Source: Candidatus Pacearchaeota archaeon (GTDB taxonomy: Archaea; Nanobdellota; Nanobdellia; Pacearchaeales; UBA284). From it: a DNA stretch of 41,261 nt. Below the pieces are notes generated by a model. That model was given only the letters and a program-made list of their open reading frames with translations, made no database searches and was not told where the DNA came from. Location of the stretch: NCBI GenBank assembly GCA_026395795.1, contig JAPLYB010000034.1:1-41261 (forward strand), in the 5' to 3' direction. Positions 1-41,261 of the stretch are shown here, piece after piece. The position numbers were made by a program, and so were the translations under genes. Each line of letters opens with the position of its first letter. Within the stretch, counting starts at the first letter, position 1.

Positions 1-95
1 ACGCTTATGCCAGCAACCTTTCTTGCTTGATAAACTGTTTTTCCATCAGCTAGCTTTCTAAGTGTCTCCGTTATCTTAGATTTGTTCAATTTCAT
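1..95 (-). CDS. Partial helix-turn-helix protein, N-terminus only
   Basis: An ATG at 95 reading leftward opens a frame that runs off the window edge after about 31 codons. The peptide starts MKLNKSKITETLRKLADGKT and continues with a segment (YQARKVAGIS) that looks like the recognition part of a helix-turn-helix. Such N-termini occur in archaeal transposase, integrase or small regulator proteins, but too little is present to choose. It is divergent from the aIF5A gene, with about 95 bases between the two starts. The family assignment is inference. Confidence 0.45.
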   Translation of the reverse strand, partial: MKLNKSKITETLRKLADGKTVYQARKVAGIS

Positions 96-157
96 AGGGC
101 TAACTAGAACAGCCTTATGAAATAGTTTCGGGATAATACAAGATTAATCTAAAAGAG

Positions 158-174
158 AACATTTAAAAACAATT
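158..174 (+). promoter_or_regulatory. TATA box of the aIF5A gene
   Basis: The stretch ACATTTAAAAACAA lies about 26 bases before the ATG at 191, the usual archaeal TATA-to-start distance. It implies a transcript with almost no leader. Confidence 0.55.
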
Positions 175-190
175 TTTTTCTCTTATTCTT

Positions 191-586
191 ATGGCATGGA
201 TTGATGCATATAATGTAAAAGTAGGAACGGGCATAATTCTAGATGGAGTTCCATGTGCTACCAAATCCATTGATATCAGTAAAAGTGGAAAACACGGGGC
301 CAGCAAGTGCAGAATAGAAGCTGTAGGGATTCTAGATGGTAAAAAAAGGATTGTTGCAGTTCCAGGTTCAGAAAGATTTGAAACCCCGATGATAGAGAAG
401 AGAAAAGGTCAGATCTTGAGTGTGAATAAAGATAAAAAAATTGCAAGTGTCATGGATTTAGAAACATTTGAGACAACAGACATCCCAATTGCAGAAGATG
501 CTCTTACAGACATAGAAGAGAATAAAAACGCAGAATACTGGGTGGTTAGTGGCAAATCAATAATCAAAAGGATAATAAATAACTGA
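191..586 (+). CDS. Translation factor aIF5A
   Basis: This 131-residue protein is archaeal initiation/elongation factor 5A, which helps the ribosome through difficult peptide bonds. Residues 30-39 (SKSGKHGASK) form the conserved loop whose central lysine, K34, is the expected site of hypusine or deoxyhypusine modification. The N-terminal SH3-like part (about 1-70) is followed by an OB-fold (about 70-131). Length is normal for the archaeal family. The start fits a TATA box about 26 bases upstream. It is followed by ribosomal protein genes on the same strand, which agrees with a translation role. Confidence 0.95.
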   Translation: MAWIDAYNVKVGTGIILDGVPCATKSIDISKSGKHGASKCRIEAVGILDGKKRIVAVPGSERFETPMIEKRKGQILSVNKDKKIASVMDLETFETTDIPIAEDALTDIEENKNAEYWVVSGKSIIKRIINN

Positions 587-675
587 TAAGATAAACCGAA
601 TCAGAATTAGTATTAAACCTCATAAAAACCAGCAATAAATTCACTTATCAAAAAAGAAAAGATATAAACTAAAAA

Positions 676-849
676 ATGGCAGGAAAAATAGAAGCAATAC
701 AGGGAAGGATTTTCAAAAACATTTTCATATGTAAAAAATGCGGCGCAAAGCTCAGAACAGAGTCGAGGAAAATTGCAGAAGGAAAGGTAAGATGCAGGAC
801 ATGCAAAGGGGATGTTTTCCGACCAAAGAGCAGAAAAGTAACTAAATAA
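676..849 (+). CDS. Ribosomal protein eL40
   Basis: A 57-codon gene encodes a small basic zinc-ribbon protein. Two CxxC pairs are visible, C19/C22 (CKKC) and C40/C43 (CRTC), separated by 17 residues, with a lysine/arginine-rich tail, which is the layout of archaeal eL40 of the large ribosomal subunit. The N-terminus (MAGKIEAIQGRIF) and the segment KNIFICKKCGAKLR fit the family. Its short length makes it easy to miss in gene calling. It lies 25 bases before uL15 on the same strand and is probably cotranscribed with it. Confidence 0.9.
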   Translation: MAGKIEAIQGRIFKNIFICKKCGAKLRTESRKIAEGKVRCRTCKGDVFRPKSRKVTK

Positions 850-874
850 ATCAACCTATTAAAATCAAAATAAA

Positions 875-1306
875 ATGAGAAGACAAAGAACGAACAGGTC
901 CAGGATTAGAGGAAGAAGAAGTTGTGGAATGGGAGCAAGAAACAACTATAGAGGAAAAGGAATGCAAGGCGGAAAAGGTATGGCGGGAACTGGTAAAAGA
1001 GCAGGACAGAAAAGAACCTGGGTTTTGAAAAATTTTCCAGATTACTTTGGAAAAACAGGATTTACCAGCAGAAAAACAAAAATGTTGAGTATTAATATTG
1101 GGTTTATCAATGATAAAATTGAGACTCTTATAAAAGAGAAAAAAGCTAAGAAAGTGGATAAGGGTTATGAAGTTGAACTCAAAAACTACAAGGTTTTATC
1201 TGCTGGAAGAGTTGACAAAAAGTTATTTGTTAAAGCAAGCGGTTTTTCAAAAAAAGTAGAAGAAAAAGTTGTAAAAGCTGGTGGCGCAATAACCCAAATC
1301 AAATAA
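875..1306 (+). CDS. Ribosomal protein uL15
   Basis: The 143-residue product is large-subunit protein uL15. The N-terminal third is very basic and glycine-rich (RRSCGMGARNNYRGKGMQGG), the extension that threads into 23S rRNA. The C-terminal half has the compact domain ending in KKVEEKVVKAGGAITQIK, typical of the family. It directly precedes secY with a 25-base gap, the conserved end of the archaeal spc ribosomal operon, which independently supports the call. Confidence 0.95.
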   Translation: MRRQRTNRSRIRGRRSCGMGARNNYRGKGMQGGKGMAGTGKRAGQKRTWVLKNFPDYFGKTGFTSRKTKMLSINIGFINDKIETLIKEKKAKKVDKGYEVELKNYKVLSAGRVDKKLFVKASGFSKKVEEKVVKAGGAITQIK

Positions 1307-1331
1307 AACAAGATCTAGATAGATTATAAAA

Positions 1332-2726
1332 ATGTCTTTTAATGATATACTGCTAAATTTACCAGAAGTCAAGGGTCCGACTGAAAAAAAATTAGATTTT
1401 GGTACGAGATTGAAATGGACCCTGATAATCTTGGCATTTTTCTTTATACTTTCTAATATTCCTCTTTTTGGCTTAGCAGAATCAGCACTTAGCCAATTTG
1501 AATTTTTATCTATTGTTTTTGGAGCAAGCTTTGGTTCATTAATGAGCTTAGGAATCGGCCCAATTGTTACAGCGTCTATTGTTTTACAACTGCTTGTTGG
1601 ATCAAAAATAATAAATCTCAATCTATCAACTCCAGACGGAAAGAAGAAATTTGAAGGATTGCAAAAAATGCTTTCAATATTCTTTGTTTTATTTGAATCA
1701 ATGGTATATGTTCTAATGAAAGGATTACAAGCTATCCCGGGTTTTGAAGTAATATTAATAGTGCAATTAGTCGTCGGAGGTTTACTTGTATTATTAATGG
1801 ATGAAGTTACAAGTAAGTATGGTTTTGGTTCTGGGGTCAGTATATTCATCGTTGGTGGAGTTGCATGGCAGCTTTTCACAAAAGCTTTCGGATTTTTAGG
1901 ACAAGGGAAGATAATACAGCCAACAGGAAAAGTCTTAGTCTTGATATCATCCATAATTAATTCAGGCAACCCAGGGGCTTTAATCAATGCTGCGGTAGCA
2001 TTTTCTGCTATTGCTGCAACAGTTGTAATATTCTTTGTTGTGGTGTATGCTCAGACAATCAAAATAGAAGTGCCTTTGTCTTTCGGCAGAGTGAGGGGTA
2101 TGAACGTGCGCTGGCCACTGTCATTTTTCTACACAAGCAACATTCCAGTTATCTTAACAGCAGCTCTGCACGCAAATTTACAGTTAATTGCGACACTTGC
2201 AGAGAATGTTATTGGTCATCCGACATTTTTTGGTCATTTCAGTAATGGGGTTCCTCAATCTGGACTTGCATTTTGGCTTTCTCCCCCTTCTTTAGGGATT
2301 TTTGATGCGATAATCAAAGGTTCACTTCAGTGGCAGATGATTGTTCAATCATGTTTATACATCCTGTTCATGGTTGCGGGTTCAATCGTTTTTGCAATAT
2401 TTTGGGTTAAAACCTCTGGCATGGATGCTTCAAATCAAGCAGAGCAGATATCTTCAAGCGGATTACAAGTTGCAGGATTCAGAAGAGACCCAAGAGTAAT
2501 CGAGTCCATACTCTCCAGGTACATAATGCCTTTAACAATAATGGGTGGAGCTGCCGTAGGTCTGCTCTCTGCCTTAGCAGATATATCTGGTGCACTGGTA
2601 AGGGGAACAGGAATTTTGCTTAGCATTATGATACTGTATAAGATGTATGAAGATATTGCTCAACAACATGCGATGGATTCTAATCCTTTAGCAAGGAAGT
2701 TTATTGGCGGAGAAATGAAGGTGTGA
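1332..2726 (+). CDS. secY: Protein translocase subunit SecY
   Basis: The 464-residue multi-spanning membrane protein is the channel subunit of the Sec translocase (SecYEG/Sec61 alpha). About ten hydrophobic helices are visible. The N-terminal segment PTEKKLDFGTRLKWT leads into helix 1, the plug region follows (FGLAESALSQFEFLSIVFGA), and the conserved cytoplasmic loop FGRVRGMNVRWPL lies mid-protein. Its place after uL15 is the standard archaeal order. The gene stop is followed after only 23 bases by the stop of the convergent tnpB, so an insertion has separated secY from the genes that would normally follow. Confidence 0.96.
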   Translation: MSFNDILLNLPEVKGPTEKKLDFGTRLKWTLIILAFFFILSNIPLFGLAESALSQFEFLSIVFGASFGSLMSLGIGPIVTASIVLQLLVGSKIINLNLSTPDGKKKFEGLQKMLSIFFVLFESMVYVLMKGLQAIPGFEVILIVQLVVGGLLVLLMDEVTSKYGFGSGVSIFIVGGVAWQLFTKAFGFLGQGKIIQPTGKVLVLISSIINSGNPGALINAAVAFSAIAATVVIFFVVVYAQTIKIEVPLSFGRVRGMNVRWPLSFFYTSNIPVILTAALHANLQLIATLAENVIGHPTFFGHFSNGVPQSGLAFWLSPPSLGIFDAIIKGSLQWQMIVQSCLYILFMVAGSIVFAIFWVKTSGMDASNQAEQISSSGLQVAGFRRDPRVIESILSRYIMPLTIMGGAAVGLLSALADISGALVRGTGILLSIMILYKMYEDIAQQHAMDSNPLARKFIGGEMKV

Positions 2727-2735
2727 AATACCCTT

Positions 2736-2755
2736 ACCTAACATTCTGTCTAGGT
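2736..2755 (-). repeat. Hairpin over the tnpB stop codon
   Basis: ACCTA at 2736-2740 pairs with TAGGT at 2751-2755 around a 10-base loop. It covers the tnpB stop (2750-2752). In IS605-like elements the right-end hairpin and the 3' end of the omega RNA sit here, so this is a candidate for that structure. The stem is short and may be chance. Confidence 0.3.
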
Positions 2756-3889
2756 TAAAGATTCTTGTTTCATCGAGTTTCCTTGCCCTAACAGAGTATT
2801 GGGAATTCTCTCCACACAGGACATTTCCTGCCCTGAAAATTTATTTAGGATATTTATAGCTGAATTATGGTCTCTGTCTAAAACAAAACCACAATTAGCA
2901 CATTCGTATGTTCTTCTGTATAAAGGCATGTTTTGCATGCTTCCACACTTAGAACAGATTTTTGTTGTGTTCTTTGGATTTACTTTAACTATTTGACAAC
3001 CAGCATTCTCAGCTTTGTAGTCAAGTAATTGAGTAAATTTATCCCAGGAACAATCTAACATATTCCTTGCATTGAAATATTTTTGTTGAGCCATTTGTTT
3101 GATGTCTAAATCTTCCATAACAATTATTTTACATTTTTTTACTAAATTAGTTGTGAGTTTATGTAAAAAATCATTTCTCTGATTTGCAATCTTCTGATAA
3201 AATTTTGATAGTCTTATTCTTGCTTTTCTTCTGTTAGAACTTCCTTTTTTCTTTCTTGATAATTCTTTTTGTAAATGTTTTAACTTTTTAAAATTCTGTT
3301 CTAAAATCTTCGGGTTTTCTATTTTATTTCCGTCACTATCCACAAGATAATTGCTTATTCCCAAATCAATTCCAATAATTTTTTCTCCACAAATTATCTG
3401 TCTTTTCTTATCGGTAATTATTGTTGCATACCACCTATCGATTTCTCTTTTAATCTGAATTTGTTTTATTTTTCCATTTAACTCTCTATGAACTTTTATT
3501 CTTATATTCCCTATTTTTGAGAGATATAACTTATTACTTTCTAAAGAAAATCCACTTTGATTATAATTTATAGTTTTAAACCAACCTTTTCCTTTGAATC
3601 TTAATCTTCCTACTTTTTTATGATTTTCTTTCAAAACCTTTAATGCTGATAAATTAGAAAATAATCTATAACATTCATATTGTAATGTTTTAGAATAAAC
3701 TTCCTTAAACTTTGGTTCACAGATTTTCAAATCTGGAAGCATCGCTTGGATTTGTGCTTTATCAATTATTACCTGATTATTTAATTCTTCTAACATCATA
3801 TTATACGCCCGTCTACAAGTATCTAAAGCAAATTCTAATTTTTCTATTTGTTCCTTATTAGGATACATTCTGAATTTGTATGCTATCAT
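2750..3889 (-). CDS. tnpB: TnpB RNA-guided nuclease, IS200/IS605 family
   Basis: The 379-residue protein is a TnpB (OrfB) transposon-associated nuclease. An N-terminal wedge/helical region (about 1-165) begins with the typical MIAYKFRMYPNKEQ. The split RuvC domain keeps all catalytic acids: D175 in IIGIDLGISN, E259 in IIVMEDLD, and D338/D340 in LDRDHNSAINI. A zinc ribbon lies between them (C312/C315 and C330/C333). Length is normal, so it appears catalytically intact. Its ATG overlaps the stop of an upstream 42-codon AbrB-like gene (ATGA). No TnpA is nearby. By analogy, its 3' end should encode a guide RNA whose guide would come from sequence at or beyond 2727, next to secY. Confidence 0.93.
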   Translation of the reverse strand: MIAYKFRMYPNKEQIEKLEFALDTCRRAYNMMLEELNNQVIIDKAQIQAMLPDLKICEPKFKEVYSKTLQYECYRLFSNLSALKVLKENHKKVGRLRFKGKGWFKTINYNQSGFSLESNKLYLSKIGNIRIKVHRELNGKIKQIQIKREIDRWYATIITDKKRQIICGEKIIGIDLGISNYLVDSDGNKIENPKILEQNFKKLKHLQKELSRKKKGSSNRRKARIRLSKFYQKIANQRNDFLHKLTTNLVKKCKIIVMEDLDIKQMAQQKYFNARNMLDCSWDKFTQLLDYKAENAGCQIVKVNPKNTTKICSKCGSMQNMPLYRRTYECANCGFVLDRDHNSAINILNKFSGQEMSCVERIPNTLLGQGNSMKQESLT

Positions 3890-4014
3890 TTTATTTTTTT
3901 TATGTCTATTTCAACATAATCCCCCTTTTTTATATTCATTTTCTTTAATATTGGTTTGTCAATTATAATGCCTAAACTCTGTGCTATTTTTACCATTTTC
4001 TTTGTTATTTTCAT
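3886..4014 (-). CDS. Small AbrB/MazE-like protein coupled to tnpB
   Basis: A 42-codon gene starts at 4014 and stops at 3886-3888, its TGA overlapping the tnpB ATG as ATGA, so translation is probably coupled. The product starts MKITKKMVKIAQSLGIIIDK and ends KKMNIKKGDYVEIDIKKIK. The pattern (K..QSLGI.I.K.....N...GD.V.I.I) matches one half of a swapped-hairpin AbrB/MazE DNA-binding dimer. That family binds operator DNA, often its own promoter. An A/T-rich TATA-like run lies about 26 bases upstream of its start. Likely role: autoregulator of the tnpB transcript; this is inference from fold and position. Confidence 0.65.
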   Translation of the reverse strand: MKITKKMVKIAQSLGIIIDKPILKKMNIKKGDYVEIDIKKIK

Positions 4015-4113
4015 ATTATAATTATAATATTTATATTTATATACCTTCCCATTACTAATTTATATATGACCTCATAAAATCGAGGGTATTGACCTTTTGG
4101 ATGTGAAGTTAGA

Positions 4114-4156
4114 AAATGTTAAGTAAACCTTAATAATTAACACACAATTAACATTT
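4114..4156 (+). promoter_or_regulatory. Promoter region of the EMC3-like gene with 9-base inverted repeat
   Basis: AAATGTTAA at 4114-4122 is a perfect inverse of TTAACATTT at 4148-4156, with a 25-base spacer. The right arm merges with a TATA-like box (AACATTTAAAAAG, 4150-4162). The gene starts at 4198, leaving a leader of perhaps 15-20 bases that contains a GAGGAT stretch which could act as a ribosome binding site. The arrangement resembles an operator at the promoter, but could also be a coincidence of A/T-rich sequence. Confidence 0.35.
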
Positions 4157-4197
4157 AAAAAGTCATCTTGCTTCAAAGAATTGAGGATAATTAAAAC

Positions 4198-4641
4198 ATG
4201 TTTATAACAGATTTTATTCAATGGAGTCCATTAGTTAGTATCATCCTTTTTTCTGCAATCATAACTTTCGTACTTACTTGGGCGTATAAAAAACTGATTA
4301 ATTATCCAAGATACAAAGAAGTTAACGATAGACAAAAAGTTCTTAGAAAAGAGATGAAAGGTCTAAAAGATCCTGAAAAACTTGCAAAAATACAAACAGA
4401 AATGATGGATCTAAGTATGGAATCACTTAAGATGACTTTCAAACCAATGATGATCACATTCATTCCCCTATTAATTGTTTATGCATTGTTAGGAAAAGCA
4501 TACACTGGAGCTGCGATAGGAAACATAATCGCTTGGGGAGTAAAACTTCCGATTGTTGGAACCGGCGGGGGTTGGCTTTTTTGTTATATTCTCTTTAGTC
4601 TTATCTTTAACATGATTTTCAGAAAACTTTTAAAGTTCTAG
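4198..4641 (+). CDS. EMC3/DUF106 membrane insertase homologue
   Basis: The 147-residue membrane protein belongs to the archaeal DUF106 (EMC3/TMCO1-like) branch of the YidC/Oxa1 superfamily. These proteins help insert membrane proteins. One N-terminal transmembrane helix (about 15-32) is followed by a charged coiled-coil hairpin (about 40-80, rich in K and E: KVLRKEMKGLKDPEKLAKIQ), then two or three helices to the C-terminus, the standard architecture of the family. In many archaea this gene sits next to secY in the spc region; here the TnpB element separates them. It is followed 13 bases later by prefoldin alpha. Confidence 0.88.
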   Translation: MFITDFIQWSPLVSIILFSAIITFVLTWAYKKLINYPRYKEVNDRQKVLRKEMKGLKDPEKLAKIQTEMMDLSMESLKMTFKPMMITFIPLLIVYALLGKAYTGAAIGNIIAWGVKLPIVGTGGGWLFCYILFSLIFNMIFRKLLKF

Positions 4642-4654
4642 GGAAAAGAATACA

Positions 4655-5083
4655 ATGTCACAAAAAGAACAGAAAGAATTTGAAGAAAAAGTTGTTGAAC
4701 TTAACCTGCTTAATGCGAGGATGCAGGAGTTAGAGCAACAGATGCAGATTATTGAAAAACAAATTTCAGAATTGCACACAGTTTATACTGCCTTAAAAGA
4801 ATTAGAAGAAACAAATACAGAGACTGAAATGCTTTCTTCAATTGGGCAAAATGTTTTTGTCAAGGCCAAATTGCAGGATAATCAAGAAGTTTGTATGGAT
4901 GTTGGAGCAAAAGTTTTTGTAAAAAAAACCGTTCAGGAAGCAAAAGATATCATAACAAAGAAGACAGATGAATTTATTGATATTAGAGAAAATGCAACAA
5001 AGCAACTTCAATTTATCGCAGAACAAATGCTTACTCTTGAGAATGATCTCAGAAAAGAACAATCTAGATTATCAAGGGAGTAA
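4655..5083 (+). CDS. pfdA: Prefoldin subunit alpha
   Basis: The 142-residue protein is prefoldin (GimC) alpha, part of the hexameric chaperone that holds unfolded proteins for the thermosome. Two long coiled-coil helices (about 5-50 and 95-142) flank a beta-hairpin core with the family signature SSIGQNVFVKAKL and MDVGAKVFVKKTVQEAKD. This long central insert separates alpha from beta subunits. It lies 13 bases after the EMC3-like gene, probably in one operon, and ends two bases from the convergent HAD gene. Confidence 0.9.
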   Translation: MSQKEQKEFEEKVVELNLLNARMQELEQQMQIIEKQISELHTVYTALKELEETNTETEMLSSIGQNVFVKAKLQDNQEVCMDVGAKVFVKKTVQEAKDIITKKTDEFIDIRENATKQLQFIAEQMLTLENDLRKEQSRLSRE

Positions 5084-5084
5084 C

Positions 5085-5774
5085 TCAAATCCCATTTTTC
5101 TTCAATAAACCGGGGAGATATTCAATGGATTTTATTATGAAATCTGGATGATACTTTTCTAATTGGTTCCTTTTTGTTTGCCCAGTTAAAACAGCGATGC
5201 CTATTGCTCCGGCTCTTTTTGCAGCAATAACATCATATATAGAATCTCCGACATGAATATCTGATCTAACATGCAATATTTTTTCTGCCTTGAAAATCTC
5301 ATCTGGCCAAGGTTTTGGATGTTTAACTTGATTGGCTAGAACAATAACATTGAAAATCTTTTTATCGATTTTTGCAGATTTCAATAGGACATCTGATTCT
5401 TCCACGGCACAATTTGTGACCAATGCGAGTTCATAGTTCTTTTTCAGTTTTTTTAAAACAGAATAGACCCCATCTATTGGTTTTGCAAATTTAACTGTTT
5501 TCCTTAGAAAAATATGGTGGAGTTGCCTTATTTCTTCTATTTCACTAAGATTAAACCTTTGATGTATCTTCTTTCCAATTGAAGTTATCACATCATGGCT
5601 ATGCCTTCCATCGATGAATGATTTGATATTTACTTTATCAATATCCATGCCTTTCTGTTTGAATGCCATCTTAAAAGCCAGTGTGTGGGCTTTTATTGTA
5701 GCAACTAGTGTCTGATCGAGATCAAAAGAAATCAATTTTTTCTCTCTATTCCCCCTAATTTTTTTGGTGATCAT
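5085..5774 (-). CDS. HAD-superfamily phosphatase
   Basis: The 229-residue protein has all four HAD motifs: FDLDQTL with nucleophile D18 and acid D20; ALVTN with T120; a lysine in KHPKPWPD (K154); and HVGDSIYDV with D177 and D181. A helical cap domain lies between motifs I and II (about 30-95), as in phosphoglycolate phosphatase and beta-phosphoglucomutase-like enzymes. Substrate cannot be read from sequence. It begins two bases after the stop of the ribose-1,5-bisphosphate isomerase-like gene, so the two are almost certainly cotranscribed and may act on related sugar phosphates. Confidence 0.85.
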   Translation of the reverse strand: MITKKIRGNREKKLISFDLDQTLVATIKAHTLAFKMAFKQKGMDIDKVNIKSFIDGRHSHDVITSIGKKIHQRFNLSEIEEIRQLHHIFLRKTVKFAKPIDGVYSVLKKLKKNYELALVTNCAVEESDVLLKSAKIDKKIFNVIVLANQVKHPKPWPDEIFKAEKILHVRSDIHVGDSIYDVIAAKRAGAIGIAVLTGQTKRNQLEKYHPDFIIKSIEYLPGLLKKNGI

Positions 5775-5776
5775 TT

Positions 5777-6610
5777 TTAGAAAAGAAAAGGATACCTTAA
5801 TTCAAATTCAGTTACAAAAGTCCCTGGCTCAAGGACCCCTAATTCAGTTATTATTCCTTTTATCAAATGTGAAGGAATCTCTTCAAAAATAACATTACTT
5901 ATCTTTAATTTTTTTGGTTTGTTTGGCCAAACCTCTTTTTCATCTCTTTCTTCTAATTTTTCTATGTTTCCAAGAACTGTTTTTGGATCAAATTTCCAAG
6001 AAAAACTGCAGGCATAACTTGGAACATCATATTTTTCTGCAATTTCTGCCATCATCTTATTCCCAATTTTGTTTATAACTGAGCCTTGAGCAGTTATAGC
6101 ATCCACTCCAAATAAGAACAAATCTGCTTCTTTTAATGCAGACGTAGAAGAGCTATCTATGAACATTGTAACAGGAATTCCAGCATTAATCAATGCCTTG
6201 GCTGTGATTCTGCCTTGGAAATTTGGTCTTGTCTCAGTATTGTAAACTTCAAATTTCTTCCCTTGTTTTTTTGCTTCAATAAGGATTGAAACAACCGTAC
6301 TACTATGGCAATGTGTAAAAACGACCGTATTATTCTGCACCAAATTCGCACCGAATTTTATTACTTTTTTTCTTGCATCTTCAATAATTTTTATTGTTTC
6401 ATGAATGCCCTTGTTTATATCCTCAAAAGAGGTTGCAAATTTCATACAATTTCTCAAACAAGGTTCAGTAGGCCTTAGCGCAATTAACTTTTTTATAGAG
6501 GATTGATCATTTTTGAATTTAAGTGCCATCAAAGCATTTCGAGCAACATTTTCTGCCCCCTGAATTTTTAGAGATTTTATATCTTTGCAGATTCTATTAA
6601 AATTATTCAT
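5777..6610 (-). CDS. Ribose-1,5-bisphosphate isomerase-like (eIF2B alpha family)
   Basis: The 277-residue protein belongs to the eIF2B alpha/beta/delta, MtnA and ribose-1,5-bisphosphate isomerase superfamily. The expected catalytic pair of the isomerase is present: C101 in THCHSSTV and D170 in LFGVDAITAQGSV. ETRPNFQGR (126-134) and RPTEPCLRN (46-54) are further family signatures. In archaea this enzyme turns ribose-1,5-bisphosphate into ribulose-1,5-bisphosphate in the AMP salvage route that feeds type III RuBisCO. No RuBisCO or AMP phosphorylase gene is in the window, so a translation-factor-like role cannot be fully excluded. It is followed two bases later by a HAD phosphatase. Confidence 0.75.
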   Translation of the reverse strand: MNNFNRICKDIKSLKIQGAENVARNALMALKFKNDQSSIKKLIALRPTEPCLRNCMKFATSFEDINKGIHETIKIIEDARKKVIKFGANLVQNNTVVFTHCHSSTVVSILIEAKKQGKKFEVYNTETRPNFQGRITAKALINAGIPVTMFIDSSSTSALKEADLFLFGVDAITAQGSVINKIGNKMMAEIAEKYDVPSYACSFSWKFDPKTVLGNIEKLEERDEKEVWPNKPKKLKISNVIFEEIPSHLIKGIITELGVLEPGTFVTEFELRYPFLF

Positions 6611-6689
6611 CTTCTTCTTTGCCTCTTTTCATATTATTAAATAAATTCAGATATTAAAAACTTTGCTTTAGAAACCTTTTAAAAGAGAG

Positions 6690-6706
6690 AGAGACTTATT
6701 TAAAAA
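6690..6706 (+). promoter_or_regulatory. TATA box of the SpoIIM-like gene
   Basis: CTTATTTAAAAATAAAG is centred about 24 bases before the ATG at 6720, in the divergent gap between the isomerase and SpoIIM-like genes. It indicates a leaderless or nearly leaderless transcript. Confidence 0.45.
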
Positions 6707-6719
6707 TAAAGAGAAGAAA

Positions 6720-7604
6720 ATGCTTGAATTCCTTATCAATCCAAAAAGAGCTGAAAGAAGACCTTGGGAGATGATAATAGTTGGTTTTTTTTATGCAGTC
6801 ATAGCCATATTATTATCCATCTTTTTGTTTTACAAAAGTCAAGCACTAGAAGGATATAGTAGCATCTTCATAATTACATTTACAGTTATTCTGTCTATTC
6901 CATTTGTTTATTATTTAATCAAGTTAGAAGAAAAAAAAGAGAATCTTATAATTGAGGAAGAAAGTATCATGAAAGAACATGGAAAAGCTTTGAAAGCCTT
7001 AATCTTTCTTTTCTTAGGATATATTATAGCATTCTCAATCGCTTTTCTGATAATGCCGCAAGATCTCACTTCTGTGACGTTCAAAGCGCAATTAGAGACC
7101 TATTGTTCAGTTAATCCAGGAGATGTGCAAAACTGTCAAGGCAATTTATTAAGTGGAGCCGCTACTGCTGTTAGTCAGTTAACCTTAAAGGAGGGTTTAG
7201 GAAGGGTTTCTTCAATACTCACAAATAACTTTTTCGTTCTTATGACAACTTTGATGCTCTCTTTACTATTTGGCGCCGGAGCAATATTTATCTTAGCATG
7301 GAATGCAAGTGTTATTGCAACAGCCATCGGTCTTTTTAGTAAAGGTTCTTTAGTAAATCTTCCAGGTGGATTTCTCAGATATTTAATTCATGGAATTCCA
7401 GAAATTGCAGCTTATTTTGTTGCCGCATTAGCTGGTGGAATCGTTAGTATAGCAATAATAAGACATGGGTTTAAAACAAAAGAATTTTGGCATGTTTTAA
7501 AAGATTCAATGAACCTTATTGTCCTCGCTCTGATAATCCTAATTGTTGCAGCATTTGTTGAAGTATTCTTAACTCCTTCTATTATCTCCCTCTTAAATCT
7601 TTAA
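6720..7604 (+). CDS. SpoIIM-like (DUF95) membrane protein
   Basis: This 294-residue integral membrane protein has about six or seven hydrophobic helices. It opens with MLEFLINPKRAERRPWEM, an N-terminus seen in proteins annotated as stage II sporulation protein M in DPANN archaea. A soluble loop around residues 120-145 carries two cysteines (YCSVNPGDVQNCQG) that could form an outward-facing disulphide. The sporulation name is historical; the archaeal function is unknown. It starts a plus-strand group that continues with a flippase and AglB, so a link to envelope assembly is possible but unproven. Confidence 0.75.
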   Translation: MLEFLINPKRAERRPWEMIIVGFFYAVIAILLSIFLFYKSQALEGYSSIFIITFTVILSIPFVYYLIKLEEKKENLIIEEESIMKEHGKALKALIFLFLGYIIAFSIAFLIMPQDLTSVTFKAQLETYCSVNPGDVQNCQGNLLSGAATAVSQLTLKEGLGRVSSILTNNFFVLMTTLMLSLLFGAGAIFILAWNASVIATAIGLFSKGSLVNLPGGFLRYLIHGIPEIAAYFVAALAGGIVSIAIIRHGFKTKEFWHVLKDSMNLIVLALIILIVAAFVEVFLTPSIISLLNL

Positions 7605-7632
7605 ATTAAAAACAATCTAAATTTGAATTAAA

Positions 7633-8895
7633 ATGCATAAAGTAACAAAAGATGCTTTTACTCTTTTACTTTTTTCAGCAGTAGCTGGAGTTGCAGGTTA
7701 TCTTTATTACTTTATCCTTGCCCGTGTCCTTTCTGTTGAAGAGTATGGTTTGCTTTATTCAATCGGTTCACTACTTTATATTTTAACTGTTCCCCAGGAA
7801 ACAATAAGAACTGTAGTTGCTATATTCACTACAAAATATTCCAGTAAGAAAGAAACAGGAAAAATTCATCAATTAATGGATTTTGCAAGCAAAAAAATCT
7901 TTCTTCTTTCTATTGTTTTTTTCATAATAGTCCTTGCTTTAACCCCCCTATTGATAAGTGTTTTACACACCACTTTTCTTCCCTTGGCTATAATCTCTCT
8001 ACTTTTATTAGTAGCTTTTCTTCAGCCAGTTGGTTGGGGAGTGTTCCAGGGTCTTGGAAGGTTTAAGGAGTTAGGAATAAATAACTCTATCGAAACTCTC
8101 ATTAAATTAGGGCTTGCCGTGGCTTTGGTGTTCTTACTTCCAATAAATATTAGGATTTTTGGTGCACTTATAGCCGCCCCCATTTCTGCTTTCCTTGCCC
8201 TTTTATTAGGTTTTTGGGCCTTGAAAGACATTAAAAAAGCAAAGAAGATAAAGATAAAAGAAAAGCTCGGGAGGTATTCTTTTGCAACACTGATAATCTT
8301 TGGTTTAATTACTTTAATGTATAGTGTGGATGTTATAATCGCAAGATATTTCTTTTCAGCTAGAGTTTCTGGAATTTATGGTGGAATCTCTTTGATCTGC
8401 AAATCTCTTTTCTTTATTGCAACTGGGATAAAAAGGGCGATGATGCCCAATCTCGTGAAAAAGAATGAAGAAAAACAGGATAAAGAAGTAAAATCAATAT
8501 TAAAGAAAGTGTCTCTATTAATGATAATGCTGTTTGGCGGTTTTTTAATATTGTCTATCTTTTTCCCAAATCAGATAGTCATGGTGGTCTTAGGTAAGAA
8601 GTTTCTTTCTGCTGCTCCTTATTTGAAATATATGGTTATGGCAATGGCCTTTTTCTCATTTGCCAATCTGATGGTTTATTACAATCTTTCAATTAATCAA
8701 AACAAAAAGATGACAATAAGAGTGTTAGCAAGTGCATTCTTTTTAGAAGTTGTTTTATTACTTTTCTTTCATGAAACTATTCAACAATTTATTCAGATGA
8801 TGATGATTGTTAACTTGGCACTTCTGATTGGATTAGTGGTAATAAGCTTGATAAAGCCGAAGGAGAATAAACCAATCAGGTTGTTGAAAAAATGA
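7633..8895 (+). CDS. Lipid-linked oligosaccharide flippase (MOP superfamily)
   Basis: The 420-residue protein has about twelve hydrophobic segments in the pattern of polysaccharide flippases (Wzx/RfbX and AglR-like). The N-terminus contains AGVAGYLYYFILARVLSVEEYGLLYS, with the LSVEEYG motif common to the family. Positioned directly before AglB, it most likely turns the dolichol-linked glycan to the outer face so AglB can use it. Its last codon overlaps the ATG of a small frame at 8892 (ATGA). A second flippase lies at the end of the sugar island (25373-26917). Confidence 0.85.
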   Translation: MHKVTKDAFTLLLFSAVAGVAGYLYYFILARVLSVEEYGLLYSIGSLLYILTVPQETIRTVVAIFTTKYSSKKETGKIHQLMDFASKKIFLLSIVFFIIVLALTPLLISVLHTTFLPLAIISLLLLVAFLQPVGWGVFQGLGRFKELGINNSIETLIKLGLAVALVFLLPINIRIFGALIAAPISAFLALLLGFWALKDIKKAKKIKIKEKLGRYSFATLIIFGLITLMYSVDVIIARYFFSARVSGIYGGISLICKSLFFIATGIKRAMMPNLVKKNEEKQDKEVKSILKKVSLLMIMLFGGFLILSIFFPNQIVMVVLGKKFLSAAPYLKYMVMAMAFFSFANLMVYYNLSINQNKKMTIRVLASAFFLEVVLLLFFHETIQQFIQMMMIVNLALLIGLVVISLIKPKENKPIRLLKK

Positions 8896-9038
8896 GACAA
8901 AATGACGAAAATCCAGAGAATTTTCAGCATGCAGAAAAAGCAAGGCTTTTTCTAGCAGAAAGATTATTAAAGTCTATAAAAGATATTAAAGCAGAATTTT
9001 TTATGATAAAATGGAAGGGAATATTGATAACAACATAG
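8892..9038 (+). CDS. Possible 48-residue protein between flippase and AglB
   Basis: An ATG overlaps the flippase stop as ATGA and opens a 48-codon frame that ends inside the aglB N-terminus (overlap 9011-9038). The peptide has a charged, helix-prone stretch (HAEKARLFLAERLLKSIKDI) and no recognisable domain. The tight overlap suggests coupled translation, but a TATA-like box (CTATAAAAGA, 8974-8983) within it could instead be the aglB promoter and the frame could be chance. Treated as uncertain. Confidence 0.3.
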   Translation: MRQNDENPENFQHAEKARLFLAERLLKSIKDIKAEFFMIKWKGILITT

Positions 9039-11947
9039 TTGATAAAACAGATGTTTTAGAAGAAAAAAAAGAGCCAATAACCGCTATTAGCTCAGATTTT
9101 AAAGAAGAAAAACTAGTTAAAAAATCAAATAAAACAGGTTTCAATGGATTTTTCAAAAAACATTGGATTTCTTTAGTCGTAGTTTTTGTGCTTTTAGCAA
9201 TAGTCCTCTTTAGTTGCTATATAAGAACAGAAAATCTAAGAGCAGATAATGGGTCCGGGTTGAAAGATGTGACCAACGGAAATTACACCCTGGGTCCTGA
9301 TCTTGATCCATTTTTATTCTTAAGATTTTCAAGGGACATTATTGCTGGGAATCTTACAAATCCCGATATGTTCAGGCAGGCCCCTTTAGGCATGCCCAAT
9401 TGGGCGAATTCTGCTATTCAACCCTGGGCAATTGTTGCGGTTTATAGAGTGCTAAGTATATTTACTAATCCCCCAGTCGCGACAATTGAATTTGCGGCTA
9501 TAATGGCCCCGGTCATTTTTACTGCGATTGCTACAATATTATTCTTCTTATTCATAATGGTGCTTTTTTCCTTTGTGACAACCAAAACAAGATCAAAGAT
9601 TGGTGCATTAGCTGCAACAGCGCTTTATGTTGTTCTTCCAGATATGTTGCACAGAACTGTAGCAGGAATTCCCGAAGTTGAAAGTTTAGGGATGGTCTGG
9701 TTTTGGGGGGCATTCTTGTTTTTTGCTCTTGCTTGGAAATCAGAAAAAATAAAATCTCAAGCAATTTTTGGGTTAATTGTGGGATTATTCACTGGACTGA
9801 TGATTTATACTTGGGGTGGATTCAGATACATTTTCATGACAATTGGACTAGTAAGTTTCTTAATCTTCCTTTTTGGGAAACAAAAAAAGAAAAATTTCCT
9901 GATTTTCTGTTCTTGGATTATTCCTTCATTTATATTCTCTTTTGTACATGTTGGCATCATACCAACAATCGAAACAATAAGTGATACTGGGTTTGGGTTT
10001 ATTATATTTGTTATTCTTTTAATTGATATGTTAATCTTCAATACAAAATTAAAAAAGATAAAAGAGAAAATAAATCTTCCAGAAAGTATAATAAGTATTC
10101 TGGTTGTATTAGTTCTTGGAATTATCTTCCTTCTAATTTTGAAACCAAGTGTTATCCCTGCAACAGTTTCAGATATTGTTTCTAGGTTGATTCATCCTTT
10201 TGGAGAAGGGAGAGTTGGATTGACAGTCGCCGAAAATATGGCCCCTTATTTTGTTCAGGTGATTGCCGACTTTTCTTGGTTATTCTGGCTATTCTTCTTT
10301 GGAGTAATCTTATTATTCTATGAAGCAACAAAACATTTTAACAATAATAGAAAGTTATGGTTGAATATTACTTTTATCATTTTCCTATTCACATTTATAT
10401 TCAGTAGATTTTCTTCTAGTAGCTTGCTTAATGGAGAAAATGGTTTTTCTAAATTCTTGTACTTCGGGGGGCTTGCTTTATTCTTGATTACTATTATTTG
10501 GATTTATATTGTTGCCCACATCAAAAAAGATGAGAAGACGATTAATGATTTTAAAGAGATAAACTTCACATACCTATTTCTTTTAGCTTTCTCTTTCTGG
10601 TCGATTATTTCCATGAGGGGGGCAATAAGACTTTTTTTCATGGTTGCCCCGGCATTAGTTATCCTTGCAGTATTTCTTCCAGTTAAAATATCCGATTATG
10701 TACAAAAGAAAGATGCGTTTGCATTAACGTTTTTTGGAGTTGTGTTAGTACTTTCATCAATATTCATCTTTATTTCTGCAAAATCGTTTTTTATAATCGC
10801 TTTTTCATTGATATTGGTTGGACTTTTTATATTCTTAATTTATCTTAAACAAAAATGGCATGGCATTCTTGTCATCTGCACCGTTCTTGCCGTAGCAGCA
10901 CTACTAATCTTAACATTTGTTAACAATGAATCCTCAACTGTCCAACAAGCTAAGGCTACCATAAATGGCCCGTATTATCAACAATGGCAAAAAGCAATGG
11001 CATGGGTTAGAACCGAAACATCGCCAGGGAGTATTTTCGTACATTGGTGGGATTATGGGTACTGGGTGCAAACTCTTGGAGAGAGACCAACAGTAACAGA
11101 TGGAGGGCACGCAAATGGTTTTTGGGATCATACTACTGCTAGATATCTAATGACTGCGCAGAATGAAAAAACAGCACTACAATTATGTAAGGCGTATAAC
11201 GTTTCTTACTTCATTCTTGATTCAACAGATATTGGGAAATATTCTGCTTTTGCAAGCATTGGCTCAGATGCGGGAGGAAAGGACAGACTAAGCTGGATTA
11301 GTACATTTGAAATGGATGAGAAACAGACTCAAGAAACAAAGAATAAAACAATTTATGTCTATCCTGGAGGAATGTGGTTTGATCAAGATATTGTTTGGAA
11401 GGGGCAGCTTCTTCCAATGCAAAAAGCAGGAATTGCAGCGTTCATTATAACCCTGGATAACAAAACAAAAACATTCAGTGAAATAACTGCTGTTGTATTT
11501 TATAATCAAAAAAGATATGACATTCCAATAAAATACTACTGGATTAATGGACAAAAATATGAGCTTGACACGCAAGATTCTATTTCTACAGCACTTTATT
11601 TCATTCCAAAATTAAACTTCAATAAAAACTCCATCGATCCAATCGGGGGAGCGCTATATTTAAGTGAAAAGGCACTAAACACGGAGTGGGTTAAGCTATA
11701 CTTGTTAAATGAGACTACTAGTTTTAACCTTGTCCATACAGAACAATCATTATTTGTAAAACAATTACAAGATTCTTATGGTTTCACTGGAGAAATCTTA
11801 TTAGTCAATGGAGACATACAAGCCCCTATAAAAATCTGGAAGGTGAATTATACTAAAGACATAAAATACTATCCCGAATATATCGGAACAACCGGCTGGT
11901 CTCAGACAGCAGGGCCATTTGCAAGTTTAGACTACCTAGGAACATAA
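9011..11947 (+). CDS. aglB: Oligosaccharyltransferase AglB (STT3 family)
   Basis: The 978-residue protein transfers a lipid-linked glycan to asparagine in N-X-S/T sites on secreted proteins. A soluble N-terminus (1-45) precedes a membrane domain of about 13 helices, and a C-terminal soluble domain starts near residue 640. The catalytic metal-binding DxD is visible at D97-L98-D99 in the first outer loop (TLGPDLDPFLF). The family hallmark WWDYGYW lies at 679-685, followed by GERPTVTDGGH. Length is normal. It follows a flippase and precedes a GlcNAc-1-phosphate transferase, the core N-glycosylation set. Confidence 0.95.
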   Translation: MEGNIDNNIVDKTDVLEEKKEPITAISSDFKEEKLVKKSNKTGFNGFFKKHWISLVVVFVLLAIVLFSCYIRTENLRADNGSGLKDVTNGNYTLGPDLDPFLFLRFSRDIIAGNLTNPDMFRQAPLGMPNWANSAIQPWAIVAVYRVLSIFTNPPVATIEFAAIMAPVIFTAIATILFFLFIMVLFSFVTTKTRSKIGALAATALYVVLPDMLHRTVAGIPEVESLGMVWFWGAFLFFALAWKSEKIKSQAIFGLIVGLFTGLMIYTWGGFRYIFMTIGLVSFLIFLFGKQKKKNFLIFCSWIIPSFIFSFVHVGIIPTIETISDTGFGFIIFVILLIDMLIFNTKLKKIKEKINLPESIISILVVLVLGIIFLLILKPSVIPATVSDIVSRLIHPFGEGRVGLTVAENMAPYFVQVIADFSWLFWLFFFGVILLFYEATKHFNNNRKLWLNITFIIFLFTFIFSRFSSSSLLNGENGFSKFLYFGGLALFLITIIWIYIVAHIKKDEKTINDFKEINFTYLFLLAFSFWSIISMRGAIRLFFMVAPALVILAVFLPVKISDYVQKKDAFALTFFGVVLVLSSIFIFISAKSFFIIAFSLILVGLFIFLIYLKQKWHGILVICTVLAVAALLILTFVNNESSTVQQAKATINGPYYQQWQKAMAWVRTETSPGSIFVHWWDYGYWVQTLGERPTVTDGGHANGFWDHTTARYLMTAQNEKTALQLCKAYNVSYFILDSTDIGKYSAFASIGSDAGGKDRLSWISTFEMDEKQTQETKNKTIYVYPGGMWFDQDIVWKGQLLPMQKAGIAAFIITLDNKTKTFSEITAVVFYNQKRYDIPIKYYWINGQKYELDTQDSISTALYFIPKLNFNKNSIDPIGGALYLSEKALNTEWVKLYLLNETTSFNLVHTEQSLFVKQLQDSYGFTGEILLVNGDIQAPIKIWKVNYTKDIKYYPEYIGTTGWSQTAGPFASLDYLGT

Positions 11948-11994
11948 AACAGATTATTCATTTTTAATAAAAATAAAAAATAATTAACTAAAAA

Positions 11995-13011
11995 ATGTTT
12001 GTTGAAATCTTTTTTTCAATTTTAAGTTTTATCCTCGCATTCTTCGTTTCTCTTGGTTTGACCAAATGGTGGATAAAAATTTCCAGAGGGCATAAAGAGA
12101 TGCTCCAACCAGATATGAACAAATATAAAAGTAAACCAACAATATCAAAAGCAGGCGGAATTGCTGTAACAATAGCAATTGTACTGTCTATCTTGGTTTA
12201 TATCTTTTTCAAAACATTCATCTTACATTCCCCAACACATGAAATTGAAACATTGAGCATTGTAGTAACTCTTCTTTTAGCCTGTTTTGTAGGGTTCATA
12301 GATGATATCTTTGGTTGGGGGAAATCTTCTATAAGTGGCTATAAAAAGATTTTGATGACCATTCCAATTGCAATTCCATTAATGGTTATTAATGCTGGTC
12401 AATCTATAATGGCATTTCCTTTTCTAGGAGCTATCGATTTCGGCATTGTTTATCCTTTAATTATTGTCCCCCTTGCAATTATTGGAACAACGAATGGCTT
12501 TAATTTACTTGCAGGATTCAATGGCATGGAAGCCGGTCTTGGAGTTGTGTCTTTTGCAGGACTTGGAATACTCGCTTATATGACGGGTCAGATGTGGCTT
12601 GTTTTAATTGCAGGAGTAATTGTCTCGGCTCTTCTTGGGTTTCTTGTTTTTAACAAAAATCCGGCAAAAATATTTCCAGGGAATACCTTAACTTATATTA
12701 TTGGGGGTCTTTTTGGAAGTCTTGCAATTATAGGAAATATGGAAAAAGCAGCATTAATCATTTTTATTCCATTTATCTTAGAAGGCTTTCTTAAACTGAG
12801 AAGTAGATTTAAGGCTTGGAATTTCGGGATTCCAAGCAAAGACAATAGTTTGGAATCAAGATACAAAAAGAACTACAGTTTGACTCATATTGCTCTAAGG
12901 ATTTTAAAGAAGATCAAGCCAAGTCACAAAGTTTATGAAAATGATATAACCTACTTCATAATATCTTTTGAGATCGTTCTCGCAATTATCGCTATTATCG
13001 TTTCTATATAG
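11995..13011 (+). CDS. UDP-GlcNAc:dolichyl-phosphate GlcNAc-1-phosphate transferase-like
   Basis: The 338-residue membrane protein belongs to the GPT/MraY/WecA family, which starts lipid-linked oligosaccharides by moving a sugar-1-phosphate onto a polyprenyl phosphate. Around ten transmembrane helices are visible. The metal-binding aspartates occur in VGFIDDIFGW (about 101-110), and the nucleotide-binding region is TNGFNLLAGFNGMEAGLG. The KPTISKAGGIAV segment near the N-terminus is also typical. The archaeal/eukaryal GPT branch is favoured over bacterial MraY by the GFIDDIFGW form. Together with AglB and the flippase it forms the constant part of the glycosylation locus. Confidence 0.88.
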   Translation: MFVEIFFSILSFILAFFVSLGLTKWWIKISRGHKEMLQPDMNKYKSKPTISKAGGIAVTIAIVLSILVYIFFKTFILHSPTHEIETLSIVVTLLLACFVGFIDDIFGWGKSSISGYKKILMTIPIAIPLMVINAGQSIMAFPFLGAIDFGIVYPLIIVPLAIIGTTNGFNLLAGFNGMEAGLGVVSFAGLGILAYMTGQMWLVLIAGVIVSALLGFLVFNKNPAKIFPGNTLTYIIGGLFGSLAIIGNMEKAALIIFIPFILEGFLKLRSRFKAWNFGIPSKDNSLESRYKKNYSLTHIALRILKKIKPSHKVYENDITYFIISFEIVLAIIAIIVSI

Positions 13012-13106
13012 TTTCGCACTTATTTATTTCTTTCTTTGGTGCGTTACCACCGGTTGATACAGGTTCTGTCGCATTAGGGGCTTTTACTTTAAACTTACCG
13101 TTCTAA

Positions 13107-13184
13107 TTATTTTATACCATCGCAAATATTCTTGGACATGGGGATATTAGAAGCACAAAAGTTTATCTTCACTTAAATAAATAG
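13107..13184 (+). pseudogene. C-terminal remnant of a tyrosine recombinase
   Basis: The frame encodes TIANILGHGDIRSTKVYLHL and two more residues before a stop at 13182-13184; it has no start and an in-frame stop just upstream at 13104-13106. The LGH box and the tyrosine in VYLHL match the last catalytic histidine region and the nucleophile of XerC/D-type and phage integrases. Everything upstream (arginine box, arm-binding domain) is missing. The fragment lies exactly between the conserved glycosylation genes and the variable sugar island, as if marking an old insertion border. Confidence 0.7.
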
Positions 13185-13216
13185 ATTTTTGAACACATAA
13201 GGCAAGTTTTAAACAG

Positions 13217-14017
13217 TTAATTACATCTTGCCAAATAATTATTATACATTATATGTTTAACAGAATAACCATACTTTTTTAATAATGCAATTATGGTAGA
13301 ACAATTTTCTTTATCAATTTCAAGAATTATATTTTTAATTTTATTTTCTGACAGAAAAACTTTCATACCTTTCAAAACATCTAACTCAAAACCTTCTACA
13401 TCTATTTTAACTAAATCAATCTTTTTTACTTTATCTTTAAATAAATTGTCGAAAGTGTCTAACTTAACAATATCAAAATCTTTACGTTTAATTTTTAAAG
13501 AATGTCCTCCATAGTTTCGGCTGTCGCAATCTTTGTATAATTTAGCATTACCTTTTTTATTTCCTAAAGCAATTTTAAACAGTTCAATATTATTTAAATT
13601 ATTTAATTTTACATTTTTAGATAAAATTCTAAAGTTATCTTCTTCTGGCTCTATAGAATAAATTTTTGCTTGAGAGTTAATGCCCCCAAGAACAGTATAT
13701 CTACCAATATTTGCCCCGATATCTACAATTACCTTACTTTCTTTAGAAAGGTTTTCAAAAAGTTTTTTCACATTAAATTCATAACTGTCTGAAATAATAT
13801 GCAAATCTAAACTTTTTTCTCGACAATAAAATAATCCATTAGAGTTGGCTATTACTGGTTTTGTTAATCCTTCACCAAGACTATAATAATTCTTTTTTGT
13901 GAACAAACTAAGCGATCTTAACCATAAATATTTTCTTTTCTCTCGTTGAATAAGTTTGTTACCCTCTTTATTTACTCCTTTTATCCTAAAAAAGGATTGT
14001 AACTTTTCTATACCCAT
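13217..14017 (-). CDS. FkbM-family methyltransferase
   Basis: The 266-residue protein has the SAM-binding motif VIVDIGANIGRYT (D99, G101, N103) and the FkbM signature KIDVEGFELDVLKGM further on, characteristic of FkbM-type O-methyltransferases. Members often methylate sugars in glycans and antibiotics. The first 80 residues are variable. It is divergent from the UDP-GlcNAc 2-epimerase gene and the two starts flank a symmetrical TATA element. Likely role: O-methylation of a sugar in the surface glycan; the acceptor is unknown. Confidence 0.85.
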   Translation of the reverse strand: MGIEKLQSFFRIKGVNKEGNKLIQREKRKYLWLRSLSLFTKKNYYSLGEGLTKPVIANSNGLFYCREKSLDLHIISDSYEFNVKKLFENLSKESKVIVDIGANIGRYTVLGGINSQAKIYSIEPEEDNFRILSKNVKLNNLNNIELFKIALGNKKGNAKLYKDCDSRNYGGHSLKIKRKDFDIVKLDTFDNLFKDKVKKIDLVKIDVEGFELDVLKGMKVFLSENKIKNIILEIDKENCSTIIALLKKYGYSVKHIMYNNYLARCN

Positions 14018-14037
14018 GAAGATATTATAAAATCTAT

Positions 14038-14047
14038 ATTTATAAAT
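14038..14047. promoter_or_regulatory. Palindromic TATA box shared by two divergent genes
   Basis: ATTTATAAAT is a perfect 10-base palindrome. It is centred 25.5 bases from the FkbM ATG on the minus strand (14017), giving a leaderless start there. On the plus strand it would place the transcript start near 14068, about 20 bases before the epimerase ATG at 14088. Confidence 0.5.
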
Positions 14048-14087
14048 CTTCTATTCTTTAAGAATTTAAGAAATCAAAAGAAATAAA

Positions 14088-15203
14088 ATGATAGCATTTG
14101 TAATAGGTACAAAAGCAGAGCTCATTAAATGTGCCCCAGTGATGTTAGAGCTGCAAAAAAATAAAACTCCTTATTTTTTTGTTCACACAGGGCAACATCC
14201 TCTTGGAAAATCATGTGAAGAGTTTGGTATTAAAAAACCAGATTATTTCCTAAGTGAAGAAACAAAAGAAGGCAAACAACTTGGATCAAAAGCAGGAATA
14301 AGTTCTTGGCTGTGGTTCTTGAAAATAATCTTTAAAGTTAGAGGACTTTTGCGAAATATCAATCCAGATTATGTAATTTATCATGGGGATACAATAAGTA
14401 CCGGTGCAGCAGCCATCGGATCCAGCAGCATTCTCAATCCTTTCAAAAAATGGAAAAATGTTCACCTTGAAGCAGGATTAAGGTCTGGTTCTTTTTTAGA
14501 GCCATTTCCAGAAGAAATAGTCAGGCAAACAGCAGATAGATTCTCCGATATCCTATTAGCCGTTTCTCAATTAAGTGCAAAAAACTTAAAACGAGAAAGA
14601 GCAACAGGAGTTTTTGGAAAAATTTTTATTGTTGGCAACACGGTCTTAGATTCAGCAGAAATAACTTATTCCAAAGTTAAAAAACAAGACAACCAAAAAA
14701 AACAAAGCAAAGAAGAGTATGCTTTGATAAATATGCACAGACATGAGAATCTCGGGTCTTTAGATAGAATGCAAAAGATTATTGAAATTATAAAGAGTAT
14801 TAACATTAGATCAATTTGGCCAATGCACGAAGTTACAAAAGAAGCCTTTGAAAGCTATGGGTTGATGCGTGAATTAAAAAAAATAAAAAAGCTGGAGATA
14901 ACTGCCCCCGTTTCCCACAAAGAGTTTATTTTGTTATTAATCAATTCGAAATATCTTATTGTTGATGGGGGTAGCATCCAAGAAGAAAGTCTGATTTTCA
15001 AGAAACCCTGCATTTTGTTGAGAAAAACCACAGAAAGACCAGAAGGGCTATCAACTGGAATAAACTTTTTAACTAAGCTGAATGTGGCTTATACAAAGAA
15101 AGTAATGCGGGATATTGAAGAAAACAGGATAAAAGTAAAAGACTTCAAAAATCCCTATGGTGAAGTCGGAGTAAGTAAGAAAATATTGGAACTTTTGAAA
15201 TAG
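14088..15203 (+). CDS. UDP-GlcNAc 2-epimerase (non-hydrolysing type)
   Basis: The 371-residue protein matches the WecB/MnaA family, which converts UDP-GlcNAc to UDP-ManNAc. Family motifs are seen in order: a GT-x-E-L-I-K form at the N-terminus (IGTKAELIKCAPVM), HTGQHPLG, HLEAGLRS, PEEIVRQTADRFSD, NMHRHENLG, and VDGGSIQEES followed by RKTTERPEG. These include the UDP and substrate contacts of the family. It starts the plus-strand part of the sugar island. The product would feed ManNAc or a ManNAc-derived sugar into the glycan. Distant hydrolysing relatives (NeuC) are less likely given the WecB-like motifs. Confidence 0.88.
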   Translation: MIAFVIGTKAELIKCAPVMLELQKNKTPYFFVHTGQHPLGKSCEEFGIKKPDYFLSEETKEGKQLGSKAGISSWLWFLKIIFKVRGLLRNINPDYVIYHGDTISTGAAAIGSSSILNPFKKWKNVHLEAGLRSGSFLEPFPEEIVRQTADRFSDILLAVSQLSAKNLKRERATGVFGKIFIVGNTVLDSAEITYSKVKKQDNQKKQSKEEYALINMHRHENLGSLDRMQKIIEIIKSINIRSIWPMHEVTKEAFESYGLMRELKKIKKLEITAPVSHKEFILLLINSKYLIVDGGSIQEESLIFKKPCILLRKTTERPEGLSTGINFLTKLNVAYTKKVMRDIEENRIKVKDFKNPYGEVGVSKKILELLK

Positions 15204-15248
15204 AAATTTAAAATGAATAAAAAAGAAATAAAAATTTAATTATAAAAA

Positions 15249-15887
15249 ATGGATCAACAAATTTTAAAAAGAAATGCCGATTTTTCAGATAATTATAAAC
15301 AAAAAGACTGGGATAAGATTAAGATTCCGGAAATGATAGATTGTGTTCTGAAAGAAAGTGATAATATCCTTGATTTGGGTTGTGGAGAAGGGCAAATAAT
15401 CACTGCAATCCTGGAGAAATACCCCCATAAGTCTGTTTGGGGGGTAGAGATATCTCCTAGAAGAGTAGAAGAACTCAAACAGGCTTTCCCCTCCGGCAAA
15501 TTTTTTTGTGAAGATGTGTGCAACACTTCACTGCAAAACAATTTTTTTGATTTAGCGATTTCAACGCAGGTAATTGAACATCTTGAAGATGATAAGACGT
15601 TTGTTAAAGAATGCAAAAGAATTTTAAAAGAAGGCGGTTATTTGTATGTAGACTCTGTCATAAAAAAACCTTGGGCGATTTATAAGTACAGATATAAAAG
15701 AAGGTTTGTTCTTGACCCAACACATGAAAGAGAATATTCCTCACAAGATGATTTTTTAAGATTATTCAAAGACGATTTCAGAATAATAAGCATAAAAACA
15801 TATCCAGTAAAGAGGAGATTATCTTTTTTAACAATTCCCATCCCGGGGTATTATATAGTAGAAGGATTATTCAAAAAGATAAGATAA
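15249..15887 (+). CDS. Class I SAM-dependent methyltransferase
   Basis: The 212-residue protein has SAM motif I NILDLGCGEGQII (about 39-51), an acidic residue ending strand 2 (VWGVEIS), and motif IV FDLAISTQVIEHLED, followed by ILKEGGYLYVDS. This is the Methyltransf_11/UbiE-like fold. The acceptor is not predictable. Its place among glycosyltransferases suggests methylation of a sugar or of a glycan end. It begins 45 bases after the epimerase and is followed 23 bases later by a glycosyltransferase. Confidence 0.85.
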   Translation: MDQQILKRNADFSDNYKQKDWDKIKIPEMIDCVLKESDNILDLGCGEGQIITAILEKYPHKSVWGVEISPRRVEELKQAFPSGKFFCEDVCNTSLQNNFFDLAISTQVIEHLEDDKTFVKECKRILKEGGYLYVDSVIKKPWAIYKYRYKRRFVLDPTHEREYSSQDDFLRLFKDDFRIISIKTYPVKRRLSFLTIPIPGYYIVEGLFKKIR

Positions 15888-15910
15888 AAAAATACTGAAA
15901 CGGCTATAAA

Positions 15911-17014
15911 ATGAATAAAAAAGAAATAAAAGTTTATTTACAATATCCTTGGAAGTTTCCAGATTCTGCTTATTATAAATCTTTAATGAAATATCCCCCA
16001 AAAAATATTAGATATATTAACACGAATAAAAAAGAGCAATTAATATCCAATAAAAATGTTTTTTATCTTTCTAACAAGTTAAAAGCAAATATCAGAAAGA
16101 TAGTTCGTACATTAAATTTACCCTTGATAAATGCCCACTTAACAAAAAAAGATAAAAACCGTGATTTAATTCATTGTGCTCATTGTTTAAGTTTAAATAA
16201 GACCCCATGGGTTGCAGACATCGAGTCTGCAGGATTTATGTTTTTGTCAGGGAAACCAACAAAATTGGGAATAAAATTTATTAAAAGTCTTATCCTCAAC
16301 AAAAACTGTAAAAAAATAATGCCCTGGACAGAAAATATAAAAAAAGACATACTCACCATCTTTCCTGAAACCAAAGATAAAGTAGAAGTTGTTTATCCTG
16401 CAGTAACCCCCCTGCAAAAATTAAAAAAAAGGAAGTATAATAAAAAGATAGTTATTTTGTATGTTGCAAGATATTTTTGGTTAAAAGGAGGATTAATTGC
16501 GCTTGAAGCATTAAAAAAAATAAATAAAATATTTGATGTGGAAATTATTTTTATATCGGACGCACCCCAAGAAGTCAAAAGAAAATATCCCGAAATCAGT
16601 TTTTTAGAGTTAGTGCCCCAAGAAAAACTTTTTGGATATTATAAAAAAGCAGATATCTTTTTTTATCCAAGTCTCGTAGATACGTTTGGTTTTCAATTAC
16701 TTGAGGCAATGGCTTTTGGTTTGCCAATTGTTACAGTCAATACTCTTTGGACAAAATCTAGGAATGAAATAATTAAAAATGAAAAAAATGGCATTATTTT
16801 TGATATTAAACAAAAGATCAATTTTTATAAACTCGAAAAAAAGGAATTTATTGTTGTAAAAAAACTTGTGAAGAATCTTTTCAGGTTAATAAAGAATAAA
16901 AAATTAAGAGAAAAAATCTCTAGAAATAATATAAAGGAAATTAGAAGTGGAAAATTTTCAATAAAAGAAAGAAATAAAAAATTAAAAAAGATTTATGAAG
17001 AGGCCATAAAATGA
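15911..17014 (+). CDS. GT4-type glycosyltransferase
   Basis: The 367-residue protein has the two-lobed GT-B layout. The C-terminal lobe shows VILYVARYFWLKGGLIALEA, a donor-phosphate-binding loop variant, and FYPSLVDTFGFQLLEAMAFG, the EX7E-type motif that binds the nucleotide sugar. The N-terminal acceptor lobe (about 1-170) is divergent. It should transfer one sugar to the lipid-linked glycan on the cytoplasmic side. Its stop overlaps the next ATG (ATGA at 17011-17014), so the two transferases are probably made together. Confidence 0.85.
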   Translation: MNKKEIKVYLQYPWKFPDSAYYKSLMKYPPKNIRYINTNKKEQLISNKNVFYLSNKLKANIRKIVRTLNLPLINAHLTKKDKNRDLIHCAHCLSLNKTPWVADIESAGFMFLSGKPTKLGIKFIKSLILNKNCKKIMPWTENIKKDILTIFPETKDKVEVVYPAVTPLQKLKKRKYNKKIVILYVARYFWLKGGLIALEALKKINKIFDVEIIFISDAPQEVKRKYPEISFLELVPQEKLFGYYKKADIFFYPSLVDTFGFQLLEAMAFGLPIVTVNTLWTKSRNEIIKNEKNGIIFDIKQKINFYKLEKKEFIVVKKLVKNLFRLIKNKKLREKISRNNIKEIRSGKFSIKERNKKLKKIYEEAIK

Positions 17015-17922
17015 AAAGAAAATTGAAGGTGAGCTTTATTTCTACGGTGTTAAATGAAGAAGAAAACCTCGAAAAATTTCTTGAATCTCTTTTAAATCAA
17101 TCAGTAAAACCAGATGAGGTCATCCTTGTTGATGGTGGATCAAAAGATAAAACTTTGGAGATAATGCGGTTATACCAGAAAAAATCCAAAATACCCTTTA
17201 GAATTATCATTAAAAAAGGGGCAAATATTGCGGATGGCCGAAATATTGCAATAAATTCTGCCAAGTATGGACTGATCTTTGTAAGTGATGCGGGGTGTAT
17301 TATCAATAAAGATTGGATCAATGAAACTTTAAAATTTTTCCCAGAGAATGACGTAGTTGCGGGAAGTTACAAGGCCATAATAAAAAATGATTTTGAATTT
17401 TTTCAATCCCTGATTGTTATAAAAAAGATTGATAGACCGTCTAGAATGTCCTCTAGAAATATTTGTTTCAAGAAAGCATGTTGGAAAAAAGCAGGCGGCT
17501 ACCCCGAGAAATGTTTAACTGGGGAAGACACAAAATTCAATATCTCCCTTATAGAGAATAAATGCAAAATCGTAACCAATCAAAGAAAAGATATCTCCTG
17601 GGAAATGCGCCCAACAATCAAAAAGTTTTTCAAACAGTTTTATAAATACGGAGAAGGGGATAGGATACAGGGGAATTTAAAAAAACTGAGATTAAACGGT
17701 CTGATGGTGATTAGCTTTTGGATATATTGCCTGGCATTGATTGTAATGTTGATAGTCAATTCACTAATATTTTTAATTCTTTTAGTTTCCCCCATAATCT
17801 CCCTATTAATAATATCTGTTAGATACTTTTTTAAAACAAAAAGAATATCTGCTTTGTATTATATCCCTTTATTAGAATTAACAAAGAGAGTATCATACGT
17901 TCTGGGGGCAACATTTGGTTAA
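17011..17922 (+). CDS. GT2-type glycosyltransferase with C-terminal membrane helices
   Basis: The 303-residue protein has a GT-A fold N-terminus: VSFISTVLNEEENLEKFLES, VILVDGGSKDKT and a DxD-like FVSDAGCIINKDW. A later GGYPEKCLTGEDTKFN stretch fits the catalytic-base region (GED). Two hydrophobic helices near 225-275 anchor it in the membrane. It overlaps the preceding GT4 gene by four bases. Likely it adds a sugar to the growing glycan. A broken glycosyltransferase follows two bases after its stop. Confidence 0.87.
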   Translation: MKRKLKVSFISTVLNEEENLEKFLESLLNQSVKPDEVILVDGGSKDKTLEIMRLYQKKSKIPFRIIIKKGANIADGRNIAINSAKYGLIFVSDAGCIINKDWINETLKFFPENDVVAGSYKAIIKNDFEFFQSLIVIKKIDRPSRMSSRNICFKKACWKKAGGYPEKCLTGEDTKFNISLIENKCKIVTNQRKDISWEMRPTIKKFFKQFYKYGEGDRIQGNLKKLRLNGLMVISFWIYCLALIVMLIVNSLIFLILLVSPIISLLIISVRYFFKTKRISALYYIPLLELTKRVSYVLGATFG

Positions 17923-17923
17923 A

Positions 17924-18630
17924 ATGAAAATTGTTTTAGTTGGAAAATGTTTTAATCAAAATTCTGGGCAGGGATCTATAAGTTCTGTGGAGATTTTTAT
18001 GACTCTTCAAGGAAAATAAAAAGTGAATTTAATATTAAAAAAATTGAGATAAATAAAACTGGGAAGAGCCACCAAACAAAAAATGTTCTTCTAGGAATAC
18101 AAAAAATAAGAGAAAACAAGGCAGACACCTGTCACATTTTAGACCCGAACTTGGTTCGGCAATGTTATTCAGAAAAACTCCATTGTTACTTTCTATGATT
18201 TAATCTCTCTTATAATTCCAGAAAGAAAAAAGACGTATAAATTGTTTTTTAGATTTATCCTAATGTTCGTATTGAAAGCAAAACATTTTATAGCAATATC
18301 CAAAAGTACAAAGAAAGGTATGCAAAGATTATTGAAAATCCATTCAAATAAAATAACAGCTATTTATCCCGGTGTGGACTTCAAGAAGTTTTATCCTCTA
18401 AAAAAAGAAAAAGAACAAAATTTTTGCAATTAGTTATGTTGGGGGGCTAGGAAAAAGAAAAAACATAGAGTTTATTCTTAGATTAGCAAAAAAATGGAAA
18501 AAGAAAGGAGTATCTCTTAGTTATGACTTGGCATTTTTTCAATGAAATAATGAATCAAGAAAAAGATTGGTATAAAAAAGGTGGAAAGTTTTTAGTTCCT
18601 TTGCCTGATTTTAAGATTATTGGGAAGTAA
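17924..18630 (+). pseudogene. Frameshifted GT4 glycosyltransferase
   Basis: Pieces of one GT4 protein lie in order but in different frames. The first is MKIVLVGKCFNQNSGQG from 17924. Next comes a piece containing YKFCGDFYDSSRKIKSEFN and CHILDPNLV. A third contains VTFYDLISLIIPERKKTYK, FIAISKSTKKGMQ and ITAIYPGVDFKKFYP, classic GT4 segments. A fourth has ISYVGGLGKRKNIEFIL. At least three frameshifts are needed, one near 17968-17975, one near 18170-18195 and one near 18420. The last readable part ends at 18630 without the donor-binding EX7E region. The gene is dead unless the sequence is wrong at several places. Confidence 0.8.
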
Positions 18631-18669
18631 TTTCTAAAAAATATAACCAAATTAAGCTCTCATAATAAT

Positions 18670-19302
18670 TTAATTAGGGGTTCTTGATTGTGTTGTGAAT
18701 TGACTGCCAACTTCTGGAATTCTGAGTTGTCCTGTTCCAATTTCAATTGCTGTGCGCATGTACTCTCGTACGTATGGGTGATATTTATTTGGATTTGCAA
18801 AAAATTGATCTGGAGTTACAATGTGATACTTGCTGCTTGTTTCATCTAATCTTACTTGACCTGGTTTTGTTTTTCCAAATATAACCGCAGCATATTCATG
18901 ACTTCCTTTTAGTTCGCAAGGCACCGAGGTTGTTTCCCAAGAAACTAAAGCATGACCAAGAAGAATTAGTTCATCTTCAAGTTTTAATCCTGTTTCTTCT
19001 TCAAATTTTCTTCTTACAGAAGATTCTAGACCATCGCCCTTTGTTAATCCTCCACCAAGACACCATTCTTGACCTTTTGCTGGTTCTTGGTTTCTTTCAA
19101 TCATAATTAATCCAGGATTATCAGAAGGATACCAAGCAAGAATATCATTGCAAGCCCTTGTTAAAACAGATCTCGCACTGGTATAAATTGCACTCTTTCC
19201 GGTATATCTCAGTTTAGCTATATCTACGCGTTTTCCACCATCTTCTGCAAACTCAAAATCTTTCCAATTTCTTACACCATTCCAAGTTAAAACTTTAATC
19301 AT
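18670..19302 (-). CDS. Nudix hydrolase with a diverged box
   Basis: The 210-residue protein carries a Nudix box in GGLTKGDGLESSVRRKFEEE (about 105-124). Against the consensus GX5EX7REUXEEXGU the first glutamate is D and the RE pair reads RK, but the metal-binding EE pair is kept. The N-terminal 75 residues are not recognisable. Nudix enzymes cut nucleoside diphosphate compounds, including NDP-sugars, which would suit the locus, but the substrate is unknown. It lies antisense between a broken glycosyltransferase and another glycosyltransferase tail, suggesting a later arrival. A TATA-like GGTTTAAAAACTC lies about 25 bases before its ATG. Confidence 0.7.
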   Translation of the reverse strand: MIKVLTWNGVRNWKDFEFAEDGGKRVDIAKLRYTGKSAIYTSARSVLTRACNDILAWYPSDNPGLIMIERNQEPAKGQEWCLGGGLTKGDGLESSVRRKFEEETGLKLEDELILLGHALVSWETTSVPCELKGSHEYAAVIFGKTKPGQVRLDETSSKYHIVTPDQFFANPNKYHPYVREYMRTAIEIGTGQLRIPEVGSQFTTQSRTPN

Positions 19303-19393
19303 AAATTATAATAATCTTATTAGGTTTAAAAACTCTTCTATTTTGTAATTCTTTAGTAGTAACTATCTTGAGGATTATCCTAGGAAATTATAA

Positions 19394-19546
19394 AGCATAG
19401 ACGATAAAACCAAAAATTACCTAAAACTAAGAGAAAAAACTGGAAAGGATAGTCTAAATCACGCACGGAATTTTATTTGGGAAAAGTGCATAAATGAGAC
19501 TTTAGATGTTTATAAAGAAATAATACAAGACTACAAGAAAAAGTGA
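19394..19546 (+). pseudogene. C-terminal tail of a lost glycosyltransferase
   Basis: A frame without a start, opened by a stop just upstream, encodes about 50 residues ending at 19546. It includes LKLREKTGKDSLNHARNFIW and EKCINETLDVYKEII, which matches the usual C-terminal helix of GT4 glycosyltransferases (pattern LREKMGKNALKHAKKFSWEK...VY). It could be the missing end of the pseudogene at 17924-18630, separated by the Nudix gene, or the remnant of another transferase. Confidence 0.55.
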
Positions 19547-19572
19547 TTTTTTGTTACAGTGAAGGATTTTTA

Positions 19573-20526
19573 TTAATTTACATAGGGATTCTTAACATCT
19601 ATCAAACCTATCCCTTTTATTAATTCGTCTATTCCCTCTTCGACAGAAATTTTTGTCTTGAATCCAAGAGAACTTATCTTTGAATAGTCTATGAAAAAAT
19701 TTCTCCTATCGTCACTTCCTTCTGAATCCACCATAAACAATAGAAATTTTGGAACCTTGTTCTTGATAATCAAAGCAACATCTTCTTTTGTCAAATTTGC
19801 TTCATTTGAACCAAGATTATAAATTTGATTCAGCATTTTATCACGATTCTTTAAAGCAAAGATTAATCCGCTAGTTATATCCCTTATGTGAACAAATGGC
19901 CTCTTGAAACTCTTTTGATAAACAAGCAGCTGTTTGTCTTTAATCGCTCTATATGCAAAATCATTAATCAAAGTGTTTATTCTTAATCTGTTTGAACAGC
20001 CAAATGCTGTTGCAAACCTGAATATTATGCAGTTTCCAGAATCTTTCACCAATTTTTCTGCTTCAGTTTTTGTTATAGCATAGGTGTTTTTTGGATTCAG
20101 ACCAGTTTCTTCAGAACACATCTGGGTAGAAGTTTCACCATAGTTGCTTATTGTTGAAGCATAAATAATAAGTTTATCTCCCCTATTCTTTAGTATATTC
20201 TTTGTTCCTTCAACATTAACTTCCTGAGCAAGTTTTGGGTTTCTCTCGCATGAAGCCAAGCTCACAATCGCAGCAAGATGGATTATAATATCCATGCCTT
20301 CCATTGCTTTTGCTGTCTCTTGCTCATTCCTAACATCTCCTTTGACAAATTCAAAGTTTGGATTAATCAAATGTGCCATCATAGTGTGCCCGGAATCACA
20401 ACTAAGATTATCAAAAACACGCACAAAATAACCTTCCCGAAGTAACTCTGGGACTAATATAGAGCCGATATAACCGCAACCTCCGGTCACTAATATTTTT
20501 TCTTGTATCATCTTCTGAATCTTCAT
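19573..20526 (-). CDS. NAD-dependent sugar epimerase/dehydratase
   Basis: The 317-residue protein is an extended short-chain dehydrogenase. The Rossmann motif is ILVTGGCGYIGSILVPELL, NAD contacts are in IIHLAAIVSLASCERNP, and the catalytic YxxxK is in NTYAITKTEAEKLV. The serine/threonine partner lies in IIYASTISNYGET. It resembles UDP-glucose 4-epimerases and related NDP-sugar enzymes; exact substrate is not readable. It is on the opposite strand to its neighbours and divergent from the GDP-mannose dehydratase gene. Confidence 0.85.
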   Translation of the reverse strand: MKIQKMIQEKILVTGGCGYIGSILVPELLREGYFVRVFDNLSCDSGHTMMAHLINPNFEFVKGDVRNEQETAKAMEGMDIIIHLAAIVSLASCERNPKLAQEVNVEGTKNILKNRGDKLIIYASTISNYGETSTQMCSEETGLNPKNTYAITKTEAEKLVKDSGNCIIFRFATAFGCSNRLRINTLINDFAYRAIKDKQLLVYQKSFKRPFVHIRDITSGLIFALKNRDKMLNQIYNLGSNEANLTKEDVALIIKNKVPKFLLFMVDSEGSDDRRNFFIDYSKISSLGFKTKISVEEGIDELIKGIGLIDVKNPYVN

Positions 20527-20616
20527 TGTTTAACTAATTTATAAACTTTTTTGGTGCGAAGAGTACCTAATCGCCAATATGTTAAACTTTAAAAATACTT
20601 AATTCTTCATGTTTTT

Positions 20617-21654
20617 ATGAAAAAAGCATTAATAACAGGTATAACTGGCCAAGACGGTTTTTATCTAGCAAAATTTTTAGTTGGTAAGGGATATGAGGTT
20701 TATGGAATGTATCGTAGATCTAGTTTGGATATTGGTGAAAGGATAGATGAAATAATAAATGAGATTCATTTATTAGATGGAGACATTACGGATTTCGCAT
20801 CTATAATTAGGATTTTACAAGAAGTTAATCCTGACGAAGTATATAACTTGGCTGCACAGTCGTTTGTTCCTGCCTCTTGGACAGAACCCCTGGCAACTGC
20901 TGAGATGACAGGGGTAGGGGTATTAAATATATTGGAGGCTATCCGACTAACAAATAAAAAAATCAAATTTTATCAAGCTTCTAGCAGCGAAATGTTTGGC
21001 AAGGTGCAGGAAATACCTCAGAAAGAAACGACTCCATTTTATCCTAGAAGTCCTTATGGAGTTGCAAAAGTTTATGCTTATTGGATAACTAAAAATTATC
21101 GAGAAAGTTATGGGATTCATGCATCAAATGGAATTTTATTTAATCATGAATCTCCAAAAAGAGGAAAACAGTTTGTAACAAGAAAGATTACTCACTGTGT
21201 CGCAAAAGTTAAATTAGGTTTATTAGATTGTTTAGAAATAGGTAACTTAGATGCTAAACGAGATTGGGGGTATGCTGAAGATTATGTGGAAGCAATGTGG
21301 TTAATGTTACAGCAAGACCAGCCAGATGATTTTGTCATTTCCACAGGAGAAACTCATTCAGTTAGAGAATTTATTGAAGAAGCTTTTAGGGTAATTGGGA
21401 TGAATATAATTTGGTTTGGCGAAGGTTTAAATGAAGTTGGTAAATTTGGGGAGAAGGTAGTCGTTAAAATTAATCCTAAATTTTGTAGGCTTGTTGAAGT
21501 AGACCTACTATTGGGAGATTCTTCTAAGGCAAAAAAAGAATTAGGATGGACACCCAAAACTAAGTTTAAAGAATTAGTTGCTATGATGGTTAATTCTGAT
21601 TTAAAACTCATATCTGAAGGTATAAAAACAAATTACGCTGAAATGAAGAGATAA
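20617..21654 (+). CDS. gmd: GDP-mannose 4,6-dehydratase
   Basis: The 345-residue protein converts GDP-mannose to GDP-4-keto-6-deoxymannose. It shows the family N-terminus [20 protein letters not shown], the MYRRSS segment, [11 protein letters not shown] with active-site serine/glutamate (S124/E125), and [10 protein letters not shown] with Y147 and K151. The loop [17 protein letters not shown] is characteristic of GDP-mannose dehydratases and separates them from dTDP-glucose dehydratases. It heads an apparent operon with a cupin, a reductase/C-methyltransferase fusion and a glycosyltransferase. A TATA box (ACTTTAAAAATACT) lies about 24 bases upstream. Confidence 0.92.
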
Positions 21655-21684
21655 ATTTAAAAAGTAAAAAAATAGATTATTGAA

Positions 21685-22080
21685 ATGGATAAATTTAAAT
21701 TGATTAAACCAAGTTGCAATCTTCAAACAGTTTTTGATGGGCGTGGAGGGATTTTTACATGGGTTCCCGAGGTAGCAATTAAAGAGTTTAATCTTCTTTA
21801 CTTCAAACCAGGAGCAATTAGAGGGAATCATTGGCATCCGGAATTTACTGAATATTTTTTAATTGTAGATGGCGAGGGAGTGATGGTCGTTAAGAATGTT
21901 GAAACAGGAGAAGAAAAAACAATACATATGTCTAAAGGAGAATGTTCTTGTGCAGGGCCCGGAATTGCACATGCATTCCATGCAATTACATTAGTTACTG
22001 CTGTGGCCATGCTTTCTAAACCATGGGATAAGTGCAAAGATCCAATTATTCATGAGCAAGTAACCAAAGTAAAAAAATGA
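21685..22080 (+). CDS. Cupin, probable keto-sugar isomerase or epimerase
   Basis: The 131-residue single-domain cupin has the first metal/active-site motif IRGNHWHPEFTEYFLIVDGEG (H49, H51) and the second in PGIAHAFHAI (H96, H99). It resembles FdtA/WxcM-type 3,4-ketoisomerases and RmlC-like 3,5-epimerases. Coming directly after gmd, its natural substrate would be GDP-4-keto-6-deoxymannose or a product of it, though most known relatives use dTDP-sugars. Its stop overlaps the next ATG as ATGA, indicating coupled translation with the fusion protein. Confidence 0.75.
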   Translation: MDKFKLIKPSCNLQTVFDGRGGIFTWVPEVAIKEFNLLYFKPGAIRGNHWHPEFTEYFLIVDGEGVMVVKNVETGEEKTIHMSKGECSCAGPGIAHAFHAITLVTAVAMLSKPWDKCKDPIIHEQVTKVKK

Positions 22081-24014
22081 TAGCTCTATTCGGTTCTAAG
22101 GGATTCGTAGGAACTGCAATTTTGAATGCATTAAAGAAGAGAAATTATGAAGTTACAGAAATTACCCGAGAAAATTTTGAAAAAAAAATGAAGGGAAATT
22201 TCGATTATGTTATTAATGCAGCTATGCCTTCTGCAAGATTTAAAGCCGAAAATAATCCTGAATGGGATTTTCATGAAACTGTGGAAAAGACCGCCCAGAT
22301 TTTTTATGGTACTAAATTTAAAAAGTTTGTTCAGATTAGCACCCTTTCTGCAAGATGTCAGACAGATACAGTTTATGGTAGACATAAATTAGCCGCAGAG
22401 TCGGTTGTGAATGATGGGAAGTCACTCATTGTTAGATTGGGGCCTTTGTTTGGCGAAAGTTTAAAAAAAGGAGTGTTAATAGACATGTTATGTGGTTCAA
22501 AGGTATATATCGGAAAAAATAGTAAATACGCATTTACACCCGTGGACTTTGTGGGAAATTGGATTGCTGATAATCTCGATAAAAAAGGGATTGTTGAAGT
22601 AGGTGCAAGAAATTCAATTTCACTATGTGACTTGGCAAATAAGCTAGGAATTCGTGTAATCTTTGAGGGGCAAGATTCCTCTCAGGAAATTTTATCCCCC
22701 GGACCAAATTATCCAGATGTAGAACTTGTGACAGACTTTATGAAAAAAAGAATGGAGAATAAAATGGATGAAAGAATAAAAAAGTGTAGAATATGTGGCA
22801 ATTCTTTAATAGTCCCTTGTATAGATCTCGGAGCACAATATCTCTCATCTATATTCCCGGAAAATATGTCTTATAAAAATGAATTAAAAAAATATTCTCT
22901 GGAAATTGTTCAATGTGTCAAAACAAATGACTCTCAATGTGGCAGTCTTCAACTAGCTTATGACTATGATATTTCAGAGATGTATGCGCATTATCCCTAT
23001 ACAAGCAGTTCAAATAGTTCAATGAGAAAAATCTTGTTAGATGTTGCAAATTCTGGCAAGGCACTAAACATATTAAAAGATGGAGATTTAATTTTAGACA
23101 TCGGTTGTAATGATGGAACCCTACTATCTTTTTTTGAAAATCAATCTTTAGATCTTATTGGTATAGATCCTGCTCAAAATGTTGATAGCTTAGTCAATTC
23201 TCCAAGATTTGTTAGGGTAACTGATTTTTTTACTAAAAAAAGTTATGAAAGTGTGACAAAAAAGAAAGCAAAACTCATTTTTGCTATTGCAATGTTTTAT
23301 CATTTAAATAATCCTATCAAATTTTGTGAAGAGATAGAATCTGTTTTAGACGAAAATGGTGTCGCTATTATTCAGATGGCTTATCTTCCCGTCATGATTA
23401 AAACAAATATGTATGACAACATTGTTCATGAGCATGTAGCATATTATAGCACCCAAAATATAAAATGGATATTGGAAAAAGCAGGATTAGAAGTATTCGA
23501 TGTCATACTAAACGATGTATACGGGGGAAGCTTTAGGATTTTTGCGAAGAAAAAGAGCAATTCCAACTTTCCAGTAACTGAAAGGTTGAAGTCTGTCCTT
23601 CAAGAAGAAATAGATTGGGGCGTTTTTAAAGAAGAAACCTATGGGGATTTTATGAGTAGGATAAATAAAACAAGAGATGATTTGAAAGAGCTTCTTAAAA
23701 AAATAAAGAGTGAAGGAAAACGTACCTGGATTTATGGAGCTTCTACTAAAGGAAACACAATTATGCAATTTTGCGATATAGGGCCTTCTCTTGTTGAAGC
23801 AGCGGCAGATTCAAATCCATTTAAATTTAACAAGTACCTTATAGGATCAGACATACCAATTTATGATGAAGTTAAGCTTAGAAAAGAATGTCCTGAGTAT
23901 CTATTAGTGTTACCTTATAGTTTCATTGATGCCTTCAAGGAGCGTGAAAAAGAGTTAGTTGCAAAAGGAACAAAATTTATTCTTCCTTTACCTAGGGTAA
24001 AGGTAGTATCATGA
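22077..24014 (+). CDS. Fusion of sugar reductase (SDR) and sugar C-methyltransferase
   Basis: The 645-residue protein joins two enzymes. Residues 1 to about 215 form an NAD(P)-dependent sugar reductase/epimerase (IALFGSKGFVGTAIL; YGRHK with Y100 and K104). From about 232 it is a TylC3/NovU-type C-methyltransferase: zinc cysteines C237, C240, C280 and C288, the SAM motif LILDIGCNDGT (about 339-347), the catalytic region DNIVHEHVAYYS with H451-E452-H453, and the C-terminal domain motif WIYGASTKGNT (551-561). The methyltransferase would add a methyl branch to a 4-keto sugar carbon and the reductase would reduce the keto group. Methionines at 226 and 230 near the junction could be relics of a separate start. 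Confidence 0.85.
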   Translation: MIALFGSKGFVGTAILNALKKRNYEVTEITRENFEKKMKGNFDYVINAAMPSARFKAENNPEWDFHETVEKTAQIFYGTKFKKFVQISTLSARCQTDTVYGRHKLAAESVVNDGKSLIVRLGPLFGESLKKGVLIDMLCGSKVYIGKNSKYAFTPVDFVGNWIADNLDKKGIVEVGARNSISLCDLANKLGIRVIFEGQDSSQEILSPGPNYPDVELVTDFMKKRMENKMDERIKKCRICGNSLIVPCIDLGAQYLSSIFPENMSYKNELKKYSLEIVQCVKTNDSQCGSLQLAYDYDISEMYAHYPYTSSSNSSMRKILLDVANSGKALNILKDGDLILDIGCNDGTLLSFFENQSLDLIGIDPAQNVDSLVNSPRFVRVTDFFTKKSYESVTKKKAKLIFAIAMFYHLNNPIKFCEEIESVLDENGVAIIQMAYLPVMIKTNMYDNIVHEHVAYYSTQNIKWILEKAGLEVFDVILNDVYGGSFRIFAKKKSNSNFPVTERLKSVLQEEIDWGVFKEETYGDFMSRINKTRDDLKELLKKIKSEGKRTWIYGASTKGNTIMQFCDIGPSLVEAAADSNPFKFNKYLIGSDIPIYDEVKLRKECPEYLLVLPYSFIDAFKEREKELVAKGTKFILPLPRVKVVS

Positions 24015-25192
24015 GAATCATTTTTCCGAGAATGGAGACTACGCATTTTCATAATGCCTATGATGGGGGTTGTAAGTTTGTGCAATTATTAGGAGAAGAA
24101 CTTGTTAAGAAAGGTCATGAGGTAGAGATTGTAACTACGAGATTGAGAGATAATCCTGATTTAAATTACGCCGTCTATAATGGGGTAAAACATGTCTTCA
24201 TCGCTCCAGAATATACTGGAAAAAGACTAATCCCTTTTAATATGATCTATAAGCTACTTTTTAGTTATCATTTAAATAACTATCTTAAAAAACAAAAGTT
24301 TGATATCCTGCACAATTCTGAAGCTCTTGCTTATTTCTATATGCATAATAAAAAAAGAGAAAGAGTTGTTTTTCAAAGTTGGGCTTTGGAACCTTTTTAT
24401 GGGCATGAAGCTTCTTCTCAAACAGGATTAAAAAAACTTTATGTGGGTTGGGCATTACAAAAACCTTGGAAGTATTGTATTCTAAATGCAGAAGCAGTTA
24501 CGGCAGATAATGAATCTCAAATTCCAAATATAGTTAAACTTGGAGTAAATAAAAATAAAATTGAATTTATCCCCCTTGGTATACCCTTTAAAAATATTAG
24601 AAAACTAAAAAATAGTTTTAAAAATAGAAGAAAAGAATGTGGTTTCGATAAAAACGATTTAGTGCTTTTAAGCGTTGGTCAAATAATTACAGAAAAGGGA
24701 ATTGAAGAAATAATCAAAGGATTTATATTGATCAAGAAAAAAATAAAAAATGCTAAGCTAATCATGATTGGAAAGGGATTGCTCGAAGAAAAGATGAACA
24801 GAATGATTCAGGAGGCAAGTCTTGAAAAAGATTTTGTTCACCTTAAAAATGTTCCTGAAGCGGATTTATTTGACTATCACTTTTCCTCAGATGTTTTTAT
24901 AAATGGCACTCATACAAATTATCCTACTATTAGCGTTCAGGAGGCTTTGGCAACCGGGTTACCCGTGGTTAGTGGTGCTGATTTATTTTTGATAAAAAAT
25001 GGGATAAATGGATATAAAGTAGGGTTAAATAACCCCAAAGGTATTGCAATGGCCGTAATTAAAATGTATAAAGACAAAAAGGTGAAGCAAATGGGTAATA
25101 ATTCTATAAAGACGGTAGAGTCTGCAGATTATGAAAATGTTGCAAAACTAGCAGTAGAAGTATATAAAAAGTTATTAGCTCAAAAAAAGTAG
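24011..25192 (+). CDS. GT4-type glycosyltransferase
   Basis: The 393-residue GT-B protein starts with MRIIFPRMETTHFHNAYDGGC, the glycine-rich acceptor-side loop, followed by ELVKKGHEVEIVT. The donor lobe has LLSVGQIITEKGIEEIIKGF and FINGTHTNYPTISVQEALATG, the EX7E motif. It overlaps the upstream fusion gene by four bases (ATGA), so it most likely transfers the branched deoxysugar made by that operon. The remnant of an aminotransferase follows directly after its stop. Confidence 0.88.
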   Translation: MRIIFPRMETTHFHNAYDGGCKFVQLLGEELVKKGHEVEIVTTRLRDNPDLNYAVYNGVKHVFIAPEYTGKRLIPFNMIYKLLFSYHLNNYLKKQKFDILHNSEALAYFYMHNKKRERVVFQSWALEPFYGHEASSQTGLKKLYVGWALQKPWKYCILNAEAVTADNESQIPNIVKLGVNKNKIEFIPLGIPFKNIRKLKNSFKNRRKECGFDKNDLVLLSVGQIITEKGIEEIIKGFILIKKKIKNAKLIMIGKGLLEEKMNRMIQEASLEKDFVHLKNVPEADLFDYHFSSDVFINGTHTNYPTISVQEALATGLPVVSGADLFLIKNGINGYKVGLNNPKGIAMAVIKMYKDKKVKQMGNNSIKTVESADYENVAKLAVEVYKKLLAQKK

Positions 25193-25365
25193 AGATCAGG
25201 CCAATTGTTGGTGGATCAATAATAAACCAACCCTTCTTTAATAATAAGTCCCATCCTGCAAAAAATGCAGAGACTGTTCATAAATTTGGTTTTTATATTC
25301 CAAATAATCCTGATTTGAGCAAAAAAGAAATTTTACTAATGAAAAGATTATTGGAGAATAGATGA
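25189..25365 (+). pseudogene. C-terminal remnant of a DegT/DnrJ/EryC1 aminotransferase
   Basis: A frame without a start encodes VEIRPIVGGSIINQPFFNNK and later VHKFGFYIPNNPDLSKKE, ending at a stop at 25363-25365. The pattern RPIxGGxxxxQPFF followed by GFYxPNxPDLxxxE is the C-terminal end of PLP-dependent sugar aminotransferases of the DegT/DnrJ/EryC1/StrS family. The first part of the protein, including the PLP lysine, is absent. It suggests the locus once made an amino sugar, for example a perosamine-type sugar from the gmd product. Confidence 0.7.
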
Positions 25366-25372
25366 TGGCTCT

Positions 25373-26917
25373 TTACTTTTTTCTTTGAAAAAAGAGACTA
25401 TTCTTTACCATCTGCAAATCTTCCTTTTTCACACCCTTTAATAGAAAAATTATGAACCAATAGACTATCATGGAGCAGATGATCATGATAAACCAGCTCA
25501 ACGTGCTTTGTCCGAAAATATAGATGAACAGCATCATAAATCCTAACATAATCGCGCTTGCGATAAGTGGTTTGAAGATCGAGCTCTTGTTTGGCGTAAT
25601 TCCGAATTTCTTTTTGGCGAAAGCAGACAAGGTGATAAGATTCACATATCTGCTTATAAAAGTAGCTAGTGCAGCACCGATAAGCCCATATTCTGGTTTT
25701 ATCTTTATTGATTCCAAAACAAACCAATATGTCAAGACAGTATTCAAAAGTGCTGCGACAATCATAATAAAAGCAGGCCACTTTGGTTTTTCCTTTGCAT
25801 TAAACAGTGTTGTGTAAAGTGCGGTTAAGATGCCTTCTAGAACTAATGTACTCAAGAAAATAGAGGTTATAAAAATAGTCAGCTGATACTCAACAGGAAC
25901 ATATGCTGCGCCATATAACAATCTGAGAAGGAAGACAAAGGCATAAGCCAGTCCAACAGTGACTGGGAAAGTGAACAAGAATAGGTAATGGAATGTTTTT
26001 CTGAAGGCTAACTTCAGTTTTTCTCCATGAGAATGTACGAACACAGGGAATATCACGCCCCCTACACCAAGCAGCCCTATCATTCCGCTTATCACCGTGA
26101 AAATTGCTGCATAAAAACCTATGAACTTGGCATCTATGGTAAAATAACCAAGGATTAACTTATCGATGTTGGTGAAAATAACTGCATTCAATGAATTAAG
26201 CGCCAAGAAACCAGAGAATAATAGAAGTCTTCTTCTTTCCACGGGTCTTGTCTTTCCAGAAACCAGAAATTTATATCTTTTGCGTACAACAAAAAAAGAA
26301 TAGATTATAGCAAGCAATAATGCAATAAACAAGACAATGAAAACACTGGCTACATTCTTATAGAAATAAAGAAAAACGAAGATTAATGCAACCCGAGAGA
26401 TCTCAAAGATGCTTTCTGCAATTGTTGAATATTTAACTTTTTCCAAAGCCAAGAAGATAGGACCAACAATTCCGTATAAAGAGACGATTAACAAATAAAT
26501 TGCTCCAACTTGTAATGGCAGGGCTAATTCAGGTTTCTTAAAAATTGCTGCAACAACTCCAGCTAAAAAAAACAATAATATAGACAGAACAATTGAAGAG
26601 ATGACCTTAAATTTTATTAAAAATAAGAATCTCGACCTCGCTTCTTTTTTGATAGAAGCATTATTTCCTTTTCCCAGACTATCAGATACGTACCTTGTAA
26701 TTGCTGTCCCTATCCCTAGATCAGAGAGAGTTACGATCGTCAGTATGACTGTCAAGGCCAGGCTATAAATTCCAAACGCTTCTGGAAAAAGCACTCTTGC
26801 GATGATAACCGTGAAAATCAGGGCTCCAAATTTAGAGATAATTCCCAAGACGCTTTGATAAAAAGCGTTTTTAACAACCTCATCACGCACTATCTTCTTT
26901 TCTTTCATTATCCACAA
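25373..26917 (-). CDS. Second oligosaccharide flippase (MOP superfamily)
   Basis: The 514-residue protein has about fourteen hydrophobic helices. Its N-terminus (IISKFGALIFTVIIARVLFP, then EAFGIYSLALTV) and the TAITRYVSD stretch fit Wzx/RfbX-like polysaccharide flippases. It closes the sugar island on the opposite strand. With another flippase next to AglB, this one may export a different, strain-specific lipid-linked glycan, or one of the two may serve a capsule-like polymer. Which glycan each handles cannot be told from the sequence. Confidence 0.87.
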   Translation of the reverse strand: MWIMKEKKIVRDEVVKNAFYQSVLGIISKFGALIFTVIIARVLFPEAFGIYSLALTVILTIVTLSDLGIGTAITRYVSDSLGKGNNASIKKEARSRFLFLIKFKVISSIVLSILLFFLAGVVAAIFKKPELALPLQVGAIYLLIVSLYGIVGPIFLALEKVKYSTIAESIFEISRVALIFVFLYFYKNVASVFIVLFIALLLAIIYSFFVVRKRYKFLVSGKTRPVERRRLLLFSGFLALNSLNAVIFTNIDKLILGYFTIDAKFIGFYAAIFTVISGMIGLLGVGGVIFPVFVHSHGEKLKLAFRKTFHYLFLFTFPVTVGLAYAFVFLLRLLYGAAYVPVEYQLTIFITSIFLSTLVLEGILTALYTTLFNAKEKPKWPAFIMIVAALLNTVLTYWFVLESIKIKPEYGLIGAALATFISRYVNLITLSAFAKKKFGITPNKSSIFKPLIASAIMLGFMMLFIYIFGQSTLSWFIMIICSMIVYWFIIFLLKGVKKEDLQMVKNSLFFQRKK

Positions 26918-27010
26918 TATAAAACAGTCACCAATCCTCTTTATATTCCTTTTGGGAAGTTATGTATCCCGAATATTCTAGACTATCAGATAAAATAAAG
27001 ATATCAATTT

Positions 27011-28756
27011 TTAATCTTTTGTTATCTTTTTTAAGATGTCTGCGAATGCAGGTCTTGTTATGAAAACACCAACAGTGATTCCTATGGCTGTTGTTAAAGC
27101 AAATCCTCTTAACATTCCTGCTCCAGCAAACCAAAGAGGAATTAAAGAAGCTATGACAACAACATAAGCTGAAAAGATTATGAAGAATGCCCTTTTGATT
27201 CTTTCTTTGATGCTATAGCCTTTTGAAGAAGTTGATTCATCAATCATGACTATCTGATCATCAACACCAGTTCCTATTGCTGCAATAATACCTGCGATGC
27301 CTGGAAGATCAAGGTTCCATTTTATTATGGCTGCAACGCCAAGAAGCAAGATTAGTTCAGAAACGAGGGTTATCATAACAGGGATTACTACTTTTGGTCT
27401 TCTAAATCGTATATAAACTAATAATCCAACTAGAGCAAATGACACGATAACAACGATGAAAATATTCTTTGAGAAACCTTTGCCGACTGTTGGAGAGATC
27501 GTATCCAATTTTTCTATATCTAATTTTATAGGCAAACTTCCGGTTATTAATATTGTTTGCAATTTATTCATATTACTTTGAGTATTTTTGATAGCATCGG
27601 CTTTTGTATTTCCTGTTCCGCTGCCAGAAATAGTAATCTTTGTTGTTTCTTTTCCCTTTAAATCAACATCAATGTATAAAGTATCAACAAGTTTATCATC
27701 TAGGTACAAATCAAGAGTTTCATTGAGGTAATGTTGCCCTTGGCTAATATTTTCAGAGAGTCCAGCAGTAAGGTCTGCTTGTCTCTTCGCTGCTTTTGAT
27801 GAAAGATCAATTTCAAAACTGAATCTGCATGAATAAGTCCCTTGTACAGCAGTGCAGTCTTGAATTATTTCACATGTAGCATCTCCTCTGCAAACATAGG
27901 TTATGTCTCCCTTTCCTCCAACAAAAACAGTATTATTTGATATTTTTGCTTCGAATTTTCCTTGCTGTCCTACAAGTTCTTGCAATTCTTTTGGTGTAGC
28001 TCCAGCAATTTCTATAACCAAATATTGTTCTTGTGTAAATGGATTGCTGGCAGATCTTACAACTACATCTTTTATTCCATAAGCATTAAGCCTTTGTTCA
28101 ACTAATGATTTCAAATCAGCAAATTCTGTTGCATCAAGTCTCCTTTCAGGTTTAACAAGTGCTCTTGCTCCCCCCTGTATATCCAAACCAGTCTTAATGT
28201 TTGTCTTTGACATTGCAGCAACAGTCAACCCAACATCCTCTTTAGTTAAGAAATCATACGTTTTCTGATCTGTGACAATCTCAATTCTTGCTCTAGGTTC
28301 AACATTGATTATAATTTCCTCAAAAGTATAATTATCTAAAGAATAATTATTAATACCCTGAATAATCATCCCGACTTCTAAACCTGCTTTCCCAGAATTA
28401 TTTCCGACAAATGAAACAGTCCTGTTATCCACATCAAAATCAATTAAAGTGGACTTATAGTTGATTGTTCCATTGTTCGTAGTAATTGAGATGTCAACGG
28501 GGTTAATTATCATTTTGGAGAGTGTATCGTAATAGTTTACAACAGAGTTTATTTTATCTCCATTTACTTGTTTTATTACTTCTCCTCTGACCATCCCTGC
28601 TAAAAAAGCAGAAGAATTTATTTCAATATCTTTTATTTCAATCCCTCCCGAAAATGCTTTGAAATTAATTATTCCTGGAACAATAAATGGAATTCCGATT
28701 ATTGCTATAAGCAGAGCGATTATCAATATCCAAATTTTTAAAGTTATTTTTGTCAT
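27011..28756 (-). CDS. secD: Preprotein translocase subunit SecD
   Basis: The 581-residue RND-type membrane protein assists late Sec export using the proton gradient. One N-terminal helix (about 7-27) is followed by a long extracytoplasmic domain (about 30-400) with the P1-type elements GLDIQGGARALVKPE and RLNAYGIKDVVVRSA. Five C-terminal helices follow, including the conserved GIAGIIAAIGTGVDDQIVMI with the key aspartates. It is 17 bases after secF in the same direction, so the order is secF-secD on the minus strand, the usual archaeal pairing. Confidence 0.94.
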   Translation of the reverse strand: MTKITLKIWILIIALLIAIIGIPFIVPGIINFKAFSGGIEIKDIEINSSAFLAGMVRGEVIKQVNGDKINSVVNYYDTLSKMIINPVDISITTNNGTINYKSTLIDFDVDNRTVSFVGNNSGKAGLEVGMIIQGINNYSLDNYTFEEIIINVEPRARIEIVTDQKTYDFLTKEDVGLTVAAMSKTNIKTGLDIQGGARALVKPERRLDATEFADLKSLVEQRLNAYGIKDVVVRSASNPFTQEQYLVIEIAGATPKELQELVGQQGKFEAKISNNTVFVGGKGDITYVCRGDATCEIIQDCTAVQGTYSCRFSFEIDLSSKAAKRQADLTAGLSENISQGQHYLNETLDLYLDDKLVDTLYIDVDLKGKETTKITISGSGTGNTKADAIKNTQSNMNKLQTILITGSLPIKLDIEKLDTISPTVGKGFSKNIFIVVIVSFALVGLLVYIRFRRPKVVIPVMITLVSELILLLGVAAIIKWNLDLPGIAGIIAAIGTGVDDQIVMIDESTSSKGYSIKERIKRAFFIIFSAYVVVIASLIPLWFAGAGMLRGFALTTAIGITVGVFITRPAFADILKKITKD

Positions 28757-28773
28757 CTTATTATTCTATTTTT

Positions 28774-29808
28774 TTAATCAATATTCTTCTTTTTACAATA
28801 CCATTTAATTATTGCCGCATTTCCTACCCATGTTCCTATCAAATCAAAAACAAGTCCTGCTGAAAGCACAAAAAAGATTTGTTTTAAAACAGGAGAAGAA
28901 ACAAGGAAGTATCCTGCGAGTGTTGTAGCTATGGAGGTTAAAGTCATGGTTATTCCAGTTTTAAACGCTGATTTGATTCTAGTATTTACTTTTCCTTCCC
29001 CCCTTCTTTTCAAAACCCTTGTTGTAAGTAAGATATCTGTATCAACAGAATAACCAGCAAGCATCAACAATGCTGCAATTCCTGCAGCAGACATCCTAAT
29101 TCCGAATATATTAGCGATTACTAGCGCACCAAGAGTATCGACTATTCCGCATTGAATGACAGCGAGACTTGGGATAGGTATTCTGAATATTATGAATACG
29201 ATTATTCCCATGAACAAGAAAGCCAGAAGGATTGCTATGACTAATTGTTTATAGAATGATTGTCCTAATGCAGAGCCAGAGATCTCAGTTGTTGAATTTT
29301 CAGAGGTTAAATCATATTCTAAATACCCTTCAATAGCATTTGTGGTTGAGTTTACATCGGCCTTTGTTTCAACAGAAAAAGCAGTGGGCCTCCCAGTCGT
29401 AACATCATTTATTTGCCTTACAAAGACTACACCGAGTTCTTTTGTTAACGCAGTTGTTAATTCCTCAGTGTTTACTTGTTGATTAGTGTAAACTGTGATA
29501 ATTGTTCCTCCAGTCAAAGAGATGTCTTTGTTCATAACATCCCCAGTTGTAGCATACATGTAGATAAGCTGGCCAAAGACAAACACAGAGAGGACAATCC
29601 AGATCAAAAGAAGCCATTTATAGTTTTTGTCATACCATTCAGAACTCATAATCTTTTTTCGTGCGGGTTTCTCTGTTTTTACTGGATTTTCTGATTTTTC
29701 TGGATTTACAGGCATTTCTGTTTTATTTTCAGGTATCATCTGTTTTTCAGAATTATTAAGATGATCATTATCTTCAGTGTTTACATCAGCCTTATTTTCT
29801 TCTTCCAT
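28774..29808 (-). CDS. secF: Preprotein translocase subunit SecF
   Basis: The 344-residue protein is the partner of SecD. A polar, charged N-terminal tail of about 65 residues (rich in E, N and K) precedes helix 1. The extracytoplasmic domain contains ISLTGGTIITVYT, and the C-terminal helices include the family motif AAGIAALLMLAGYSVDTDIL with the conserved aspartates. The N-terminal tail is longer than in many SecF proteins. It is the first gene of the secF-secD pair and is divergent from the tRNA genes. Confidence 0.93.
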   Translation of the reverse strand: MEEENKADVNTEDNDHLNNSEKQMIPENKTEMPVNPEKSENPVKTEKPARKKIMSSEWYDKNYKWLLLIWIVLSVFVFGQLIYMYATTGDVMNKDISLTGGTIITVYTNQQVNTEELTTALTKELGVVFVRQINDVTTGRPTAFSVETKADVNSTTNAIEGYLEYDLTSENSTTEISGSALGQSFYKQLVIAILLAFLFMGIIVFIIFRIPIPSLAVIQCGIVDTLGALVIANIFGIRMSAAGIAALLMLAGYSVDTDILLTTRVLKRRGEGKVNTRIKSAFKTGITMTLTSIATTLAGYFLVSSPVLKQIFFVLSAGLVFDLIGTWVGNAAIIKWYCKKKNID

Positions 29809-29870
29809 TTTTATGTTTAGTGTAAGACGTTTAAAAACCTTTTTAAATCATACAAGTTTATGGAAAATAT

Positions 29871-29942
29871 GCGCTGTTAGTATAGTGGTTAGTATCACTG
29901 GTTTCCAACCAGTTGACCCGGGTTCGAATCCCGGACGGCGCA
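29871..29942 (+). tRNA. tRNA-Gly (anticodon TCC)
   Basis: A 72-base cloverleaf: acceptor GCGCTGT pairs with ACGGCGC, the D-stem is GTAT/GTAT, the anticodon stem ACTGG/CCAGT encloses loop TTTCCAA with anticodon TCC, and the T-arm is CCGGG-TTCGAAT-CCCGG. The discriminator base is A and CCA is not encoded. A TATA-like TTTTTAAATC lies about 26 bases upstream. No intron. Confidence 0.95.
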
Positions 29943-29989
29943 TACTTTTTCTTTAAATATTTAAATAGACAATACTAAGAATCTTATAT

Positions 29990-30064
29990 GGGCTCGTAGC
30001 TCAACCCGGATAGAGCAGAGGCATCCTAAGCCTAAGGTTGCAGGTTCAACTCCTGTCGGGCCCG
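29990..30064 (+). tRNA. tRNA-Arg (anticodon CCT)
   Basis: A 75-base cloverleaf: acceptor GGGCTCG pairs with CGGGCCC with one G-T pair, the D-stem is GCTC/GAGC, and the loop ATCCTAA shows anticodon CCT. The outer anticodon-stem pair (G27-A43) is mismatched. The T-arm is GCAGG-TTCAACT-CCTGT. It is followed by TTTT, a likely terminator, and by the convergent metallo-hydrolase gene. CTTTAAATATTTAAATAG upstream supplies a TATA box. Confidence 0.92.
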
Positions 30065-30066
30065 TT

Positions 30067-30672
30067 TTACTTTTTAACTTTGAACATCTTTCCATGTCCA
30101 GGAATGATGTAATCTGCGATTTTAAGAATTTTTTCTCTAGACTCATTATATTTCTCTACACTATAAACAAATTCTGGATTTGGTTTTTTATTAATATCTG
30201 CCCATTCTTCGCTTCCAACAGCATCTCCTGAAATAACAATCTTTCCTTTATCTGTTTTGACTAAAACTGAGACATGATCATCACTATGCCCTGGAGTATC
30301 AATTACAGAGATATCTTCTGCAATTTTTTCATTTAAAATATCAAATCTTTCCAATGTTCCTTTATCAATCCTTTGAAACTGGCCGGGGTATTTCCCATTA
30401 ATAAATTTTAATAATACTTTTGATTTGGGAAATAGAGAAACATTTACAATATGGTCTAAATGCAAGTGAGTCAAAACCACAGCATCAATCTTCTCAGGTG
30501 CAAGTCCTTCTTTCTTCAAGGCTTCAAGTAATCTATCTTTATTTACAAATGCTCCGGGATCAACTATGATATTCTTATCACTTCTTATTAAAACAGTAGT
30601 GCACCCAATATCAAATTTTTCATTTTCAATTTGTTTATGTACTCCTTCAACTAAAACTTTAACTTCTGCCAT
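30067..30672 (-). CDS. Metallo-beta-lactamase-fold hydrolase
   Basis: The 201-residue protein shows the di-metal motif THLHLDH (H69, H71, D73, H74), a further histidine in DTPGHSDDH, the bridging aspartate in VISGDAVG, and the last histidine in IIPGHGKMF. This is the glyoxalase II-like MBL fold of normal length. The substrate is not readable; small archaeal relatives include lactonases and MBLAC1-like enzymes. It starts three bases after the thioredoxin reductase stop, so the two are in one operon. Confidence 0.85.
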   Translation of the reverse strand: MAEVKVLVEGVHKQIENEKFDIGCTTVLIRSDKNIIVDPGAFVNKDRLLEALKKEGLAPEKIDAVVLTHLHLDHIVNVSLFPKSKVLLKFINGKYPGQFQRIDKGTLERFDILNEKIAEDISVIDTPGHSDDHVSVLVKTDKGKIVISGDAVGSEEWADINKKPNPEFVYSVEKYNESREKILKIADYIIPGHGKMFKVKK

Positions 30673-30675
30673 TTT

Positions 30676-31596
30676 TTATTTCTCCTTAAGATAACTTGCC
30701 GCGTTTAGTGCAGCTTTTGCCCCTTGCCCGCAGGCAATGATTATCTGTCCAGCAGTTCCTGTTACATCTCCTGCCGCAAACAAACCAGGGACGTTTGTTT
30801 CCATTTTTTCATTAATTTTAATTGTATTTTTCTCTCCCAGTTCAACTTTAAGGTCTTTTAGAAAATCTAATTTGGTTTCGTGCCCTATTGTAACAAAAAC
30901 ACCAGAAACTTCGAGTGTCCCCTCTTTTCCATTTTCAGAATTTTTTATTTTAATTCCTTCAAGGAACTTTTTCCCAAATAATTCGGTGATGTTGTATAAG
31001 GTTTTTATTTCAACGTTTTTTTGAGATTTAACTTTTTCAAGAACAATATCTTCTGCATTGAATTCTTTTTCTCTATTAATCAAATAAACCTTCGAGCATA
31101 TTTCACTTAGAAATAAAGTGTACTGGATTGCTGAGTTTCCTCCTCCTACAACAGCAACTTCTTTGCCTCTAAACAAAGGCCCGTCACAAGTTGCACAATA
31201 GCTTACCCCTAATCCAGAGAACCTTTTTTCATCTTTCAACCCCAGTTCTTTTGGTCTTGTTCCAGCGGCAACAACAACACTTTTAGCAGAAAAGTTTTCT
31301 TTTGTTGTTTTGATTTCAAACCCCTCTTCATTCTTCTTAATGCTCTGGACTTCTCCCAAAACAAGGTCTATTGGAAGTTTCTTAACCTGGCTTTTGAATT
31401 TTTCAGCTAATTCAACACCACTTATTCTTTCAAAACCAGGGTAATTCTCAATCCAGCTGGCATCTAGAAACAACCCGCCAACACCCTTTAATTCAAGAAG
31501 TAATGTTTTCAGATTTCTTCTAGAAGAATATATTGCTGCAGCACAACCTGCTGCACCAGCCCCAACGATAACAATATCATATTCTTTTGTTTTCAT
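30676..31596 (-). CDS. trxB: Thioredoxin reductase
   Basis: The 306-residue flavoprotein has the FAD-binding IVGAGAAGCAAAIYSSRR (GxGxxG at 12-17), the redox-active CATC (C134/C137) in the NAD(P)H domain, a second dinucleotide motif VAVVGGGNSAIQYTLFL, and the C-terminal FAD motif GLFAAGDVTGTAGQI. Length fits low-molecular-weight thioredoxin reductases. It passes electrons from NAD(P)H to thioredoxin or a glutaredoxin-like protein; none is encoded nearby. It lies upstream of the metallo-hydrolase gene with a three-base gap. Confidence 0.93.
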   Translation of the reverse strand: MKTKEYDIVIVGAGAAGCAAAIYSSRRNLKTLLLELKGVGGLFLDASWIENYPGFERISGVELAEKFKSQVKKLPIDLVLGEVQSIKKNEEGFEIKTTKENFSAKSVVVAAGTRPKELGLKDEKRFSGLGVSYCATCDGPLFRGKEVAVVGGGNSAIQYTLFLSEICSKVYLINREKEFNAEDIVLEKVKSQKNVEIKTLYNITELFGKKFLEGIKIKNSENGKEGTLEVSGVFVTIGHETKLDFLKDLKVELGEKNTIKINEKMETNVPGLFAAGDVTGTAGQIIIACGQGAKAALNAASYLKEK

Positions 31597-31646
31597 GTTT
31601 AAAGTAAAAGATTTAATTTTAAATACTTAATGGAATTGTTGAAAAT

Positions 31647-32603
31647 CTATCCTTGTTTCCCTAATTTTTCAGAAATTTTTTCAAGCATGTCTGCCGTCAT
31701 TCTCTTTAAATCATAGTCTGGTTTCCAATTCCAGTCTTTTCTCGCTTCTGAATCATCAAGTTCATTAGGCCAAGAGTCTGCTATTTTTTGTCTGAAATCT
31801 GGTTCATGAGAACATTTGAAGCAAGAAATGCTTTTTTTAATTTCATCAGCTAATTCTTTAGCAGAAAAGCTGATTCCTGCAACATTATAACAGACATGCT
31901 TTAGATTCTCTTTTGGCGCCTGCATTAATTGGATTATTGATTTTATGCAATCAGGCATGTACATCATTGGCAGAGTTGTTTCACAAGAAACAAAACAGTT
32001 GTATTCTTTCTTTTTGATGCATTCATAAAAGATTTCAACAGCATAATCTGTTGTTCCGCCCCCAGGAAGCGTCTTATAACTTATTATTCCGGGGAATCTA
32101 AGTCCTCTGACATCCACCCCAAATTTATCTTTATAATAAGAACATAGTAACTCTCCAGCAACTTTAGTTATCCCATACATTGTTGTTGGTTCTAAAACAG
32201 TTTGTTGAGGTGCTTTCTTTGGAGTTGTTGGTCCAAAAACAGCTATGGAGCTTGGCCAAAAAACTCTGAGATTATACTCTTTGGCTAAATCAAGAACATT
32301 AATCAAACTATCCATATTAATTGTCCAAGCAGTTTTCGGATCTTTTTCACCAGTAGCAGATAAAATTGCGGCAAGATGATAGAGTTCATTTATCTTATAC
32401 TTTTCTACAACCTTCCTAATTTGTTCTTTGTCCAGCGCTTCAATTACTTCAAATGGTCCTTTTTCTTTTGATGATTCATCAGGAGATTTGCTGCTACGAC
32501 CGCTTGCAACCACATTTTCATTTCCATAGATCTTCCTAAGTTCAAGGACGAGCTCTGAACCAATCTGCCCCATTGCCCCAATTACAAGAATTTTTTTATC
32601 CAT
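31647..32603 (-). CDS. L-threonine 3-dehydrogenase (epimerase-like type)
   Basis: The 318-residue extended short-chain dehydrogenase has ILVIGAMGQIGSELVLELR at the N-terminus, VFWPSSIAVFGPTTPK, and the catalytic MYGITKVAGELLC (YxxxK). The following VDVRGLRFPGIISY and PGGGTTDYAVEIFYECI are characteristic of the short-chain threonine dehydrogenases rather than sugar epimerases. It oxidises threonine to 2-amino-3-ketobutyrate with NAD. No partner ligase (kbl) is visible here. A sugar-epimerase role is possible but less likely. Confidence 0.85.
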   Translation of the reverse strand: MDKKILVIGAMGQIGSELVLELRKIYGNENVVASGRSSKSPDESSKEKGPFEVIEALDKEQIRKVVEKYKINELYHLAAILSATGEKDPKTAWTINMDSLINVLDLAKEYNLRVFWPSSIAVFGPTTPKKAPQQTVLEPTTMYGITKVAGELLCSYYKDKFGVDVRGLRFPGIISYKTLPGGGTTDYAVEIFYECIKKKEYNCFVSCETTLPMMYMPDCIKSIIQLMQAPKENLKHVCYNVAGISFSAKELADEIKKSISCFKCSHEPDFRQKIADSWPNELDDSEARKDWNWKPDYDLKRMTADMLEKISEKLGKQG

Positions 32604-32645
32604 TTTTTATTTGCTTTAAATTTTTTTGATTATATTAATCTATGT

Positions 32646-33284
32646 TTAAGACTGTGCCGATACTTTGGCTGTTTGACTGCTGATGTCTGTTTTTGCTTCA
32701 ATTTGTTGTGTTGAATTATTTTCAAATTCATTCACATCTCCTGGAGGAACAAACACTGCTGCAACAACAACACTTGTCCATAATCCACTCTTGTCTCCAA
32801 CAGCAGATTGCGAAACTGCAGTAGTCCTGACAATCTTATCTGAAATTTTCCAAATCTCTTTTCTTTCATCATAACTTGCATCTGGATTGAACTCTACGCC
32901 AAGAGTTGAAGCAAGCATTGTAGCTGCGAGATCCTCTGCATAATCTTCTGCTTTATCATCTGGCATCCCAAACGCATGATGTTCTGATAAGTAGCCATAC
33001 ACATTCTCATCAGCAGGAACTGCGCAGCCAATAGCCGCCGACACCAGTCTGTTTGGTTCATTGGTTTCGTTTCTAGCCATTACACAAAAAACAACTTCTC
33101 CTGCTTTAAGATATTGCAACCCTTGAGATCTTGGGACAATTTTGCATTTAGGAGGCATTATGCTAGAAACATTGACAAGATTAAAGTGTTGTATACCCGC
33201 ATCTCTTAATGCGAGCTCAAATGATTTTAATTTTTCTTTGTCTCTTCCAACCCCTTTAGTAAAAAAAATCTTTTTTGGAACCAT
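32646..33284 (-). CDS. pdaD: Pyruvoyl-dependent arginine decarboxylase
   Basis: The 212-residue proenzyme makes agmatine from arginine. Self-cleavage is expected between S40 and S41 in LVNVSSIMPP, where S41 becomes the pyruvoyl group. The FFTKGVGRDKEKLKSFELAL start and the AIGCAVPADENVYGYLSEHH stretch are family signatures. In archaea agmatine is needed for polyamines and for the agmatidine base of tRNA-Ile (CAU). The last about 30 residues, rich in N, T, S and Q, extend beyond the usual core. Confidence 0.93.
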   Translation of the reverse strand: MVPKKIFFTKGVGRDKEKLKSFELALRDAGIQHFNLVNVSSIMPPKCKIVPRSQGLQYLKAGEVVFCVMARNETNEPNRLVSAAIGCAVPADENVYGYLSEHHAFGMPDDKAEDYAEDLAATMLASTLGVEFNPDASYDERKEIWKISDKIVRTTAVSQSAVGDKSGLWTSVVVAAVFVPPGDVNEFENNSTQQIEAKTDISSQTAKVSAQS

Positions 33285-33378
33285 ATTTTCATAATATTAA
33301 ACATTAGTGAGATTAAAAAGAAAAAATTTATCTTTATAAATTTATCTGAATTTTAGAAAATTTTCTCTTTTTTCTTTT

Positions 33379-33864
33379 TTATTGACGGTTACCTTTCTTA
33401 CGTTTGAAAAAAATAAATCTTTTTTTCTTCTTTTCTTCAATGACTTTTGTCTTTATAAAAAACACGGGAATCCCATAAGCTTCTGCTGATTTCCACTGAA
33501 CTTTATCAGCTGTGATCAGTGTAGCCTTTTCCTTAAATGCAAGGTCTCTTATCAAAGCATCAATTTCTCCTGATTTCGCATATTTTATTTGATGTCCCGT
33601 TGGCCTATCTCCAATAAAAGTGATTTTAACTCTATTCTTTATTTTGTGAAGTTTAGCAATCTCTTCAAGTCCAAAAAAACCCACTTCTTGCCCTTTATTA
33701 GCAAGATTTTCAAGTTCTGCAATAACTGCATTTGGAATTAGCAAATTCCCTTTTAGTTTATCCTTGAACAATCTAAACAGTTTTTTTTGCGCAATAACAG
33801 ACGTGTCAACAACATATTTCTTATTTTGTTGTATGGCCTTTTCTTTTTGTTTTATCATTTTCAA
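33379..33864 (-). CDS. PIN-domain protein
   Basis: The 161-residue protein has the PIN acidic set: D20 in YVVDTSVIA, E50 in AVIAELENLA, D102 in GEIDALIRDLA, and D120 in LITADKVQWKSA. The form resembles the PIN domain at the N-terminus of archaeal PIN-KH-ATPase proteins and Nob1-like nucleases more than short VapC toxins. No antitoxin-like partner gene is adjacent. A basic tail (KRKKGNRQ end) may bind RNA. Likely an RNase; substrate unknown. Confidence 0.8.
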   Translation of the reverse strand: MKMIKQKEKAIQQNKKYVVDTSVIAQKKLFRLFKDKLKGNLLIPNAVIAELENLANKGQEVGFFGLEEIAKLHKIKNRVKITFIGDRPTGHQIKYAKSGEIDALIRDLAFKEKATLITADKVQWKSAEAYGIPVFFIKTKVIEEKKKKRFIFFKRKKGNRQ

Positions 33865-33891
33865 TTAAATTTTTGATAATCTATCAAGCTA

Positions 33892-34395
33892 TCAAAGTGA
33901 ATCTACCTCTTTTATTTCTCGTTGATCATTAATGTGCTCATTTCCTTCTGGTTTAAAAACAAACTTGGCCTTTAATATTTTTCCATCAAGAACTTTTGGC
34001 AGCCAATATTTGTCATCATCCCACATCTTATTATAAGGAATTTTATCTAGATCAAACCACTCAAAAGCCATCTCTTCTGTCTCTTTTGGTTGTCCTTCCC
34101 ATTTTTCAACAAGAAAAGCATGCATCGTCTGATCAAATTCTGGTTTATGCGGAAAAAAGAAATCCATCTCTGCGACTTTCTTCAGATTTTCAAGACTTGA
34201 TCTTAATTCAGATTCCTCTTGAAATTCTCTTAATGCTGCATCTTCAATTGTTTCTTCAGGAAAAACCTTTCCTCCAAAACCATTGTACTTTCCAACCCCA
34301 AAACCCCTTTTCTTCATCCCAAGAAGAATTTTTTTCCTTTGTTTGTCGATAACAATGCACAATGTAGCTTGCCTTTCTGGTCTTTTTTCTCCCAT
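33892..34395 (-). CDS. MTH1-like 8-oxo-dGTP diphosphatase (Nudix)
   Basis: The 167-residue Nudix enzyme has the box GGKVFPEETIEDAALREFQE followed by ESEL (about 41-64), where the usual Gly is Glu. The stretch ILLGMKKRGFGVGKYNGFGG and the later PYNKMWDDDKYWLP closely recall human MTH1/NUDT1, including the equivalents of its base-reading residues (N38; W125 and the acidic run D126-D128), and the C-terminus has a REIKEVDSL like the end of MTH1. It should hydrolyse oxidised purine nucleotides before they enter DNA or RNA. It lies next to tRNA-Leu. Confidence 0.87.
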   Translation of the reverse strand: MGEKRPERQATLCIVIDKQRKKILLGMKKRGFGVGKYNGFGGKVFPEETIEDAALREFQEESELRSSLENLKKVAEMDFFFPHKPEFDQTMHAFLVEKWEGQPKETEEMAFEWFDLDKIPYNKMWDDDKYWLPKVLDGKILKAKFVFKPEGNEHINDQREIKEVDSL

Positions 34396-34412
34396 TTTGA
34401 AGATTATGTATA

Positions 34413-34496
34413 TGCGGGGGGCAGGAATCGAACCTGCGCAGGCACTAAGCCAATAGGTCCTTAGCCTATCCCGTTTGACCGCTCCGGCACTCCCGC
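34413..34496 (-). tRNA. tRNA-Leu (apparent anticodon AAG)
   Basis: An 84-base class II tRNA. Acceptor GCGGGAG pairs with CCCCCGC with one A-C mismatch at pair 6-67, anticodon stem ATAGG/CCTAT encloses CTAAGGA, the long variable arm contains GGC/GCC, and the T-arm is GCAGG-TTCGAAT-CCTGC. The loop gives anticodon AAG with G37, fitting leucine. Archaeal tRNAs almost always avoid A at position 34 (GAG or TAG would be usual), so the anticodon deserves attention. The mismatch could indicate sequence error or decay. Confidence 0.85.
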
Positions 34497-34654
34497 GTTA
34501 ATGATAAAATACTAAACACTTTTTAATTATTTCTTTTTTAACAAATCAATAAAATCAAAGATCATAAAAATATTAGAATGATTTAATAAATACCTGACTA
34601 TCAAATTATGCAATCTTCAGATTCTTCAAAATTAGAACTTTTTAGAACTTCTTT

Positions 34655-34897
34655 TTAGGCGCTTGCTTGTGAAGGAGAGATATAGATGATTGTATCCCCT
34701 CTTATGAAGGTCATCCCAATATTCCTCTTAACTTCTCCGTTGTCAAGCTCTTTGGTGTTTGATAACACAATATTGATGTGTATATCAAAAGCAATTAAAG
34801 TCCCTACAAGTTGTTGATTGTTTTTGAGTTGCACTAGAATTTCTTTTCCTTTTGATTGATTAAGCAAATCTAGTGGTCTTTCAATTCCGTTTACCAT
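34655..34897 (-). CDS. Sm-like (LSm) archaeal RNA-binding protein
   Basis: The 80-residue protein is a single Sm fold. The Sm1 part is VQLKNNQQLVGTLIAFDIHIN (about 22-42) and Sm2 is GMTFIRGDTIIYISP (about 61-75), with the RGD turn that lines the U-binding pocket. Archaeal LSm proteins form heptamers that bind U-rich RNA. It is divergent from eS8 with a short shared promoter gap. Length is normal. Confidence 0.92.
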   Translation of the reverse strand: MVNGIERPLDLLNQSKGKEILVQLKNNQQLVGTLIAFDIHINIVLSNTKELDNGEVKRNIGMTFIRGDTIIYISPSQASA

Positions 34898-34992
34898 TTT
34901 TATTATTTATTCAACAACAGAAATCACTTTTTAAACATTTCTATGTTTTCTTTCTTAGAAAACTATTTAAACCATCTCGCTTCTCTTTTTTC

Positions 34993-35355
34993 ATGAAGAT
35001 AGGAAAGAAGACTACTGGTGGAAGATACAAGAAAACTTATAAGAAGAAACTCTATGAGAGGACAGGAGCGCCAAAACAAGTTGTTCTAGGAACAGAAAAG
35101 AAAAAGACAATCAGAACTCGTGGAGGGCATTATAAAACATTTTTATTGAGTACAGATAAAATGAATCTTTTTCTTAAAAAAGATAAAAAAAGTCAAGTTG
35201 TAAAAATCAAAAATGTTCTAGAAGTTCCAAGCAACCCATTCTTAGCTAGAAAAAACGTTCTTGTTAAAAATGCAGTTGTAGAAACAGATGCTGGAAAAGC
35301 AAGAATAACAAACAGGCCAGGCCAAGAAGCGTGCGTTCAAGGTATTTTAGTTTAA
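34993..35355 (+). CDS. Ribosomal protein eS8
   Basis: The 120-residue basic protein is small-subunit eS8. It begins MKIGKKTTGGRYKKTYKKKL, the rRNA-binding tail, and contains YERTGAPKQVVLGTEKKKTI RTRGG-type sequence and the C-terminal ARITNRPGQEACVQGILV, all family features. An upstream in-frame ATG at 34873 would add 40 hydrophobic residues overlapping the LSm start; it is rejected because the family starts here and a TATA box (AACTATTTAAACC) lies about 26 bases before 34993. Confidence 0.94.
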   Translation: MKIGKKTTGGRYKKTYKKKLYERTGAPKQVVLGTEKKKTIRTRGGHYKTFLLSTDKMNLFLKKDKKSQVVKIKNVLEVPSNPFLARKNVLVKNAVVETDAGKARITNRPGQEACVQGILV

Positions 35356-35397
35356 TTACAACAGTGTTCATATTCTAACTTCTCTCGAGGATATTCT

Positions 35398-35462
35398 AAA
35401 GATTTAAAAATCTTTACACAGAAAGATTTATAAATCGCCAAATAATTAAGTTTATAAATCTT
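35398..35462 (+). promoter_or_regulatory. Three TATA-like palindromes at exact 24-base spacing before tfb
   Basis: Copies are AAAGATTTAAAAATCTTT (35398-35415), GATTTATAAATC (35425-35436, a perfect palindrome) and TAAGTTTATAAATCTTA (35446-35462, one mismatched pair). Their centres are 35406.5, 35430.5 and 35454.5. The middle copy is placed to act as TATA box for a short leader before the ATG at 35474. The array could be binding sites for a repressor, or for TBP/TFB itself. Confidence 0.6.
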
Positions 35463-35473
35463 ATCCTTGGAAA

Positions 35474-36433
35474 ATGGTTAATAAATTCGTCAAAAAATGT
35501 CCAGAATGCGGTTCTACTAACCTTATTTACGACGAACAAAGAGGAGAAATTATCTGTGGAGATTGTGGACTAGTCGTAGAAGAAAAGATGATTGATTTAG
35601 GACAAGAATGGCAGCAATTTAGAGAAGGAGAAAAAAAGACAAGGGGTGGAGCGCCATTAAGCATGCAGAAATTTGACCAAGGATTGACAACAAATGTTGG
35701 AGAGATATCTGATATTTATCAATTAGGTTCTGAGAAAAAGATTAGAAAATTTTTTAGATTAAAAAAATGGCAAGAGCGAGTCTCAACAAGTATCGAAAGA
35801 AATCTAAGACTTGCTATGGCCGAATTAAGAAGAGTTGCTTCTTTTTTGAATCTTCCAAATTTTGTTAAAGAAGAAGCTTCAAGAGTTTACAACCTTGTGT
35901 TGCAAAGAGGTCTTGTAAGAGGAAGATCAATGGAGTCGGTTGTATCTGCTTGTATTTATGCAGCATGCAGGACATACGGTATTCCAAGAACACTCGATGA
36001 AATTTCTGCTGCATCTGAAGTTGAAAGGAAAGATATCGGAAGAACATACAGATTCGTAACAAGGAAGCTGAATCTTAAGATTACACCAAGTGATCCAAAA
36101 AATTACATTGCAAGATTCGCATCAATACTTCATCTTTCTCCAAAAACACAAAACGACGCCTTGAGAATTTTAAAAAAAGCAGAAAGTTCAGAGTTGACAA
36201 GTGGAAGAGGGCCGGCAGGAATCGCTGCAGCAGCATTATATGTGGCTGCTCTTCTTAACGATGAGAGAAAAACACAAAGAGAAGTTGCAGATGTTGCAGG
36301 GATTACAGAGGTTACAATAAGAAACAGGTATAAAGAACTTCTAGATAAGCTAGGAATAGAAGAAAAGCTCAAGATTAAAGAATTTGAACAGAAAACAGCG
36401 AAAGAAAAAGAGAAGAAGAGTAAAGAAAAGTAA
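35474..36433 (+). CDS. tfb: Transcription initiation factor B (TFB)
   Basis: The 319-residue protein recruits RNA polymerase to TBP-bound promoters. The N-terminal zinc ribbon has C9, C12, C28 and C31, followed by a B-reader segment (DLGQEWQQF, GAPLSMQKFDQG). Two cyclin repeats follow (about 115-205 and 210-300), the second ending with a helix-turn-helix that reads the BRE (REVADVAGITEVTIRNRYKE). The lysine-rich tail is common. Three TATA-like palindromes lie upstream, hinting at special regulation. Confidence 0.95.
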   Translation: MVNKFVKKCPECGSTNLIYDEQRGEIICGDCGLVVEEKMIDLGQEWQQFREGEKKTRGGAPLSMQKFDQGLTTNVGEISDIYQLGSEKKIRKFFRLKKWQERVSTSIERNLRLAMAELRRVASFLNLPNFVKEEASRVYNLVLQRGLVRGRSMESVVSACIYAACRTYGIPRTLDEISAASEVERKDIGRTYRFVTRKLNLKITPSDPKNYIARFASILHLSPKTQNDALRILKKAESSELTSGRGPAGIAAAALYVAALLNDERKTQREVADVAGITEVTIRNRYKELLDKLGIEEKLKIKEFEQKTAKEKEKKSKEK

Positions 36434-36508
36434 TTCTTTTTCTCTTATTATTCAATATACCCTTTAATTTACAATAAAGATTATATACTTCTTTTTTGTC
36501 TAATACAA

Positions 36509-37066
36509 ATGTCAAGATCAGTAGAAGATATGGAACTCCGTGAAGACCCAATGAAATCAGCAGATTTGCAAGCTTTTTTAACTATTTTAGGAGCACCCAA
36601 TAAATTATTTCTCGATATTTTTAATGCATATGCGTATACTTCTGATTTAGAAAAAAGAGTTAGAGACATTCTTTCTGGTTTTGTAGGGACTGTAAGGCTT
36701 CCAACAATTAGTTATGAACTTGTTACAAAACCAGAATTAGAAGTAGCAGGTAAATACATTGAACAGAATTATCTAGATTCTCTTTTAATGACATATAAAG
36801 AAGCAGAACAGGCACGTAAAGATTTAAAAAAAAGAAAAATTCTTGGAGAACAAGGAACACTATATTTAAAAGAAATTCACTGGAGTGAGGTTGGAGGTTC
36901 ATCAGCCTCAATTGAATTAACTTTAAACCCCCAGCAAATAAAAATTTCCTATCTCCAAGCAAAGGATGGACACGAACCAGAAATTTTAGGCAAATTAAGA
37001 AAAGAAGCTTCAATAAGAGGCGTTGGTTATTATGAAGAAGCTAGAACACATAGGGTTCGAGGATAA
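36509..37066 (+). CDS. Conserved-looking protein of unknown function
   Basis: The 185-residue protein is not recognised. It starts with an acidic stretch (MSRSVEDMELREDPMKSADL), has a helical middle with a possible coiled coil (about 85-115, YKEAEQARKDLKKRKILGEQ) and a beta-rich C-terminal part (about 118-160) ending in basic residues. There is no signal peptide or membrane helix and no clear catalytic motif. A TATA-like GATTATATACT lies about 25 bases before its ATG. It sits between tfb and RNase Z, so a role in gene expression is possible but unproven. Confidence 0.6.
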   Translation: MSRSVEDMELREDPMKSADLQAFLTILGAPNKLFLDIFNAYAYTSDLEKRVRDILSGFVGTVRLPTISYELVTKPELEVAGKYIEQNYLDSLLMTYKEAEQARKDLKKRKILGEQGTLYLKEIHWSEVGGSSASIELTLNPQQIKISYLQAKDGHEPEILGKLRKEASIRGVGYYEEARTHRVRG

Positions 37067-37081
37067 AACTCTTCTTTCGTT

Positions 37082-37978
37082 TTAGACCTCAATTTTCATA
37101 AAATCCTTTGCTAATTCAGAATTCTTAAATGTTTTTCTTGCTTCATCTAGAACTAATTTTTCTTTTCCAGAATATCTTTGGCTGATATGGAGAAGGATTA
37201 ATCTCTTTGCTCCTGCTTTTTTAGCAGCAGTTGCAATTTCTTTTGCAGTAAGATGTTTTCTTTCTTCTGCGAGATCTTTTCTTTCATCAAGGAAACATGC
37301 TTCTCCTACAACAATATCTGCATTTTTTGAAGCTTCAACACAATTTTTATTGAAAGCAGTGTCAAGGATAAAAGTTATCTTCTTCCCAGGGATGGGGGAA
37401 GTAAATTTCTTTGCGCTGATTATTTTATTCTTAAACTTCATGTCTTTTCCTTCTTGAATTTCTTTAAGCCAAGGTCCTTGTTCAACCCCCTCTTTCTTCA
37501 ACTTTGCCATGTTAACCCTAAATTTTGGTTTTTGAACAAAAGAATAAGCAAGACAAGGGGATACATGATCCATTCTATAAGCTTCCAAAAAGAAATCTTT
37601 GTTTTCAAAAAAGTTTCCTTCGTCAATCTCATGAACATCTACCTTTATTTTTTCTCTGAAGATAAACATGGAGAGGATAGCTTCAAGATATTTTTTTGTT
37701 CCTCTCGGTCCGTAGATATCTAATGCCTTGCTGTAATTCCCAAGAGCAAGTGTTTGTAATAAACCAGGTAATCCTAAGATATGATCCCCATGCCAGTGAG
37801 TTATAAGAATCTTAGTTAACTTTTGAGCATTCAAACCAGCAATTTTAAATTGTCTTTGTGTGCCTTCTCCACAATCAATAAGGATATTCTCAGAGCCATA
37901 GCTAAGCAAAATTGATACCTGATTCCTATCTTTAGTTGGAACTGCGTGGCTTGTCCCCAAAAAGGTTAACTCTACCAT
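37082..37978 (-). CDS. rnz: tRNA 3'-end endonuclease RNase Z
   Basis: The 298-residue metallo-beta-lactamase-fold nuclease removes 3' trailers from tRNA precursors. It opens with VELTFLGTSHAVPTKDRNQ and carries the di-zinc motif ITHWHGDHILGLPGLL (H61, H63, D65, H66). The later DTAFNKNCVEASKNADIVV, HLTAKEIATAAKKAGAKRL and LLHISQRYSG are RNase Z signatures. Length fits the short archaeal form. It lies close to the tRNA-splicing endonuclease gene, divergently transcribed. Confidence 0.93.
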   Translation of the reverse strand: MVELTFLGTSHAVPTKDRNQVSILLSYGSENILIDCGEGTQRQFKIAGLNAQKLTKILITHWHGDHILGLPGLLQTLALGNYSKALDIYGPRGTKKYLEAILSMFIFREKIKVDVHEIDEGNFFENKDFFLEAYRMDHVSPCLAYSFVQKPKFRVNMAKLKKEGVEQGPWLKEIQEGKDMKFKNKIISAKKFTSPIPGKKITFILDTAFNKNCVEASKNADIVVGEACFLDERKDLAEERKHLTAKEIATAAKKAGAKRLILLHISQRYSGKEKLVLDEARKTFKNSELAKDFMKIEV

Positions 37979-38129
37979 TCTTATGACAACACAAAAGCCC
38001 TTTTATTGTTTTCTATTCTGCTAGAAAAAGAAAACGCTCAAAAATCATTCTGATTTTCGTCATCTTAGAAGTTACTATTGCTTTAGACAACTTTTGCTAA
38101 CTTTTAAATATAATACTTATTCTATATAA

Positions 38130-38783
38130 ATGAGAAAAATGGCCAAAGGAACAAGAACAACGAAGAAAGCAGAAGATTCAGATAAAACCTCATTTAGTCT
38201 TGAAGTCGGATCAAAAATAAGAGAAGTTAAGTTAGAAAAAAAACTTGAAACAAAAGATAAATCAAACCAGATTATCAAAGCAAAACTTGTTGGTGATAAG
38301 GTTGTTAGTTCAGACAAAAATGCTCGAGATCTTCAAGGCAAAAGCAGATTCGGAGAGATTATAGAAGGAAAAATTTCTTATCCTCTGACTGAAGCATTAT
38401 ACTTGCTCGAAAAAGGGAGATTAACAATCACCAATAAAGGAAAAAAATTGAGTTTTGACAAATTTTTAGAAATTGTTAGAGAATCAGACCCAAATTTCTA
38501 TACAAAATTCTGTGTTTTTAGAGATATGAGAAATCGAGGGTACATTGTCAAGACTGCACTGAAGTTTGGAGCAGATTTCAGAGTTTATGATCGAGGCATC
38601 AAACCGGGAGAAGATCATGCAAAATGGGTTTTATTTCCAGTTCATGAGTCTTCAATACTAACTTGGCACGATTTTGCAGCAAAAAACAGAGTTGCTCACT
38701 CAACAAAGAAGAAACTTCTTATAGGAATTGTTGATGAAGAGGGCGATGTTACATATTATATATGTGAATGGACTAGGCCTTGA
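38130..38783 (+). CDS. endA: tRNA-splicing endonuclease EndA
   Basis: The 217-residue protein cuts introns from tRNAs at bulge-helix-bulge sites. The catalytic triad is clear: Y153 in FRVYDRG, H163 in GEDHAKW and K194 in HSTKKKLLIG. The spacing of 10 and 31 residues matches the archaeal enzyme. The N-terminal domain is longer than in minimal EndA, with a charged extension (about 1-65). Only one copy of the fold is present, so the enzyme is either a homotetramer or needs a partner subunit. A TATA box (CTTTTAAATATAAT) lies about 24 bases upstream of the chosen ATG. An intron-containing tRNA-Gln lies about 2.2 kb away. Confidence 0.93.
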   Translation: MRKMAKGTRTTKKAEDSDKTSFSLEVGSKIREVKLEKKLETKDKSNQIIKAKLVGDKVVSSDKNARDLQGKSRFGEIIEGKISYPLTEALYLLEKGRLTITNKGKKLSFDKFLEIVRESDPNFYTKFCVFRDMRNRGYIVKTALKFGADFRVYDRGIKPGEDHAKWVLFPVHESSILTWHDFAAKNRVAHSTKKKLLIGIVDEEGDVTYYICEWTRP

Positions 38784-38847
38784 TACTAGATAAAAATGTA
38801 TCTTTTTTAAGCATAAATCTTTTATACTCTTCTTTCTTGTTTCTTTT

Positions 38848-39861
38848 ATGGGTTTGAATATTATAGAAAAAAAGCCATTGGTGATTACTCTTTTGAGAGA
38901 TAAAGGTCCATCATTACCTAGTCAGATCTCTGGAGAAATTGGATTGTCCTTATTATTCACATCAGCCCTACTTTCAGAGATGGTTTCAGACAAGATGGTC
39001 CTGTACAGCTACTTAAAAGTCGGCGGTTCTCCATTATACTTCCTTCCAGGTCAAGAAGAAAAGCTGGAGAATTTTTCAAATCACCTTCATGGAAAGGAAA
39101 AAGAAGCGTTACAATTATTAAAAGAAAGGCAAGTTTTGTGTGAAGACGAACTTGAGCCGGTCCAGCGAGTTTGTTTAGGAAACATGAAAGATTTTGCAAT
39201 TCCCGTTAAATTCAATTATAAAAACCAACCAAAATTATTCTGGAGATATTATATGTTCCCAGAACAAGGGTCTTTCACAAAGATGGAAGAGTATTTTGCA
39301 AAACTTCCCAAACCTCCAAAGGTCGAGACAGATAAAAAAATTGAGGAATTCGAAAAACCAGATGAGATTAGAGATACAATTAATAAGCTTAAAGAAGAAA
39401 ATGCAATCAAACCTCTGCATCCAGTTGGCATGGATGAAAAAGAGAAGTTGGCAGAAGCAAATAAAGAAGTTAAAATAGAAGTAAGAATAGAAGAACAAAA
39501 ACTTCTCCACCCAGAAGTTCTAAAGAAAACAGTCAAGAAACGTGTTCCAACAAAGAAAAAACAAGACTTCACTTCTCGTGTTTTAGATTATGTAAAAGAG
39601 AAAGACATGTTAATACTAAAGAATTTTGATGAAGACAATAAGATTTGTGTTGCAGAACTAGAATCAGCAGTTGGTGCAATGAAGTTTCTCATCTTTGGAT
39701 TAAACAAAAAGTCTTTGAACGAATCAGACCTAAGTCTTGCTTTCAGTGAAGGGCAGCATGAAAGACTTCCTGTTCTTTTAATAACAAACGGCAAGTTAAC
39801 GAAGAAAGCAGAAGAATATCAAAAGAAGTTAGGAAATTATATTATCATCAACAAAATTTAA
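38848..39861 (+). CDS. Unknown protein with winged-helix-like N-terminus
   Basis: The 337-residue protein follows endA by 64 bases on the same strand. The first 70 residues look like a winged helix (ITLLRDKGPSLPSQISGEIG, then SALLSEMVSDKMVLYSYLKV). A charged linker (about 155-230) joins it to a C-terminal domain of about 95 residues with an alternating beta/alpha pattern (MKFLIFGLNKKSLNESDLSL, VLLITNGKLTKKAEEYQKKL, YIIINKI). The last part faintly recalls restriction-endonuclease-like folds without an obvious catalytic set; that is only a resemblance. No membrane segments. Function unknown. Confidence 0.6.
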   Translation: MGLNIIEKKPLVITLLRDKGPSLPSQISGEIGLSLLFTSALLSEMVSDKMVLYSYLKVGGSPLYFLPGQEEKLENFSNHLHGKEKEALQLLKERQVLCEDELEPVQRVCLGNMKDFAIPVKFNYKNQPKLFWRYYMFPEQGSFTKMEEYFAKLPKPPKVETDKKIEEFEKPDEIRDTINKLKEENAIKPLHPVGMDEKEKLAEANKEVKIEVRIEEQKLLHPEVLKKTVKKRVPTKKKQDFTSRVLDYVKEKDMLILKNFDEDNKICVAELESAVGAMKFLIFGLNKKSLNESDLSLAFSEGQHERLPVLLITNGKLTKKAEEYQKKLGNYIIINKI

Positions 39862-39989
39862 AAAATGAGACTGCCGAAGCACAACGTTGTCTTGCCAAAA
39901 CTAATTAAGATATAAATAGAATATCCTTTTTGAAGATACGCACTTCAATTTAGTGTTTTAGTGCTTTTGTTTAAAAGATATATCAGAAA

Positions 39990-40175
39990 TTAATCTTTTC
40001 TTATTTGTGCGTTGATGACTACATTCTGCTGTTTGCTCCACTCTTTATCTGAATGTGTTTTTACATATTCTGCCCAAAATTTTACAAAATTAAGCCTGTC
40101 CTCTTGATTATCTTTGCCTGGTTTCATAAAAACTCTTTTCTCTTCTTTTTTATTATCTTCTATATTCTTACTCAT
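39990..40175 (-). CDS. Small partner protein of the nucleotidyltransferase
   Basis: The 61-residue product starts at an ATG whose first bases overlap the end of the nucleotidyltransferase gene as ATGAGTAA (8-base overlap), implying coupled translation. A TTG at 40188-40190 could add five residues but the ATG is preferred. The N-terminal half is charged (KNIEDNKKEEKRVFMKPGKD) and the second half helical and aromatic (NFVKFWAEYVKTHSDKEWSK, QQNVVINAQI). No named domain is recognised. Size and coupling are those of a toxin-antitoxin partner or an accessory subunit; this is inference. Confidence 0.6.
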   Translation of the reverse strand: MSKNIEDNKKEEKRVFMKPGKDNQEDRLNFVKFWAEYVKTHSDKEWSKQQNVVINAQIRKD

Positions 40176-40749
40176 TTTTTCTCTTTTCAATAATTTCCTT
40201 TAATTTGTCTATTTTTTTATAATCTATTTTATCTTTAAATATTCTTTCAACATGCAATGCATCTTCCATGTCTTTTCCAGAGCATAAAAAATATCTTTTG
40301 AATGCGATTTGTCTTTCAAGAGAGGAAATTTTTAAATTTCCTTCTTTTAATTTTACCACGATAAAATCATCAAAAACATCTTCATCTTCTCTTTTAACAA
40401 TTTTAACTTCAAAATTTGGAATAGAAGTATTTTCTAAAGCAAATCTAACAGCTAAACCTTCACGTAGATAGGAAAAGAGTTCTTCTGGTTTTTCTGCATT
40501 TATACACCAAAGTCCATTATTTTTTAATTCTTCATAAAAACGAAAGAATTTTTCTTTATCCACTTTTCTAATAAAAACATCTACATCCTCTGTAGCCCTT
40601 GTCCTTCCTAATAAAATAGCCACATATCCCGAAATAAGCACATAGTCAATATGCCTCTCTAAAATTCTAATAAACTTTAAAACAAGCTTATCTAGATTGC
40701 TCAATTCTCTGTCGCAGATTATCTCTCTTTTTTCAGTATTATATATCAT
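40168..40749 (-). CDS. Nucleotidyltransferase, AbiEii/MenT-like
   Basis: The 193-residue protein has the DNA polymerase beta-type nucleotidyltransferase signature YVLISGYVAILLGRTRATED followed by VDVFI, where the acidic pair in EDVDVF is the expected metal site. A helical C-terminal region (about 115-193) follows. It fits the AbiEii/MenT-like group, which includes toxins that modify tRNA and enzymes of unknown substrate. A TATA box with BRE-like bases (reads CGAAAGTGTTAAAAATTGG on the minus strand) lies about 26 bases before the ATG. The next gene overlaps by eight bases. Confidence 0.75.
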   Translation of the reverse strand: MIYNTEKREIICDRELSNLDKLVLKFIRILERHIDYVLISGYVAILLGRTRATEDVDVFIRKVDKEKFFRFYEELKNNGLWCINAEKPEELFSYLREGLAVRFALENTSIPNFEVKIVKREDEDVFDDFIVVKLKEGNLKISSLERQIAFKRYFLCSGKDMEDALHVERIFKDKIDYKKIDKLKEIIEKRKNE

Positions 40750-40951
40750 TTAATATCCAACCATGTCCAATTTTTAACACTTTCGATATAACAAAAAAAG
40801 AAGAAATCATAAAAAATGTTTGGCATTTTTGCGATTCGACAAATTTCCTAGTGCCGAAAAAGTTCTCTTTTTCTAGCATAACAAAGTTTTTTAAATTGGT
40901 CGGTTTTAAGAACAGTAAGCATCTTAACCGCATTAAGATGTTTAGAGATGT
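40750..40951. other. Intergenic stretch with two hairpins before tRNA-Gln
   Basis: No convincing gene. AAAAATG (40813-40819) pairs with CATTTTT (40825-40831). CATCTTAA (40920-40927) pairs perfectly with TTAAGATG (40933-40940) around a 5-base loop, 11 bases before tRNA-Gln. A TATA-like TTTTTTAAATTGG (about 40886-40898) would start transcription ahead of the second hairpin, putting it in the tRNA leader. Confidence 0.4.
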
Positions 40952-41056
40952 AGTCCCGTAGTATAGCGGTCAAATTCTCTAAACAAAACTGTTTGAGAAG
41001 ACTAAGTATGTTGGCCTTTGGAGCCAGCGACCCAGGTTCGAATCCTGGCGGGACTA
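40952..41056 (+). tRNA. tRNA-Gln (anticodon TTG) with a D-loop intron
   Basis: Exon 1 is 40952-40973 and exon 2 is 41006-41056. Joined they give a 73-base tRNA: acceptor AGTCCCG/CGGGACT, D-stem GTAT/GTAT, anticodon stem TTGGC/GCCAG with loop CTTTGGA (anticodon TTG), T-arm CCAGG-TTCGAAT-CCTGG, discriminator A. The 32-base insert lies at the end of the D-loop (about position 21/22) instead of the usual 37/38. CCA is not encoded. Confidence 0.88.
40974..41005 (+). other. Intron of tRNA-Gln with bulge-helix motif
   Basis: Inside the intron TTCTC (40975-40979) pairs with GAGAA (40995-40999), and AAACA (40981-40985) with TGTTT (40990-40994). The exon bases GGTC (40968-40971) pair with GACT (41000-41003). 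This leaves 3-base bulges AAA (40972-40974) and AAG (41004-41006) on either side of a 4-pair helix. Cutting after the second base of each bulge gives exactly the boundaries that restore a normal tRNA. The outer helix is weak, a relaxed type of motif. Confidence 0.75.
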
Positions 41057-41129
41057 TCTCTTACTTTTTCTTTAGAAATAATTAAAAAGTTGAAAATTAA
41101 CTATCTTTTATGAGATTTGAAAACAGTAT

Positions 41130-41180
41130 CTCCGAATGAAGTTTAATACTATAAAGTTACTCCGAAAAGTTTAAATACTT
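41130..41180 (+). promoter_or_regulatory. Duplicated BRE/TATA promoter element
   Basis: CTCCGAATGAAGTTTAATACT (41130-41150) and CTCCGAAAAGTTTAAATACT (41160-41179) are near copies 30 bases apart. Each has a BRE-like purine stretch and a TATA-like box. The second is about 26 bases before the ATG at 41201 and fits a leaderless start. Confidence 0.55.
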
Positions 41181-41181
41181 A

Positions 41182-41200
41182 ACCTATCTATTAGATAGGT
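41182..41200. promoter_or_regulatory. Palindromic operator-like site abutting a start codon
   Basis: ACCTATCTA-T-TAGATAGGT is a perfect inverted repeat of 9-base arms around one base. It fills the space between the TATA box and the ATG at 41201, covering the expected transcription start, where a bound repressor would block the polymerase. Confidence 0.6.
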
Positions 41201-41261
41201 ATGAAAAGAGTGAAGATTATAACAAAAACAACACTTATTCTGAAAGGAATAAGATGCTTTC
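41201..41261 (+). CDS. Partial gene cut by the window end
   Basis: An ATG directly after the palindrome opens a frame of 20 codons (MKRVKIITKTTLILKGIRCF) that continues past the window. The first residues are basic. No family can be named. The promoter and operator layout just upstream supports a real, regulated start. Confidence 0.45.
   Translation, partial: MKRVKIITKTTLILKGIRCF

Follow-up and report, generated by a model that had tools for sequence, protein, structure and literature searches.

A tRNA-Gln(TTG) gene with a removable intron in the D-loop occupies positions 40952-41056 of the window, that is, the whole 41,261-nucleotide stretch of DNA that was analysed, which is contig 41 of a genome (G000) of 956,882 bases in 44 contigs, 87.5% complete. 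Its sequence makes it very probable that the gene is functional. The intron adds a new host group to those with non-canonical archaeal tRNA introns; the novelty lies in its linkage to isoacceptor-specific endonucleases. We consider it probable that the locus encodes a functional tRNA-Gln(UUG) with a relaxed D-loop intron spliced by the tRNA splicing endonuclease EndA, and that it is a former homing-endonuclease site subject to co-conversion and resistance. The features concerned are as follows.

38130..38783, + strand: EndA, tRNA splicing endonuclease, 217 aa, one-unit alpha type (PF01974, 3.6e-27; PF02778, 4.9e-13)
38848..39861, + strand: conserved ORF, 337 aa, function not assigned by Pfam (no match); synteny anchor
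40872..40943, + strand: C-terminal remnant of a LAGLIDADG homing endonuclease, 24 codons, with 8 nt between its end and the tRNA
40952..40973, + strand: 5' exon of tRNA-Gln(TTG), nt 1-22, with the acceptor strand, the 5' strand of the D-stem and GGTCAA of the D-loop
40968..40971, + strand: exon strand of the central helix, GGTC (G18 G19 U20 C20a), from pairing probability; kept in 22/22 introns
40974..41005, + strand: D-loop intron, 32 nt, from empty-site orthologues, the twin intron and covariation in 22 introns
41000..41003, + strand: intron strand of the central helix, GACT, from pairing probability and intron comparison
41006..41056, + strand: 3' exon of tRNA-Gln(TTG), anticodon TTG at 41018-41020

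Removal of 32 nt yields, as the preliminary description of this DNA had stated, a complete tRNA: the 73-nt product has all arms and is called Gln(TTG) by ARAGORN. With the intron in place, ARAGORN overlooks or misreads the gene and Rfam does not find it; both programs detect three other tRNAs in the window. Because D-loop-intron tRNA genes are missed or misnamed in this way, tRNA counts for DPANN archaea are likely too low. The intron borders carry a 2-nt ambiguity: with AA at both borders, excision of 40972-41003, 40973-41004 or 40974-41005 gives an identical product. The bulge rule (GGTC-AA^A ... GACT-AA^G), under which cleavage falls between the second and third bulge base (40973^40974 and 41005^41006), selects 40974-41005, between A21 and G22 (position 21/22), and the cut sites predicted from the bulges do coincide with the intron borders, as had been claimed. 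The predicted spliced junction of tRNA-Gln(UUG) is GGTCAAGTATG.

The minimum free energy fold of the precursor contains the acceptor, anticodon and T arms together with the GGTC/GACT helix, its AAA bulge and an intron hairpin; pair probabilities are 0.84-0.93 in the GGTC/GACT helix and 0.92-1.0 in the inner hairpin. Examined as a bulge-helix-bulge motif, the gene has a 4-bp central helix and 3-nt bulges (AAA and AAG) at both cut sites. The outer helix of the strict motif is absent at the 3' site, where the D-stem (GTAT/GTAT) pairs with a probability of only ~0.1, an internal loop (AGC x AA) being the other possible form. The splicing motif is relaxed at the 3' site, and the earlier description of a motif with an incomplete outer helix is borne out. 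Among the 5,987 codons of 14 ORFs in the window, 118 are CAA and 47 are CAG, which shows that CAA is actually used. A group I intron was rejected, the 32-nt insertion being too short and Rfam detecting none.

Every genome in the comparison with relatives, G000 included, was assembled from a metagenome or has no stated source. Intronless relatives read exactly through the intron site, and their D-arm equals the predicted spliced product (e.g. GTATAGCGGTCAAGTAT in L010, L016 and L029). The EndA-linked syntenic locus is polymorphic within one genus, with the intron present in genome G005 and absent from G009. The 337-aa ORF also lies between EndA and tRNA-Gln in G005 and G001, on the evidence of a related ORF recognized by reading (L203 and L104). 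In G001 the syntenic tRNA-Gln (L104, G001:C34) has two introns, one in the D-loop and one at 37/38, and no endonuclease was detected beside it. The second tRNA-Gln gene of G000, with anticodon CTG (C15:19691-19793), contains a 30-nt intron with the same site and borders and a different hairpin.

Across 22 Gln/Glu introns at the D-loop site, all 88 of the 88 central-helix pairs form, and a TA to CG change in the central helix follows tRNA type; in the inner helix, 155 of 176 positions pair, compared to 112 +/- 4.6 in shuffles (0/2000). Since the search pattern fixed AAA and GRCY, the independent evidence in these figures consists only of the inner helix and the R/Y coupling (the T-A/C-G change). 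In G000, the pattern GGTC-AAA...GRCY had no matches when read backwards, and other genomes contain the same intron again; the intron is thus not due to chance.

Three features had escaped the preliminary description: the twin intron that tRNA-Gln(CTG) carries, the introns of related kind in other tRNAs, and the endonuclease remnant just upstream of the gene. The remnant is 62.5% identical to the intact endonuclease of G018 (tblastn, E=3.5e-7) and matches the family profile (E=7e-6), as nothing else does in a six-frame translation of the window. The endonuclease ORF lies outside the intron, which is 32 nt long, the gene remnant being upstream of the tRNA. A conserved hairpin upstream of the tRNA, CATCTTAA...TTAAGATG, is unique in the genome; it was considered and rejected as a regulatory or RNA element because it consists of codons of the endonuclease C-terminus. 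Separately, a 193-aa ORF with weak likeness to nucleotidyltransferases (DUF2204, E=0.045) stands on the minus strand at 40168-40749, the expected place of the lost endonuclease body.

Intact LAGLIDADG ORFs of 302 and 295 aa, 58% identical, lie upstream of intron-bearing tRNA-Gln genes in G018 and G008, and their stop codons overlap or touch the tRNA; the corresponding remnant in G005 has a broken frame. Altogether, an intact endonuclease stands beside an intron-bearing gene in G008, G018, G457, G257, G449, G426, G466, G424 and G000-C26. When all 200 genomes of the order were searched with the family profile, 62 proved to contain members. The best 30 members are all on the same strand as, and directly upstream of, a tRNA-Gln or tRNA-Glu, ending within ~14 nt of it; 10 of these 30 tRNAs have a D-loop intron and 20 have none, some with an ordinary D-loop, and one of the 30 (L239) precedes an apparently truncated tRNA-Glu(TTC). 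Weaker members are followed by a tRNA on the same strand in ~16/20 cases, chiefly Val and Gly. In a second order, ARAGORN detects a tRNA after 15/30 members, and several others precede tRNAs that, by eye, carry multiple insertions.

In a tree of 27 endonucleases, Gln-adjacent and Glu-adjacent members are split with one change (mean of shuffled labels ~9). Read by anticodon, the tree has one well-supported group for each of TTG, CTG and TTC, with CTC making up the rest, whereas host families mix. Specificity for the tRNA gene as target would give such an isoacceptor split. The genome of the window itself contains further cases: an intact 296-aa LAGLIDADG ORF (L335:706-1596, G000:C26) overlaps the 5' end of a tRNA-Glu(TTC) with a D-loop intron at the same site; a LAGLIDADG_1 gene (L334, minus strand, G000:C14, ~12940-13300) stops 32 nt short of an initiator tRNA-Met with an insertion in its D-stem and an odd additional T in its T-stem; a LAGLIDADG_3 gene with a homing-endonuclease-associated repeat (L331, minus strand, G000:C31) ends 25 nt before a tRNA-Tyr with a D-loop intron and a further anticodon-stem insertion; and a LAGLIDADG gene also ends near tRNA-His, which is without a D-arm intron.

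As the endonuclease gene lies outside the intron, its link to the intron site is statistical. When D-loop-intron genes were collected by pattern alone, blind to the endonuclease (n=18), an endonuclease or remnant was directly upstream in 11/18, compared to 2/50 intronless controls based on ARAGORN (p=1e-6, Fisher test, which, like the other Fisher tests here, ignores shared ancestry). Of the 20 endonuclease-adjacent tRNAs without the intron, at least 9 had one additional nucleotide in the D-loop, vs. 1/50 controls (p=2e-5), with insertions counted by eye and controls that are mostly Gln, the endonuclease-adjacent set including Glu; for Gln alone, the counts were 6/13 vs. 1/49. D-loop indels thus look enriched beside endonuclease genes.

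These counts bear on an explanation that we regard as possible but doubtful, namely that the intron is an ordinary non-canonical archaeal tRNA intron which EndA splices and which spread by some other route (e.g. intron transposition, as proposed for Thermoproteales), and that the neighbouring endonucleases find a safe site in the 5' flanks of tRNAs and have no part in intron gain. Consistent with this, the intron and its splicing motif stand without any endonuclease, 7 of the 18 D-loop-intron genes, including tRNA-Gln(CTG) of G000, have no detectable endonuclease beside them, and Crenarchaea have similar D-arm introns for which no endonucleases are reported (PMC4090602, PMC4033280). However, the enrichment of endonucleases in a search blind to them, and the excess of D-loop indels in endonuclease-adjacent tRNAs without an intron, argue against two unrelated phenomena.

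The explanation that we prefer, a spliced intron at a former homing site, comprises the following steps, which we infer from sequence comparison. The 3' end of the intron, GACU, would pair with the conserved G18-G19-U20-C20a of the tRNA to form the 4-bp central helix; a single alpha-type EndA would most likely cut GGUCAA^A and GACUAA^G, and a ligase would join the exons. The locus in the window is envisaged as the former site of a free-standing LAGLIDADG gene with isoacceptor specificity, of the kind that adjoins the 5' end of tRNA-Gln(TTG) genes in relatives; its decay would have left only the last 24 codons. Such an endonuclease would cut intron-free tRNA-Gln genes near the D-loop, repair from the donor would copy the endonuclease, the adjacent 5' part of the tRNA and the D-loop intron, and intron-bearing or D-loop-altered alleles would resist cutting. 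Removal of the intron from RNA by EndA would render the insertion harmless, so that the intron could persist after the endonuclease is lost, outlasting its decay. On the generalization of this scheme our judgement is evenly balanced: in Nanoarchaeia, isoacceptor-specific free-standing LAGLIDADG endonucleases would parasitise tRNA genes from the 5' side and drive protein-spliced tRNA introns to arise and spread, a form of collaborative homing in which the introns are of the bulge-helix-bulge type and are tolerated by virtue of a single-subunit EndA.

The EndA gene of the window does lie 2.2 kb upstream of the tRNA (it ends at 38783) and its product has an extended N-terminus, as the preliminary description had it, but the protein is not single-domain: an N-terminal domain (PF02778, residues 49-113) precedes the catalytic domain (PF01974, residues 123-209). 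It scores 111 bits against TIGR00324 (cut-off 59.6). The extension, 48 lysine-rich residues, varies in length among relatives. Names such as Candidatus Woesearchaeota, Pacearchaeota and Nanoarchaeota archaeon among the EndA relatives place the host with the DPANN archaea of the Nanoarchaeota. The best PDB matches include M. jannaschii 1A79 and N. equitans 3IEY_A. By sequence, EndA belongs to the alpha type, one unit comprising both N and C domains, and this architecture suggests a homotetramer (alpha4). A second subunit, for which a search had been proposed, was not found in G000 (87.5% complete), where PF01974 has one locus, of 217 aa, at E<=1; in relatives, PF01974 matches occur in 32/34 genomes and number practically always one, two genomes having an extra weak or partial match. 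No CSL/ASL-like insertion is visible in the alignment with M. jannaschii EndA. K71, a conserved Lys in a KSxFG stretch, is near the Sulfolobus CSL lysine in sequence alignment only and is a lead.

The alpha4 enzymes are held to be narrow in specificity, with breadth conferred by loops (PMC12397907, PMC6379350, PMC4033280). If the D-arm introns are spliced here, the rule that alpha4 is narrow would not hold; either an alpha-only EndA accepts relaxed motifs or a partner is missing. The preliminary description, in which such introns need an enzyme of broad specificity, places the main weight on a broad-specificity EndA, perhaps acting through its extended N-terminus or an unseen partner, with introns settling anywhere, a reading that we find rather improbable as a full account. 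It agrees with the range of interrupted tRNAs in G000, several with D-arm or other non-37/38 introns, as recognized by manual reading of folds: D-arm introns are present in Glu-TTC (same site as Gln), in Val-TAC and Val-GAC (GTGG/CCAY helix), in Tyr (with an anticodon-stem insertion) and in initiator Met, and Trp and Phe are interrupted near 23-28; three Ser tRNAs, Leu-CAA, Leu-TAA, Arg-TCT and a probable Ile-TAT are interrupted at or near 37/38. It also agrees with the closest catalytic sequences, among them N. equitans alpha, which belongs to an enzyme of broad specificity. Against it stand the single subunit, the lack of a visible CSL/ASL-like insertion and the variable length of the extension; moreover, permissiveness alone explains neither the recurrence of the site at D-loop GGYC|AA nor the link to endonucleases. 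A broad EndA is compatible with the best explanation, a former homing site, as one step of it.

That the gene is a dead copy or assembly artefact, with another tRNA-Gln serving CAA codons, is very improbable, for although the genome is 87.5% complete, the intron is present in both Gln genes of G000 and in relatives, with compensatory changes, and the acceptor, anticodon and T arms are intact. A pseudogene was likewise rejected, given the twin intron in tRNA-Gln(CTG) and the lack of an intact copy: no other intact tRNA-Gln (TTG) gene, the finding that had been named as pointing to inactivity, and no intact tRNA-Gln gene of any kind was found in the 956,882 bases of G000 (87.5% complete), the only Gln genes found being TTG and CTG.

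Among known systems, the non-canonical introns of Thermoproteales and other archaea (at 20/21, 22/23, 25/26 and others; PMC4090602) are likewise short and located outside 37/38, with a 4-bp central helix, 3-nt bulges and a relaxed outer helix. The tRNA-Gln intron differs from them in its position (21/22), in the use of G18-G19-U20-C20a as central helix, in its link to homing endonucleases and in its host, a DPANN archaeon of Nanoarchaeota/Woesearchaeota type with a single alpha-type EndA. The alpha4 EndA of M. jannaschii (1A79) resembles that of the window in being encoded by one gene as one unit with N and C domains, with no CSL/ASL insertion visible and within TIGR00324; however, it is called narrow (PMC4033280, PMC6379350), whereas G000 has relaxed D-arm introns and a 48-aa N-extension. 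The (alpha-beta)2 EndA of Nanoarchaeum equitans (3IEY) is close in its catalytic-subunit sequence, but for the EndA of the window no beta subunit was found, and the loop before its catalytic His is 6 residues shorter. LAGLIDADG endonucleases inside archaeal rRNA introns (PMC4496867) similarly combine a LAGLIDADG protein with introns cut by the tRNA splicing endonuclease, whereas the gene type found in the window is outside the intron, directly 5' of a tRNA, and the host gene is that tRNA. Collaborative homing by free-standing phage endonucleases (PMC3984707) shares the location of the endonuclease outside an ORF-less intron and the proposed intron-free target site; the intron described here is instead protein-spliced rather than a group I ribozyme, the target is a tRNA gene, and cleavage is inferred only.

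Reviews describe the gain and movement of archaeal tRNA introns as unknown (PMC4090602, PMC4033280), and a plasmid-integration model has been put forward (PMC3293823). A testable mechanism of intron spread is offered by an endonuclease family whose members sit at the 5' ends of tRNA genes, group by isoacceptor and are enriched next to D-loop introns. Relaxed D-arm introns together with an apparently homotetrameric EndA in which no specificity loop is visible call into question the rule that alpha4 enzymes act on strictly canonical motifs only. A search of mainly openly readable literature yielded no publication on homing endonucleases next to tRNA genes of DPANN archaea.

Several other tRNA loci merit mention. 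At L301 (G333:C32) and L306 (G235:C53), a tRNA-Gln directly follows a LAGLIDADG gene and seemingly has several insertions, including before the D-arm and in the T-arm. At L220, L222, L224, L234 and L235, a tRNA-Glu(CTC) located 3' of the endonuclease has an anticodon-loop intron of ~95-126 nt with a motif like TCGNTGAGAT; at these five loci Rfam found tRNAs only. A probable intron-bearing tRNA-Ile with anticodon TAT is present in G000 (L046, G000:C32:2028-2146), which is unusual in archaea, N. equitans being similar in kind. Finally, a tRNA-Gln(CTG) in another genome (L206:773-1203, G004:C5:19772-20202) has a 365-nt intron at 37/38 with an intact 115-aa HNH ORF that matches PHROG HNH families (E=1e-25), apparently an intron-encoded endonuclease in an archaeal tRNA intron.
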